A model generated the notes under the pieces. It was not told where the DNA came from and did no database searches. It was given only the letters and a program-made list of their open reading frames with translations. A stretch of DNA of 64,000 bases, taken from assembly GCA_027923505.1 (NCBI GenBank), contig BROI01000002.1:806001-870000 (forward strand). Reading direction: 5' to 3'. The translations under genes were made by a program, and so were the position numbers. Origin of the DNA: Mayamaea pseudoterrestris. Lineage: Eukaryota; Bacillariophyta; Bacillariophyceae; Sellaphorales; Sellaphoraceae. Below, piece by piece: positions 1 to 64,000 of the stretch (within the stretch, counting starts at the first letter, position 1; each line of letters starts with the position of its first letter).

Positions 1-56
1 TTCTTCTCGGCTGCAACCTCCTCCGTTGGTGCGATGGACTTGTTGGTAATGGTCAT
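1..56 (-). CDS. N-terminus of an unknown gene, cut by the left edge
   Basis: On the minus strand an ATG at 54-56 opens a frame that reads M-T-I-T-N-K-S-I-A-P-T-E-E-V-A-A-E-K to the window edge with no stop. The composition (Thr, Glu, Ala and Lys) is that of a soluble, probably disordered N-terminus, and no leader is visible. Only 18 codons can be seen, so neither the product nor the gene itself can be confirmed; a chance open stretch remains possible. Confidence 0.35.
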   Translation of the reverse strand, partial: MTITNKSIAPTEEVAAEK

Positions 57-1645
57 GCTACAATATCTGGCCATGGTGAGGTAGAATTTAGGTCGCTAAT
101 GAGGTCGTTGTAGCGGGCGTAAGCTTTGTGGAGGTTTGTTATGATGTACTGGATCGCGTGGTGCGTGAGGTTGCACCTCCGTCTGCTTCCGATCCTCGCA
201 GAGGAAGTTGGTCCCGAAAGAACGCGTGCGTCAGGCTGAGATATTCCGACTGTGACGCTTTTAGTAGTCATCGGAATTCTCAACATAGACTTATGCCTCG
301 TCTGGACAGTTGCTTCCATTGTCTACATTGAAGCTGAATAAGAAGGGAGTGACAGGCCCAACCAAATATCATTCATTTCTGATTGATTGAGGTCGAGGGC
401 AATTGAAAACATAAATGACCTTGACAAACTGGCAAAGTTGTTGCGCAATTACATCCCGGTTTTGGATCAACGCAAATGCAGCTACAGCGGTACATAGAGA
501 TACTTCCCCCTACTCGAACTTCTCATTGATAGTGCGAAGCAAGGAGGAGTGAGATGCATATGCAAGTGCCATTGCATATCCGTGATGCCGCTTTATCCGA
601 GAGAAGAAGGACCTGAGCCATCGATCTAGAAGCTGCAAGGATGCATTTTAAAATATGACGCACGAGAGCTATGGATCAAGACAAATACAATCTAGAAATA
701 ATGCTGGCATACGGTAAGAGCCTATTTAAAGAATACTCCTTTACTGCAAAGATTATGCAATAACCAACCGAGCGCTGTCTTTGTTGCCCTCACGCACTCA
801 CGCATGCCGCGGCAATATATTGAAATGTGAGGTAAACTGAGAACAAGCAGAAAAATAAAGCATGAGTAGACTACAAATGCATGTTCACCGCGATAAACGT
901 AGTGATCAAGAAAACACTCGGACATCCAAGGAAGTTGTTTTGCTCCAGGGGACGTTGCCCGTCAGCGAATACTGCAAACGTTTATGGGAAGTTCATCATC
1001 ATTGTGTTCAATAGCAACAATCTTGTTGTCTTGGTTAATTCTTACCTTGCGAGAAAAAGGTCTTGGTTATTGATGCTTGCAATGGAACGAAACATCTGAC
1101 ACTCGGTGCGGCAGCGGCAGTGCGGTGAACAGGTAGCTGCCGTGCGGCGACAAGCGTCTGGCCAGTAACGTCGCGTCCAACATCAATCGTTATGGCGTAG
1201 GAGTGATCCTCAATTAAAAATCGGAGCCCGCGTGCCGAGTGAAAAGGTGCTCTTGCTCGCTGTGGGTCGAGTTTTGAGCAAGCCAAATCATTTGCTTGCC
1301 GCACGGGATCAGCTCATCGAGTGCAAGCGTGAAGTCCCTGGTGGCCAGTGAACGATTGTCACTTCATATTTCAGCTTTTGCATCGAATCTGTGCAATGGA
1401 TGGTGTAGTGTACACAGGATTGTTGCGAGATGCGAGATGTGAGGTGATTCATATCGGATGCGATGCGCAACATTCGATGGATGTGCGTGGCTGTCGCAGC
1501 ACGACTGAATCTTTTAAGCGCGATCTTGACGTCGCAGCAACGTCAGCGGCGCGGCGGATGGTGACCATGACGAAGAAGCGAGAGCTTGATCGGCAGACAC
1601 CGACACGCCATTATAGTCACGTATTGTACCCTTGGCAGCGCAACA
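57..1645. other. Intergenic region without a supported gene
   Basis: Short open frames occur on both strands, but none has a recognisable domain, plausible composition or splice-linked continuation. The right end is the upstream region of the PsbP-like gene. The left end would be the promoter of the partial minus-strand gene. Confidence 0.5.
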
Positions 1646-2458
1646 ATGAAGATGCTAATTACTATAATGCTCCTTATGGGCTCCTGCGCGGCATGGTCAT
1701 CATCACCGTCGCGTCGGTCGTTTCTCGATCAAGTCGCCGCGTCAACGACAGCCATTGTCGGTGGCATGTCCTTGGCGGCGACCAACAATCTGCAACCGGC
1801 CATCGCCGTCAGCGGCTTGAACAAGGTCAATGCTCGTTTGGCTGGATTCGGGCTGGTGCCGTATGAAGGCCTTCCGGATGGATTCACGGTGCTTTCCGAA
1901 ATTTGGGGACGAGGAAAGAACCGATTTCCATTGCTGGTATCCTTTGCCCATCCCATAACGTGGGTCGTGACGCTTCCAAGCAACAATGTCAATGGAGAGG
2001 ACGGAACTGTACAAGCGGGTGACTACAACAAGGGAGACACTGCTACGCTATACGTTTACTCGGAACCCGGACACGTTGGCAGTATTGCTTCGGCGCCCAA
2101 GGAACTCTTTGAAAAGGCACTCATTAAGAGCATTTCACAAAAGGGCGACAACATTTACCAAAACTTCAAGATCACCAAGCTAACGCCAGAAACGATTGGA
2201 AAGCAGGAGTACATGCGAGCTGACTTCAAGTACACGCTACTGACCGGCGCGGGTTTCGAGGTCGATCGCAAGGGTTTTGCCAGCATTACTTCGGAAGGAC
2301 CAGCCGTGGAAGTCCTTTGGACGGCAACGATTGAGTCGCGGTTCAAGAAAATGGAACCAGTGCTAAAGGATATTGTGGCAAGCTTTCGATGCTATGCGGA
2401 TGGCCTCAACTTGTCGGATGACTTGTACGTGGATCCGTCAACGACGAGTGCAGTGTAA
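1646..2458 (+). CDS. PsbP-family thylakoid lumen protein
   Basis: A 270-residue protein of the PsbP family, lumenal proteins that assist photosystem II assembly or oxygen evolution. The ATG at 1646 is chosen because it places a short hydrophobic signal peptide first (M-K-M-L-I-T-I-M-L-L-M-G), ending in a C-A-A-W motif of the heterokont ASAF type needed to enter a complex plastid. A twin-arginine stretch S-R-R-S-F-L and a hydrophobic segment ending A-I-A follow, which fits Tat-dependent transfer into the lumen. The PsbP fold spans roughly residues 60-255 (L-V-P-Y-E-G-L-P-D-G-F at its start). The upstream in-frame ATG at 1586 would add 20 residues before the signal peptide and is less likely. 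There is no intron. It is probably a PsbP-like or PPD paralogue rather than PsbP itself. Confidence 0.85.
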   Translation: MKMLITIMLLMGSCAAWSSSPSRRSFLDQVAASTTAIVGGMSLAATNNLQPAIAVSGLNKVNARLAGFGLVPYEGLPDGFTVLSEIWGRGKNRFPLLVSFAHPITWVVTLPSNNVNGEDGTVQAGDYNKGDTATLYVYSEPGHVGSIASAPKELFEKALIKSISQKGDNIYQNFKITKLTPETIGKQEYMRADFKYTLLTGAGFEVDRKGFASITSEGPAVEVLWTATIESRFKKMEPVLKDIVASFRCYADGLNLSDDLYVDPSTTSAV

Positions 2459-2853
2459 GTTTAATTACACGGAACAGAAAATGCTTTATCATTCGCTAAT
2501 TCTAAATTGTAATGTATCATGCAAGTTGTATCGATTTTGGGCTCGATGAACCATAGATCCGCAGCAACTGGGCGTATATGCGACAGCAGAAAGCCGCCAT
2601 AGCATGCCTAAAGGCCACGTACCACGCAACTATACAACTACGGTAGTTGTGCATGCATAAATTCGTCGCGTTGCAACATAGCAAAGTGTGAGCATCTCAG
2701 TTTGATGCGCCCATACATGTGCGGTTGCTAGCAAGCAGATAGCTGGTTATGGATTGCTGGAAGTTTGTCTTTTCATTCGCGCCAGTTGATGCGCTCGAAA
2801 CCACCCATCGCAACGTTTTCATGTTCTTTCAAAACCAGACCAACGATCTGACC
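2459..2853. other. Intergenic spacer
   Basis: This holds the 3' end of the PsbP-like gene and the promoter/leader of the WKF gene. An in-frame ATG at 2749 could extend the downstream protein by 35 residues. Nothing else is recognised. Confidence 0.5.
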
Positions 2854-3450
2854 ATGACCACTGCTGCTGCTGCTGCACCACCCAAGAAGAAAAAGACAAA
2901 GCGTCGTCGCATCAGCAAACATGTGGCAGAGGCAGCCAGGAAGAAAGCTGTAATCGGTGGCGGCGAGAACGAGAAGGTTGCCGCCAAAACCACGGAGCAA
3001 CCGCATGTCGACGCGACAGCTACTACACCTGCCAAGACGGAAGCGGCCAGAGAGAATGAACGCAGCTCAACTCAAGCAATTGCTTATTTAAAGGTCTATA
3101 TAGAATCGAAGAAGGATAAAACGAGCGATAGCAATGACAAAACTGGTGCTTGGAAGTTTAACAAGAATACGCAAACATGGTTGATCAAACACATGTACGA
3201 CGCCGAGATTGTTTCCAAGGCCACATTTTCGTTGCTGCTTGAGTATTTTCATGGATTGGAAGGAAAGACAAAGAGCCGCGTATTGCAGCAAGCGTCCGAA
3301 CGAGTGATAGAATACAAGGAGCATGAGAAGAAACTACAAGAAAAGCAGGGCGATAATTCTGACAGGCAAGCAGAAGAGAATGACGAGGAAAAGACTCGAC
3401 GGAAAGAGTACAAGCGAGCCAGGCAAATAGTGCAACTATTACAAGGATAG
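2854..3450 (+). CDS. WKF-domain protein (C7orf50-like)
   Basis: About 198 residues. The N-terminus is an alanine run followed by a basic patch (P-P-K-K-K-K-T-K-R-R-R), probably a nuclear or nucleolar signal. A W-K-F-N-K-N-T-Q-T-W-L-I-K-H-M-Y-D block in the second half is the signature of the WKF domain (formerly DUF2373), known from human C7orf50, a nucleolar protein of uncertain function. The tail is Lys/Glu-rich and likely helical (R-R-K-E-Y-K-R-A-R-Q-I-V). I prefer the ATG at 2854, just before the alanine run, because the extension from 2749 is unlike the family. The gene converges on Cys-tag copy A. Family assignment is good; the molecular role is unknown. Confidence 0.75.
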   Translation: MTTAAAAAPPKKKKTKRRRISKHVAEAARKKAVIGGGENEKVAAKTTEQPHVDATATTPAKTEAARENERSSTQAIAYLKVYIESKKDKTSDSNDKTGAWKFNKNTQTWLIKHMYDAEIVSKATFSLLLEYFHGLEGKTKSRVLQQASERVIEYKEHEKKLQEKQGDNSDRQAEENDEEKTRRKEYKRARQIVQLLQG

Positions 3451-3486
3451 ATTGCAGGGTGTAGTCTTAATATGTAGTGAGATTAT

Positions 3487-3517
3487 TGATAACATTATCT
3501 CTGGTTGCTTCCTATGA
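3487..3517 (-). promoter_or_regulatory. 3' block shared with Cys-tag copy B, near-palindromic
   Basis: Read on the minus strand, this segment just after the copy A stop carries TTCATAGGA, then CCAGAGATAATGTTATCAA. The same arrangement follows copy B at 29287-29318, where the core GATAACGTTATC is a perfect 12-base palindrome; here it has one mismatch. Its place 50-80 bases past the stop suggests a 3' UTR or end-processing element. Confidence 0.5.
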
Positions 3518-3567
3518 AATTGTCTTGGCGCACGCATTTGAACTTTGCGCGGCCGCGAGCTGCCATT

Positions 3568-4718
3568 TTAGGCCATGGCGCCGTCGACCAAAGCCAACTT
3601 GCATGTTCCGGGGTTCATGCCAGCCTTGGTCATCTTGGTCATGAACAACTGTTCCCATGCGTGGTTGGCAGCGACTTCCGAAACATCGAAAGTAGCCGCA
3701 TCATCTGAGCCGCAGAACTTGCAACCCAACTTGGCAGAGAACTCAATGGCGTAGTCCGTGGTGACCGCATCGTCAGAGCCGCAAAACTTGCAACCAACAG
3801 TCTGCTCTTCTTGAACAATCCAAGCATCATCCGAACCGCAGAACTTGCAACCGTACTTGACAGACTTGGTTTCAGCATTGTCGCTAAATGACAAGCGAGG
3901 CGCCGCCAAAAATATCTCGCTCAACTGCTTGCCTTCCGTCGAGTGAATGGCACCAAAAGAGTCCGCGAGTAACTTGCTGGCAAGTGAAAGGACGCGAACA
4001 GGGGCACTGCTAAAGTCCATCTTGTCGCACTGAACATCAAGGGTAACGGCTTGCTGCTGCGTGTCAAGCTCGTCGTCAGACCCACAGAACTTGCAACCAA
4101 CCTCGATGGCGCGAGGCGCGATGTTAATGCGGCAGTCTTCCGCTTTGCTGAGGGACGCATAAGGTGACAGGGCGAGAATGGCGGTCAACTCTTCCTGCCA
4201 GAGCTCGAGCTTGTCATCGTCAAGAAGGGTAGTATCATCGTCCGAGCCGCAGAACTTGCACTTGAGGTTGTTGTCCGTTCCCTTGGCAACAAAGTAAAGA
4301 CTCTCCATGGCGCTGAGCTCATCGTCCGAGCCGCAGAATTTGCAGCCCGCGCGAAGACCCGTCTTGGGAGTGACCTCCTTTTGCTTGGGAGCAAACGAGA
4401 CGCCATTGGGAGTGGCAGTCACCTTGGCGAGCGACAAGCCATCAGCCTTCTTGTGAACGTTGTTGAACGTCACCTCCAAAGCCTTGGCGCCAAAGGCAAG
4501 TGCCTTGGGAGAGATGTGGTCGAAGTGAATGTTGGCGCAGGAGACCTGAATGTCAAGGTCGGTGACGGGCTGCCAAAATGGAAACGGAACTGTTTCTGTG
4601 AGTGTTTGTGACAAAGTAATTCGTTTCGCTCTCCCATGGCATGTATCTCGCTACTTACCGCATTGTTGGCGTTGGCAAAGGCGCCGAGGACCGAAAAGAG
4701 GGCGAATGAGAGCTTCAT
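3568..4718 (-). CDS. Secreted Cys-tag repeat protein, copy A
   Basis: Two exons, complement(3568..4569, 4659..4718), joined by an 89-base GT-AG intron, give 353 residues. Exon 1 encodes exactly a signal peptide (M-K-L-S-F-A-L-F-S-V-L-G-A-F-A-N-A-N-N-A). The mature protein carries six copies of C-K-F-C-G-S-D-D, five preceded by Gly and the second by Lys. They lie at 4321-4347, 4237-4260, 4072-4098, 3826-3852, 3769-3795 and 3700-3726. Four further Cys lie outside the tags. Between tags the sequence is well conserved with copy B and contains stretches such as L-T-A-I-L-A-L-S-P-Y-A-S-L-S-K-A-E-D-C. No known domain is recognised. C-x-x-C-G is the geometry of a zinc or rubredoxin knuckle, or of a redox CxxC; which one is inference. 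No membrane anchor is seen. Confidence 0.85.
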
Positions 4719-4760
4719 GGTGGATACGGGATGCGATGATTGTTGAATGTGTTTCGAGGA

Positions 4761-4842
4761 TTGCTCAAATTGGATTTGTGAGCTCGAGTAATGGATGGAA
4801 CGAGAAAGGTGTTCGTGTTTTACTTTGTACCAGACGCGTAGA
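4761..4842 (-). promoter_or_regulatory. Proximal promoter block shared with copy B
   Basis: On the minus strand, CACAAATCCAATTTGAGCAA ends about 43 bases upstream of the copy A ATG. TCTACGCGTCTGGTA lies about 55 bases further upstream. Copy B has both in the same order and similar spacing (27968-28065). This is probably core promoter or transcription-start sequence. Confidence 0.55.
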
Positions 4843-4884
4843 TCTGGCACGGAACAGGACCATGGGTGCTTGTTCTCTGCTTTG

Positions 4885-5052
4885 GCGGGAGTCCTCGATG
4901 AATCTTGCCCTCTGTCTAAATGCATGTAAAATCGCGATTGGTCCTGCTCGTGAGAATCCTCGCCTTTCCTTCATGGTCATGGTTGGATCGGGGACTCCCG
5001 CATTGCCGCGGTCGATTCGCGCAATCATTTTTGGCGAGAGTCCTCGATTTCG
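4885..5052 (-). promoter_or_regulatory. Cluster of GAGGACTCCCGC-like sites upstream of copy A
   Basis: Three good matches: TCGAGGACTCCCGC (4885-4898, minus strand), GGGACTCCCGCAT (4991-5003, plus strand) and CGAGGACTCTCGC (5034-5048, minus strand). A weaker one lies near 4953-4963. Four matches sit upstream of copy B. Strong matches were not noticed elsewhere in the window by eye. They look like binding sites for a shared regulator. Confidence 0.5.
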
Positions 5053-5622
5053 ATCTGCCCCTCTCCCGCGACCACAACTTCAATGCTTTGACCCCCGCAT
5101 GATGGATATCAATGCCGGCTTCATCTACCCAATGCTTTGCTGTTTAGCTTTGCGATTAAATGTAGCTCTCTATAGAACGCAAGCGAATGATAGAGCGTAT
5201 AAAGCAGAGGAATCTTTATCTGCATTGACAAGGGCGTTACTTGTCGAGCTTACTCTGCGCGATACGGCAATGTCTCTGTATCCTGCTCAATTCTTAAAAA
5301 GCCCACTTGTTGCTTACCACTAGTGTAATGAGATTCCGATCTTCCTTAGGTAAAGCCACCTCGATTAACAGTAAGTTCCGCAATGCAGCACTGCAAATAT
5401 GGATGCGCTCGCCTTCCTCGAAACCAAGCTGCGTCGCGTCGTTTTTTCCAGAACGTCATTCTGTCGCAACACACATTTGCGACATTCGCAAAACCATCAA
5501 ACCACGAGCAGAAGGCGCTTGCACTGCACTTTTCCGGTGCTCCATCAATGCATTCACTCACCTGCATTGTCTTTGTCGTCATTTTATTGCTGTAGTTACA
5601 CAAGGAAGCGCTGTTAGCTAAC
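5053..5622. other. Intergenic region between divergent genes
   Basis: This is the upstream region of the MgtE-like gene and the distal upstream region of copy A. Open frames here overlap each other and lack recognisable features. Confidence 0.5.
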
Positions 5623-8330
5623 ATGTCGGCACACTTTGATCCTGACGACGATCGCAAACCGCCTGCTGCAGATGCAAATGCAACTACAGCGAACAGCGAA
5701 CATCATCTCAACGAACATGACCATTGGAGCCGCCTGGTGGAGACAAGTAACAATGTCGCTCCTTCCGATCGAGAAGATACTAGCAGCAACGCTCGCTCCA
5801 CTTTGAATCAGGATGACTTGGATACGGACAGTCGAACGACTGCTGCTGATCACGCTGCTGTCATGCAGCCACCAAGTCACCCCGAACTTACCATGAAGGA
5901 GCGATTGGTCTTGCGGGAACGACAGCGACGCATTGAAACGGAGCGTGCTCGATTGAAGCGTCAATTTGCCTTGAACAATCATGGCATTAGTGAGGAGGAG
6001 GAGGAAGCTGCCTATCATGCATCGGAAACCGACATGCGCGACACGACGAGCGTGGCCGAGGAGTCCACCAAGGCGCATCCGGATGATGAGTCGAATGACG
6101 AGAGTTTTGGATTCAACATGGAACGGTTTTTGCGAAATAGTGACAGCTTTCATCCGCAACTGGAGCCGACAACGGAGGAATTACAACATCACGGCGGCAA
6201 TGGAGGAGAATCTGGTGGAGTGGTCATGGAACGATTTCTTCGATCTGAGCCAATGGTGCAAGACATTGTTGAGAATGGCGAAGATCTTGGTGGACGACAC
6301 TCAATATCCTTCGACGAAGATGATACTGACAGACAAGTCATAGAGAATCAGGACAATCGTCCGACAGAGTCCTTCATGACTTATGGAAATGATACCCAAA
6401 TGTCAATGAACGCGTCGGTGCAAGTGGAAGCCGACGACGATGCGGACGATGCTGACGTCGAACTTGATGGATCGTTTACCCCTTTGGTGATGAACCATCA
6501 AGACTCATCCTTTAATGACGCTCACTCCAACGCTTCGACGGAACCTCGCGTCTTGCGCTTGACTGAAGCCGACATGCAGGAGTTCCATGGCATTGATCAA
6601 GCAAGCATTGGCAATGCTCCTCCATCGGAGCGTGACGCGGAGGAAATTTCGGAGATTGGAGAATTGGCTCACTTTGAACGAGGTGACGGCATTTACCACG
6701 CATCTGGAGTGGAGACACCAACCACGGCGCAGGAATCGGCGTCTATTGTTAGCGGAGGCAACTTTAGCGCGGAGCACAGGACCAGTGCACCAAGCTTGGC
6801 CAGTCTGCAGGCCGCGTCGCATGCGTCATCAGATCGTGATCCAGCAGATTTGTTGAACAATCATAGTGATGGGCATTTGCCTGACGATGTCGGGTCAGTC
6901 GGCTCGATGGTTGATTCAATCAATGAAACGCATCCACCAAGTGTGGCTGCGCGCGAAGACACGGAGAATGGCTTCGTGGTTGATGGCTTGGCTCTCTCAC
7001 AAGATGAAGACGATGATCCTGAATTAAATGTCACTGTCAATGGTGGACCTCTCGATATGCCAATTTACCTTGACGAGGAGGCGGAAGCTGCCATTCATCG
7101 CGCGCTTCGTCCAAGCGTGCCGCCACTTGACTTGCTGCGATCTACATCGCCATTGGTTGACTTTCCAGCATTGAACGAGCCAATTGCTATGACAAGTTTC
7201 GCCGACCACAATGTCGACACTCCATCTTCTCCAGTCGGCAACATTGTTCCAATGGTCAGCTCGTTTCGCAACGCCTCGGACGAGGAACCTTGGTCGCCTG
7301 CTGGCCAAATGCACGTCTCGCCGATTGTAAGTCACAGACAGCGGGGAGTATCACTAAATGGGTTCGAGCGAAACGGGTTGGAATCAGCGCCCCTCTTTTC
7401 GCATGTAGTTGGTACAAACGAGTCAACACCATTGCTACTGCATAGTGACGTGCCGCCGGACATTGTCGTCAAGCGTATGCACTCGGATCCTGGATCTGCA
7501 GGGCTCGCGTGCCCGCCACATGGATGCGGCAATAGGAAATCGATCCAGTCCGCCGTCGACTCGGTCTTTAGCGGCATTCGGTCGGACGACGATTCTGTGA
7601 AGGAGGAAATTAACAACGACTGTGTAAATTACTTGAACAGTTCCATAATCGCAAGAGGTAAGCTGGAGGTGGATTCCAACAGTGCAAACTTCATTCTAAA
7701 AGTATCTCACGCACGCTCTTAACTTTCCGCATAGCTTTCCCTGAACGAATGTTTGCACTGACGGTGACGCTCATCTTTGAGATTCCAGTGCTCCTCATGA
7801 TATCAGGCGGATCAGATCAGCTATGTAGATTGATTGGCCGTTCGCGCTACCAACTGTTAATTGGCTTTCTACCATTGACATCCGCAATTTCTGGCAACGT
7901 TGGCCTCCAAGCTAGTACGCTGACAACTCGCGCGATTAGTCATAACCACGTGACACCAAAGTCGTGGTGGAGCTGGTTGGTGCAAGAAGTTGGAGCCGCA
8001 TGTTATCTGGGACTTGGTATGGGCTTACTTCTGGGTACAATAAGCTTTATTGCATCGGGGCAAGACTATGGGTTTGCTCTTACGATATTTACGGCTCAGT
8101 TCATTTCCGTTTTAACAGCGGGTATTACAGGAACTTTTGCTCCATTACTGTTCAGCTTCATTTTCAGACGCGACAGCGGAAAATGGGGTGGCCCTCTCGA
8201 GACTGCGATACAGGACATAATTGGCAGCTTTGCAATGATTGTCATCTCGTATCACCTTCTGAGACTTTTTGGGCCCCATGAAATAGCCGCTAATGATATG
8301 TGCGGAAGTGATGAGTACGAAGGAAGTTAA
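5623..8330 (+). CDS. MgtE/SLC41-type Mg2+ transporter with long acidic N-terminus
   Basis: Two exons, join(5623..7657, 7735..8330), with a 77-base GT-AG intron at phase 1, give 876 residues. The first ~640 are acidic, low-complexity and predicted disordered. They contain a basic helix-like stretch (residues ~88-118, R-L-V-L-R-E-R-Q-R-R) and the motif M-E-R-F-L-R twice (about residues 166 and 202). The membrane domain lies mostly in exon 2, with about five helices. The hallmark L-P-L-T-S-A-I-S-G-N-V-G-L-Q-A-S identifies an MgtE/SLC41 cation channel domain. Bacterial MgtE has N and CBS sensor domains instead of this extension, so regulation must differ. Only one MgtE repeat is present, so function as a dimer is inferred. 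It is divergent from copy A. Confidence 0.8.
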
Positions 8331-8470
8331 ATGATTTCTTCATAATAGACAACTACTATAACCTCTCACGAATTAACGCTCTGGTGCCTTGACAAATCCA
8401 CTGCCATTGTTCAAAGGGATTTATTGCGAGTACGAGAATTTGATATACAAATATGCATTGTTACTATAAG

Positions 8471-9721
8471 TTAGTTGTCGTTATTGTCCAGCATTGGCAT
8501 CTCCACTTCGTCTGTTCCGACTCCAATCACGCCGCCACGAAAGTCGTCAATGCGAATAAGTATAATGAGCACTGGCTCAATGACAAGCTCAACCTCATGG
8601 TAGCGATACCAAATGGGCCCGAGCGCATCCAGCAGCAAACATCGCGATAGCTTGGACAAGACACGCGATTCATCCGACATGCTCAAGGCGCAACATGTCC
8701 CACACACCATGACCATCAAGTCCCTGTCATGCGAGTGCTGCAACAAGAGACGCACGAGGCAGGAGACCGCCTTGGTTTTCATCACAAGGTGTTGCTTCGC
8801 CTCGCCACTGCCATTGGCCAAGTGCCACAGTATGCCGCACGCCGCCATGAGAGTCGTTGACTCGGTCGCCGTCGGGCGATATGCAACCAAGACTTTGAGC
8901 ACTGGCTCGAGACAATCGAGCATGTGTGCCGATTTGTAGTTGGCAGCCACACACTTGTCAACCAACAGGAAGATCAACTGACACGATAAGCCTGTAATGT
9001 CAACATGCTCATCATGAATGTGCATGACTGTCTTCATGACCGCGAGAATGTCATGGTCAAGGAGTGCCCGGCAAAATTCAAAGTGCTGCTTGCACAAGCT
9101 GAATAGCGAGCTCAGGATGGACAGGACAATCTTGGGTCGAGCCACATGCATGCGAATGGCCATGACAATATGTACGTGAACCTCCTGCATGCCAGTGAAC
9201 AAGCGAGGATGCACCAGCTTGGCCAAGATGGTGATTGCATGAGATTGAATGAATGCATGTTCTGAGAAGGTTTGCATAGCAAGAACAAGAATGTCCACCA
9301 GGTGTGATCGCATGAGACTGCCCTTTAGCTCACCCAGCTGTCGGCGGGACATGCGGAGACGCCAAAACTCATGGCCACGAGTGTTCCGCAACGATCCCGT
9401 CTCGATGCGAACCACGTGCAGCAGTAGATTGCAGCCGAGCTCCTGAACGGCTTGCGAATGCGAAAAGCACAACATCTGATCAAGCACATCTTCAAAGCCT
9501 TCCTCGTTGATGAATGATCGAAAATTTTTCCGGTCCTTGATTGCTCGAAAAGTGTTGGTCAGCTCCTTGATAATGTCATATTCAAGTGACTTGTCGTCTT
9601 GTTCGGCTTCCATACAATGCATCGACACATCAACAGACTCAGTTTCTGAAGAGTTTCTTGTCGCTGCTGCTGCTGCTGATTGGAAGCAAGTCATGCTGTT
9701 GTCTCGTTCCATATAGTGCAT
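8471..9721 (-). CDS. Armadillo-like helical repeat protein
   Basis: A 416-residue single-exon protein. After a ~40-residue N-terminus (an alanine run and a Ser/Glu-rich patch) it is all helical. Repeating units of hydrophobic helices, such as A-V-Q-E-L-G-C-N-L-L-L-H-V-V and M-A-A-C-G-I-L-W-H-L-A-N, are typical of armadillo/HEAT scaffolds. The short acidic tail contains M-L-D-N-N-D-N. No catalytic motif, signal peptide or membrane segment is seen. Similar ARM-fold proteins of unknown role are common in diatoms. The fold is likely, the function unknown. The gene converges with the MgtE gene (140-base gap). Confidence 0.6.
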   Translation of the reverse strand: MHYMERDNSMTCFQSAAAAATRNSSETESVDVSMHCMEAEQDDKSLEYDIIKELTNTFRAIKDRKNFRSFINEEGFEDVLDQMLCFSHSQAVQELGCNLLLHVVRIETGSLRNTRGHEFWRLRMSRRQLGELKGSLMRSHLVDILVLAMQTFSEHAFIQSHAITILAKLVHPRLFTGMQEVHVHIVMAIRMHVARPKIVLSILSSLFSLCKQHFEFCRALLDHDILAVMKTVMHIHDEHVDITGLSCQLIFLLVDKCVAANYKSAHMLDCLEPVLKVLVAYRPTATESTTLMAACGILWHLANGSGEAKQHLVMKTKAVSCLVRLLLQHSHDRDLMVMVCGTCCALSMSDESRVLSKLSRCLLLDALGPIWYRYHEVELVIEPVLIILIRIDDFRGGVIGVGTDEVEMPMLDNNDN

Positions 9722-10052
9722 GCTTTTTTAAAGCGCTTGCAGTGGATGTGAACATGTTGGTGTGAATCAAAACGACCGACGCGAATTCGTGCGCGAGGAA
9801 CACATCCTGCTCGCCCGCAGCGTTCTTGACCCTAGCCTTTCTGAATCACATTCGTTTTCATTCGCAGTTGAAGAACGTCGATCAAGTCCCGCGAGTTGAA
9901 ATTGGTGGCAGCTACTGATGTTATAATGGCAATGTATCTTCATTTGTGCACTAACAAAGTATATTTGAAGTGGAATATGAATTTTAAAAGTGTTTAGGTC
10001 TGTATTATTTCTATTTACATGAAGGTTGAAGGTGTTGCGAGCAAAAGCCCAG
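9722..10052. other. Intergenic spacer
   Basis: Promoter side of the ARM-like gene and 3' side of the HA-domain gene. It is AT-rich with no recognised gene. Confidence 0.5.
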
Positions 10053-11054
10053 TCAGGGGCGCAATGTTCGTGCAAGACTTGTTCGGACCCGCACACCTTG
10101 CTCGATCGTTTTAAAGAGCAATCGCTGCTTTCTGCACTTTCGCATATAAACGAAACCAAGTTGATCAAGTTGCGCCATGCGCTCCGCGGTAATATGGCCG
10201 GGCTTGCCTTGCATATACAGTGTATGTTGTCGCCGCTGAGCCTTGCACCAAATCGCGAGTGCAGGATTGTTTGGATAAAGCGTTGGAACGTAACAATGAC
10301 CATGCTCCTTTTGATACTGCTTGAGCTCTTGTAAATGCTCCAACCAGGTGTCCTTTCGAACATCCCAGCAAAAACCAATCGACTCCAACGCTTCAACCCG
10401 ATCCGCCGTCATGAAAGACGGCTTGTTTCGCAAAAAGCGCTGGTAGTGGTAGCGTTGTTGTTTCGCCCAGCGTACAAGAGCTGCATCATTCTTGTAGCTG
10501 GCATCCTTGTTCTTGTAGGCAACGAAACTTTCGAAGAACCATGTCCACTTGTCGGTTTGGTACTTGCGGAAGCGAGGACGATGCGAGGTTACTGTGTCAT
10601 CGCCATTATGAGGTCGTTTCTTGCTAGATCCAGTGTCCATTGTAGAACTAGTTGATGCTTCAGTAGTGACGCTGCTGTCGGAGGAAATGGGATGAATAAT
10701 GTCCCTCGAAATGGAACTGAGAAACAATGTTGGCGGTACCAACAGTGGAGGTTCGAGAATGGGTGTCGTCATGAAAGGATCGCTGTCGTCAAGTCCGTCG
10801 CCAACTTCATGACTCTTGTGGTCGTTCGCAAGTTTGAGTATATCTGGCAGAGTCATGTTCTTGTTCATTGCTGTAGTTGTTGAATGTAGTGGGAGTTGCG
10901 GCGGTGGAAAGCAGTTCTGCATCGAAACACCATTGAAAATTGCCGAGTTGAGCAATGGAAATTGTCCCGTCCATCCAAGGTTGTTCATATACATGACTGT
11001 GTATCCATTCCAGAAGAGTGGGAGCTGCGTGAAAGGAGTCGGGAAAAAGCTCAT
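10053..11054 (-). CDS. Protein with two helicase-associated (HA) domains
   Basis: A 333-residue single-exon protein. Residues 1-160 are low-complexity (Pro/Ser/Thr-rich) with a basic K-K-R-P-H nuclear-type patch. Two HA domains follow at about 166-228 and 232-300. The second is the clearest (W-L-E-H-L-Q-E-L-K-Q-Y, then G-H-C-Y-V-P, then L-A-I-W-C-K-A-Q-R-R-Q, ending L-D-Q-L-G-F). Each ends in the family's 'alpha-L-x-x-[IL]-G-F' pattern. HA domains occur in large numbers in stramenopiles, usually without a helicase, and are assumed to bind nucleic acid. The gene is divergent from the aminotransferase across 207 bases. Confidence 0.75.
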   Translation of the reverse strand: MSFFPTPFTQLPLFWNGYTVMYMNNLGWTGQFPLLNSAIFNGVSMQNCFPPPQLPLHSTTTAMNKNMTLPDILKLANDHKSHEVGDGLDDSDPFMTTPILEPPLLVPPTLFLSSISRDIIHPISSDSSVTTEASTSSTMDTGSSKKRPHNGDDTVTSHRPRFRKYQTDKWTWFFESFVAYKNKDASYKNDAALVRWAKQQRYHYQRFLRNKPSFMTADRVEALESIGFCWDVRKDTWLEHLQELKQYQKEHGHCYVPTLYPNNPALAIWCKAQRRQHTLYMQGKPGHITAERMAQLDQLGFVYMRKCRKQRLLFKTIEQGVRVRTSLARTLRP

Positions 11055-11261
11055 GGTGCCAATGTTCGGTTCATTCGCAAGCCGAATTTGTGAGCGTTTT
11101 CGCGATTCGCGAACGATTCAAGTCGTCATCAAAGCGGCACTCTTTATGTCTGACCGGTACTGGCAACCCGACAATTCCCTCGCGCGCAACTTTTGCCATC
11201 CGTCACCATGAAATTACACACCATAACATCAGCTAAATCAGAGCAGTCTCATGAATAGAGC

Positions 11262-12745
11262 ATGAGATGCAGCAGTAAAGGTTTGATAGCATACTTGGGT
11301 TTCATTACTCCTGCTAAAGCCTTCCATTTAACGAGTCGTCAAGCGGCTCATCATCATTCTATTCATTCGCGACACTCGATGATGTCCAATGCACCATTAG
11401 TAACTTTACCCAAAATCTCCAAGAGAATAGAAAAGACGCTGGATCCATGTGTCGTGCTCATGAAGGAAATGATTGGGTCATATTCGGCCGAATGGCAAGA
11501 CCGAGGAGGTATATACAGCTTGGCGCAAGGCGTCGTTTACTGGAAACCTCCTCCGACAGCACAATCGGCACTCTTGGAAGCTGTCCAACAATCGAGCGAG
11601 CCAGAAAGTACTTTGCACATGTATGGTCCAGATGAAGGTTTGCCGGAACTCCGTCAAGTCTTGCAGGAAAAGATTCAAACCGAGAATCTATTGAATAACC
11701 ATCACGTCATGGTTACGGTTGGCGCCAATCAGGCTTACATGAACTGCGTCTTGACACTATTGGAATCCAATAACAAGGCAGTCGTTTTCAAGCCCTACTA
11801 CTTTAACCATGTCATGGCGCTGCAAATGGTCTTGTCGGATGCGGATGAGCAACTGTTGGTCGGACCGAGCAGCGAAAACGGCATTCCCGATTTAGCTTGG
11901 CTGGAAGCGCAGCTTCAAGCTGACCCTTTCATCAAAGTGGTAACCATGACCAATCCCTGCAATCCTACTGGAGTGTTACTGGAAAGATCCGTCGTGCAGC
12001 AAGCTGTAGACTTGTGTCGCAAGCAAGACGTTTGGCTCGTCTTGGACTGCACGTACGAGTACTTTGTTTCCGACAGCTTTGATGGCTGCTTTTCCGATGC
12101 TCACGTCATTCACATTTTTTCCTTGAGCAAGGCCTATGCACTGGCTGGGTATCGATGCGGGTACATGGTCATGAGCAAAAGTGCTGATCCGCTCTATCAG
12201 CAAGTCATGAAGGTGCAAGGTGAGTGAATGGAATATCAGAGTTACCGTTCGTATTTCGTCGCCATGAATTCACTGACGCAGCCATGCGTCAGACACTATC
12301 CCAATCTGCCCCAGCACAATCTCGCAAGTTGCTGCACTTGGCTCGCTCCAGGCTGGTCGAGATTGGGTGCGCGACAAGGTTGCAACCTTGTCAGCGGGTC
12401 GTGATGCAATTTTCAAGGCACTCGCGCCGTGCATTCAGGTCATGGGCGGTTCCGGTGCCATGTATGTCATGTGCAAAATAGATGGAGATGATCAGGAGTT
12501 TGCGCGACGACTCGTTCAGGATTACGGTGTCGCTGTTATTCCTGGATCCTTTTGTGGATATCCGGGCTGGCTGCGCGTGTGCTACGCCAACCTACCGCCC
12601 GCTCAGTGTTTGGAGGTACGCTCTCGGTCTGTGTTACTGTACATGCTATAGACAAGGTATGATGACTCACAATTCTTCTCTTTATTAGGCGGCTGAGCGC
12701 CTGGCTTTGGGCTTGAAGGAGTTGCTGGCAAAGACAGAAAAGTGA
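11262..12745 (+). CDS. Class I/II pyridoxal-phosphate aminotransferase
   Basis: Three exons, join(11262..12219, 12293..12615, 12689..12745), give 445 residues. The 73-base introns were placed because they restore the family sequence across the joints (K-V-Q-D-T-I-P-I-C-P-S-T, and L-E-A-A-E-R). Family motifs are F-K-P-Y-Y-F-N-H, N-P-C-N-P-T-G (cofactor/substrate pocket), V-L-D-C-T-Y-E-Y and S-L-S-K-A-Y, whose Lys should bind the cofactor. The N-terminus has a hydrophobic stretch then A-K-A-F-H-L, resembling an ASAF plastid-entry motif, so plastid location is possible. The substrate cannot be fixed from sequence. A methionine/tyrosine- or kynurenine-type enzyme is one possibility. Confidence 0.8.
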
Positions 12746-12888
12746 AACATCCCATGCTCGACTTTTCTTGCGCGCCATTTGCGTTAAAATTGATTGGCAC
12801 TCATTGTGTCAAGATAAAAGTTTGTTATGAAATAGGTTTTAACTTTGGACAGGATTAATATACAAGGCGTCATATAAGCATTTCCCTC

Positions 12889-14253
12889 TCACTTCTCGTC
12901 TGATATTCGAAACAAATCCTGCAGCTTTATCCGAGTTCTTGTCTCGTTCGCCATAGTGGACACTTGGTAGCTAGCCAACAAGATCTTGGCCTTTTCCACT
13001 CCAACATTATCAATAAAGCCGCGCAACCACGACCGCATATAATAGTCTGGTCCCTCATGTACGTTTGACTTGTAGTGAAACAAGTCATAGGTCCGTCGAC
13101 TATCATTGCGGGCATTGTAGCGATCCCACGGTCCGATATAGTGCGACACAGTCAGTGGATACCGCTGCACGTCGTCAAACTTGATTTGAAACAAGGTGCG
13201 GCACAGCGCCTTGCTCGGTCGATGAATGCTAAAGAGCTTGGTGTACATTTCATCGTCCGCTGGTACGCGCGAAACGTCAATAATCACCTTTGGTTGTCCG
13301 TTCCGCTCCTTGTCGTCGTCGGTGGTATGATACCACCATCGAAGAGTTTCAAACTTGCGTGCATTGTAGCCGGATGGCGTCGTGGCAGCTATTGCGGCAG
13401 CCTTTGCCGTGTCGTCCTTTTCGACAGACCCAAAGAGTACGCGCGGCATGGACAAGCAAGGCAAATTAATCTTTTCATATAAATAAGCGTCGCGATACAT
13501 GCTGCTCAAGTAGTTGAACAAGCCGTCGGGTTGCTTCAATGATGGAACTGGTAACACGCCACGCAAATCACCCTTGCGCTTGTGTCGATTCAGTACCACA
13601 TACTCGTCGGTATCTATATGCATGGTCAGTGTTCGTCCAGCGTCGCGATGAAACGACAAACACTTGCTCAGAAACGAGACTTGCCGAAATCGGTGATTCG
13701 CAATGCGCACCTTGTCGTCACGCGTCGCCGTGCAGTCAACCACGTTGCAGGTTGGAATGCGCAGCCACCGCGATCGATTGCTGTCGAGTGCGACGCGATT
13801 CGGTTCAATGAAATTGCCAGTCTTGAGAAAGGACTCCGGCATGTACTGCGTGTCGTTCCATGTAACAATCTGCAGATCCGTCAAGTTGCGCCATGTTGCA
13901 AAGACTTGCTCGGGTGACGATTGGCTGCTGGGATCAATGGCGACAAGCAAGTGTCGCATTCGCATGGTATGGTAGTGGTAAGCGATCCATTCATTGAGCA
14001 ATACATTGTCATCCTTAATTAGCAGGCAGGCTGATAGACTGTCTGGAGTTATAGTACTGCTACTATTGCTGCCTGCTAATGAATATTGTTCCACGGTGAT
14101 GCGTCGCTGAAAGGCTCGCAAGTGCTGCTCGAGGGCCGAACCATTGACGAAGCGCAAGTCTCGATCTCTGCATATCAATGTGACATTGACAGATATGACA
14201 GACAGTAGTGCTGCAGCCAAGACAATGATTGCAGGTCGATGCATGGACTGCAT
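12889..14253 (-). CDS. Type II membrane glycosyltransferase, GT92-like
   Basis: A 454-residue single-exon protein. A short cytosolic tail and one N-terminal membrane segment (A-I-I-V-L-A-A-A-L-L-S-V-I-S-V) suggest a Golgi type II protein. The lumenal domain opens with S-A-C-L-L-I-K-D-D-N-V-L-L-N-E-W-I-A-Y-H, the start pattern of GT92/GT2-like transferases. H-I-D-T-D-E-Y-V-V in the middle supplies the D-x-D metal and sugar-nucleotide site. Several N-x-S/T sites fit a secretory location. The donor and acceptor cannot be told. It is divergent from the HA/CCCH gene across 295 bases. Confidence 0.7.
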   Translation of the reverse strand: MQSMHRPAIIVLAAALLSVISVNVTLICRDRDLRFVNGSALEQHLRAFQRRITVEQYSLAGSNSSSTITPDSLSACLLIKDDNVLLNEWIAYHYHTMRMRHLLVAIDPSSQSSPEQVFATWRNLTDLQIVTWNDTQYMPESFLKTGNFIEPNRVALDSNRSRWLRIPTCNVVDCTATRDDKVRIANHRFRQVSFLSKCLSFHRDAGRTLTMHIDTDEYVVLNRHKRKGDLRGVLPVPSLKQPDGLFNYLSSMYRDAYLYEKINLPCLSMPRVLFGSVEKDDTAKAAAIAATTPSGYNARKFETLRWWYHTTDDDKERNGQPKVIIDVSRVPADDEMYTKLFSIHRPSKALCRTLFQIKFDDVQRYPLTVSHYIGPWDRYNARNDSRRTYDLFHYKSNVHEGPDYYMRSWLRGFIDNVGVEKAKILLASYQVSTMANETRTRIKLQDLFRISDEK

Positions 14254-14548
14254 CTTGTTCGAAAATGGTCGTGATGGTTGTTTTGCAGCGCGCAGCTCGT
14301 CCCTCGCGGAAGCGCCGAAACCGTTTGGTTACACGAGTCGCGCCAGTCGGCTCGTAAGATACTGTCTCAGCGTTAGCCAGTACGACATTTTAGCGAGAAA
14401 AGGTGCCGACGAATGGAACGACGCAACGCTCACACATAATGAGGTGACTCCTTCATCTTTATCACCCTTTGCACTCATCCCCGCTTCGAGCACCAAACGA
14501 GCGACCAAGGCATCATTGGTTACAATCTTAATAGCATTATAGATCAAT

Positions 14549-16126
14549 ATGGATGCCAATCACAGCGACAGCCATCAAGATTCAGCAGCAACTGCTGCCA
14601 AGGAACAATTGTCTCTTCATGTTTCGAACGAGGATTTTGCTGACCAAAATGACGACGAATGGATGACATCGTTCCAAGACTTTCAAAGCAGCAAACATCC
14701 AGTGACTGGCAAGTATGTCATGACTGCAACGCGACTTGCATGGTTGCAAACGCAGGAGGTCTTGTACGCTCGTCGTCAAAATCCGCGCATTCTGTCAAAT
14801 GACCGCCTCGCAAGGCTCAAGAGTCTTGGCTTTTTCGCGCATGATACGTCAGTGTCATCGCTACCAAGTCATGCTGAACCGATCGTGACAGTGTCTTCAA
14901 CTCCGGGCTCCCACATTTCGCCGCGCAACGAGTCGAATGAATCATGCTCGCATCATTCTCATTCTAGTAATGCGTCGCCAAGTGCGCGGCAAAAGCGTTT
15001 GCGGCTACCAATAGTAGATGCATCCAACTGGATACTTCCGCCGGGTCGCGAGAAACACTGCTGCCCAGACTACGAATCTAGACAATGCTGCGCTCAAAAG
15101 GACAAGTGCCACTTCATTCATTTACAGTATCCATGGGGTCATGCTGCTATTGAACAATATTGGCCAAGGTGCTCCCAGCGACTGCCGTCGTATCTTAGCC
15201 AGAGAAAGTATAATGAGCGCGTCTTGTGTTTGTCAACTTTTTGTGACGATGATTGGTGGTATACCGCTCGATATTCATCTGATAGCTTGGACCCTGCCGA
15301 TGAGGGCAAAATGATCGTTTTAGCTGAAGGCGGTCGAACGGCTTGCCGGAGTGAACAAGGAATTTACTGGTACCCATGGGAGAGAGACGCGAAGGAGGCA
15401 CTCGAGCGTGTGGTAATCCTCACGTATTGGGCTTCGCAGCACAGCATTCAAGCGAACCGAGAAATCGTCGGGTCTGCTTTTGATACTATTGCAAGAAAGT
15501 TTTCCGAAACCGCAGCACACATAACCATGCCGACTCAAGAAAGAAAGCGGCAATTCTCAGAAGCTGATCTTGAAACTACTGACGATGAAGAGCGTGACCG
15601 CCCCGTAAAGCTTCGCTGGAATGCTACAGACAGGGACGAACTTGACGGTTTTCAGCTCACACCTGAACTAAAGCGTCTCGCGGCGCTGCAGAAACAAGTG
15701 GAACAACTTGCGTCGTCACTCAACGTTGGCGACATGTTGCCGATGGGACCTCTTTCGTATCTTGAACGCGCGGTTGTCACAGACACAGCATCGAAGCGTG
15801 GTCTTGGCTACTACATAGAGCTAGTTTTAGAGAAAGCTGAATGTTCGACGAAGGGGTCTCTCAAGAACAAGGCTACCCGGAAACACATAACGATTGTGAA
15901 CTCTTCGTACAATATGCAATTCCAAAAGTATCGCGCTTCATGCAAACCTGCAGATATACGCCCGCCAATGATCAATGTTAAAGGGAGAGTTTTGCCTATG
16001 TGCATCGCTTACCATGTCCGAGGCCAATGTTGGTCTAGTTGTGCAAAACAACATGACCACCACCGTCACAATGAAGAGCAAGACAAAGAGTTATTGCATT
16101 GGTGCAGTCTTGCCTTTTGTCACTAG
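14549..16126 (+). CDS. HA-domain plus CCCH zinc-finger protein
   Basis: A 525-residue single-exon protein. Residues ~38-97 form an HA-like domain (W-M-T-S-F-Q-D-F, ending L-K-S-L-G-F-F). At ~171-191, C-x8-C-x5-C-x3-H is the exact spacing of an RNA-binding CCCH finger (C-P-D-Y-E-S-R-Q-C-C, then C-H-F-I-H). A second, shorter-spaced set lies at ~484-502 (C-I-A-Y-H-V-R-G-Q-C-W-S-S-C-A-K-Q-H, C-x8-C-x3-C-x3-H). The middle is acidic, with a possible coiled segment (A-A-L-Q-K-Q-V-E-Q-L-A). The domain pairing suggests an RNA- or DNA-binding role. That is inference from domains alone. Confidence 0.6.
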   Translation: MDANHSDSHQDSAATAAKEQLSLHVSNEDFADQNDDEWMTSFQDFQSSKHPVTGKYVMTATRLAWLQTQEVLYARRQNPRILSNDRLARLKSLGFFAHDTSVSSLPSHAEPIVTVSSTPGSHISPRNESNESCSHHSHSSNASPSARQKRLRLPIVDASNWILPPGREKHCCPDYESRQCCAQKDKCHFIHLQYPWGHAAIEQYWPRCSQRLPSYLSQRKYNERVLCLSTFCDDDWWYTARYSSDSLDPADEGKMIVLAEGGRTACRSEQGIYWYPWERDAKEALERVVILTYWASQHSIQANREIVGSAFDTIARKFSETAAHITMPTQERKRQFSEADLETTDDEERDRPVKLRWNATDRDELDGFQLTPELKRLAALQKQVEQLASSLNVGDMLPMGPLSYLERAVVTDTASKRGLGYYIELVLEKAECSTKGSLKNKATRKHITIVNSSYNMQFQKYRASCKPADIRPPMINVKGRVLPMCIAYHVRGQCWSSCAKQHDHHRHNEEQDKELLHWCSLAFCH

Positions 16127-16323
16127 CCTTACCAACACCACATTTTTTCAAGAATAACAACCTGTTCATTTATTCATCTACCAATTTTCTTGTCGCGCAA
16201 CGAGGAACTTTAACTGTAAGTATGAATGCTCCGTTCGTCGAAGATAGCAAAACCCGCATCCATGATTTTTGGCGATTTCAACACCGATAAGACAAAACGA
16301 GTCGCGATCCGACATGCGTCCTG

Positions 16324-19300
16324 GTGCATGGCTGTTCGACCACCATGGGATTCACAATCAACGACGCAGAAAGCATGGTGAAAGAAAAGACAAAGACACG
16401 TCTTGACAAGGGAGGAAGTCGAGTGGAATTTATTGGATTTGGGGCTTTTGATGGACCGTCGTCTCCTTCAGCTACCGACGGAGGAGCTGCCGCTGCAAAT
16501 TCACCCTTTGCGTCCGCTCATCCAGTTTCATCCTGGACACCTGTCTACTACGGATCAGAAAGCGAAATCCGTCTGCTATTTCCTCGCATTAGTCAAAAGA
16601 AGGATGCCATTACCAAAGTTAAGGCGCTCCGAGAGCTCGCAACATATTTTTGCTCTGACGACATTCCAAAAAAGCTCCAAGCCGAAACGCTTGCCCATTT
16701 CGCCTGGCTATATCATCATAAGCTTGCATACGACGTGCAGCCTCCCGTTCGCGCCGAGTCGCTGAGTGTTTGGAAGGCGGCGGCCGATCGGATTCCAAAG
16801 GCGTGCAAAACATTCATGGAGTACTACCCCGAGCTATGTGGAATGCTTTACATTGCGCAGTGCGATTCCGACGCTCAAGTTGCCTTGCAGTATCGCAATA
16901 CAATCGAAACAGTGTACGAGCGTACTAGGAAAGATTGGCCATGGCAGGAAGGCTTGATGGAGTATGTGCACCGCATTCTATCGTACGGAAAACCATCGGT
17001 AATGCATCAAGCACTCTTTGCGAAAAAGAAGCAACCTGATGAAGCATCATCATCATCATTGACGCAACAACTCAATGAACAGCAACGAGACGAAATAGAA
17101 GAGCGCTTTGAGCGAATCGTTGGCATGACGCTGGCGGCACTGGACACGTATATTGGTCGGGATTCTTCCGAATTGACACTGAATGAACCGCAAACTATCT
17201 GGTTTCAGACGATGACCAGTTCTAAGCCAAGTCTTCGCTTTAAAACGTACCAGCTGCTCAATACTTGCATTTTAAAGAACTTGGAACAGCTCTTACCCAT
17301 CGACTTGGTCACGATGCTGGGCCGAAAAGTACTGCTGTCGGAACGAGAAGCTAGCAATATTCCAACCTTGCTCGAAACAATACTAGTGGTGCTCTCCAAG
17401 CAGCGGCAACATACAACTCTTTTTCAAAAACCATTGCAAAAGATGCTGTCAAAAGCATGCTACGGAGCGCGAGTCAGTGCTTGGGGTCCAACAATTTTGC
17501 CGCTACTCAGTTTCTTTGACAATAAACTGCCCTTGCTGCAAGCTTTGCAGGACGGAAGACCATTGGGAGCGGTTGACACGTGGCAGTTGCAGGAAGTCAT
17601 TATCGAGTGCAGCGCGTTTGCGCTACTCCAGCGGACAAGTAACAGTGAAAGCAACGGAAAAGTAGAAGATGCAAAAATGGTGTGCCAAGTGTGGCTCAAG
17701 GCGTTTTATGGGACAATGCTGACGCCGATATCCTTGTCCCCGGCGGCACAGGCTGCACATGGTGCAGTGATGCAGGAGCTGGCTAAATCGTTGCTTCGTT
17801 TTGAGGATGCTTGCATGCAGCAACGTGATTGCGACATTTCCTTGGTTCGTGATTGGTTTTGGGCGGAGGGAATCCGGATTGAAGCCAACACAGATCCCAT
17901 CGCCGTTGCCGCACTGTTAACAGCGGCTCGTACCTTGTCGAAGAATTCCAAAGAAAAATCGCTATTATTTCCTGCCATACATCCTTTCTTTTCAAGTACC
18001 TTGGAGAAGTACCGAGGGTCTTCAGGATCAGTGCCAAGCGATGGTGCGTATCGCATGTTCACGGAGGCGTTACAGTTTTTTGGCCCGTCGACAATACTCA
18101 ATAATAATACGCTGGAACGCTTTGTCATGAACGATCTTCTACGGTGGTTAGTCATCCATACAAGTGCATTGTCGACGCATGACCAGAACGATAGATTGGT
18201 CAAGTACGATTTTGGCCTGCTCGCGGTTTCCCTGGAAGATTTTGGCGCGGAGGCAACGAAGATCTGGCAATCAGTGCTGACCGAAATTGTGGCGGCCAAG
18301 TGCTCGCTTAGTTTGCTCGTGCCCGGACTTGAAAGTCTTTTAAAATCTAAAAACACTTTTGAATGGATTACATGTCCAATTTTCGATCAGTTTGCACAAG
18401 AAGTTGGGCTTGGTGTAATTGAGGTTGATGACACAAACGGTAGGAAAGACAAGATGAAAGGCGCCGCGAATTTAAGTTTTCTGCGCATGTGTTTGGGTAT
18501 ACCTTGTCATCACATTTTGGTGAGCGACAAAGTACTCGCAGTCTGGATTGATCGTGGTTGTCTATCTCTAAATGTCTCATCTGCCGACCAAGGCGTGGAT
18601 TCTACAATCCTACTCCAGGTCTTGGTTGAATTGGTTGCGAAGCACCCTGTGACTTTAAACGAAAAAGATGTTGATCGTATTATGTTGACCTCGTGGTATT
18701 ATGGGAGTGATTTTTTCGAAAATACGGCTCTGAGCGTCCTTAGTCAACGACCGTCAGCTACCCAACGATTCACAAAGAACGCATCAAATTATCTATCACA
18801 GGAGCTAGAAGCGTTGTGCACATGTTCTGAAAACGATGTACTCGCTTTAAAATGTGATCCGCGAAGGTGGTCAGAACATGCTTGGCAATTTGTTACTGCA
18901 TGCCGATTGTTATCTACAATGGACGCCGACACCATACCATCACTGGCCCTTTTCGGACTGGCCGACCTTCATCTTTGGAAGAAATACCCAGTTGTTCTAC
19001 ATGATTGCGCTGTTTTGTTTTTCGGTGGAATTACATCTTCAAAAGAAAAGATTGCACTTGTTGAACGATCTTGTGACGACGCGTCCATATTTCTTGCCAC
19101 TATCCTTGTGTCGCTGTCGCAGGCGAGCGCCGACGCGTACGAAGCCATGATTGTAAAGGCAGCCAAGGACCGCGCTTGCTCATTTCTTTCTTGTCTTGGA
19201 GGAGACGATTTGGAAGCAGAGTTTTTGATAAAACTGGCAGACGCAATTTTGCTTCGAGCGTCGAAAATTCGATTGCCAGAGGACGTCGACGCCTTGCGAA

Positions 19301-21519
19301 AAAATATAGCTTTGGCTGCCCAAGTGCTCGGCATTCTTTTCGAACCCGCTGGACATCTAACTGATGAGAAAATTCAGCCTGAAAGAGTCAGAGAAGGTAT
19401 GAAACTCTGGTACATAACCGATGTTGACCAACCTGACGTCCATCGATCAAGCGTCGAAGTCGTTAAAGTTCATTATGACGCGCAAGCGGGCTATTACTTC
19501 TCGATTAAGTTGGGCTCACAGGAACGTCAGACAGTTGCCGAACGACTGAGATACAAGCCGAGTGTGCCGTCAACTTTAAAGGACGATCACACTGGCATGT
19601 TGGAGAGCCTACGTAATTCCTTGCTGCAACTGATTCGATCTCTTTTCGATTTGAAAACGCCTGCACCGCTTGTTGGCGAACTGATCAATGTGCTCTGCAA
19701 TGTTGTGGGCCTAGACAACGCTCGTGGCATTGGGTCCGATCATTATGCACTCGTCTCTCTCACTGCGTCCATCGAAGCTGAAATACGTACCTCGCTTGAA
19801 CAGAAACGTGTGGATGGCCTTTCTTCTGCTTTATGGACCGTCGCTTGTGCGAGAGGTTTTGGTATTAATGTCCCATCAACCGGCTCTTTCAGCTGTACTC
19901 TTCCGTTTGACCCAAAACAGACGGCGACTGCTCTATCGCGATTTTATGATGGTTGCGGAACTGATGTTCCATTAGCTCTAGACGAGGCTGTTGTTGCGTG
20001 GTTTTCAACAGCGCTTCGCGCTGTCGCTAACGACGAGGACGTGTTGCCAATGATTTTGGATCTTCTATTCAGTCGAGCGTTAATTGTCGCTGAACAATGC
20101 AACATAAGTGGATTTTCTCATCAGGACGCCATCGTTACGAGCGCTTTACTAGCGGCTCTTGAATATGCCCACCGGACGAACACCAACCTTGACAATTCCG
20201 CAGCAATCGCGTTCCGAAAATGGATCTGTAATTTCGCCATGCACTGGGAGAGTGGAACTGTTGCGCCCACATGGATAGAGTATTCAGACTTCCCAGCCAT
20301 CGTGAAATTAGTTCAAGAAAGTGTATTTATCCAAGAATTCGTTCTTCGCTCATTTGAAAGCTCTACTTTAGAGCTACTTAGCGCTGCTTTATTTTGCCAA
20401 AGGAAGCGGCACTTTTCGTTCATGCTACTCCAACTGGCTGGCAGGAGTGGAAAGCCTTATTTTGAAGATATACCCTTTACTTCCGAAACATTAAGCCATT
20501 TACAAGAGTGGACCCATGGATTTGAACCTGAAGAGGCCGAGGTAGTTGAAGAGGACGTTGAGATAGTTTCGCGGTGGCTTCCAAGAAGGTTTATGATCGA
20601 AATTGAACATTGGGGAGCGGAAATCTTTGAGGATACGGACGACCAGACAACTGTTGCTCGTCTACTCATGTGGATTTGCGTGCTACTGCATGTCGACGTT
20701 TGTTCTTTGAAAGGATTCCGTTTTCGTCCGGCTTTTCTTTCGTACCTGAGCGAAAGTGGTGCCGTGTATGCTGCTTTGAATTTGGCTGTACTCAACGACG
20801 AAGCCATCAACAATGACAGCAAAATAGCTCCTGCGCTGCTCGATGTGGATGTGCTTTTACTCGATCCGACACTTTTCCAGGTCACGAAACTTGCTTCGCT
20901 AGTCTTGCTGCAGACAATTGATGTCCTTCCTTCCCTTTCTAGGAAATGGTATGATGAGAGCTGCCCAAAAGTGTATATATCGGACGTGCAGAGCTTTGTC
21001 GAGCGATACGTTGCACCCGAGCTGCTGCAAAGGGAGCTCAATCGTGTGCGTGCCAGAGACTCAGGTTTTGGAACAATGGAAGTGATTGCAAATTCATCAA
21101 CGAGAGAAGTGAAGGCTGTTTATACTCAAGACGACTTCACTCTTTCCGTTTTGATTACACTTCCCGCTGCTTTCCCATTTCGAAGTGCGGAAGTCGATTG
21201 CAGTAAAACTATTGGCGTACCTGCGGATCGTCTCAAGCGCTGGAGCCTACAGATACGAACGATGCTAAATAACCAAGGTGGGACGTTACAAGACGCTTTA
21301 AAGCTGTGGAAAGATAATGTTGACAAGGAGTTCGAAGGGGTGGAGCCTTGTCCCGTTTGTTATTCAGTGCTGCACGCTAAAACCCACAAGCTTCCCACAC
21401 TCAAGTGCAAGATTTGCTCCAACCGTTTTCATTTTGATTGTCTTAATCAATGGTTTCGAAGTTCCGGCAAGAATCAATGCGTATTGTGCCAGCAGCCATG
21501 GCAAGGGACGCATGTCTGA
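16324..21519 (+). CDS. LTN1: E3 ubiquitin ligase Listerin
   Basis: A 1731-residue single-exon protein, close to human Listerin (~1766). It ubiquitinates stalled nascent chains on 60S subunits in ribosome quality control. The N-terminus has the family pattern F-I-G-F-G-A-F, then L-F-P-R-I-S-Q-K-K-D-A-I-T-K-V-K-A-L-R-E-L. A long HEAT-like helical body follows. The C-terminus has an RWD-like segment and then a RING at ~1675-1724 (C-P-V-C, C-K-I-C, H-F-D-C, C-V-L-C). The final W after C-V-L-C-Q-Q-P is typical of Listerin RINGs. The start may instead be the ATG at 16345, seven codons in. The absence of introns over 5.2 kb is notable but normal for this compact genome. Confidence 0.93.
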   Translation: MHGCSTTMGFTINDAESMVKEKTKTRLDKGGSRVEFIGFGAFDGPSSPSATDGGAAAANSPFASAHPVSSWTPVYYGSESEIRLLFPRISQKKDAITKVKALRELATYFCSDDIPKKLQAETLAHFAWLYHHKLAYDVQPPVRAESLSVWKAAADRIPKACKTFMEYYPELCGMLYIAQCDSDAQVALQYRNTIETVYERTRKDWPWQEGLMEYVHRILSYGKPSVMHQALFAKKKQPDEASSSSLTQQLNEQQRDEIEERFERIVGMTLAALDTYIGRDSSELTLNEPQTIWFQTMTSSKPSLRFKTYQLLNTCILKNLEQLLPIDLVTMLGRKVLLSEREASNIPTLLETILVVLSKQRQHTTLFQKPLQKMLSKACYGARVSAWGPTILPLLSFFDNKLPLLQALQDGRPLGAVDTWQLQEVIIECSAFALLQRTSNSESNGKVEDAKMVCQVWLKAFYGTMLTPISLSPAAQAAHGAVMQELAKSLLRFEDACMQQRDCDISLVRDWFWAEGIRIEANTDPIAVAALLTAARTLSKNSKEKSLLFPAIHPFFSSTLEKYRGSSGSVPSDGAYRMFTEALQFFGPSTILNNNTLERFVMNDLLRWLVIHTSALSTHDQNDRLVKYDFGLLAVSLEDFGAEATKIWQSVLTEIVAAKCSLSLLVPGLESLLKSKNTFEWITCPIFDQFAQEVGLGVIEVDDTNGRKDKMKGAANLSFLRMCLGIPCHHILVSDKVLAVWIDRGCLSLNVSSADQGVDSTILLQVLVELVAKHPVTLNEKDVDRIMLTSWYYGSDFFENTALSVLSQRPSATQRFTKNASNYLSQELEALCTCSENDVLALKCDPRRWSEHAWQFVTACRLLSTMDADTIPSLALFGLADLHLWKKYPVVLHDCAVLFFGGITSSKEKIALVERSCDDASIFLATILVSLSQASADAYEAMIVKAAKDRACSFLSCLGGDDLEAEFLIKLADAILLRASKIRLPEDVDALRKNIALAAQVLGILFEPAGHLTDEKIQPERVREGMKLWYITDVDQPDVHRSSVEVVKVHYDAQAGYYFSIKLGSQERQTVAERLRYKPSVPSTLKDDHTGMLESLRNSLLQLIRSLFDLKTPAPLVGELINVLCNVVGLDNARGIGSDHYALVSLTASIEAEIRTSLEQKRVDGLSSALWTVACARGFGINVPSTGSFSCTLPFDPKQTATALSRFYDGCGTDVPLALDEAVVAWFSTALRAVANDEDVLPMILDLLFSRALIVAEQCNISGFSHQDAIVTSALLAALEYAHRTNTNLDNSAAIAFRKWICNFAMHWESGTVAPTWIEYSDFPAIVKLVQESVFIQEFVLRSFESSTLELLSAALFCQRKRHFSFMLLQLAGRSGKPYFEDIPFTSETLSHLQEWTHGFEPEEAEVVEEDVEIVSRWLPRRFMIEIEHWGAEIFEDTDDQTTVARLLMWICVLLHVDVCSLKGFRFRPAFLSYLSESGAVYAALNLAVLNDEAINNDSKIAPALLDVDVLLLDPTLFQVTKLASLVLLQTIDVLPSLSRKWYDESCPKVYISDVQSFVERYVAPELLQRELNRVRARDSGFGTMEVIANSSTREVKAVYTQDDFTLSVLITLPAAFPFRSAEVDCSKTIGVPADRLKRWSLQIRTMLNNQGGTLQDALKLWKDNVDKEFEGVEPCPVCYSVLHAKTHKLPTLKCKICSNRFHFDCLNQWFRSSGKNQCVLCQQPWQGTHV

Positions 21520-21688
21520 TCAAGCGTTACGGATGGGGAGCTACGCAATATCATGCCACCATGTGACGTTGGTTTCGCGCCAACTTTGTCGACCTACTAC
21601 CAATCCGGTTGAGTACCTTTACTAAGAATAAGCATGTAAATCAGATATTCTGAGAGTTTAATGCTTTTACTCTTGTATATTGACCTTT

Positions 21689-23778
21689 TCACTGTATAGC
21701 TGGAGCATATGCAGACACGACAAGACCACCATTCATCAAATCGAACAGGTCGCTTAAGGGTTTGCCAAAGGTGCAGACAAGTTCGTCATCACTATGCCGA
21801 CCGTCCATTAAACACGCTACCCTCCGGTGGAAAAACGGTTCGTCTGCGTTACTGACCTGTTGGTGTTGGGGTCCAACGGCGCGTCCGTTGCTCCCGTGTA
21901 ATCCATCTTTATCGAAACAATCCATGCAATCCATCTCGCTGTCCATCCGGATGGTATTCAAAAGCAGCGGGAAATTGTGGACCCGTCTCAGCAAGCCGTG
22001 AACAATTCCAAACGTCGTGAATCGCCGATGATCAATCAACTGAAACATCTTCTTCCAATTTACGACTGTCCTTGTCTGTGGCTGATGGCCAGTCAACAAT
22101 CTCACCCAAATATCACCAATGCTAATCTCGCGTGAGCACAAAAGGTACAGTTCCTTAAGGGCAGCCTTGCATTCTAGTTGGTGGCAGTCTAACTGCGATA
22201 CGTGCGAGTTTACCGACGGCGCGCCGTTCTCCGGGACGTACGAGCTGGTCGTCTGGCCATGAAGTCGCGATTGATCAAACGAGGATGGCGAGGTCGATAA
22301 TTGCATGCCCCTTTTCAAACCATGCCCAGGCGAGGTAATAGAAACCGTTAAAGGACTAATTTGCTCATGTTGACTGTGCCGATGTGCCACAAACGTAACA
22401 GCCTCATCCATCAACTTGGAGTCCTGTAGTAGGAGCGAGGCCGTCTCGTCTGTGCATTCGTAGTGGTTGGTGAAAAAGAACATGTCGACGAGCGCAATGA
22501 CTCCATGGTGCCGCAACACTCGGAGACATGACAACACCATCTCCATGTCCACTTCGGCTTTGATGGAAATTTGTCGCGCATTGGTAACGCCGTCAATGTG
22601 CAACGAAACCCAATTAATAGCCAAGTCCCAATCATACTATGGACACAGTCAATACAACAAGGGGATTGTGAGCAAAGTTCCGACGCCTTTTATACAACAA
22701 CCACATAGTTTTGATCGCAGTGTGCACTCACCATGTGCATTTGTCGATCTCGTCGCAGGAATATCGGCACGGCATATTCTGGCACTGGCTTGGCAGGTAC
22801 TTTGGGAGGATGAAATAGCTTCAAGTTTAAAATATTAGCCTCATTTAACAATAAATTGCATTCCAAAGTGGTGCTATTCAGAGAAACAAGCAGGCGCTCC
22901 AAATGTTGTTGAATCAAGCCTCGTGTTGACGGCGTGCTCAAAAAGTGGCACTCCAGTTCCAAATCGCGCAATGTCAACGCCCACTTGTTCAAAACGGGAC
23001 GAAACGGACGAGAATCTTCCGTGCGTCGATGTATGAATCCAACACAGAAGAGGAGCGAGTTGCGTTCGTAACGTTCATTGGAAATCATAGTAGGGCGGGA
23101 AAGTACATGAATGTTGTTCGTGCTAAGATTGATTAGCTTGCCGGTGAGTTCGCTCCCTGTAATGATGTACTCAGAGCATGAGTCAAAAATGGAATTTTCA
23201 TTGTCAGAATGAGCATCAGCAGAGTTGTGACGCAGTTCCTCTGGGTGTTGCCGTATTTCCTCAAATGCGTCGACTAGAATTTCTTCAATTCTTTCGACAG
23301 ATATGTCAATTTGCTGCTCCATAAAATCAGGAGGTGATTGGAAGCATATTCTCGGGCCCACTTTGATGTCAAATTCGGCATAGAAACAGCAGAAGAGTGG
23401 ACATCGGTCTACTGGAATAGGATGAGGAAGGATTGGTTGCTTCAATGACGTAGCCAAGGGGTATTCCACAACTAGTTCGCTTGGTGCAGAGAAATCGTTC
23501 GATTCTCTGTTCCATTTGCGGCTTCCCACTTTGGGCGTCGCAGCTTCTGATGACACTGACTTTGCAGACGGAGAAGGTGATGGCACTTGTAGCATGAGTG
23601 GTCGATATTCGTCTGTCTTTATCGTCATGATTTTGCTTGCAGCAAACGTTGGTTCTGTCATGGTCGTCGTTTCGCGGCGCGCGCTGATTGTTGTCACAGA
23701 TGTCGCAGCACGATTGAAAGGACCATATGTGACCAAATTCTGCAGTATAGTTTCCACAAGTTTCATGAGCACGAACAT
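21689..23778 (-). CDS. NPRL2: NPRL2, GATOR1/SEACIT subunit
   Basis: Two exons, complement(21689..22636, 22732..23778), with a 95-base intron at phase 0, give 664 residues. In yeast and animals Nprl2 with Nprl3 and Depdc5 inhibits TORC1 when amino acids are scarce. The conserved N-lobe starts at C-P-L-F-C-C-F-Y-A-E-F-D-I-K-V-G-P, the longin-like domain. After the intron the joint reads Y-D-W-D-L-A-I-N-W-V-S-L-H-I-D-G, the family's W-D-L / H-I-D-G block, followed by helical domains ending F-G-I-V-H-G-L-L-R-R-V. About 120 N-terminal residues are variable and the true start may lie downstream. It lies just 45 bases past the aldo-keto reductase stop on the same strand, so its promoter is probably inside that gene's 3' part. 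Confidence 0.88.
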
Positions 23779-23823
23779 ACAGTAGTGAAATTGAGGAAGA
23801 GTGGAGTCTATTTGTTAACGTTG

Positions 23824-25529
23824 TCATGGAATAGTCTCGTCAATAATGCCTTGTCCGTTCCAATCTTTTCCAACTTCATCATTCGAAAAGATCGGCAATC
23901 GATTTGCCATGTGCACCATATCGATTTCCCACATGATATCTTGGGACAGTGCCTGATCATTGGTCATGAATTTGATGCTCTCATCGAGTTGCTGCAGGCT
24001 CGTGTGGCCGACCAGTGTCGTCGTGACCAATGATCTTGATTGCACCAGCGATGAGCGAGCTCGGTCAAACTCATATGATGCTTGGAGGCAATGCGAGCAT
24101 ACTCTCGAATCGCCGCTTGCGCCGCGTTGGATCGGTAGCGATAGAGCGTACCACCCCATCCGCGCGTGTCCATGCGACCGCGCGGCTGCTCCAGCGATTT
24201 GCGCGCTCGAGACTTATCACGCAAATTATCCAGCGCCGCCGGTACGTCAATGTACTTGCCCGTCAGCATGCCTCCAGCCAATGCATTGTATGCCATGAAT
24301 CCTACGTTCTCGTTGTAAGGCGACGCTGCCTCGGCCACGCCGTTTTCCTCGCTCTTGCGGTCAATGAGTGAAAAGTCACCTTGGATGGAGCATGGAGGCG
24401 TCGTTCCGAGCCCCTTTGCCGTCCGCGTACATGCCGTCAAGCCATAGGCATTATCATTGCACAGACCCCAGCCTCGTATTTTGCCTTGCTGTATGAGCTT
24501 CTCCATGGAAAGACAAAGATCTTCAAACGAGGTTGGTCCGCCGAATCCTCTCCAGTAGCCGCTCTTTTCGGTCTCCAAGTTGTAGGCAAGCGACTGTCCC
24601 CAGTTGGATTGTGGCGAGTAGTGCTGGGGCCAGTGAAGCTGGTACACGTCAATGTATTTAGTCCGTCCCAAGTCGCCGTAGACTTCCTTCGCCTGTATGA
24701 TGATGAGCAAGCGAAATGGATTCGGTTTCGTTCTCAGATGACACTAGCTCGATGGCACTAAGCGATGACACTAAGCGATGGCAATGCCAGCAAACGCACA
24801 ACATTCTCACTTACAATCAGCTTGAATATTCTTGGGCGTCACGTTTCTTCCACCCGTAATCTTTGTCGCAATCACCACTTGCTCCCGCGCTAGCTTGCGA
24901 CTTTTGATATACTTGCCAATGAGTAGTTCAGAATCACCCTCCTTGGCCTTGTTTCCATCACTGGGAATCGGATACTGCTCGGCCGTATCAATCAAGTTGA
25001 CGCCATGCTCGAGTATTGCCTTGTCCATGAATTGGTAGCATAACTCCTCGTCGGGTGCATTGTAGTCGGTGGAAATCCATCGCTGCGTGCCAAGGCCGAG
25101 AGCGCTCACGTAAATGTCTGAATCGCCCAGCCGACGTTGCTTCATGTTGTTGACGACTTTAATTACTTGATTGGTTGGGCCGCCGCCGCCTGAATTTGAT
25201 TGTTTGTTCATCGCATTGGCATTGTTGCTATTGCTGTTTGCTGCACCAAAAAAGCCGCCAAAGAGGCTACTGGCGAGAAGAACGTCGCGACGAGGCGTCG
25301 TGGCAAGGCTCGACGAGCGAGTCCTGCTTCGTTTGCAACCGTATCTACCAGGATTCGACTGGAAAGAATTAGATGACTGAACGAACACAATCCAGATGAG
25401 GAATATACATGGTGAAACTGCTTTTGGTTGTCGTTGTATCGCAAGCATGGCGATCATAGCAAGCTTCAAGAATCCATGAATGTGATTGGTGAAGGATTTG
25501 CTGAAAGAGAGAGCGTGACAGAATATCAC
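23824..25529 (-). CDS. Aldo-keto reductase (Tas-like), reading frame broken twice
   Basis: Exon 1 is complement(24815..25529) and exon 2 starts at 24692 after a 122-base intron. The family is clear: L-I-D-T-A-E-Q-Y (Asp, Tyr), I-A-T-K-I-T-G-G (Lys) and Y-Q-L-H-W-P (His) supply the catalytic tetrad. The spliced frame reads G-S-L-R-R-L-G and then meets a stop; the family sequence resumes one frame over at T-K-Y-I-D-V-Y-Q-L-H-W-P. One G too many in GGG at 24667-24669 accounts for this. Near 24036, after R-W-C-N-Q, it shifts again and returns to L-V-T-T-T-L-V-G-H-T; one A too few in a short A-run fits. The N-terminus has a hydrophobic leader ending S-N-S-F-Q-S and then P-R-R-D-V-L-L, suggesting plastid lumen targeting. 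It is either homopolymer read error or a very young pseudogene. Confidence 0.75.
24738..24789. repeat. Short tandem repeat in the aldo-keto reductase intron
   Basis: Three to four units of about 13 bases (GATGRCACTAAGC type) stand in a row inside the intron: 24738-24751, 24752-24764, 24765-24777 and a decayed last unit. It is probably simple slippage with no evident role. Confidence 0.6.
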
Positions 25530-25620
25530 ATCAGTATTTAATAACGTCAGAAGACGTTTTGAATGACTTCACGCTTTCTTCGTTCCGATTCGAGAGGCGC
25601 AAGCGGCCGCTGCAACAAAA

Positions 25621-27459
25621 ATGGCCAACGCGACTAACCTCGACATGAGTACATCGCCTCGGCTGGAAACGGTTGCATTACTATCCCTCATGACGACGAC
25701 ACGAGATAATGGAACCTTTCACCGAGTCAGACCAGACGAGCAAGATCTAAACGACAGTTGCGTCGTAAATGACGACAGTAACGACGATGAGCCGCACTCT
25801 CCGGCTAGCGAGCAACTTGATTACTTGGACGACGAAGATTTGCACAAGACTACATTTTGGCAAACCTACGTTCATTTACTAAAGGGCTATATTGGTTGTG
25901 GCGTCTTGTCGCTACCATGGGCTGTCAGTCAGCTTGGAATCCCCTTTGGCATTGTTGCCATTTTCATCATGGCGATTTGGAGCAGCTACAATTGCTGGAC
26001 AGTCGTCAAACTAAAGCGGTATATTGAGCAATCGAACAGTAGTAACAGCAATACATCATCCTTTCAAGTCAACAATTCACCTCGACTCGAAGCTCCCAGC
26101 GACACCCGCAGTGAAGGAGCCGCCTCCAGCACCATCACCTATCCGGACGTTGGCGACTGGGCCTACGGATCATCCTTTCACAAGTACGTGACGGCTTGCA
26201 TCATCACGCAGCAACTAGCCATTTGCACCGTCTTTATGAGCTTCATTGGAGAAAACATTCATGCCGTCTTGCAGTTTGTTAACATCACCAGCGTGACGCA
26301 CTATCAAATACTGTCCGTGATTGTTCCACCCGTCATGCTACTCTGCTTTCTGCCGACGCTCAAGCACTTGGCGCCAGTCATGGTGATTGGAACTCTATTG
26401 ATCATGATTGGGTTTGCGTGTCTGGCGGGCGTGGGATGGCTTGAGTGGGAGGACCGGCCGCTCCACGCGCCGCCCATGCACTTTGGCAAGGCACCTCTTG
26501 CCTTGTGCGCCATTTTGTACTCGTTTGAAGGCATTTGCTTGGTCTTGCCGGTGGAAACGGCCATGCGAGACCCGCAGGAGTTTCAAAAGGCTTTTGTGTG
26601 GAGCATGTCGACCGTGGCTGCGATATTGGCAGTGGTGGCTGGCTTGTCAGTGGCGGCCTTTGGATATGTTTTGAACGGAAGCATTACAGCCTTTCTTCTG
26701 CAAGAGTACGGAGACGATCCATCGCATACGTTCTATCTCATGCTTGTCAACACAGCAGTCAGTCTATCTATTTTGTTAACGTATCCGCTGCAACTATTTC
26801 CAGCACTCGAACTAGTGGCGCCAATTATTGAAAGGTATCAGCCTCGATGGATTAAGGGTGAGATTGATGATGATTTGGACCTTGTCAGCTTTGAACCTCT
26901 ACCTCCCATTGATGAACATGATGTCATGTCCATTGCGTCGCTTCCATCTCATCACGACTACGCCAACAGTGGCGTCAAGGCTGACGATGACGACGAGAAT
27001 GACTCGATTACCGCGGCCACTGCAAATGGTGAATTGTCATCGAGGGATCGCTGGCGCATTTTTCGACGCCTACTGCCGCAAATGGTTGTGCCTGGAGATA
27101 GCTTGCTGCTCCGCGCTAGTCTTGTCATGCTGACGTATGCGATTGCATCCTTGGTTCCAAACGTTGAGAATTTAATCTCACTGGCCGGTGCGGTTGCTGG
27201 TTCATCGACAGCCTTGCTCATTCCACCTATACTAGAGCTGGCATGGATTGCACAGCTGCAGAAAGGTGACGCTAGTGTAAACCATTCGGCCGCAGAATTT
27301 GACGACTCGAGAAACTGGATCCTTGCGACTGGAAGAGCTGACAAGTTTTTCTTTGAAAAATTAAAGAGCTGGACACTGTTGATCCTGGGACTCATTTTTG
27401 CAGCGCTTGGAACATATGCATCTGTATCGGATATCATAAGACTGTATCGGGGCGCATAG
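25621..27459 (+). CDS. Amino acid transporter, AAAP/SLC36-38 type
   Basis: A 612-residue single-exon protein with about eleven membrane helices. The first helix block, L-L-K-G-Y-I-G-C-G-V-L-S-L-P-W-A, is the AAAP signature, a G-x-G unwound segment that binds substrate and proton or sodium. Y-P-D-V-G-D-W-A-Y-G before helix 3 and C-L-V-L-P-V-E-T-A-M-R near helix 7 also match. The N-terminal 75 residues are acidic and cytosolic. An acidic loop of ~70 residues (D-D-D-E-N-D) interrupts the C-terminal half. It likely moves neutral amino acids across plasma or vacuolar membrane; the substrate is not decided. The stop codon lies inside a 70-base tandem repeat. The promoter is shared with the divergent aldo-keto reductase (91-base gap). 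Confidence 0.85.
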   Translation: MANATNLDMSTSPRLETVALLSLMTTTRDNGTFHRVRPDEQDLNDSCVVNDDSNDDEPHSPASEQLDYLDDEDLHKTTFWQTYVHLLKGYIGCGVLSLPWAVSQLGIPFGIVAIFIMAIWSSYNCWTVVKLKRYIEQSNSSNSNTSSFQVNNSPRLEAPSDTRSEGAASSTITYPDVGDWAYGSSFHKYVTACIITQQLAICTVFMSFIGENIHAVLQFVNITSVTHYQILSVIVPPVMLLCFLPTLKHLAPVMVIGTLLIMIGFACLAGVGWLEWEDRPLHAPPMHFGKAPLALCAILYSFEGICLVLPVETAMRDPQEFQKAFVWSMSTVAAILAVVAGLSVAAFGYVLNGSITAFLLQEYGDDPSHTFYLMLVNTAVSLSILLTYPLQLFPALELVAPIIERYQPRWIKGEIDDDLDLVSFEPLPPIDEHDVMSIASLPSHHDYANSGVKADDDDENDSITAATANGELSSRDRWRIFRRLLPQMVVPGDSLLLRASLVMLTYAIASLVPNVENLISLAGAVAGSSTALLIPPILELAWIAQLQKGDASVNHSAAEFDDSRNWILATGRADKFFFEKLKSWTLLILGLIFAALGTYASVSDIIRLYRGA

Positions 27460-27590
27460 TGGACAGAATACTATAGTCGCACCATGAGTAGGATTTCGTC
27501 TATGAGCGTCCGCTTGACGTGGTGCATAGTGGTCAGGAGAATATAGCCGCACCATGAGTGGCATTTCGTCTATGAGCGTCCGCTTGACGT
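27451..27590. repeat. Two tandem 70-base units spanning the transporter stop codon
   Basis: Unit 1 is 27451-27520 and unit 2 is 27521-27590. Both are exactly 70 bases, and the last 35 bases of each differ at two positions. Unit 1 contains the TAG stop of the transporter, so the repeat doubles the end of the gene and the start of its 3' UTR. Confidence 0.85.
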
Positions 27591-27743
27591 TTATTATAAT
27601 TAGCGCTAAACCTTTGCCTATTCAATGATTGCACTATGATAACATCAAAGCACTGTTTTGACTTGCTGGCAATGGATTCATAGCTGTACTCACAGTCAGG
27701 TGCGTCGCGGGTTGGGCCTTGAGGTTACTCAAAGTGCGCAGTG

Positions 27744-27942
27744 GTCGAGGACTCCCACAAAACTCGCGGGATGCATTCCTCGGGAAATGCACTAGTATAT
27801 TAAGGGAGTCCTCAATTGTTGCATCCAGGGGGTAGAAAAGAGAATCACAGAACAAAGAGAAAGGGAAGCTGCTTGTCGTGATGCACCGCGACAAACGAAG
27901 CAGGGGTGAGGACTCGCACAACAAGGAGGACTCCCGCATCGA
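27744..27942 (+). promoter_or_regulatory. Cluster of GAGGACTCCCGC-like sites upstream of copy B
   Basis: Four matches: GTCGAGGACTCCCAC (27744-27758), the reverse site GGGAGTCCTCAA (27804-27815), GTGAGGACTCGCAC (27906-27919) and GGAGGACTCCCGCATC (27925-27940). Together with the copy A cluster this makes seven sites in two promoters, in both orientations. Confidence 0.5.
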
Positions 27943-27967
27943 AAACGACCAAAGAACAACGTGTAAT

Positions 27968-28065
27968 TCTACGTCTCTGGTATTAATGCTTGCACGAATA
28001 GAACAAGATCTCCACTTTTGGATTCATCATAACTCGGGCTCACAAATCCAAGTTGAGCAAATCGC
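27968..28065 (+). promoter_or_regulatory. Proximal promoter block shared with copy A
   Basis: TCTACGTCTCTGGTA (27968-27982) is followed by CACAAATCCAAGTTGAGCAA (28041-28060), matching copy A in order and distance to the ATG. Confidence 0.55.
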
Positions 28066-28096
28066 ATAACAGGTCCACCAAGCAGCCACTCCAACC

Positions 28097-29234
28097 ATGA
28101 AGTTCTCGTTCCCTCTATTCACCGTCTTCAACACCATCCTCGGATCCAGCGCCAACAGTGCTGTAAGTATGCAGACTGCAGATGATTACGTTATAAAAGA
28201 ATGAATTTCTGACATACTTCTTTCCTTTTCGCATTTTCCAGCCCGTCACGGACCTTGACATTCAAGTCACCTGTGCCAACCTTCGCTTCAACGAGATCTC
28301 TCCCAAGGCGCTTGCCTTTGGTGCCAAGGCTTTGGAAGTGACGTTCAACAACGTCCACAAGAAGGCCGATGGCTTGTCTCTCAACCAAGTCATGGCCACC
28401 CCCAACGATGTTTCCTTCGCTCGCAAGCAAAAGGTCGTCGGCAAGACGGGACTGCGCGCAGGCTGCAAGTTCTGTGGGTCGGACGACGAGTTCGGCGCCT
28501 TGGAGAGCCTCTCCTTTGCCGCCAAAGGCACGGACGACAACTTGAAGTGCAAGTTCTGCGGCTCCGACGACGATGTCACGCTCGACGATGCCAAGCTCAA
28601 GCTCTGGGAGGGCGAGTTGACCGCTATTCTCGCCTTGTCCCCGTATGCGTCCCTCAGCAAGGCCGAAGATTGCCGCATTGCCATTGCGCCGCTCGCCGCC
28701 GCGCCAGTCGAGGTTGGTTGCAAGTTCTGCGGATCCGATGACGACAAGGAGATGCAGCAAGCCGTCACCATTGATGTCCAATGCGACAAGATGGACTTCA
28801 GCAGTGCTCCCGTCCGCGTCCTCTCAGTTGCTAGCAAGCTTCTTTCCGAGTCGTTTGACGCAATTCATTCGGCCGAAGGCTCCAAGCTGACCGACATTTC
28901 CTTGGCGGCTCCGCGCTTGTCTTTCAGTGAAGACAAGTCGCTCAAGGCTGGATGCAAGTTTTGCGGCTCGGATGATGCTTGGATCGTTCAAGAGGAGCAA
29001 GCGACCAGTGGCTGCAAGTTTTGCGGATCGGACGATGCCGTCACAAGCAATTTCGACATTGAATTTTCAGCCAAGTTGGGTTGCAAGTTTTGCGGATCCG
29101 ATGATGCCGTCTTTGCTGTTTCGGAAGTTGCCATTAACAAGGCGTGGGAGCAGTTGTTCATGGCCAAAATGATCAAAGAAGGCATGAACCCTGGAACATG
29201 CAAGTTGGTCTTGACGGACAGCGCCACCGCGTAA
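28097..29234 (+). CDS. Secreted Cys-tag repeat protein, copy B
   Basis: Two exons, join(28097..28162, 28242..29234), with a 79-base intron, give 352 residues. Exon 1 again encodes only the signal peptide (M-K-F-S-F-P-L-F-T-V-F-N-T-I-L-G). The six C-K-F-C-G-S-D-D tags sit at residues about 97-104, 125-132, 182-189, 260-267, 280-287 and 303-310. Codons differ between tags (Gly GGC/GGT/GGA, Phe TTC/TTT, Ser TCG/TCC, Asp GAC/GAT), so the peptide, not the DNA, is held constant. Stretches between tags match copy A closely (A-L-A-F-G-A-K-A-L-E-V-T-F-N-N-V, C-D-K-M-D-F-S-S-A-P-V-R-V-L-S). The C-terminus G-M-N-P-G-T-C-K-L is shared. It is probably extracellular or vesicular; metal binding or thiol chemistry is inferred from the CxxC knuckles only. 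Confidence 0.88.
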
Positions 29235-29286
29235 GCGGAAGAACGAGGAAGAGCCGATGCAAAGATAAATGCACGCGCCACCTTTA

Positions 29287-29318
29287 TTCATAGGATCATC
29301 CAGAGATAACGTTATCAA
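29287..29318 (+). promoter_or_regulatory. 3' palindromic block of copy B
   Basis: ATTCATAGGATCATCCAGAG is followed by the perfect palindrome GATAACGTTATC, about 50-85 bases after the stop. It matches the block after copy A (3487-3517). Confidence 0.5.
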
Positions 29319-29798
29319 ATTAGTCTCGATTTCATACACTTTGCTTTTCGTTAGCGCGTAGCTTTACTTACCGCGACAATATCATGTGTGTATATTACGC
29401 TTCTTGTTACGTCGGGTCGTCATTAGACAGGTTTTTATCTTTCTGTGCTTCTGAACTTTCCTTCATTTGAAGCATTGCGTCGCGAGCGAAGGAAGGAAGA
29501 AAGTTGAGCGCGCCATGGTCGGCGCGTCGAAACCGTGGACGCGTGCCGGTGCGCGCCAGCCAAGCCTACGACATTCAAACTTGCGATGCCTGCAACATGC
29601 AAGAAACGACATGTTCATTGCCGTTGCCTGAGAGAGACAGTCCCGAGCATTATCAAAGTGTAGCAGAGACATGGTAGCCCCCAAAAGCAATTAACAACCT
29701 CCGACTGCATATCAAAGCGCTGAGTAAGCTCCGGGAAAGGCCGAGCCAGCTGCATGCAACTACTCATACGGTACGACGCCGTGGACAATCATTAAAAC
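29319..29798. other. Intergenic spacer
   Basis: This contains a GC-rich patch rich in GCGCG near 29510-29570 and the promoter of the next gene. No supported gene or RNA was found. Confidence 0.5.
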
Positions 29799-32033
29799 AT
29801 GGCCGAGGACCAAGGAAGAGAAGCTATTATGGCATCTTCAATGAGTCTTACTTTAGCTGAGCGAATGGAAACGGAATTGGAAATGCAGGATCGACCGCTT
29901 GCAAATGAAATTGCAAGCAAGCAAGGCGCTGAGGCTGTTCGTCGGCAGAAGGAGGAGAGCTTGGATGACAAACCGAAACAAGAATCACTCGGCAATGCGG
30001 CAAATTTCAACTCGACAATGGCTCCTGATAAAGCAAACATGAAAAATTCTACAACTCGAGGCCGTCTAGTTTATAATTCTCCGCGGATTCGCTACTCGGA
30101 TGCGATTCTTTTTCCTGCTGCCTCGCTTGCTCGCCAACAGTGGCAGCAACAGCAAACCTACCTTTTAAATGCACCAACTAACATGTATCAACAATATTTT
30201 CGCCACCAAAATGTTTACCACGGGCCTCCGCCTCATGTGCTATCGCTGGGGGCGCGTCGCTGCTTGACTCTGGAAACTCTCAAGGCTGGCATGCCTCGCC
30301 GCGCCGCCTTTCAGATTACCGAGCTGCACTTGCACTTTTCAATACATGAAACCAAACATTGGAAGGCGTACGAATGGAACGATTGGTGGATGGGCATTGC
30401 CAAGATTTTTGCCAATGTGCATCACTTGTATATCGAGCATAGTGCGGTTGAACACGGACACGATGATGAGGAGGAGGAGGATGCCGCTGATTGCGCGTTA
30501 AATTTAAAAGGAAAGACAAGACGAAGGCTTTTGTTTCCATGGTCACGCGCATTGGCGAATGATAAACCATGCACGGTAGATCATCCGGAGAAGGAGCTTG
30601 AGCAAACTTATCTTCGCAACAGTCGGTCGGAGCGACTGGAGGTCTTGATGTTTCTGCCGAATTTAAAGTCGTTTAATGGAACGGCGTTTACGCCAGATGA
30701 CTATCAAACGACGCAGCAATATCATTCTGTTGGTCTATTTGTTCCGTCTGTGCAAAAGGTTCAGGCCCAAACGCCGACCATGCTGCCAGCGCATACATAT
30801 TGCTTGCTGGACCAAGAAATTATCTTGGCAGACGACGATGACGCAAACGATTGCGATGACGATGATGATCTGGACTTGGAAATGGAAGCTATTCGCGAGA
30901 TTTTGGAAGCGACGAAATCATTGGATGACGTCGAGTTTACTAATGACCGTATCACTAATACGAAACAATCAAAACCGCCAGTGGAGGAAAAGAAAGAGGA
31001 CGACGCAACGCCCGGCACACCACCACGGCGCCCTACAAAGCAACACGATGTGGAACTTGAGTATGTTTCTCCGGAAACAAATGCCGTCACCTGCGAATGG
31101 GGAGTTGCCTGCGGTAGCTTGTCATTGCCGACTTACTTTTTGAGCACAAACTCGATGAGTAGTGGGACGTGCACGAGGCTTCGGTTCCGACCGAGGACGA
31201 GAGCTTCGCCAGCGCCAACTACTGGTATTTTTTATGCCGCCGCAAAGGATGCAATGAACGCAAAACGTAGCACAACCAAATCCATTGCTGACGTATACGA
31301 GCCTAATCTTAATGCGGAACTAGCTAACGATCCCGGAAAGGACGGCCGTCCAGAAGCTAAGACACGCATGGGAAGCAGCGTGAAAGGGATATCATTGTCT
31401 GAGAATGTTTCACCGTCTTCTGCAGAAGCCTGCACAATAAACTACCAGCAAAGTCCGCTGGAATTTGCCACAGAGCATCCAAACTCATCCCATGCCCTCA
31501 ATACGTCGAGTCATAACTCCATGCGCACTCCTGCACATGCATCATTGAGTTCGCCTTTCCCTATGCAGTTCCGAGCGCGAGCGAAACAAGCCATTTTTGC
31601 GGCAAAATATAAAATTCAAGGTGATTTACTATCCAGTATCGAGCCTGGCCAAGAGATTCGGTCGTCGCCAATAATGACAAATTCTGTTGAAATCCTTCGA
31701 GAGCCAATCCCTCTTCCACGGGCGGCTTCTCCCCCACTGGGAGCGCAGAAAAAGGCGCCACAAGTTGCGACACCACCAAAGGCAGCAGCAAAGCTGCCGG
31801 CGAAGGTATCGAGCCGCCCACCGCCGGGCCCAAGGCGTGCTACGTCGACAGTTGCTGCGAAAGCTAAGAAGAAGGTCAAGAAACATAGGGGACCGAAGTG
31901 GCGCGAGAAGGTTGCAGCTCGCTCAAGCAGTATTTTAGATGAAAGCGAAGATGAAGACAACATCGATGACGAGAACGCCGACGACGCTTCCAGTACTGGA
32001 ATAGAGAACATCCACGACGGAGTAATTGTGTAA
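29799..32033 (+). CDS. Uncharacterised 744-residue protein
   Basis: A single-exon protein. Residues 1-80 are charged and Gln/Lys-rich. A folded region at ~140-330 alternates helix-like and strand-like stretches (I-T-E-L-H-L-H-F, V-H-H-L-Y-I-E-H, L-E-V-L-M-F-L-P-N-L-K), which resembles degenerate leucine-rich repeats. A very acidic loop (D-D-D-D-A-N-D-C-D-D-D-D-D) follows near 350. The C-terminal third is Pro/Ser-rich and then strongly basic (A-K-A-K-K-K-V-K-K-H-R-G-P-K-W-R-E-K), a likely nuclear or nucleic-acid-binding patch, with an acidic tail. No signal peptide or membrane segment is seen. I do not recognise a family. Composition suggests a nuclear scaffold, which is inference. Confidence 0.6.
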   Translation: MAEDQGREAIMASSMSLTLAERMETELEMQDRPLANEIASKQGAEAVRRQKEESLDDKPKQESLGNAANFNSTMAPDKANMKNSTTRGRLVYNSPRIRYSDAILFPAASLARQQWQQQQTYLLNAPTNMYQQYFRHQNVYHGPPPHVLSLGARRCLTLETLKAGMPRRAAFQITELHLHFSIHETKHWKAYEWNDWWMGIAKIFANVHHLYIEHSAVEHGHDDEEEEDAADCALNLKGKTRRRLLFPWSRALANDKPCTVDHPEKELEQTYLRNSRSERLEVLMFLPNLKSFNGTAFTPDDYQTTQQYHSVGLFVPSVQKVQAQTPTMLPAHTYCLLDQEIILADDDDANDCDDDDDLDLEMEAIREILEATKSLDDVEFTNDRITNTKQSKPPVEEKKEDDATPGTPPRRPTKQHDVELEYVSPETNAVTCEWGVACGSLSLPTYFLSTNSMSSGTCTRLRFRPRTRASPAPTTGIFYAAAKDAMNAKRSTTKSIADVYEPNLNAELANDPGKDGRPEAKTRMGSSVKGISLSENVSPSSAEACTINYQQSPLEFATEHPNSSHALNTSSHNSMRTPAHASLSSPFPMQFRARAKQAIFAAKYKIQGDLLSSIEPGQEIRSSPIMTNSVEILREPIPLPRAASPPLGAQKKAPQVATPPKAAAKLPAKVSSRPPPGPRRATSTVAAKAKKKVKKHRGPKWREKVAARSSSILDESEDEDNIDDENADDASSTGIENIHDGVIV

Positions 32034-32099
32034 CGACGGTATACTGCGTGACCAGAAGTGTAAAATAGATATATGCATATAATACATATAAAAATTTTC

Positions 32100-33845
32100 T
32101 CACGATAATTGATTGTCCCACGTAAGGGCAATGTCACCACCATGAGGTGGTGAGCTGCCTATGTGCACACTATCTCCGTCAATGGAGACCGGTCGTCTAA
32201 GCTTCCACCACGGCATATTGTCAAGAGAAATCTCTATATCGGAGATATCTTTTCCCTTTGTATCTGGGATAGCAACAAGAGCGAATAAGAAGCCAGCGCA
32301 TGCAACTAGGAAGTATATAAGAAACACACTGGAAGGTCTTCCGAGCCACACTTGGGCGGAGATAAAGGTTGACGTTACTAACGTCGCACAAGCATATGTA
32401 ACTATCGTGCTGGCACCGAGGGCCCGTCCGCGAATCTCAGTTGGAAACAGTTCCGACGTCAACAGCCATGTCAGAGTTCCAAAGGATAGACTATATCCAG
32501 TCACAACGAGCAGCACACCAGGTATGGCCCAGGCGAGACCTACACCATTCTCTGACAAATTCTCTGCATTTCCCGTGCTTAAACCCTGCAGTTGCATTGA
32601 CTCAAAAGCAATGACCAAAAACAGCATACCTACTGCAATGACTGCTATACCCGACAATAAGAGGAATCGTCGACCGAACACTTCAATCTTCCAAACAACG
32701 AGAACAGTCGTAATAAACTTGACAAGTCCGATCGAAAGTGTCGCCCAGCTGTGAGCATCAGTTGACTGAGCATTTCTACCAGCCGCAGCAAAGATGGCGG
32801 GAGCATAGCTCAAAACGTTTGTCTGTCCACAAAATTGCTGAGTCACTGCAAGGAAACATGCTATGATTGCTTGTCGTCGATGGTTTATGCAAAGTTGTTT
32901 TACAAAGACAATTTGCTGCTGCATGAGTATGATGACTCCATGAAAATGTGTAGATACCAAATTAAAATAGCATTGTCTCTGTCGTGCAGGGTGCGAGGCA
33001 ATTGCCAAAAGCACATCATTATCGCCTTCGACTAGTGAGCTGTACCGTTCTTCCGTTTTCTTTTCGTCACCTTCGACAGTCTCTGGAATGAGTGCGCGAC
33101 CGCGAATCAACTGCATGGCTACTCGACTCTCTTCTATTCGTCCCTGGCCTTGTAGCCATAATGGACTCTCAGGCATTCTAGCCATTCCAAGCAACTGAAG
33201 TATGGCGATCAAACCACTAGCACCGAACATTGGCCGCCAAGCGCTGGCACTCGTATCACTTGAAAAGGCAATGCTTGCAACGAATGCCAGCAAAAAACCC
33301 AGCGATATGCAGGCTTCGTTGACGCTGACAATGCTTCCACGCAACTGCACTGGAGCAATCTCGTGCAGATACGAGACATCAGCTATTCCAGAAACTGCGA
33401 CTGCAAATCCAACGACTAGTCTCCCGAGTATGACATATGCGTAGGAAGGAGCGAGCCATAGAATAAACGCTCCGATCAGAAAGCAGATATCTGTCACAAT
33501 GATGGCTCGTTTCCTACCAAAGGTATCACAGATGCTTCCTCCAACCATGGCGCCAACGCCTCCTCCGACGTACAAAATGCTGACAACCATTTCTTGCTGA
33601 CGAACGGACAAATCAAAGTCCAACGTCAGCCATGGAAGCGCGCCAGAAACAACTCCCAAGTCGTACCCAAATAGAATTCCGCCCAAACTAGCCATGGCTA
33701 TGACTTGTATGGTGAATGCCGACAGCCTTGTCTCACTGCTGCTGCCCGGTTTTTCGTCATTTGCTGGATGCTCGTCCAGTCCAGCACTTGGAATGGCATC
33801 ATCCAGTCGAGGCAAAGCATACTGCTTCCTCATCATGCGAATCAT
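32100..33845 (-). CDS. Sugar-porter type MFS transporter
   Basis: A 581-residue protein read as one exon, with twelve expected membrane helices. Family motifs present are G-G-I-L-F-G-Y-D-L-G-V-V-S-G-A in helix 1, D-x-x-G-R-K (D-T-F-G-R-K) in loop 2-3, P-E-S-P-L-W-L after helix 6, Q-Q-F-C-G-Q-T-N-V-L-S-Y in helix 7, and P-D-T-K-G-K at the end of helix 12. The central loop is longer than usual and contains an odd hydrophobic run, V-S-T-H-F-H-G-V-I-I-L-M-Q. A GT...AG pair brackets that run, but it would be only 39 bases, too short for a typical intron, so I keep it as coding. The substrate is probably a hexose or polyol. Confidence 0.8.
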   Translation of the reverse strand: MIRMMRKQYALPRLDDAIPSAGLDEHPANDEKPGSSSETRLSAFTIQVIAMASLGGILFGYDLGVVSGALPWLTLDFDLSVRQQEMVVSILYVGGGVGAMVGGSICDTFGRKRAIIVTDICFLIGAFILWLAPSYAYVILGRLVVGFAVAVSGIADVSYLHEIAPVQLRGSIVSVNEACISLGFLLAFVASIAFSSDTSASAWRPMFGASGLIAILQLLGMARMPESPLWLQGQGRIEESRVAMQLIRGRALIPETVEGDEKKTEERYSSLVEGDNDVLLAIASHPARQRQCYFNLVSTHFHGVIILMQQQIVFVKQLCINHRRQAIIACFLAVTQQFCGQTNVLSYAPAIFAAAGRNAQSTDAHSWATLSIGLVKFITTVLVVWKIEVFGRRFLLLSGIAVIAVGMLFLVIAFESMQLQGLSTGNAENLSENGVGLAWAIPGVLLVVTGYSLSFGTLTWLLTSELFPTEIRGRALGASTIVTYACATLVTSTFISAQVWLGRPSSVFLIYFLVACAGFLFALVAIPDTKGKDISDIEISLDNMPWWKLRRPVSIDGDSVHIGSSPPHGGDIALTWDNQLS

Positions 33846-34343
33846 TCAAGTAGCGTCTCAGGTTCATGAAACTGACGTATCGCTTTGAATGTCGCACTAG
33901 ATACTCCGTCAATGCCACCTGCTCCCGCTGCTCGAATCTAGCACTCTTGGCTCTCAATATGCTGAAGTCGACGAGACCGATATCATACGATAATTACTCC
34001 AGCTTGTGTAGACTAATTCTGTACTGGGGCGCGCATGCAAAAGGTGTCAATTTAATGGCTTAAAGGTGCGGCGTGGTGTGCCTTCGTGGGATGATCTGAT
34101 CCCGGTTCGTTCGTTTGGCGAGCAAATGATGTGTCGTACCACGACTCCAAAGAACCGTTACGACACAAAAGAGGAGAAAGGGATGAGGTTGATCGCCAAA
34201 CGACTTCCCCGCCCCTCGTCGTCACAAGAACCAACAACCCACCCGACACGCCGACACTTGCACTCTGCTCACCGGCCCTTCTCAAGTAATCACTCTACAT
34301 TGCCACATTCTACTCACTGGCCATCTTTGAGCTGATTTTACAA
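33846..34343. other. Divergent promoter region
   Basis: This lies between the MFS gene (minus) and the first MYND gene (plus) and probably holds both promoters. No gene is supported in it. Confidence 0.5.
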
Positions 34344-35891
34344 ATGTCCGCTGAAGCAAAGCTTGCCAAAGTTCAAAAGAAAATTCGCCAAGGTTTAATC
34401 AAGCACGGTACAAAGGTTGAAGTTAACGATGCTGATCCATGTGGCGACGGGGATCAGTCAATCATCGACACTGGCGGCTTTGCTCGTCAGCAATTTTATC
34501 GAAACTTGTACGGGGAAGCAGGTGACATTAATTATCTCGTTGAGGTCGGCCTGGCTCCATTGTCATCATTTGCCAGACACTGCATAGCAGGCACTGTGAC
34601 CGCAATGCGAAGAATGCTTCAAGAAGCCGATACGGATCCAACAAAGCCCTCGGAAGCATTAGTTCAATTGTTGGAAAAGCGCGAAACGACCCAGCGCTTG
34701 TCACCATTGTTGATGACTGTCGGCATAGGCAAGAATGTTCAGCTTTCGGCAGACTCTTTGGTGCCGCAGCATCTCAAGGCGGTGGAACTCTTGCTCGAGT
34801 ATGGAGCCCGCCCTGATGCCCGAGACGTTTGCGGAAAGACTGTCTGTCACTACGGGTTGGGAGCTTTTGCGACGGAAATGACTATGAAGGCTTGCGAATA
34901 TTGCATTGCAGCTCACCAGTCGAGTCATTTGTTTGGAAAGGAAGTGGAACTACACTCGCTTAGTACCACGGAACTGAATGGATTGCGAGGCATTTGTCGC
35001 GGCTACATTGTATCGACTGGCCGGCGAATGGTTCATTTACATGATAGGAACGAGACAAAGGCGCTAAAGCCAATGAATTTGAAGCTTGTCAACGGAGACT
35101 CAAACACTGTTACTGTCAACTTGTGCGATATTCAAGATCGACTGAAAGGCGTAGCATTGATTGAAGTGTTAATGGCAAATCGACTTGACGTTGCAAAAGT
35201 CTTATTGGACCAGCATAACGCTAGCATTGACATAGTTAATGTTGAAGGCCTCTCACCCAAAATAATGGCCGCCAAGGCGGGTGCATTGTCCCAAGTCGGC
35301 GGCATGATAATGAAGAGTGCCATGCGTAAGAGTCGAGCAGAGCACGTGACTCGCCAGAAAACATGCGCCAACTGCGGAAGAGTGGACGACTCGCTGACGA
35401 AATGCGGAAGGTGCCTCACCGTATGTTACTGCTCGCGAAACTGTCAGGTTGCACATTGGAAAGCGGGACATAAGGGGGATTGCGTGCCTGTTTTGGACGA
35501 GAAACAATTCGTTAGTTTGAAAAAGCCTCGTGCCGGAGGCATGTCCGTGGCGACATTCAGTGTGGGTACTGGGTCACTTGGCGCTGCTTCGAGACAGCAG
35601 CCAACTAGAACTATGTCAGACTCTTTTCGAAAACCCAGCAATGTGGCTTACGGTGAACAATTCTACATAAAGATTCAGGCCGGTGGAGTGCTAACGCCCC
35701 TGCTGTTATACGATCAGTCACGCGAGTTTCAAACGACTGTCAACCCATCGGACCCAGCCTTTGACCAACTACGAGCTAAAGTTGTCGCCGATCCTGCTGC
35801 CGATGGACGGAAAACCTATTTGAAGTGCAGCTTTGACAACCAAGATAGCTGCTCTATTTTTCTTAATACTCGGTCAGTGAAATTATGGTAG
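34344..35891 (+). CDS. Ankyrin-like/MYND zinc-finger protein, copy 1
   Basis: A 515-residue single-exon protein. The N-terminal half has ankyrin-like helices, for example V-E-L-L-L-E-Y-G-A-R-P-D-A-R-D-V-C-G-K-T at ~145-165 and D-V-A-K-V-L-L-D-Q-H-N-A-S-I-D-I near 280-295. A MYND zinc finger lies at ~341-378 (C-x2-C, C-x2-C, C-Y-C-S-R-N-C, H-x3-H-x3-C), a protein-protein interaction module. The C-terminal ~80 residues (F-Y-I-K-I-Q-A-G-G to the end) are conserved in copy 2 and unassigned. Ankyrin/MYND proteins are an expanded family in diatoms with no assigned role. Its paralogue lies 1.6 kb downstream on the same strand. Confidence 0.78.
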   Translation: MSAEAKLAKVQKKIRQGLIKHGTKVEVNDADPCGDGDQSIIDTGGFARQQFYRNLYGEAGDINYLVEVGLAPLSSFARHCIAGTVTAMRRMLQEADTDPTKPSEALVQLLEKRETTQRLSPLLMTVGIGKNVQLSADSLVPQHLKAVELLLEYGARPDARDVCGKTVCHYGLGAFATEMTMKACEYCIAAHQSSHLFGKEVELHSLSTTELNGLRGICRGYIVSTGRRMVHLHDRNETKALKPMNLKLVNGDSNTVTVNLCDIQDRLKGVALIEVLMANRLDVAKVLLDQHNASIDIVNVEGLSPKIMAAKAGALSQVGGMIMKSAMRKSRAEHVTRQKTCANCGRVDDSLTKCGRCLTVCYCSRNCQVAHWKAGHKGDCVPVLDEKQFVSLKKPRAGGMSVATFSVGTGSLGAASRQQPTRTMSDSFRKPSNVAYGEQFYIKIQAGGVLTPLLLYDQSREFQTTVNPSDPAFDQLRAKVVADPAADGRKTYLKCSFDNQDSCSIFLNTRSVKLW

Positions 35892-36236
35892 CGACGAGGT
35901 GCTTTGAATGATTGCTGCTCGCATCACCACACCCCGCTGCCATCGCCCAGCTATCAACGGTTAGAAAGTAGTATTTAACAAGGCAATACCTAATATAAAC
36001 TTTGTCATTATCATATCATGGACCATAGCCCGGTAATGTAAAGAGTTGACGATCCTGCAGCAAAAACGCCTGTGGGTAGGTACAAGTAATGGTGCGACAA
36101 TCGGACGTTTTGAGGCCTTTTTCGACGAGTCACGAGCTCTAAGTCACGCAAGATCGGTGACGTCGCTCCTTGAAGTCGAGCTTGGGCAAATCCTCGGGCA
36201 ACTCTTCATTTTCACTTCCAAATAGCATTCGCCACC
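35892..36236 (+). promoter_or_regulatory. Antenna gene upstream region with a CRE-like TGACGTC
   Basis: A 345-base gap. TGACGTC at 36158-36164 lies about 75 bases before the antenna ATG, among other TCACG-type words. TGACGT-like elements are known to mediate CO2/cAMP/light responses of diatom genes; use here is inference from the motif only. Confidence 0.3.
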
Positions 36237-37008
36237 ATGAAGATCGCCGTCGCCGCCTCCCTCATTGCCTCCGCTGCTGCATTTGCCCCAGCTGCCAAGC
36301 AGGCCTCCAGCACTGCTATCAAGTCGTTTGAAAATGAGCTTGGTATGTAATTTCAGCATTTGTTACTCATGCGAAACTGCATGCAGCCGTCGCAGACTCT
36401 AACTCACCGAACAATTCCTACTGTATCGATTCGCAGGAGTCATTCAACCCACTGGATTCTGGGACCCAGCTGGCTTGACCAAGAACATTGACCAGGAGAC
36501 TTTCGACCAATACCGAACGGCCGAGCTCAAGCATGGCCGCGTCGCCCAATTGGCCGTCATCGGATACATTGTTCCGGAGGTCTACCGATTCGGCTTTGAC
36601 ATTGCCCCGGGCTTGCCTTGCGCTGATGTGCCCAACGGTGTCGCTGCCATTGACGCCATTCCCGCTCTTGGATGGGCGCAAATCTTCTTTGCGATTGGTG
36701 CCGTCGACTACTATGGCTTCCTTGGCGACTTTGACAGTGGCAAGCCCAACTTGGATGCCACCACCCTTGAGACCCGAAAGCTTCAAGAGCTTCAGCGTAA
36801 GTTGATATGAAATGGAGTCAGACGTAATACCATCTATCAAGTCGATAAATGCGCTCATTCCTTCTTTTTTATGTTTTCCTAAACAGACGGACGCTTGGCA
36901 ATGCTTGCCACCCTTGAGCTCTTCCGTCACGACAGCCAGAACCTTGTCAAGCCTGCGTTTGACGGACTTGACCATTTGATCACTGGCTTGCCATTCCTTT
37001 ACAACTAA
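36237..37008 (+). CDS. Fucoxanthin-chlorophyll a/c-type antenna protein
   Basis: Three exons, join(36237..36342, 36437..36796, 36887..37008), give 195 residues; splice joints restore L-G-V-I-Q-P and L-Q-H-G-R-L. The leader (M-K-I-A-V-A-A-S-L-I-A-S-A-A-A-F-A-P) has the A-F-A-P motif for entry into a four-membrane plastid. The mature protein starts near S-F-E-N-E-L-G-V-I-Q-P-T-G-F-W-D-P. Helix 1 is E-L-K-H-G-R-V-A-Q-L-A-V and helix 3 is L-Q-H-G-R-L-A-M-L-A-T, whose Glu/Arg pairs bind chlorophyll. Gln replaces the usual Met after H-G-R-V-A. It sits in the thylakoid membrane and harvests light. It lies between two MYND paralogues on the same strand and is probably regulated by light. Confidence 0.93.
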
Positions 37009-37481
37009 GTTATGTTGAATACTCTAACCGTTAGTGATTAAGCAACCCTTCCTTAAACACCTGTAGACTCTGTTTTTGGTTACATCTCGTTTAGCACCTC
37101 CATTTGCGCCAACAAATCCTACTCGGGATGTAGAATATGGTATGATCGTTTGTGAGAGTAAAGGGGTTGGAGATAAACTAACGCGGCCGAAACAACAATA
37201 TGACGCAAGTTGAAGAGTAGCTGACGTCCGCTCATTTCTCCAAGCATCGCCGGTTCTCACACAATTCGCAAAGCATTGCACGTAAGCGAACATTACACGC
37301 CACACCGCAAATCAGTAGCTGCCGCCTCTTACAAAGCGAGATATTGATACTGCCAACTAATACGGTCACTTGAGCAGTTGTTGATACGTCAGACATCAGA
37401 CGACCTGCGAGAGGCGAGAGCACAACCAACATTACAATCTAGTCCATCGACACGGCAAGCATAAAACACAGTCCACACATC
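37009..37481. other. Intergenic spacer between antenna and MYND copy 2
   Basis: 3' region of the antenna gene and promoter of the second MYND gene. No gene or RNA was seen. Confidence 0.5.
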
Positions 37482-39047
37482 ATGTCACTCGCTGAACTGT
37501 CCAGAATCCGCGCCAAGATTCGCCAAGACTTGATCAACAATGGCACAGACGTGAATTTAAACGACGTTGATTTATACGGCGACGGCGACCAGTCGCTGCT
37601 TCCAGCGGGCGACAAGGTGCGGCAGCAAGTCTACCGAGACTTGTACGCCAGCGGCGGAGACGTTCCGTACATGATGGAGCAGCTGCAAATGACCGAGTTT
37701 TCGCACTTTGCCCAGTGCTGCATCTCCGGTCACGTGGAGGGTGTGCGCGAGTGTATTGAAAACGCCGACACTGACGCAGCGCGTCCGTCGCAAGCGTTGG
37801 TGCAGTTGCTGGAGAAGCGTGAAACGACGCAGCGCTTGTCACCGTTACTCATGATACTCAGTATTGGGAGAAGCTTCTTTGGCTTGCAGGGGAATAGGAG
37901 TTTGGAAGCAAAGCAGCTGGAAGTAGTCAAGCTTTTGCTCAAGTATGGCGCTAGACCTGACGCACGAGATGTTTGCGGCAAGACGGTCTGCCACTATGGC
38001 ATGGGAGCCATTGTCACTGGCATGGCTCTCAAGGGAGCAGGATTTTGCGTTGAAGCGCACAAGTCGAGTCATTTGTTTGGAAGGGAGGTTGAGTTACATT
38101 CCCTGAAGAATGAGGAGCTCAATGGAGTGCGAGGGGTGTGCCGAGGTTATGTGGTGGACACGGGTCGAAGGGCCGTATACCTGTTGGAAAAGAAGGAGAC
38201 TGTCGGGATTAAACCAATCCACTTGAAGCTGGCTGGTCCACAATCTACTACCGACACTGATCGGCCGAAATTAGTTGACATGCAGGATCGAATTGGTGGT
38301 GTTCCTTTGCTGGAAACATACATGGGCGGCCAGGCTGATGTGGCCGACATTTTGCTTGAAGAGCACCATGCCAGCATTGACATTGCAGACGTTGATGGGT
38401 TCTCCCCAAGGTCCATGGCCATGCAGAGAGGTGCTGGCTTCATGACGCCAGTTGCCAAGCTCATCAACAAGCATGCTGTCAAGCGAGATCGGGCGGAGAA
38501 AAAGAAGAATGAAGCGACGTGCTCAAACTGTTCCAAGACAGGCACATCATTGTCGGTTTGTTCGAAGTGTCAATCTACGCAGTATTGCTGCAAGGAATGC
38601 CATGTGACGCATTGGAGAAGTGGAGGGCACAAGGAGGAATGTCCAAAACTCAGCCGAGAGAAACAAGAAATAGTTGTACTGGAGAGGCCTCCACCTGACG
38701 TAAAGAATACGTTTCAGTCAACGTTCCAATTGGGCGGTGGAAAATTTACCTCGCAGCCAGTCGCTCATGCGTCTGCCACGTTTCACAAACCAAGCCATGT
38801 GGCCGTCGGTGAGCAGTTTTACATCAAGATTCAAGCCGAGGGCCCCACAGCGCCCTTGCTCATTTACGACAAGTCGCGGGAGTTTCGAACCTCGGTTGAG
38901 CCAAGCACTCCGGGGTTTGACGCATTGCGCAACAAAGTTAAGAGCGACCCAACTTCGAATGGAAGGAAGACTTACATGAAGTGTAGCTTTGATGAACAAG
39001 GCCGATGCACGATCTATCTTGGGACGAGATCGGCAAAGACTTGGTAA
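37482..39047 (+). CDS. Ankyrin-like/MYND zinc-finger protein, copy 2
   Basis: A 521-residue single-exon protein, collinear with copy 1 over its whole length. Blocks such as L-V-Q-L-L-E-K-R-E-T-T-Q-R-L-S-P-L-L-M and Y-G-A-R-P-D-A-R-D-V-C-G-K-T-V are identical. The MYND finger lies at ~347-386 (C-S-N-C, C-S-K-C, Y-C-C-K-E-C, H-x4-H-x3-C) with one extra Gly before the last His. The C-terminal domain F-Y-I-K-I-Q-A-E-G onward is conserved. The copies differ most in residues ~385-425, just after the finger. A local duplication is likely, with the antenna gene inserted between the copies or left there from a larger duplicated block. Confidence 0.78.
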   Translation: MSLAELSRIRAKIRQDLINNGTDVNLNDVDLYGDGDQSLLPAGDKVRQQVYRDLYASGGDVPYMMEQLQMTEFSHFAQCCISGHVEGVRECIENADTDAARPSQALVQLLEKRETTQRLSPLLMILSIGRSFFGLQGNRSLEAKQLEVVKLLLKYGARPDARDVCGKTVCHYGMGAIVTGMALKGAGFCVEAHKSSHLFGREVELHSLKNEELNGVRGVCRGYVVDTGRRAVYLLEKKETVGIKPIHLKLAGPQSTTDTDRPKLVDMQDRIGGVPLLETYMGGQADVADILLEEHHASIDIADVDGFSPRSMAMQRGAGFMTPVAKLINKHAVKRDRAEKKKNEATCSNCSKTGTSLSVCSKCQSTQYCCKECHVTHWRSGGHKEECPKLSREKQEIVVLERPPPDVKNTFQSTFQLGGGKFTSQPVAHASATFHKPSHVAVGEQFYIKIQAEGPTAPLLIYDKSREFRTSVEPSTPGFDALRNKVKSDPTSNGRKTYMKCSFDEQGRCTIYLGTRSAKTW

Positions 39048-39131
39048 AACGTCAAGTTGTGTGTAAGTTGTGTGTTTTTTGGCATTTGAAACAGAACATA
39101 GTATCTAACGTTTGCGTGATAATTTGTACAT

Positions 39132-40676
39132 CTATAACTTTTTATTTGAATATTGCCCCGAGCCAAAGCTTTGGTTGCTTCTCGACTTGCGTGGCGTCAT
39201 TGAGCGAGGACGACGGCGCGCCGGTTGCAGCCACTGCCATCGAAACAACATAGTGGCGCCAGTAGCAAAGCCGCCTGCCATCGCCGTTCCAAGTAGCAGG
39301 CGAGACGACGGCATGGAGAGTGTCATGGCGTACGAACCGCGTCCAATCGTCAAGGAACGGTGGCGCTGACCATGCGCAAGGGCACCCAGTCCCAGTGAAG
39401 CGAGCGTAACGCTTGCACTAAATCGCAATACTGTATCAGCCATTGGGCGCAACTGTCGCACCCAATAGCGCTGAAAGGGAGCCCAAATACCATCATACAT
39501 GGAATTCATGAATGCCTCTGTCAGCACTCGTTCCTCCTCCTCATAGTCAATCTCATCCAGCACCAGCGAGTCTTCCTCGGGCAAAGACGCCACGTCGTAA
39601 TCGTCGCCACAAACGGTTCCATTCGTCACCGCCGTCTCTCCCCGCGATGGACGTCGCTCAATGCCCAAGGATCGAATCATTTGTACCGCTTGCTCATCCG
39701 TCAGGGCGTCGGCCAAATGCGAAGCATTGCGCGCCACGTGCAAGTCGGATTCGTCGTCATCGTCAACAACAACATTAGTGTCTTGACGGCTCGGGTTCAT
39801 TCGTGGCGTCTCCTCCATAATGACTTCAATCGCTGGCTGTCGCTGCATTCGCCGCGTCGTTTCCGGATAATGTGGTGGCGCTGGAACGGTTGCTTGGTAT
39901 CGCTCCTCCCCCATTAACAATCGCATAAAGTAGTCACCCAAAAAGTATCCAACACCGGGACGCAATAACTGCTGCCGATGCCGCGGAGCCAGTCGTTCAA
40001 TGTAATCAGTCCGCTGCGCGGGTGTCAGTCCGGGAAAAAAGTAAAGCATCAAGTGGCGATTCTCGCGAATAAAGGCATCGTCCGTCATCCAGTCGTGCAC
40101 CGACTGCTCCGTCAACATTTGGTACCAGCGCGAGGGAAGCAAGGGGCCAATGCCGCGCGTGTGAATCATGTTTTGAAAACCTTCATTGGCATATAGATAC
40201 GTCAGGTATAAAATCGCCAAAATGTTTGCCAAGAGCACTCCAAGCGAAAGCAAGGCCGCCATTGGTAGAATGGATGCAAGCAAGGCTACCGTCGATGCAG
40301 CAGTCGTTCCCGACAAGATTGCAATCTGCCGCAGCCGCGGATGCATTTCCGTTACCGAAAAATTGCTGGTATCAGCAGCAGCAGTCGCTGGAGTCAGACT
40401 GTGCAAACTGCTTCGTCGTCGCACCAACTGCTGCCGCGACGAGTGGACTTGCTCTGGAATGCTATGTAGTCCACGACGCTGCCGATGGTTTGACGAAAAC
40501 TCCGTCTGCGGCGTCAAGTCGGCCGTCGAATGCGTTTGGACGGAAACGTGGCTGGGAACCTTGTAGTCTTGGAGCGAGTCGTCCGGAAAGAGTTGCTTGG
40601 GAATGCGATTGTTGCGATCGTCACCGCCATTGTTGCTATCGTCTCCGCCGCCGTTGCTTTGGCCCGGGGCGTTCAT
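39132..40676 (-). CDS. Uncharacterised membrane protein, 514 residues
   Basis: A single-exon protein. Residues 1-115 are low-complexity, Asn/Gly/Asp then Ser/Arg-rich. Two closely spaced membrane segments follow at about 119-165 (S-T-V-A-L-L-A-S-I-L-P-M-A-A-L-L-S-L-G-V and L-A-N-I-L-A-I-L-Y-L-T-Y-L). A soluble helical region (R-H-L-M-L-Y-F-F-P-G-L-T-P-A-Q-R) and an acidic linker come next. Two weakly hydrophobic segments near 435-490 precede a basic C-terminus (R-R-R-P-R-S-M-T-P-R-K-S). No cleavable leader or catalytic motif is recognised. Possibly an organelle or ER membrane protein restricted to diatoms. The gene overlaps nothing and is divergent from biotin synthase. Confidence 0.6.
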   Translation of the reverse strand: MNAPGQSNGGGDDSNNGGDDRNNRIPKQLFPDDSLQDYKVPSHVSVQTHSTADLTPQTEFSSNHRQRRGLHSIPEQVHSSRQQLVRRRSSLHSLTPATAAADTSNFSVTEMHPRLRQIAILSGTTAASTVALLASILPMAALLSLGVLLANILAILYLTYLYANEGFQNMIHTRGIGPLLPSRWYQMLTEQSVHDWMTDDAFIRENRHLMLYFFPGLTPAQRTDYIERLAPRHRQQLLRPGVGYFLGDYFMRLLMGEERYQATVPAPPHYPETTRRMQRQPAIEVIMEETPRMNPSRQDTNVVVDDDDESDLHVARNASHLADALTDEQAVQMIRSLGIERRPSRGETAVTNGTVCGDDYDVASLPEEDSLVLDEIDYEEEERVLTEAFMNSMYDGIWAPFQRYWVRQLRPMADTVLRFSASVTLASLGLGALAHGQRHRSLTIGRGSYAMTLSMPSSRLLLGTAMAGGFATGATMLFRWQWLQPARRRPRSMTPRKSRSNQSFGSGQYSNKKL

Positions 40677-41039
40677 AGTGAATGTGATTGTAGTGACTGC
40701 GACGCTTTCCGCTTACAGCAAAACTACGCAATAGTCGTAAATCGTCGTCCAAGCGTGGGGGCTGCCAATGTTGTGTGAAAGAGGAGACCTTCCAATGGAA
40801 TCCAGCGTTCGCTTGGCGTTGCGAGAAAGCCCCAAGCGCCCGTGCGTACAAAATGTACCAGAAGCTACGAGGAGTTCGGAGGAACATTAAGTACCGGTAC
40901 GTCGCGGTTTTCATGATCGCGCAATTTGAGATTGTCGTGCGCACCCATCGTCGAACGATCAATCGTCGACGTTGACGACACAGCGTCTTCGATTCTTTCA
41001 AGCTATCAATCATATCTTATTCATCCATTCATTGCAACA
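40677..41039. other. Divergent promoter region
   Basis: This lies between the unknown membrane protein (minus) and biotin synthase (plus). The biotin synthase frame stays open upstream to 40926, but the sequence there is not mitochondrial-leader-like and is taken as 5' UTR. Confidence 0.5.
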
Positions 41040-42356
41040 ATGTTGAGCTCTAGCTTGAACCGCGTCTCACATAGCTTGCTACGCTTCAGCTCCATCCGGA
41101 GCCTTTCTGTCGCACCATTGCCAACGGAGCAAGCCATTGTTGTTGATCGTTACAAGGCTTCGGACATCAAGTCGCACCACAACGTGAGCAAGCAGCAGTT
41201 AAATGGTCCACCCATGACAGATCCAGAGATTCGTTTACCAAACGATGCTCGTATTCGAAACTCACTCTATGATACGGAGGAAGAACGTTCCATGGCAGGT
41301 TATTCTTCCACCATTCGTCATGACTGGACCAAACCGGAGATTGCCGAGATTTACTTCCTTCCATTCTACGAATTAATGTACAGGGCAGCGACTGTCCATC
41401 GCATGTACTGGGATCCATCAGAAGTACAGCAGTGCACGCTGCTTAGCATCAAGACGGGTGGATGCACCGAGGATTGCTCCTACTGCAGTCAATCTGTTTC
41501 GCACAAGACCTTTGTCAAGCCGACACCAACGTTAAAGGTGCAGGAGGTTCTGGAAGCAGCGAAAAAGGCCAAGGAAGCTGGCTCGACGCGATTCTGCATG
41601 GGCGCGGCTTGGCGTGAGCTTGGCAACAAGAAGAATGCCTTTGGACATGTGCTTGAAATGGTACGCGGGGTGAACGCAATGGGCTTGGAAGTCTGCTGCA
41701 CGCTTGGCATGTTGACGGCCGAGCAAGCCAAACAGCTGAAAGAAGCGGGGCTGACGGCGTATAATCACAATTTGGACACGTCGCCGGAACATTATCCCAA
41801 GGTTATTACGACGAGAACGTATGAAGATCGCTTGAATACAATTGCCAACGTCCGCGAGGCTGGAATCAACGTTTGCTGTGGAGGCATTCTGGGTTTAGGT
41901 GAAGCGGAAACTGACCGGGTTGGTTTGCTGCACGTATTGGCGACACTTCCCGAGCACCCAGAGTCTGTGCCAATCAACGCGCTCGTCACAGTGGAAGGAA
42001 CACCTCTCGGTGACAAGGACAATATTGATTCCGTTGACGTTTTTGATATGGCGCGCATGATTGCGACGGCTCGCATTGTCATGCCACGCACCATGGTGCG
42101 ATTGTCGGCTGGGCGACTCTCGTTCAGCGAAGCGGAGCAGTATCTCATGTTTCAAGCCGGAGCAAATTCAATATTTACTGGAGACAAGCTATTGACGACT
42201 AGCAACCCAGAGTTCGACAAGGACCAGGCGCTCTTCCAAAAGTTGGGTTTCCGCGGCAAGCCTGCTCACAAAGGTCCCTTGATACCTCCCAAGGAAGGGC
42301 AAGGTGAAGTACACATTACTCACAGCAAGGCGGAACGAGCGCAAAGTTATGCGTAA
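41040..42356 (+). CDS. bioB: Biotin synthase
   Basis: A 438-residue single-exon radical-SAM enzyme that inserts sulfur into dethiobiotin, the last step of biotin synthesis. G-G-C-T-E-D-C-S-Y-C-S-Q-S near residues 140-150 is the C-x3-C-x2-C site for the SAM-binding 4Fe-4S cluster. The second half has Y-N-H-N-L-D-T-S and A-G-I-N-V-C-C-G-G-I-L-G-L-G-E, and A-R-I-V-M-P-R-T-M-V-R-L-S-A-G-R with the Arg that ligates the 2Fe-2S cluster. The ATG at 41040 gives a Ser/Arg-rich, acid-free N-terminus (M-L-S-S-S-L-N-R-V-S-H-S-L-L-R-F), a good mitochondrial presequence, as in other eukaryotes. About 100 residues precede the catalytic core. Confidence 0.95.
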   Translation: MLSSSLNRVSHSLLRFSSIRSLSVAPLPTEQAIVVDRYKASDIKSHHNVSKQQLNGPPMTDPEIRLPNDARIRNSLYDTEEERSMAGYSSTIRHDWTKPEIAEIYFLPFYELMYRAATVHRMYWDPSEVQQCTLLSIKTGGCTEDCSYCSQSVSHKTFVKPTPTLKVQEVLEAAKKAKEAGSTRFCMGAAWRELGNKKNAFGHVLEMVRGVNAMGLEVCCTLGMLTAEQAKQLKEAGLTAYNHNLDTSPEHYPKVITTRTYEDRLNTIANVREAGINVCCGGILGLGEAETDRVGLLHVLATLPEHPESVPINALVTVEGTPLGDKDNIDSVDVFDMARMIATARIVMPRTMVRLSAGRLSFSEAEQYLMFQAGANSIFTGDKLLTTSNPEFDKDQALFQKLGFRGKPAHKGPLIPPKEGQGEVHITHSKAERAQSYA

Positions 42357-42655
42357 AACAGTTGTCTGTGTGTGCATGTCGGATCATTTGACTACGTAGA
42401 TATAAGGCACTGCTACCGTAGTTGGACACATTATGCTTTACCAAGTCTACATTTAGTAGTCGTCACAGCCTGTTTCAATGGCAGCTTCTACAAGTAGCAA
42501 AACATCTTCGTACCAATGCGGGAACTTGAATCAACTTTCGCTTGCGCATACTTGTAAGACGTAGGCTCTCTTACTATTAGCTACGAGTACATCGCGTCAT
42601 CCCCCATAATACCGGTAGTCCGTTCGTCACAAAAAGGCGCGCTACACATTTCCCC

Positions 42656-43612
42656 ATGGTCGCAGCCCCCATTGCTCCATCGGCATCGCTGCCTGGCCAA
42701 CTATTCCTATATGCAGCAGGCAGAGCAGCCTTTGAATCTCCTCTGCTACCAGAGATTGCATCTTCTGCCACTCACCAAGTGCAGCAGCAGATTCGAACCA
42801 GCAAGTGCATATTGCTGGGCGGCTTGAGCGACGGTTTATGGCCCGTCCCCTACACGCATCAATTGTACCATCACGCCATTCTTCCATCTCCACACTGGTC
42901 ACTCGTCCAGCCAGTTTTGAGCAGTAGCTACACCGGCTTTGGCCATGGCTCGCTGCAGCGTGACACGGAGGAACTGGATGAGCTTGTTTCGCACTTGATG
43001 CAACATGGTTCCGCCACGGAGTTTGGCATTGTCGGACACTCGACGGGATGTCAGAATGCAGTGCACTACATGAAGCATGGCAAATACAGAGACAAGCTCA
43101 AAGTCGTAGCCTTGCAGGCACCCGTGTCGGACCGAGAGCAGGCGCAGCTGCAAGACGAACGCTACGAGTCCAACATTGACTTGGCGCGCTCCATGCGCGA
43201 CAACAACAAAGGAGACGAAATGATGCCGCGTCAAACCTTTTGGGCGCCCATTACGGCGAATCGCTTTTTGGATCTGCAAGAGTATGGCGGTGCCGACGAT
43301 TTCTTTTCGTCCGACTATACCGACGAGCAACTCGAGGAGCGATTGAGTCACGTTGGAAGTCGACGGGATCGCAAGGTGCTGGTAGCCTTTTCGGGAGCGG
43401 ATGAATATGTATCTTCTGCCATTAAAGACTCGCAGTTACTGTTGAATCGATTGGTGAATGCCATGAATGCAGCTTGTCCTGCCGACGAACCAGTTGCGAA
43501 AGGTTTATACTTGCAAAACGGGAACCACAATCTGTCACAAGCACCAGGCGACGGCGAAATGTTTGTGCAAGCGTTTGCGGAACTACTTCAAGCGCCAGAT
43601 ACATTGGCATAG
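42656..43612 (+). CDS. DUF1749 alpha/beta hydrolase
   Basis: A 318-residue single-exon protein of the UPF0613/DUF1749 family, known from fungi and plants and of unclear substrate. The fold starts at C-I-L-L-G-G-L-S-D-G-L. The nucleophile elbow G-H-S-T-G-C-Q lies near residue 129. S-G-A-D-E-Y-V supplies a likely acid and N-G-N-H-N-L-S the His, so the catalytic triad looks complete. L-S-S-S-Y-T-G-F-G-H-G-S and L-D-E-L-V-S-H-L are also family blocks. No signal peptide is seen. A 13-base word CTTGTAAGACGTA stands both before (42548) and after (43626) the gene. Confidence 0.75.
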   Translation: MVAAPIAPSASLPGQLFLYAAGRAAFESPLLPEIASSATHQVQQQIRTSKCILLGGLSDGLWPVPYTHQLYHHAILPSPHWSLVQPVLSSSYTGFGHGSLQRDTEELDELVSHLMQHGSATEFGIVGHSTGCQNAVHYMKHGKYRDKLKVVALQAPVSDREQAQLQDERYESNIDLARSMRDNNKGDEMMPRQTFWAPITANRFLDLQEYGGADDFFSSDYTDEQLEERLSHVGSRRDRKVLVAFSGADEYVSSAIKDSQLLLNRLVNAMNAACPADEPVAKGLYLQNGNHNLSQAPGDGEMFVQAFAELLQAPDTLA

Positions 43613-43662
43613 ATTGTAAAAGCATCTTGTAAGACGTAAAACACGGCTACTTTATCAGCTAC

Positions 43663-44673
43663 TTAGTAGTAGATGGTCCTCACTCGATGATGCGGCGAGA
43701 GCTCGCCTTCGTTTTGCATGCGCTCACCAACCTGCCAGAGGTACCAATCCGTTTCAACTGCCGTCCATACCTTGTCGGGAGCTAACGTTTGTAGCTCTTC
43801 GACAATGTATTCGACAGCAGCAACAGTGGCAGCTCGTATGGCATTCTCCTCTGGACCATCCTTAACGAGCTCTTCCTTTTGGTCAATGCGAGTCGCAAGC
43901 TCTGGTGCATAATTCATGATTTCAAAGTGACGCAGCAGCTGCGGAACTCTGTAGTCGGCAAACGTTGTCAACTGCGATAGATCCTTCAAATGGAGCTGCA
44001 GCGACGCGTTCCAGTCGCCCACGCAAATTTGCGCTCGCTTGAGGAACCAAATGTCACTGCGAAAGTCGCAAAAGCCTTCAAAGTGATCAATCAAGAGCTG
44101 GACCAGTTTGGTCGCGGAACCGTCAGCCGACTGAATGAGCGACCAGGCGGAGCCATGGAAACGCTCCAAAAGAATGTTTCCAACTTGGTTCCATAGCTGG
44201 CAACGAGTCTCGATGTCGGGAGGTGCCATGGATTGCTTGTCATGCTTCTCGAAAAGCTCCTTCATTGTCTGAGGTTTCATTTCGCTCAAACTTCTAGCAG
44301 ACAAAATGAAGGAGTCCGAAACTGACTGTGAGTTGGTTTCTTGAGCATCATGGTCTTGCGACGCCATGCCAGTGAGACTACAAGCAAGATTGGCGTACTC
44401 GTATCCAGGGAGAGGCCAGAAGCAAAAGTTAATCGCATCCAATGCCAAAATGTACAAGGCCATCCTTTCTTTTCGGACTAATTCATTAAATGAGGACGGC
44501 GCGTCGTAGTGCCACGCTTCGTCGTCCCACGTGATTTTGGATTGCTGCTCAATGCGCTTGGCCAAGGCAGGGATTGCGGTTCGATCAATCGTTACATGCT
44601 CGTCATGATTCTGGATATATTGGATGCAGGTTGTTCGAACCTTTTCGCATGGGTTAAGCTCCGTCATGTTCAA
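43663..44673 (-). CDS. QNG1: Queuosine 5'-phosphate N-glycosylase (queuine salvage)
   Basis: A 336-residue single-exon protein of the Q_salvage (DUF2419, C9orf64) family, which frees queuine from queuosine phosphate so it can be put back into tRNA. Matching blocks are I-N-F-C-F-W-P near the N-terminal third, F-L-K-R-A-Q-I-C-V-G-D-W, F-A-D-Y-R-V-P-Q-L-L-R-H-F, and the C-terminal E-T-D-W-Y-L-W-Q-V-G, ending H-H-R-V-R-T-I-Y-Y. The length equals the family norm (~340). Eukaryotes, including algae, cannot make queuine de novo, so this implies uptake from bacteria or diet. It converges with the DUF1749 gene across 50 bases. Confidence 0.9.
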   Translation of the reverse strand: MNMTELNPCEKVRTTCIQYIQNHDEHVTIDRTAIPALAKRIEQQSKITWDDEAWHYDAPSSFNELVRKERMALYILALDAINFCFWPLPGYEYANLACSLTGMASQDHDAQETNSQSVSDSFILSARSLSEMKPQTMKELFEKHDKQSMAPPDIETRCQLWNQVGNILLERFHGSAWSLIQSADGSATKLVQLLIDHFEGFCDFRSDIWFLKRAQICVGDWNASLQLHLKDLSQLTTFADYRVPQLLRHFEIMNYAPELATRIDQKEELVKDGPEENAIRAATVAAVEYIVEELQTLAPDKVWTAVETDWYLWQVGERMQNEGELSPHHRVRTIYY

Positions 44674-44958
44674 GTCTTAGAAAGAAAGTTAGTATTAAGC
44701 AAGAGAGATCTTGTGATCATTATTTATTTGCTCGAATGAATGATGGTTGATGGCAGCGATGAATGAACAATAAATGTCGGTCCGGTACTTACACTATGCG
44801 CCGACGACCAAGAAGTGATGTGTAATGGACTGTACCGTTGGTCGTATATTTTGAAGAGACTTTGTATGTATACAGGCTGACTGATCACAAAACACAGTAT
44901 TGCGTAAACATCTTACATTTTAACCTGGTGCATCACAAAAGTAAAGGCAGATTTTGGG

Positions 44959-46119
44959 CTACGCCGCCTTTTGCTTAGGTGCAAGCTTGTCACATTGCTG
45001 GTTGTCGGTTGATTTATTCCGTGCTATGACTCCACCATCATGACGAAGCATGATTGCACTATCCGGGCAAGAGTAAACGTAGCTAGAGTTGGCTTTGCCT
45101 CGTATTTCTCGGACGTAGGTGACACTGTTTGAAAACGTTGAAAGATGTGTACCTACAAAAGCACTGGCCTCAATGGCTACCCAGAAATCCAGCAAGGCTA
45201 CTGCATTGTAGCTTAAATTTTCCATAGCAGCAGTGCAACTGTTTGTCCATGACTTATGAAAACTTTGCTGATGTGGGTTGATTTGTGGCCAAACATCCTG
45301 GGGCGTTTCATTCAGAAACCTTGGCGCAACATCTCCATACAGCAAGACGACTGATTCAAAGTCTAAAGCAGACACAGACTTGGCGATTTGCGTTGGACTA
45401 TAACATGCATTCACCCCTCCAGGTCGTAAAGTTCGGTTCACACAATATGGATACCAGTCGCTCTCAATCCTCGTGTGCACTGCCATGTACCTTCTGCCTC
45501 TCAATCGATCGCCGTAGCAAGCGTCGTACACGGAATATAAAGATTTGGGCACTCCCAAGTTTCGATAGGTCCATGCGTTTAAGGGGCCGTCAGTTCGCAG
45601 ATGAGTGTTCCGTTCATAATAAACCTTTTCAATGCCAGCATTTATGATATCGTACTCGGACATGACGCAGCAGTTGAGTTTATCTCTTGCAATGCGCTTC
45701 AATTCTTCAATAGAATCATCAGAGTACATGGAGAATGCAGTGTTCAGAGACAGTCTAAGCGTACCTCCGTCATCCAAATCTGGTGGGAGAATCACGGCTG
45801 CCGAGACATTTGCCTGCCGTGCCAGTTCGCAACCTTCGTGTATCTGACCAGCAATCACCGAAGCGAAAAAGTTGTTTAGGCAGCATGATGATTGGAATTT
45901 ATATCTGTTGTGATAGTAAGCAATGCTTATGTTGTCGCAAACATCACGGCCAGCGCTGATACCGGTTGCGTAGTTTAGAATAGCATCAGCAAGAGGTGTA
46001 GCATTCATCGAAAGCAACCGATATGATCGGAGGCAGAAAACCATCGTCAATTCTGTCGCCACGACCGTCAAAACGATTTTTTTCAGTCGTGCCTTCATTT
46101 TGGTAAATCTACGAATCAT
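44959..46119 (-). CDS. Type II membrane protein, O-fucosyltransferase-like
   Basis: A 386-residue single-exon protein. A basic tail and one membrane anchor (K-I-V-L-T-V-V-A-T-E-L-T-M-V-F-C-L) precede a lumenal domain with several N-x-S/T sites and about ten Cys. Y-M-A-V-H-T-R-I-E-S-D-W is close to the H-x-R block that binds GDP-fucose in protein O-fucosyltransferases. The C-terminal D-F-W-V-A-I-E-A-S-A-F-V-G-T-H-L-S-T-F-S matches their D-x-x-x-x-x-x-A-x-x-F-I-G-x-x-x-S-T-F/S block. It probably acts in the Golgi on glycoproteins or wall glycans. The exact acceptor is unknown. Confidence 0.68.
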   Translation of the reverse strand: MIRRFTKMKARLKKIVLTVVATELTMVFCLRSYRLLSMNATPLADAILNYATGISAGRDVCDNISIAYYHNRYKFQSSCCLNNFFASVIAGQIHEGCELARQANVSAAVILPPDLDDGGTLRLSLNTAFSMYSDDSIEELKRIARDKLNCCVMSEYDIINAGIEKVYYERNTHLRTDGPLNAWTYRNLGVPKSLYSVYDACYGDRLRGRRYMAVHTRIESDWYPYCVNRTLRPGGVNACYSPTQIAKSVSALDFESVVLLYGDVAPRFLNETPQDVWPQINPHQQSFHKSWTNSCTAAMENLSYNAVALLDFWVAIEASAFVGTHLSTFSNSVTYVREIRGKANSSYVYSCPDSAIMLRHDGGVIARNKSTDNQQCDKLAPKQKAA

Positions 46120-47160
46120 TCCTTATAATGTGATGCTGGAGTCTCGAATGCCGTACTCCGCAAACAACAACAATCGACTTTTTGGATGTCGAGATCGAAT
46201 CATTCGGTCCGCTATCGTAGCGGTACTAAAAGATTTTTTGGAACCGGAGCGATTTCGCTTGCTTGCGCGCGCCATCGTCTCGTTTTTCTCGTTTCGCGTC
46301 CCGCATCAGCGCGCCAAAGCATAGTGCTGTTTACATCATTACCAACGCAAATGACATTCATTGCGTATACAGTACATCACAATGGAGTCGTCTCATTTGT
46401 TTGTTGACGAATATCGCGACACGACATTGGCTGCCAGAACACTCTAATGGCGGCGCCTGGCAGTCGCCCTGTTGAGATCAAGGAACGAATCCGCACAGCC
46501 ACGCTCTGTCTCAATCGCAAGCTCCAAGAGCCAGGATTGGCAAACTTAGTTCTCGAAGATTACAAGGGCACTGTCATGGACGACACTGTGACAATGCGTG
46601 TTATCGAGAGACTCTTAGGTTTGACGTGGCGCAAAGTCAGCTACTCCTGTTGAGATCAAGGAATGAATCTGCACAGCTCGACGCTCAATGATAATCAACT
46701 TGCAAGGGCCCAAGAGGGCCATTTGCGTTCACTCTGTCAGGAACTGGTCATGTCGCTTTTTGAAATATGGTTGCAGGCTACCAAACAAAATGTACATGCA
46801 CACGTTGGGATTGCAATTCTATAAGTATCGACCTGCAGTAATTTTCTATTTCATACTGATTTAGTCTACAATTGCAGTACGGATGCAATATGATTTCTAC
46901 GGTAGCTTATTCTTGTCACTGTGGAAACGGCCAGGTTTGCATGAAACCGGGTAGCTCCTGTCGCATCACCACCAGAAGGCCACGTCGAATGATGTCATTC
47001 AATTCGTCTGGCCGTCCCTCCACTGGATTGAAACGGGTGGCTCGGAGCGCTTCGATGAGCACCACAAAAACCCGTCGAGGATCTTCCTTTGCTCTCGTCC
47101 ACTCACACACAGTTGCTTTGAAGCAAACGCATTCACTCGTTTACTACAACATCGTTCACC
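46120..47160. other. Long upstream region of EF-1alpha with a decayed duplication
   Basis: The segment 46468-46500 (CCTGTTGAGATCAAGGAACG start) recurs at 46646-46677, 178 bases on, with few changes, and similarity fades after it. A 68-codon plus-strand frame (46447-46653) contains the first copy but has no recognisable domain. A 64-codon minus-strand frame (46916-47110) reads protein-like but is unidentified. The final ~100 bases are pyrimidine-rich, as expected for the leader of a highly expressed gene. Confidence 0.5.
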
Positions 47161-48804
47161 ATGGGAAAGGAAAAGGTTCACATTAGTCTCGTCGTCATTG
47201 GACACGTCGATGCCGGTGAGTGTAGATTTTGCAAGAGTAGTGCGGCGACGAGAGACGGAAGAAAGGTCACCTGTCGCGATCAATGAAGAAGCCGTTGCAG
47301 CGTGACCGATGGAATTTGAAATGATGTAGAAGGAGCTTGTACTTCATTGAGAGCGACTTTAATATTCAATATATGACTTCATTCAAGATATTGTAAAGTT
47401 TTCGTTGTCGAGGCTTTTTTGTTTCTGCCGATTGACTCGCAAAGAACAATTGTCACGCATGCGCATCATGCCTTTCATTTTTTCGATCGATGACTCTCTT
47501 TTCTAACCCAAACCTCTCATTGTTTCTTGTCAAATACAGGAAAGTCCACCACGACCGGTCACTTGATTTACAAGTGCGGAGGTATCGACAAGCGTACCAT
47601 TGAGAAGTTCGAGAAGGAGGCTGCCGAGCTCGGAAAGGGATCCTTCAAGTATGCCTGGGTCCTTGATAACCTCAAGGCTGAGCGCGAGCGTGGTATCACC
47701 ATTGACATTGCTCTCTGGAAGTTTGAGTCGCCCAAGTACTCTTTCACCGTCATTGACGCCCCGGGTCACCGCGATTTCATCAAGAACATGATTACCGGAA
47801 CCTCGCAGGCTGATGTCGCTGTCCTTGTCATTGACTCGTCTCAGGGAGGATTCGAGGCTGGTATCTCCAAGGATGGACAGACCCGTGAGCATGCGCTTCT
47901 TGCGTACACTCTTGGAGTTACCCAAATGATTGTCGCCATGAACAAGATGGACGACAAGACTGTCAAGTACGCCGAGAGCCGTTACGAGGAAATCAAGGCT
48001 GAGATGTTCAACTTCTTGAAGAAGGTTGGATACAAGCCCATGAAGATTCCTTTCATCCCCATTTCCGGATGGGAGGGAGACAACATGATTGAGAAGTCCC
48101 CCAACATGCCATGGTACAAGGGTAACACCCTTCTTGAGGCGCTTGACACTGTCACGCCGCCCAAGCGCCCTACCGAGAAGCCACTTCGTCTTCCCCTTCA
48201 GGATGTCTACAAGATTGGAGGTATCGGAACTGTGCCGGTCGGCCGTGTCGAGACTGGAGTCATCAAGCCTGGTATCCATGCATGCTTTGCCCCAAGTGGT
48301 TTGATTGCCGAAATCAAGTCGGTTGAGATGCACCACGAGTCGCTTCCGGAGGCTGTCCCAGGTGACAATGTTGGTTTCAACGTTAAGAACGTTGCCGTCA
48401 AGGATCTTCGCCGTGGTTTCGTCGCGTCCGACTCGAAGGACCACCCAGCGTCGGCTGTCAAGACTTTTGAGGCTCAGGTCATTGTCATGAACCACCCTGG
48501 ACAGATCTCTAACGGATACTCGCCAGTCCTCGATTGCCACACTGCCCATGTTGCATGCAAGTTTGCGCACATTAAGGAGAAGATGGACCGTCGTTCCGGA
48601 AAGGTCCTCGAAGCTGACCCCAAGTTTGTCAAGACGGGAGATGCCTGCATTGTCGACTTGGAGCCAACCAAGCCAATGTGCGTTGAGTCCTTCACCGAGT
48701 ACCCACCACTTGGACGATTCGCCGTCCGTGACATGCGTCAGACGGTTGCCGTCGGTGTCATTAAGGGAATCACCAAGGAGGAGAAGTCAAGCAAGAAGAA
48801 GTGA
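47161..48804 (+). CDS. EEF1A: Translation elongation factor 1-alpha
   Basis: Two exons, join(47161..47215, 47540..48804), give 439 residues. The GTPase delivers aminoacyl-tRNA to the ribosome. The 324-base intron interrupts the Gly of the P-loop G-H-V-D-A-G-K-S-T, and splicing restores it exactly. Other G-motifs are D-A-P-G-H and N-K-M-D. Domain II and III blocks ([25 protein letters not shown]) are intact, and the tail is lysine-rich. Codon choice is strongly biased (AAG for Lys almost throughout, GTC and CTT favoured), unlike its neighbours, fitting very high expression. The intron is the longest in the window and may carry enhancer sequence. Confidence 0.97.
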
Positions 48805-49250
48805 ATTATGATGAGCGTTTCGGGCGATTGGAAAACGTCATTTCATATGGATGCCTTTTGGATGGATGTAGTTCGTAAACATGCAAGAAGAATACGTATC
48901 TAAACTTAGTAGCTTGGACTTGTAAAGAATATTACTCTACATATCTACGATAGTCGTGGTGTTCGTACGAATTCCACCCGTTTTTACGTTGACAAGTGAT
49001 TTCTAATGTGGGCAAAACTCATTTACGGTTCCGTTACTTCTACATATTCTTCTTCAAGTGCAGAGAGTCAACGAGGCACTTGCAGCAGCCTTGTGTGCGA
49101 ACAAAATGTGTATTCATCGTTATCGCCAGGGAGAAACATGAGGCAACCCTGCATGACCGAGTAAACACACGCACACGAGCGATAGCAGAGCTACTGTAAC
49201 TATTGTAAACTTTGCTTCCAAAACTTGACATATACATGTTTATATTGGCT
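48805..49250. other. Intergenic spacer between convergent genes
   Basis: 3' UTRs of EF-1alpha and of the CCT-motif gene. No gene was seen. Confidence 0.5.
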
Positions 49251-50526
49251 TTAGGTTATAGTATGGCGGCGCAGGCGGCGGTAGGGCGAGTCTTCCGTTG
49301 GCGAAAAGCCAGCATCGGGGTCGTCGACATCAAACATGTCCTTGTCTTCATCCTCGTCGTCCTCTTCGTCATCGTCACCCTCGACAATTGGTTTTACTCC
49401 AATGCCCTGCTTCTCGGCAAGCAGCCTAGCAAGATGTTCCTGTTCCGAGCGCTTTACAAAGCGACCCTTGACGCGTAGCCGGCGGTCAGCAAGACTCTTG
49501 CGGCATCCGTAGCGGATCTTTTTGTTCCATACGCGACGGGAACGCTTTCGCTGGAATCGAGCAATGATTGCGGCGCGTTCAGCAGCAGTATAGATTCCAA
49601 TCCGACCATTCATGTTGTATATCTGTAAGTGATGCAAAGAAACGAGTGAGGGTGACGTCGAAATAAGGTCAAGACAGAGCCCGCGCTCTCGTCTGACTTA
49701 CATCCTGATACTTCTCCAACGTATGCGGGAACGTAAGCTCACCCTTTTCGCCATTCAAATTGTACGACAAGTCTTCCAAAAGACGAGATCGCGCGCGGCG
49801 CAGTAGCTCATCCGGGGTCAAACTAGCTTCGTCAACCTCGTCTTCCTCCTGCGGCTCGCTCGTCGACCCTGCTCGACCCTTGCCGTCGCGATGTCCATTG
49901 GAACGCTTCGAGTGACCACTCGTTTTGCCATCCAATGGTCGCTGATGCGCACTTTGCTTCTTCATAGCTTCGCTCACTTCTGCCAGTTCCTCCTCCAAAA
50001 TTGACGCTGGCAAGACGAAATGACGACGACCCGAAAGTCTAGTCTCGCGCGGATCCCATTTATCCATGCCTTCTGGATTTGATGCGCTGCGGCGTCTACG
50101 CCGCAGAGGCGGAGGAGGCATGACGTTGGAATCGTTCGAATCTTCCGACGACGAATGATCGTTCCTGTCGTCGTTACTGGGAACCATGAAATGAACTTGA
50201 CGCTCGTGCACTGCTCCCACCGATCCGTTGGACTCCTTGGATTGCTCCAACGACGCAAGATCGGCGAGAGCATCCAAGCCCGCCGAGTCGGACCGAGGAC
50301 GTCGGTGAATGACCGAATTCGTTTCCTGTGATGAAGCGGCAACATTTGCGCCATTACTTCCATGTCGTTCGACGGAGGAACGTTCCCGCGTCATGAATGA
50401 TTCGTCATCCGACGGCGTTACACCTAGGAGAGCATGCGCTGCGGCATCCATTTCCAAGCTTGGTTCCATTTCAGACGTGTATATTGAGTTATGACTTCCC
50501 CTTATCGCGACCTCGAGGCTTGCCAT
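49251..50526 (-). CDS. CCT-motif transcription regulator
   Basis: Two exons, complement(49251..49622, 49702..50526), with a 79-base intron, give 398 residues. The open frame extends upstream without an ATG, so the first Met, at 50526, is taken. The first ~270 residues are Ser/Asp-rich and disordered, with a basic run R-R-R-R-R-S-A-S. Exon 2 encodes a CCT domain (A-A-I-I-A-R-F-Q-R-K-R-S-R-R, then K-K-I-R-Y-G-C-R-K-S-L-A-D-R-R), the DNA- and NF-Y-binding module of plant CONSTANS/TOC1 proteins. An acidic tail (D-D-D-E-E-D-D-E-D-E-D) follows. In algae such genes often act in light or clock responses; the target is unknown. It is divergent from the ion channel gene. Confidence 0.85.
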
Positions 50527-51116
50527 GCCAGGATCCGTGGCAAATTCTGATGTCGTCGTCGAGTGAGGTGCAGATGTCGTCGAGTGGCGCAACGACGAGC
50601 AGCCTTGCAATGGAGCCAAATATCAACAATCAAAATGCAGCAAGCAAGCGAATTCAAAAGAGGCGCAAGGATAGCCACAGGAACTCTATTTTGTAGTTGA
50701 TGGATGAGGGATGATGTTCGAGTGCGTGTCAGAACGCAAACAAGGGCGAGGCTGATTGATGGCAAAAACGAGAGGATGCCGAATGCCGATGGAACAAGGA
50801 AAACGTGCGGCTCGTAAGCAACGAACGGGTGACGTCGTGTGACGCGCGTGCATGCCATTCGCTGATCACGATCCAAGACTAAAAAAGCTCAACCGGGACT
50901 CGATGTCATTCACGAAGAATCTGTTCATTGAAACACCTTTGATTACTCTCAGGAGCCGAAAGGGGTGATTTTTAGAATTAAGTGTGAAATATCTCTCGCC
51001 TGGAATGATCTGTATCACAGATGAAGGAGTAGCAGCAATGGATTTAATGGGGAGAAACTTACGGTAACATTCACGTCAACTTGTGGTGCATCCGTCGGCT
51101 CGGCTGGCGCTGACCA
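50527..51116. other. Divergent promoter region
   Basis: A 590-base gap between the CCT gene and the channel gene. A minus-strand open frame here (50502-50876) is in a different phase from the CCT protein and lacks domains. Upstream non-coding exons cannot be excluded. Confidence 0.45.
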
Positions 51117-52439
51117 ATGTCCATTGACACCTCCACGCCCTTTTCAAATCGATCCGACCGAACACAAACAAGCGATTCGACAATGGCGAATCAGTCACCC
51201 AACCTGCACAAGGGACATCCCATTGAATTGACCGGCGATTACTTCAAATATGTTGAAAATCACGGAGGAGCAAATCATTCGCAGTCTAGCGTTTCCGTGG
51301 CGTCGAACGACTCGTCTATGGACGGTGTCTACGTGTATCAATCCGATCAATCGTTCAAGTCCACGCCCTGTCGATTCGTCAAAGGACACGTCTTTAAAAG
51401 GACCGTATTGGCTGTGATAATAATTAATACGATACTTCTCGGGGCCCGAACATACTTCGTGCCAAACTATACGAATTATACGAGCAGTAATGACGACGAC
51501 TCGATGCAAGACGATGCTACCAACGTCTCTGAAAGCTACAGCGTAATCTACAATTGCATGACGATGCTTTGCTATTTATTCCTCGGCTTCTTCACGGTAG
51601 AAGTTGCTTTGAAAATTATACACTACCAGCAGCATGTACTGCGAATGGGATGGACCCTTGTCGACGTGTTCGTCGTCGTCGCCGCCTGGTGCATTGGCCC
51701 ATCGCTCACAGTCTTTCGATTGACGCGGCTCAAGGGTGTATTCAAGCGCATTTCCTATACGCAGGTTCTCATCAAGAGCTTGGTACGAGTCCTGCCGCAA
51801 ACGGGAGGCATTTTACTCATTTTGGCGAGCGTCTTTTATGCATTTGCCGTCATATTGACAAGCTTTTGTCCAATCTACTTTACGAGCCTTGGTCAAACCA
51901 TGTGGTTTCTGTTGAATCTATTCTTTCTGCATCAATGGGACGAATTATCAACAGACGTTTCAAATCAGTATCCTCATGCCTGGATTCTGCTTTTGATTTT
52001 TACAATTGTAACGACTGGATTGCTTTCGTCTCTGGTGATTGCCGTCATGACGAATGCAGTCGCGCAAACGCATCGAGAGCAACTCGACAAGTCGCTGGAC
52101 TCAAACGGCATCTGCACCAAGAAGCGACGAGTGAATAGTCCGGTAAGAGTGAATCCCGCGCCAATGGAAATGATGGTGCTGTTGTCACCGCCGTCAGTTG
52201 CTCCTGCGAGCAGTGTCATGAAATCTAGTGATACCGCCATGATACTGCAATACTGCCAACGACTTGAAGCCAAGATAGACGAGCTGGTACAGGCAACGGA
52301 GCAGCGAGAGGCTCAATTGCCGTCAGCAGCGACGGCTAAAACAATGGATTCGGCGGAGCAAGCAGCTGAACGTCAGCAGTCGACGGCCCTGATGAACGCC
52401 GCGAGAGCGAAACGAGACGCATCTCGCTCTAATGACTAG
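51117..52439 (+). CDS. Single-domain voltage-gated cation channel
   Basis: A 440-residue single-exon protein with one six-helix ion-transport domain, as in bacterial Nav and diatom EukCat channels that assemble as tetramers. S1 is near V-L-A-V-I-I-I-N-T-I-L-L-G and S2-S3 run through F-F-T-V-E-V-A-L-K-I-I and L-V-D-V-F-V-V-V-A-A-W. S4 reads F-R-L-T-R-L-K-G-V-F-K-R. The pore loop is S-L-G-Q-T-M-W-F-L-L-N-L-F-F-L-H-Q-W-D-E, where the usual T-L-E-S-W has become F-L-H-Q-W. S6 is L-L-L-I-F-T-I-V-T-T-G-L-L-S-S-L-V-I. A cytosolic C-terminus with a helix (I-L-Q-Y-C-Q-R-L-E-A-K-I-D-E-L) may be a tetramerising coiled coil. Selectivity cannot be predicted. Confidence 0.82.
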   Translation: MSIDTSTPFSNRSDRTQTSDSTMANQSPNLHKGHPIELTGDYFKYVENHGGANHSQSSVSVASNDSSMDGVYVYQSDQSFKSTPCRFVKGHVFKRTVLAVIIINTILLGARTYFVPNYTNYTSSNDDDSMQDDATNVSESYSVIYNCMTMLCYLFLGFFTVEVALKIIHYQQHVLRMGWTLVDVFVVVAAWCIGPSLTVFRLTRLKGVFKRISYTQVLIKSLVRVLPQTGGILLILASVFYAFAVILTSFCPIYFTSLGQTMWFLLNLFFLHQWDELSTDVSNQYPHAWILLLIFTIVTTGLLSSLVIAVMTNAVAQTHREQLDKSLDSNGICTKKRRVNSPVRVNPAPMEMMVLLSPPSVAPASSVMKSSDTAMILQYCQRLEAKIDELVQATEQREAQLPSAATAKTMDSAEQAAERQQSTALMNAARAKRDASRSND

Positions 52440-52516
52440 AACAATATATTACCTGTGTACAAAATAATTACGCATATATATCGTTTGATATACGTTTATA
52501 CATGCACTAATAACTT

Positions 52517-53320
52517 CTACAAACTCGCCATTGGTATTTGCATCGCACCAACCGTTCCTCCATCCACTGGCAAGACAACTCCCGTACACCACGATCCCGC
52601 CTTGCTGCAAAAGTAAATGCAAGCCCCCGCCATGTCACTTTCATTTCCAAGTCGCTGCAGCGGAACGTTGGCCGCCAGTTTCGCCTCCGTTCCACCCCAG
52701 CTCGCCAACCCGGAGCTCATGCGCGACGGCACAAAACCAGGCGCCACGCAGTTCACCGTGATGTACTTGCCGGCCAGGTCGGAAGCAAACTTGCGCGTCA
52801 AGTGATGCACCGCCGCCTTGCTCACGTCGTAGGCGTGGGTGGGAGCCTCCTGCGGCAAGAATCCAGCCACACTGCCAATGTTGACAATCCGCGCCGGATC
52901 CTCCAAGCTGGCGTGCTGCTCCAGCAGCGGAATGCAGGCGCGCGTCAAGTAAAACATTCCCTTGACGTTCAAGTCCATGACCTTGTCCCAGCCCCAGTTT
53001 GTTTTCGAGTCTCGCTCCAAAGGCTCACCCCAAGATGTTCCTGCGTTATTGATTAAACAATCTAATCGATTTGAAAAGAAGCTGCGCACATGAGCTACCA
53101 ATTCATCGCATCCTTCTCGACTACTAACGTTCGTCGCTACATATTGACATTGAATCGTTTCCGCCGCGCGGCGGCACGCTTCGTCGTCCCGACTGGTGAT
53201 CAAAACATTGGCGCCGGAAGCAGCCATGTGTTTGGCAATCATGTAGCCAATGCCGCGACTGCCACCTGTCACTAGCACGTTCTTGCCGGCAATGGAGAAT
53301 AGTGATGATGGAGATGTCAT
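52517..53320 (-). CDS. Short-chain dehydrogenase/reductase
   Basis: A 267-residue classical SDR. The ATG at 53320 is chosen because it precedes the Rossmann strand directly (M-T-S-P-S-S-L-F-S-I-A-G-K-N-V-L-V-T-G-G); the frame upstream lacks leader character. Motifs are T-G-G-S-R-G-I-G (cofactor), N-N-A-G, N-I-G-S-V-A-G (Ser) and Y-D-V-S-K (Tyr and Lys). The segment C-V-A-P-G-F-V-P-S-R-M and the terminal V-D-G-G complete the family pattern. The Arg in T-G-G-S-R suggests NADP(H). The substrate is unknown; rhamnolipid or 3-oxoacyl reductases are its usual top relatives. Confidence 0.85.
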   Translation of the reverse strand: MTSPSSLFSIAGKNVLVTGGSRGIGYMIAKHMAASGANVLITSRDDEACRRAAETIQCQYVATNVSSREGCDELVAHVRSFFSNRLDCLINNAGTSWGEPLERDSKTNWGWDKVMDLNVKGMFYLTRACIPLLEQHASLEDPARIVNIGSVAGFLPQEAPTHAYDVSKAAVHHLTRKFASDLAGKYITVNCVAPGFVPSRMSSGLASWGGTEAKLAANVPLQRLGNESDMAGACIYFCSKAGSWCTGVVLPVDGGTVGAMQIPMASL

Positions 53321-53565
53321 GGCTAGTAAATCAAATCGATCAAGGGAAAGATTCTTTGGTGCGGATGAAATGGCCGAAGGAAGATGCGAAACGAAACAAT
53401 GTGTGCGACCACCGGTGCGACACGCAGAGCCGAGGTGCGCGATGCGTGCGCGACGACGACCAGCATCGGCTTCACCATGACAGCAGCGCAAAGCAGGCAG
53501 TGAGATTGACGAGCTGTTTCGCTGTTTCTGATTGTTACGTGATCATAAGTCTTAGATATTGAAAT

Positions 53566-56500
53566 ATGGATGCGGTACGTCTAGATGATTGCCGAATGCA
53601 GAGCCGAATGCAGAGCCGAATGCGGAGCCGAATGCTCAGCGCGCAGGAGCAGCAGCAAAGAGTCATGCTACTATACACAAAGCATGATACTTGCAATACG
53701 ATCTTATACCTCATATTACTATCTCGCTATCAGAACAAGCATGCCTTGGAGTTTCAACGACTCATGAATGCGCAGCGGCGAAGGAAGGAGGGTCCGTTTC
53801 GAACTCCGCGACAGCAGCTGCAGCCACCTCATAATACTCCCTTTGCAACAAGTGCCAAGAACTCACTACTGCGGGAGACTACAGACTCGAAGAAGCAAGT
53901 GACGACGACGGAATCAGCCTTGACTCCCTTTTCCAATATTGCGCGAGTCGTTACCTTTAGTCCCTCCGACGACGAATTAGAAGACATTTCACTCATTCCA
54001 AACGACACGAGCCAAATCACGGATCGCTCTCCGTCGCCTCCCGGCGAGTCCTTTGCGTCATTTGGGAAAAAGCATGGAAGTAGTCGACGCATATCGTCGT
54101 CATTGCCTCCTGGATTTTCTCCGTCCCATCCATCGCCGCCTGGTAATCGATTCGATCATGAGCGTCACGAGGGAGACGATGGATACGCGAAGGACGATGA
54201 AATAGATGAAGCAGATGACGACGACGACGGCCAACCTTGGGCCATGATTGGAGACTTTGAAACACACGGAGACGATCCTGCTGACTACAGCAGTGATTTA
54301 GTTATTCAACAATCAACTTTTACGCCCGAGGTGACGCCTTTGAAAAACAATACAACGACTGCAACAAAACGTGGTCACGGCGCACGGCAGACGCAGACTT
54401 TGGAGCAAGTTTGCGGCGCCGCAACTACTTTGCGACTCGCTCCCACTCTTGCGACTGAATCGCCCCCGGACGATACGCAGCGAATTCCAAATGCTGCCAA
54501 CTTGAACGTATCGTCCGACTCGCAGCAGCAGGATCCTCCAAGCGCCTTGGATGTATTCAGAGTCAATGAAACGGACCTTGCGCTCGAGGAGCAAGCCTTT
54601 TATCTTGACAAGATCCAAGAGTTAGAGGAGCAACTACGAGACGCTCATATATTGATACAACAGCAGCAGCATCAAGCCGTAACACCTGGTGGTGTTCAAA
54701 ACGGAGCTAATCTGTTGCTGCAACTAAAGTCCAAACGTTTGCAAACGCCAAAGACTCCAAAACCAACACTTCCACCGTCGCTAGAGTCACTTTGGGAACG
54801 CAACCAGACGTTGGTGACGGAGATTCGCTTCGCCGATCAAACGTGTGTGGAGTTGTCGAGCGAAAAGGAGTCCTTGCAGAGCCGCTTGCAGGCCACCGAA
54901 AACCGACTTGTGGACGAGCGGGCGACGAACCAACGGCTCATTGAACAAGTCAAGGAGGCCAATCAACTGTTTGCTCAAGCACAAAGTCGCAGCGATCTTG
55001 ATGCAGTGCGAATGGAACAGCTTCAGACGGAGCGCCTGCAGGACAAGGAGACGATTCATCGTTTGCAGCAAGAGCTGACGCATGCGCGCGACGAGCTGGA
55101 ATCCAAAGAGCAAGGCGTTTCGCTTGCGGAGGCGCTCCAGAGAGGATTAGCGGAAGCCAGTCAAAACAAGCGTCATGTTCAGCTGGTTGACTCGCTGCAG
55201 CAGAAAGTGGTTCAGATTGCGAAGGAGAAAGATGATCTTGAAAAAGCTTATGATCGACTGAAAAACGAGCACAATCACCTGCAGCAAAAGTATAACGCCG
55301 TAAAGACTGGCCTCCAATGCGTTGAGGAAACTCACAAGGCGGAATACACTAAAATGGCTGAGACGCTTGCTTCGGTTTTGGAATGGGTGACGGGAAAGAC
55401 CGACGCTTTGGATCAAAGCGTAAACGAGGCTGTGCAGAAGTGTTCAATCCGCGTTTCATCGCTCACTTTGAGCGTCGCATCCTTGAAAGCTGTTGCTGAC
55501 GCCAATCTGCCGCCAGCACCAGGAGACCGTTCGCCGCTGGCTCGACGCAGTCCTGGAACCATTGGCTCGCCCGAGAGCGCCGTTTTCTTCACGCCTGTGA
55601 ATCAAAGTCGAAATGGTTTTGATGCTTTGACTGGCATTGAGGACACTACAAAGCTATCGGCTGCAATAGGTGCAACTGTAACAGATGATGAGTTAGAGGG
55701 AATGAAAAAATCTCTCCAGTTGCTAGAAGCCGATGATGTGTACGAATCGTCGAATACACCCAAGGCAGTCTCGTTTGCCATGGATCGCCTCGACACTGAC
55801 GCAAACACCTCTCTTGGCAATCAGCGACTCGGCTCTAATGGTTCGATGGATTTAAATGGGTCAGTGAACTTGTGGTCTCCCGGCTTTACCGAGGCTCAGC
55901 TAGAAGCACGCATTGCCGAACTCACCAACGAGCTAGATGCCTTAAACACTGCGCATGTGCATGTTTGGGATGAACGTGAATCCCTTCAAAGTGAGCTTGC
56001 GACTGTTCAGGAAAAGGCGAAGTATCTGGAAAAGCAGTTACAATCTGCTGAGCTTGACGTAAAGTCTGCTCGTGACGAATCCGCTCAAAGTCGTCTGGCA
56101 TTCCAGACTCAAATTGATTCTCTACGAAGCATTATAAATACGTTAACAAATGAATGCGATTTGGTGAAGTTGTCGTTCCAACAAAGCCAGGAACAACTTA
56201 AATACCTTAGCGACGAGAGAGATTTGCTGACCAACGAGCGTGGCGAGAAGGAACTCCTTGAGCGAAAGGTTGTTGAAACTGAGACACTTTGCATGACATT
56301 GCGGAATCAGCTAGAGACTTTGGAAAATGAAATATCAGAACAAGGAATGCAGGTTCGAGAGATGGAACAGGAGGTTACTGGGCACTTATTGGCAGCGTCC
56401 GAGCAAGAATTAAAATTGAAGCTTCTAGTCGAGGAGAATGCGATGATCCGCCGTGATTTAGATGATGTAATTATAAACACGGGCGAGAAGCTGTCACAAA

Positions 56501-57240
56501 CGGCTGATGAATTGGAAATTGCTTTGTCTGCCATGGAACAGTCTCAAAAAAGATGCAATGCGCTTGAGGGAAGCCTGGCTGAACTGCAGGACAAATATTC
56601 TGCGCTGACGAGCAAGGCCGACGAAACGACGGCATGCCTACAGGTGACAAGTCGGGAGTATGATCAAGCGCAAGCGGAACTGGCAGTTTGGCGACAGCAT
56701 TTGACGACGCTGGAAAATCTTATTAGTGAGTTCGTTGGTACCGATGAAGGAACTATGACTGTCATGGGAGTGGATACTGTGGAGCGATACGCGAGTGCCA
56801 TTGCCGTTCTTGAGCAAACCCTCACATGTTTCAAGTCGAAGAACATTGACCTGTCAAACAAACTCGCCGAAACAATTGCTCTACTAACTGAAAAAGATAC
56901 GGACGCTCGCTCATCTTTCGACCAAGCTGCTGTTCTACTAGTCAAGGTTCATAAACTAAAGGATTACGGTCGCAAGCTGAGGTCAAAGTGTGACGAATGG
57001 GAGCTATATTGTGACAAGCAGTCAGCTACAATCGCAAAACTCCAATCGCTTTACCATCAAACTAGAACACAAGCAATGGAATTCATGCACGCGCTCGAAA
57101 AACGAGAGCAAGAGTATCTTAATGAACGAGCCTTTTGGGAAAGTGAGAGGCAGCAATTCACAAATCAGTTCGAGGACATAACCCGTGTCCTGCTTGAAAC
57201 GCCCACGGTTGCCATACTTAACTCACCACCACCTTCTTAG
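53566..57240 (+). CDS. Long coiled-coil protein
   Basis: Read straight through it is 1224 residues. A GT-AG intron at 53575-53733 (159 bases, phase 0, no stops) is likely, because the translation of that piece is 12-base-repeat derived and unlike protein; splicing gives a start M-D-A-N-K-H-A-L-E-F-Q-R-L-M-N-A-Q. Residues ~70-330 are disordered, Ser/Pro/Asp-rich. Heptad coiled coils run from ~330 (Y-L-D-K-I-Q-E-L-E-E-Q-L) to ~620 and ~760 to the end, broken by a Pro/Ser linker with S-P-L-A-R-R-S-P and similar kinase-like sites. No motor or membrane part is seen. Possibly a centrosome, spindle or Golgi tether; the family is unrecognised. Confidence 0.65.
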   Translation: MDAVRLDDCRMQSRMQSRMRSRMLSAQEQQQRVMLLYTKHDTCNTILYLILLSRYQNKHALEFQRLMNAQRRRKEGPFRTPRQQLQPPHNTPFATSAKNSLLRETTDSKKQVTTTESALTPFSNIARVVTFSPSDDELEDISLIPNDTSQITDRSPSPPGESFASFGKKHGSSRRISSSLPPGFSPSHPSPPGNRFDHERHEGDDGYAKDDEIDEADDDDDGQPWAMIGDFETHGDDPADYSSDLVIQQSTFTPEVTPLKNNTTTATKRGHGARQTQTLEQVCGAATTLRLAPTLATESPPDDTQRIPNAANLNVSSDSQQQDPPSALDVFRVNETDLALEEQAFYLDKIQELEEQLRDAHILIQQQQHQAVTPGGVQNGANLLLQLKSKRLQTPKTPKPTLPPSLESLWERNQTLVTEIRFADQTCVELSSEKESLQSRLQATENRLVDERATNQRLIEQVKEANQLFAQAQSRSDLDAVRMEQLQTERLQDKETIHRLQQELTHARDELESKEQGVSLAEALQRGLAEASQNKRHVQLVDSLQQKVVQIAKEKDDLEKAYDRLKNEHNHLQQKYNAVKTGLQCVEETHKAEYTKMAETLASVLEWVTGKTDALDQSVNEAVQKCSIRVSSLTLSVASLKAVADANLPPAPGDRSPLARRSPGTIGSPESAVFFTPVNQSRNGFDALTGIEDTTKLSAAIGATVTDDELEGMKKSLQLLEADDVYESSNTPKAVSFAMDRLDTDANTSLGNQRLGSNGSMDLNGSVNLWSPGFTEAQLEARIAELTNELDALNTAHVHVWDERESLQSELATVQEKAKYLEKQLQSAELDVKSARDESAQSRLAFQTQIDSLRSIINTLTNECDLVKLSFQQSQEQLKYLSDERDLLTNERGEKELLERKVVETETLCMTLRNQLETLENEISEQGMQVREMEQEVTGHLLAASEQELKLKLLVEENAMIRRDLDDVIINTGEKLSQTADELEIALSAMEQSQKRCNALEGSLAELQDKYSALTSKADETTACLQVTSREYDQAQAELAVWRQHLTTLENLISEFVGTDEGTMTVMGVDTVERYASAIAVLEQTLTCFKSKNIDLSNKLAETIALLTEKDTDARSSFDQAAVLLVKVHKLKDYGRKLRSKCDEWELYCDKQSATIAKLQSLYHQTRTQAMEFMHALEKREQEYLNERAFWESERQQFTNQFEDITRVLLETPTVAILNSPPPS
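53591..53638. repeat. Four 12-base tandem units
   Basis: GCCGAATGCAGA stands twice in a row, then GCCGAATGCGGA and GCCGAATGCTCA. The unit length is a multiple of three, so the frame stays open and gives repeated M-Q-S-R if translated. The array lies inside the suspected first intron of the coiled-coil gene. Confidence 0.85.
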
Positions 57241-57391
57241 CGTTATTTTTAGACGTACTTGTCCTTACGTGTGTTGGTGTCTAAATTACCGGTAGGCAAT
57301 GTATCGTTACGAGAACGCTACTTAGTTAATATGGTAACAACCGAATACCTGAAAATTATCGTAAAGTATAGAGCTGTAAATTAGTGCACGC

Positions 57392-60300
57392 TCATGAAAT
57401 AAAGGCCGAAAGATCCACAACACTGGCAGTGATATCGTCGTGCTTAGATCGGCGCGCCCGTCCAGGGGGAAGAGACATAAGTGCCTGCAAGCTAGAAATA
57501 TTGCGGGTCCGGCGGACCTTGTTCAATACTCGACGAACAATAACGTCGGCAACATTGTAACTGATCCGACCGTTGCGACTACGTTTGCGGCGCTTGGCAA
57601 GAGGACTGGAACTGCGGTTGGGTATCTCATTCGCTGGGCGTTTGCGACCAGCCGCAGCGGAACCTCCAGGTTCGTCGTTTCGTTCAAACAAATCCCACTC
57701 TGAGGTTTCCTTGCAATTGCCGGCGGATAAGTTAGTAGCATCGTCATCCATTGACCCTCTTAGATCCTGCTGCGAATTGATCCGACGGCTGCTTCGACGC
57801 TCCAGCTCAGCGACTCGTTCCTCATAAAAGTTGCGCACCCATCGCAAGACGTCTTCGCCACAGGATCGCTCCCAAACACCATCAGTTGCTAATACAAGAA
57901 CCTTATCTATGTCCTTGACGAGAGGTCGACAATTCACTTCGGGTCGCCCAGTGATGTATGGCGCATGACTCTTGTAAGGAACAAAAGAAAGCAAAGGTGT
58001 TTTCAGATAAGCATCTCCGAGTGCTCGAGTCACAGCCAAACTGCCGGCTACTCGTTTGATGCCGCCTCCGACTCCTGCAGTGATGGCCCGTGGCGCGTTG
58101 TTGCAGCGTCGTAAAACTGCAGTCACTTCGGCAGGGTTGTACGCCGAATGGTCGGTGGTCAGGTCAATGGGGCGAACAGTGGGTGCAAGATGCACGAGAG
58201 GCTGCAAACTTCCGCAAGAAGACTCCGAGGACACGGATACATCAATATCGTTCTCCTCGCGATGGCAGCGGTTGCGACGAGCATCGTCACTCCCAAAAGC
58301 ATCTTCGGCATCTTTTTTCACGACATCAGCCAACAAGGGAGGAAGTGTAATGTACAAGGAAGAATCGTCATCGAGCGCCCGCCGACGAGCAGATTTTCGT
58401 CTCATCATTCTTGATGGAATTGTTGCAAAGGCAGCTGATCCACTTGCAGCGCCATTCGTATTAACGCTCACTGAAGCAGGAGCACCAAGATCTTCTTCTT
58501 CGCTACTGTCTGCGTCATGATCAGAGCTAGATAGGCACTCCGTCTCGTCGCTGCTGTGATGGCTAGACTCGTCGTCCGTAGTGTCTGGGTGGTCGCTGCC
58601 AGTATTTCGCACTTTTATTGTTCGCGGTGGTGCACTCCCTAGCATGACCGCGCGGCAGTCTCCGACATGGGCAGTATATAGGTAGGCATCGTGTGCCCGA
58701 TACGAGTGGCACAAGCATCCACCAAGTGGAAGAATAAGAGACTCTTTGGGTCGATCTGTGTGGTGAATGACACCACGAACAGCTGAGGGACGCTTCCGCG
58801 CATCACTGTCGCGCGAACGATCATCTTCGCCTTCCGTTTCAGTAATCTCAGACTCGATACCCGAAGCCGTGCCAGCTTCCTCGGTTGTCAGTGACGAGGT
58901 GGAACTGGTGGTGCTCATCGAACTTGCAATCTTGGCGCGAGCTGCATAATCCATCATGCGGCGCCGGGCAGCGTCACGATTGGCAAAGCTATTGAATGTT
59001 TGAATCTTCTCAGGAAAAGGCAAGTCCCTGTCTTTGTCTGGTGCGGACACATTGGTCCAGTCGAGTCTCTGGATGGTAAAGACGACGAGAGCACATGCAC
59101 CCGAGTTCCATCGACCATTGCTTTGACAAGAGTTTTGATGGGTCGCCACTGGATCAATCGAATTTATCCAGGCTTCATCCACCGCAAGAAAAGACTCAGT
59201 GATGGCTCTAGATATAATTGTCACTTCCCTTGGACTATGTGTTCCGACGAGTTCAGGGCGAATGGACGGAGATGAAGCAGTCTTCACTGACGTTCTGACT
59301 GAATATACAGGGGCATCCATATGTGCATCATGTCGTGGTATGCGCTCTTCCGCATGCGACATGAGAGACATCACAGGCGATGGTGCTTCCGATGGAATCT
59401 CTAGCGACGAACCAGACGCGACCAGAGAAGCAATCTGTTTCCGTTCTCCGTCTGTTCCGAAAAGAATGTCAACTTCTTCATCTTCATCTTTTTGCTGATG
59501 CTCATGCGGCGACTGATAGTAAATAGAGTTTGGGCTCTTGACGGTGCGATCTGATGTCTTGATCCTGTGTCCAGAGAAGAGCATTCACATTGAACATCAT
59601 TTATTTAAATTGTGAATCTGATTTCGTTTTAACTTACAAACCATCAAGATCTAAGGCATTGGCATCGCGCAGCTGACCATTCACCGTACAGACGCCACGA
59701 TCGACAATGGCGCAGTTCAGAGCTCGCGATATACTTGCGGCAATGTGCGGAAGCAACACCTGTTCAAAACCGCATATAACGAAATGACAGCGAGACATCA
59801 GTGAGTCTCGAGCACTCCGTTCCTCATTTCACATTCTCTGCTTATTTTCAACTTACCTCTGACGCATACGTCGCTACTGCTCCACCGCCATGTCCATCAA
59901 TGACGCTCCACAAGTTGACGCGAATAAGTGTCTTGTGATCCAGCAACGGCAGTTGCGTCTCGGCGTCGTCAAAGTCGTTGGGCAGTGGCTGCAGCAGCAG
60001 ATTCACCAACGAGGCGCTCCGATCCTCGGACGGCGCGTTGGCGGCATGACCGGCGGTCCACATGGATAGTTGCGCTTGTCGAAACTGGGGCAGAGACATT
60101 GGTAAGTGATGTTGTTGGTCATTGTTGTGGTCGTCTTGTTCGCCGCTGGATCTGGCACTGTTCGTGTTGCGAGGAGGCAGTTTCCGATGGTCCTCAAGGT
60201 CATTGGATCCTCCGGATGTCGAGCCAAAGGTACTGCTTGGAGGCGGCGGCGGCATGCTGAATGCTCGATCTCGCAATGACAAATCTGGAGCAGCAGCGGG

Positions 60301-60815
60301 AGCGCGGCGGTGAATGGCCATGAAATCTTTGAGCAAGGCTGGTGTGTTAAACATGGAAGACGCTTGTGTGCCCGTCCCATGAAGAAGATCCTTGCTCGTC
60401 AGAGACAGATTGGAGCTCTCACTCATATATCCCATCATTTCTGCGACACTGTCCTCCTCCTGAAAGAAATGAGTAAATAATAATGAAACAGTGAGTGAGT
60501 AAAAGTAGAAGAGAAAGATATTACAAATTTCATAATTGCTCTTACCTCCGACGACTGCGCACCGCCTCCTCGAGGCGACAAGGACTGTGATGTTTTTCGG
60601 CCCTGCAAAGATGCATCCGCTTGCGATTCTTGTGTTACCGGCAGAGCAAGAGGGCCGTCCATCATGTTGCTGCTCATGCCGTCCGCCGCCAACGAAGCGA
60701 ATGATAATGCAACGTCGGCTGCTGCTGCTGCATTCACCACTGCTGCTGCTGCGTCGACCACTGCTGCCTTTTCATTATTTATATCCGATTTTTCAAGATT
60801 GTCGTTTGCTGACAT
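57392..60815 (-). CDS. PP2C-type protein phosphatase with long extensions
   Basis: Four exons, complement(57392..59564, 59638..59759, 59857..60459, 60546..60815), with introns of 73-97 bases, give about 1055 residues; every joint keeps frame. The metal-dependent Ser/Thr phosphatase motifs are V-I-D-G-H-G-G (exon 2), A-H-V-G-D-C-R-A-V, L-T-T-D-H, A-G-S-L-A-V-T-R-A-L-G-D, and V-L-A-T-D-G-V-W-E. Ala-rich and Ser-rich sequence precedes the domain, and acidic/Ser-rich insertions of ~100 and ~120 residues separate motifs, making it about three times a minimal PP2C. The tail has a basic patch (A-K-R-R-K-R-S-R-N-G-R). An upstream ATG at 60866 would add 17 residues. The role is unknown; the basic tail suggests the nucleus. 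Confidence 0.85.
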
Positions 60816-61349
60816 TATTGTCTGCTTATCAGGTGATGTATAATTTGTTTGATTGCGACAAAGCAATGTACTACAGTAAGCTTATCATCGAAAGAATGTG
60901 TTGAAAGTCGAACGATGATCGAAGCTTTCGTTGCCTGAGTAACGGTGCGACTGCCAGTAATTAATGACGGCGAATCGGACAAGATGCAATAGAGAGGACC
61001 TACTGCGCTCAATCGTCCACAACTTTTGCGTCTAGTCTTTGAAGCGAAAATAGATCGTGATATGTATCAACTGAAGTAGAAGATGGTATGATTCATCCCT
61101 TGCAGAGACTTGCCTTGGATAATAATGGGAATGAGCGAGACGGTACTCGGGCATCTTCATTCTCATTGAGAGTTGAGAGGATTGCTTCCGTTTAATTCCG
61201 CGTTAAGCCTTGTCGCTTTCGTATAAGAAAGTCCCTATTTCTCTATTTCACTATTTCTCTTAAAATCTTCCAGTCCGACATTCAGTATGGGGACGACACG
61301 CTGACGACAGGCGAGATTGAGGCGATACAAACGCTCGTTGACAAGATTT
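60816..61349. other. Gene-poor region, no gene recognised
   Basis: Promoter of the PP2C gene at the left end, then sequence with frequent stops on both strands. Nothing else is recognised. Confidence 0.5.
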
Positions 61350-61690
61350 CTCCCTTTATGACCATCAGGAAAAGTTGAATGCCAACGACCGAGCCAAGAA
61401 GCGCATGCGTGGAGCGTTCGGCACAAAGCGCTTCTTTAAATGGAGATTCGATTGGTACAGGATGTCAAACTTGAGACGAAAGTTTGAGTCGAGATTGAAT
61501 GGACTCGACTCGTAGCTCAAGACTCTACAAGCCGATGTCAAGGCGCTGGATGCGGAAAATTTTCTTCCAAGGAGATCGGTGTAGCTACATTGGAAGAGCT
61601 TGAACGGCAGCGAGATGTTCTTTATAGTATTGAACGAGAAGCCAATCGAGTTGACGATGGATTGGCTTGAGCAGAAGCTCATTTAAAGCA
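61350..61690 (+). pseudogene. Decayed gene fragment, SNARE-helix-like
   Basis: Read in pieces on the plus strand this gives helix-forming, charged protein. The best segment is L-E-E-L-E-R-Q-R-D-V-L-Y-S-I-E-R-E-A, then N-R-V-D-D-G-L-A, a TGA where Arg would be expected, and A-E-A-H-L-K-Q. The spacing resembles a Qb/Qbc SNARE motif. Upstream, L-K-T-L-Q-A-D-V-K-A-L-D-A-E is in another frame, and a TAG lies before it. With stops in all frames it is not a working gene. The SNARE reading is tentative. Confidence 0.35.
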
Positions 61691-61693
61691 GTA

Positions 61694-61758
61694 AGCATTA
61701 CTCATTGTCAATAAATACTTATCGCGCCTGTTGTTGATATTGATACTTACCCGATCAT
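61694..61758. repeat. Dispersed 65-base repeat, copy 1
   Basis: It begins AGCATTACTCATTGTCAATA and ends TACTTACCCGATCAT. It recurs with a 3-base deletion and few changes at 62252-62313, directly after a different open stretch. Confidence 0.75.
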
Positions 61759-62251
61759 ATCCTGAGCTTGAACGGCATCCACATTTCATTGTTTTTGACC
61801 GATTAATTGTCGCAGCTTCGACGTGGTGGCGTCGTAGCTTTGTGATTATCAAAAAGCAGCCTCTCTACGAAAGAGAATGGAGCGCCTCGGATCCATTTAA
61901 TTCGAATGTTATGCACACATTCAAAAGTCTCCAACCTTTGCGACGTGGTTAACTATTTACCACACAAACGGGTAGGCCTTCTGCGAACAGGATGATTTGA
62001 GAGCCAAAATGTACCCAGGACTATGATGATGAGATATTATGAGTATGATACGCCTGACGAGCACACCAGCCAAGAAGGGACGGAACGAACGACGTACAGA
62101 CGGAATGAAGGACTACCACAAGATCAACGACGAGCTTGCCTTCAAGGCCATCCGCAAGAGGACTAAAATATATTGTGTACAGCTATTGTTTACTATGAAG
62201 ATCGAAATAGTCAGAGTGAATCGATACAAAGACTTACCACCGTACCTGGAC
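61759..62251. other. Sequence between the repeat copies
   Basis: No supported gene. A 77-codon frame (62039-62272) runs into repeat copy 2 and has no recognisable family. Confidence 0.45.
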
Positions 62252-62313
62252 AGCATTACTCACTGTCAATAAATAATCGCACCTGTCGTTGATATTAATA
62301 CTTACCCGATCAT
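62252..62313. repeat. Dispersed 65-base repeat, copy 2
   Basis: It begins AGCATTACTCACTGTCAATA and ends TACTTACCCGATCAT. It has the same orientation as copy 1, about 560 bases apart. Confidence 0.75.
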
Positions 62314-62338
62314 TTTATTCCGAGCAAGGCCTGCCAGC

Positions 62339-62801
62339 GCATTGTCCTCCAATCAGATCAATCGTTTTCACACAGAACAAAACATACATACATTGACTGT
62401 GACTGACAAATATGTCGCGCGATCAACAAAGCAGTGTAGAACAAAGTAAACAAACAGAAGGACGGGATAAGCATTTCGGCTAATCAAGTGATCTTGTCAA
62501 CAACAAGATAGATCACACTTTAATATGTAATTGCTCTTATTTGTTCCTGGGCAGTGAGTCATTTTATTCCGCATGCACTTCACGGAGCACGTGCATTAAT
62601 TGCTCAAATCATATAGCCCCATTCCCCTACTGTAAATACATTGTCTGTCCAATCATATCAATCGTGTCAAGCATTGGGCAGCTCACATATTGACCAACAA
62701 AAATGTCGCGATGCCAGATCCATGCAATCTCGATCATTCATTTCCTTCACTAACCATCATTTTTTTGGTTCACGGCGCCACAAGAGTAAACAAACATGAA
62801 G
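62339..62801 (+). promoter_or_regulatory. Duplicated promoter/leader of the lectin gene
   Basis: Three blocks recur in order. TCCAATCAGATCAATCGT (from ~62348) matches TCCAATCATATCAATCGT (~62648). TGACAAATATGTCGCG (~62404) matches TGACCAACAAAAATGTCGCG (~62691). AGTAAACAAACAGAAG (62445) matches AGTAAACAAACATGAAG (62785), which contains the lectin ATG. The left copy lacks the T of ATG, so it looks like a dead first exon of an earlier duplicate. Confidence 0.5.
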
Positions 62802-64000
62802 TTGTTGTTTGCAGCCGTCGCAATCTGGTTGCTCCCCGCACCTGGCCAGAGTGCAGTGACCTTTGCTCGCCACGAGTATCATTACTTCCCTTATATTGCC
62901 TATAAAGATTTTGGTGACGGTAGCGGTAGCCAAGCAGCAGCGGCGGCATATGCGGACAGCTTAATTGTGGTAAGTAGTAGTTCTCGCCTCTTATCATGGT
63001 CTAATGCTGAACGCGCTGCTTCGTTCGTCGAAATGGAGATTGACTCGCCACTCGAACCTCTTTTGCACCTCGCTTTCGATTCCTGTGAACTCATGGACTC
63101 TCGTCTCTGAATTTGCAGTGCGGCGTGCGCGGGCATCTGGCCGACTTAACGACACGAGAAGAATTCCAAGCAATCACGGCCTCTGGAATTGTTACCGGCC
63201 ACAACGTATGGATTGGACTAACCTACTCTGAAAGCGAAGGCAAGTACATTTGGACAACCGGTCAGCCTCTTTCGACTGTGCCTAACAATGACAACTGGAA
63301 TTCTCCTACGGAGCCTAACGGAGTGTTAATTGGTGAAAATTGTGTCATAATCGAAAGTTCGACCGGCAAATGGTATGACACCGTTTGCTCCACTCCAGGA
63401 TACGATGTTTTGGTCGAATTTGACTGCGCTTATCCTTCACCAGCTGCGATAAGAGTAGTCAGTGGCCATCGCTATGAGTACTACACAACCGCATCCCTTT
63501 CATTGAGTTGGGAGGCGGCTGTGGTTGCATGCGCACAGGTAAGAAAAGCGAGAAGGGTGCCCAAAATTTATATTTAACGCGCTCACTGAAACACTTCTCC
63601 CTCCATTTTGTCTTGCTTTCTAATTGCATTCGTACAGATGGTGCGCTGTGGAGTGTACGGGCATCTTGTTACCTTGACCACGAAAACTGAACAAGATGCA
63701 GTAAAGCTGGCTTTTCAATCACAATTCTCAAGTGATACAAAAGCTTCATGGATTGGATTAAGCGACACAATTACCGAAGGAACCTTCCTTTGGGTCAATG
63801 GAGAGACTTATGTGAAGGACGACCCGAACAATGCAGTTTTCGTCACTGGAGAGCCGAATGATTATGATGGTTTTCCGCCGGGCGAAGACTGCGTTTCGCA
63901 GCGCTTATCAGATTCTTTGTTGAATGATCAACTGTGTGGCGACGCAATCACTCAAGGCGGAATTTGTGAGTTTGATGTTGACTGTCCGACGGAAGCACCA
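62796..64000 (+). CDS. Secreted tandem C-type lectin-domain protein, cut by the right edge
   Basis: Exons 62796..62969, 63119..63538 and 63638..64000 (open at the edge) encode 319 residues so far. A signal peptide (M-K-L-L-F-A-A-V-A-I-W-L-L-P-A-P-G-Q-S-A) is followed by two C-type lectin-like domains. The first has C-G-V-R-G-H-L-A-D-L, V-W-I-G-L and W-N-S-P-T-E-P-N-G with E-N-C-V. The second has C-G-V-Y-G-H-L-V-T-L, S-W-I-G-L, T-G-E-P-N-D-Y and E-D-C-V. E-P-N is the calcium-dependent mannose-type sugar-binding triplet in both. Each domain has a phase-0 intron just before C-G-V-x-G-H-L, so domain plus intron were duplicated together. It is probably extracellular sugar recognition; the C-terminus is not visible. 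Confidence 0.85.

Follow-up and report, generated by a model that had tools for sequence, protein, structure and literature searches.

Six identical CKFCGSDD tags in each of two paralogous, internally duplicated and probably secreted diatom proteins

In the window, that is the whole 64-kb stretch of DNA analysed, lie two paralogous genes, at 28097-29234 (+) and 3568-4718 (-), both with a single inferred intron. For both copies the ends of the gene models fall at the coordinates given by an earlier, sequence-only reading of this DNA. The two models share a common layout: a short hydrophobic-looking first exon, one phase-0 intron with a GTAAGT donor, and one long exon. The introns of both copies are putative and are proposed on splice signals and on the comparison of the two genes. 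The features are as follows.

28097-28162, + strand: copy 2, exon 1, with start codon and probable signal peptide MKFSFPLFTVFNTILGSSANSA (signal peptide by eye)
28163-28241, + strand: copy 2, putative intron, GTAAGT..CAG, phase 0, proposed from the sequence and from copy 1
28242-29234, + strand: copy 2, exon 2 including the stop codon; mature protein of 330 residues
4659-4718, - strand: copy 1, exon 1, with start codon and probable signal peptide MKLSFALFSVLGAFANANNA (signal peptide by eye)
4570-4658, - strand: copy 1, putative intron, GTAAGT..CAG, phase 0
3568-4569, - strand: copy 1, exon 2 including the stop codon; mature protein of 333 residues, with six tags

The mature proteins of copies 1 and 2 are 82% identical. 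The long DNA self-match (3591-4589 against 28222-29212, 79.6% identical) stops at the gene, so the pair looks like the product of an old duplication of one gene, whose copies now lie 24 kb apart and face opposite ways. A profile of the halves of the protein, tags included, found no third family member in the 64-kb window.

Other features of the window include two adjoining paralogous genes at 34344-35891 and 37482-39047 (+), which have ankyrin and MYND-finger matches and DNA pieces that are 75-83% identical. A 73-base direct repeat (27448-27520 and 27518-27590, adjacent copies 88% identical) is found where the amino-acid transporter ORF (25621-27459) ends, and another of about 65 bases (61694-61758 and 62252-62313, 89% identical) in a region poor in long ORFs. 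The long ORF at 16324-21519 (+), with LTN1-type HEAT, UBC-like and RING matches, probably encodes a listerin-like ligase.

Six-frame translation places the octapeptide CKFCGSDD 12 times in the window, six times at each of the two loci and nowhere else, in agreement with the earlier description of exactly six tags per copy with all eight residues the same in 12 of 12. This repetition exceeds chance: when the copy 1 protein was shuffled 2000 times, no peptide of more than seven residues occurred twice, and one of seven did so in a single shuffle. Cutting the mature protein at tag 3 defines two halves, A and B, arranged with the tags as follows.

28242-28718, + strand: copy 2, half A
28743-29231, + strand: copy 2, half B
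4096-4569, - strand: copy 1, half A (the modelled half)
3571-4071, - strand: copy 1, half B
28464-28487, + strand: copy 2, tag 1, predicted in the beta2-beta3 connection of half A
28548-28571, + strand: copy 2, tag 2, predicted in the beta3-alpha2 connection of half A
28719-28742, + strand: copy 2, tag 3, between the halves
28953-28976, + strand: copy 2, tag 4, placed by MAFFT in a half B insertion that half A lacks
29013-29036, + strand: copy 2, tag 5, paired with tag 1 by MAFFT
29082-29105, + strand: copy 2, tag 6, paired with tag 2 by MAFFT
From 4344, 4260, 4095, 3849, 3792 and 3723, - strand: copy 1, tags 1 to 6, 24 bases each, running downstream

Each protein is an internal duplication, and the first parts of the halves are homologous. 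Over their first 70 tag-free residues, A and B align with a higher score than all 5000 shuffles in copy 1 and than 4999 of 5000 in copy 2; when the tags are deleted and the whole halves compared, the figures are 4995 and 4998 of 5000, respectively. With the tags masked, BLASTP of the halves gives E values of 4e-4 and 7e-4 in a search of two sequences without composition correction, and hhalign gives a weak local match (E 0.018, probability 2.6%, 55 columns). For the later parts of the halves, homology is suggested mostly by alignments that include the tags. In the aligned halves 16 of 16 tag residues are identical, compared with 23-28 of 120-124 residues (19-23%) outside the tags. In the MAFFT alignment tags 1 and 2 stand opposite tags 5 and 6, respectively, tag 4 falls in the half B insertion and tag 3 in the linker. 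The partner of tag 1 differs by method (tag 5 with MAFFT and BLASTP, tag 4 with hhalign), and the correspondence is partly imposed because the alignment of the halves contains the tags.

The constraint on the tags was assessed from replacement and synonymous changes between copy 1 and copy 2, counted by the Nei-Gojobori method over 48 tag codons and 278 other aligned mature codons. Within the tags there are no replacements at 118 nonsynonymous sites and 17 changes at 26 synonymous sites; outside them the mature protein has 81.8 replacements at 642.2 nonsynonymous sites and 95.2 changes at 191.8 synonymous sites. The tags differ from the remainder in replacement changes (Fisher p 9e-7), and the dN/dS comparison suggested by the sequence-only reading thus identifies them as the most constrained part (0 of 118 against 81.8 of 642.2). 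The scaffold outside the tags is itself under purifying selection (dN 0.14, dS 0.81) and is therefore not mere filler. The same reading took the flanks to have drifted, which is only partly right, given this selection and the 82% identity of the mature proteins noted above. Its statement that third codon positions vary widely holds for F, the second C, G, S and both D residues, but not for the first cysteine (TGC in 12 of 12) or the lysine (AAG in 11 of 12), two codons whose uniformity fits usage outside the tags (TGC 7 of 8, AAG 42 of 46).

Within a gene, tags differ on average at 3.33 of their eight codons, compared with 3.34 when synonymous codons are drawn at random according to their use elsewhere in the genes. 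Because the codons differ at this random level, tag identity is held at the protein level, and the tags are mostly old, with no recent homogenisation. Neither recent gene conversion nor a cause acting on DNA or RNA was retained as an explanation of tag identity, since synonymous sites are at the random level; no Rfam match reached the gathering score. Some tags may have been copied locally at a later date than others, because a 41-base stretch around tag 4 and around tag 6 of copy 1 is 88% identical. Tags 1 and 2 of copy 1 differ by a single base. As for the origin of the tags, the serine codon is TCN in 12 of 12 tags compared with 33 of 52 outside (Fisher p 0.013, the 12 tags not being independent). 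TCN and AGY serine codons are at least two changes apart, so this uniformity hints at old copies of one ancestral tag rather than at independent origins. Codon for codon, tags at the same position in the two genes are not clearly nearer to each other than randomly paired tags are (104 of 720 permutations do equally well).

Among the 22 Pfam matches listed at E up to 10, every best stretch overlaps a tag, and most of the matches are to metal-finger families. Lar (PF14354) reaches 30.8 bits in copy 1 against a cut-off of 28.6; of Lar and TFIIB (PF08271) it is the sole family to pass, and in copy 1 only. NCBIfam and PHROGs returned weak matches only, the best being the Lar-like phrog_599 (E 1.8e-4). 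Among PDB sequences there was no match for copy 1 and five for the profile of the halves, at E 0.24-0.82. As a control, the spacers of the tag 4-6 segments were shuffled eight times with the tags kept, and the products were compared with Pfam at E up to 0.1: 8 of 8 matched both Lar and TFIIB. The Lar scores of the real segments (19.7 and 18.1) fall within the shuffle range, as does the TFIIB score of the copy 2 segment (23.6), whereas that of the copy 1 segment (25.9) exceeds all eight shuffles (highest 24.8). Since spacer shuffles match as well, the zinc-family matches are due mainly to the tag and are not independent evidence, and membership of the Lar or TFIIB zinc ribbons was not accepted. 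Six tag-free stretches submitted to Pfam gave no match in five cases and DUF3644 at E 0.13 in one. Neither the HMA family nor any thioredoxin-type or other redox family occurs among the Pfam matches up to E 10.

What these matches indicate is mainly that the tag looks like a metal knuckle. The sequence-only reading had assigned it to the CxxCG type, a likeness supported by the multi-cysteine contexts in which the octamer occurs elsewhere. A degenerate DNA scan of prokaryote genomes returned 18 stretches, five of which have the octamer in an open frame, once each. Three of these are Streptomyces PhnJ (L003 and L014 by Pfam; L004 judged by its sequence); another, L011, is an HNH protein with a Lar-like stretch and a further CxxC; the last, L017, is a 52-residue frame with no Pfam match in the 36 residues searched. 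In IMG/VR, the tag scan found one stretch that fits the DNA pattern but does not encode the octamer, and a search for pairs of CKFCG found one contig, with CKFCGKQIDDNSRFCKFCGKK, an ordinary-looking zinc ribbon. At L020 (minus strand, 570-625), in a phage-like contig, a 147-residue open frame has CKFCG twice and a hydrophobic segment; by eye it looks like a zinc ribbon with a membrane anchor. The Lar and TFIIB knuckles share the CxxCGS pattern with the diatom tags, and differ in that here six identical knuckles stand on a probably secreted scaffold. The exact octamer is common to the C-terminal cysteine site of Streptomyces PhnJ (PF06007); there, however, it occurs once per protein and is followed by a CSDTEWC segment, and this C-P lyase subunit is unrelated to the scaffold. 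The four cysteines of PhnJ are described as a putative Fe4S4 site (PMC9947105).

No relatives of the scaffold were found in IMG/VR or in GTDB genomes, both searches being seeded by exact 7-residue stretches, nor in plasmids, nor in phages at E up to 1. At E up to 10, copy 2 retrieved 12 Pseudomonas phage records, of which five, listed at E 1 or worse over 22% of the query, are annotated as HNH endonuclease. No other protein with six tags was present in the viral, phage, plasmid and prokaryote collections searched. The sequence-only reading knew of no described family, and indeed searches of Pfam, NCBIfam, PHROGs and PDB sequences found none that matches the whole combination of six tags and a duplicated domain. 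In the literature, no work on CKFCGSDD, GCKFCGS or looser spellings of the tag was found, and articles on diatoms with CxxC, zinc ribbon or secretome included none that was relevant by title and the start of the abstract. The parts are of known kinds (an alpha-beta domain and a CxxCG knuckle), and their combination is new within the family databases and the viral, phage, plasmid and prokaryote collections covered.

For the full-length protein, AlphaFold2 run on two sequences gave a mean pLDDT of 31, which is not usable. Half A of copy 1 was modelled from an alignment of four halves; the best model has a mean pLDDT of 62.6 and a pTM of 0.62, compared with 39.0-50.4 for the other four, and contains the elements E4-12, H21-43, E47-52, E88-97, H118-133, H138-141 and E144-152. 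With moderate confidence, each half is predicted to be beta-alpha-beta-beta-alpha-beta with the tags in loops. The model puts tag 1 (residues 76-83) into the beta2-beta3 connection and tag 2 (residues 104-111) into the beta3-alpha2 connection, both at pLDDT below 50, with a 10-residue strand between them. In the ferredoxin-like fold these two connections are at opposite ends of the sheet, so that the tags would gather at two poles. As tags 1 and 2 flank the 10-residue strand (within low-confidence loops), it is doubtful that neighbouring tags 1+2 and 5+6 would share one metal site. The non-tag cysteines 11/146 and 181/323 (mature copy 1) are in or adjoining the first and last strands of each half, and disulfides between them probably staple each domain.

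Foldseek with the half A model gave no match at E 0.001 or better (best PDB match 0.016, an amidase; best BFVD match 0.0052). The 50 weak PDB matches listed include variants of ribosomal protein S6 and the ferredoxin-like dimer CC_2267, beside unrelated-looking proteins. The likeness to these ferredoxin-like domains consists in the order of secondary structure; they differ in the low TM-scores, E values worse than 0.001, lack of sequence relation, and the position of the tags here in the beta2-beta3 and beta3-alpha2 connections. HMA domains such as the metallochaperone Atx1 are also beta-alpha-beta-beta-alpha-beta and use CxxC metal ligands, with a single CxxC in the beta1-alpha1 loop. Fold order and CxxC are thus alike; here, however, the beta1-alpha1 region is without CxxC (VSCANIHF in copy 1, VTCANLRF in copy 2). 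The sequence-only reading did not recognise that the protein is internally duplicated, nor its likely fold, nor the hint that the tags descend from one ancestor.

The protein is probably secreted, as the N-termini of both copies are hydrophobic and signal-peptide-like by eye. The highest 19-residue hydropathy at the N-termini (1.02 and 0.95) is not above that in the rest of the protein (1.05 and 1.40), where the same measure shows no clear membrane span.

The architecture proposed, two tandem homologous domains displaying six tags, is likely to be correct. As to function, the explanation tentatively placed first is that the tags act as a multivalent metal binder or cross-linker through paired identical tags, in Cys2+Cys2 sites. 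In a soluble, probably secreted protein, each of the two tandem homologous domains would have the predicted beta-alpha-beta-beta-alpha-beta order, and six copies of one ancestral tag would be shown in loops and in the inter-domain linker. The tags would be the working surface, each giving a CxxC thiolate pair; a second CxxC from an identical tag on another loop, the other domain or another molecule would create a Cys2+Cys2 metal site. The outcome would be a multivalent extracellular metal binder or a metal-dependent cross-linker. The presence of the octamer or a CKFCG pair in multi-cysteine contexts elsewhere (PhnJ, the HNH protein, the contig with CKFCGKQIDDNSRFCKFCGKK) argues for metal pairing. 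By itself, a metal knuckle would keep only C, C and G constant. The equal invariance of K, F, S, D and D would follow from homotypic pairing, which constrains all residues; their fixation in different loops and across an old duplication suggests that either one partner reads the tag or the tags read each other. Metal pairing is weakened by the frequent oxidation of CxxC in the secretory pathway, and by the seeming placement of tags 1 and 2 at opposite strand ends, where close partners are not obvious. A more specific form, which seems unlikely, is a homotypic metal fastener in which any tag pairs with any other across loops, domains, molecules and both paralogues: two CxxC would share one metal, K2 would meet D7/D8 of the other tag, and the six tags would build a metal-dependent extracellular network. 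All eight residues would then be locked, because every tag must fit every other.

A close rival, ranked second and quite possible, is that each tag forms a disulfide-loop epitope: an oxidised CKFC ring with GSDD would be the repeated site that one partner, or one modifying enzyme, recognises, and six copies would provide avidity. Fixation of all eight residues, not C and G alone, is as expected if one partner reads each loop, and the predicted position of tags in loops between strands is favourable too, as is their resemblance to copies of one ancestor (serine TCN in 12 of 12). However, the octamer is found elsewhere in multi-cysteine, cytosolic proteins, and we know of no partner for the tag.

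It is unlikely that neighbouring tags (1+2, 4+5 or 5+6) are ordinary zinc ribbons inserted in the domain. The spacings of tags 1-2, 4-5 and 5-6 are 11-20 residues, which is the range of ribbons, and both the Lar score of copy 1 (30.8 against 28.6) and the TFIIB score of its segment (25.9, shuffles up to 24.8) are as ribbons would give. Yet 8 of 8 shuffles match both families, the TFIIB score of copy 2 (23.6) and both Lar scores lie inside the shuffle range, and in the model a 10-residue strand separates tag 1 from tag 2. More unlikely still, the tags could be ordinary constrained turns, identical here through the relatedness of two paralogues and varying at K, F, G and S in other species. The invariance does rest on two paralogues from one genome, the sole sample, and looser C-x-[LF]-C-x-x-D-D tags occur in stramenopile proteins. 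This explanation would nevertheless have to account for six tags within one protein with synonymous sites saturated, and for their identity across halves that are 19-23% identical elsewhere.

A redox role, in which CxxC tags cycle between dithiol and disulfide in a secreted reductant or thiol buffer, is very improbable: CxxC is the usual redox pair, but the Pfam matches include no redox family and there is no reason for six identical sites with GSDD. The least probable reading, in which tags are excised as small cyclic peptides, shares with fungal KEX2-processed repeat proteins (PMC6339444) identical peptide repeats in a (here probably) secreted protein, and was set aside because processing sites were not found at the tags: dibasic pairs occur only at residue 40 (both copies) and residue 61 (copy 2), within six residues of 0 of 12 tags, and, unlike in those proteins, the stretches between tags show conservation and have a predicted fold.

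If the tags are the working part, as metal pairing proposes, one short peptide has come to occupy about four non-equivalent positions in a duplicated domain and has remained letter-perfect there, while around it the domain diverged until only about 20% identity was left. Nature would then offer an unusual example of a functional peptide that is portable on a scaffold. The tag is short enough for testing alone and might be used as a connector under metal or redox control. In the eukaryote itself, it would point to an undescribed extracellular metal or matrix protein.
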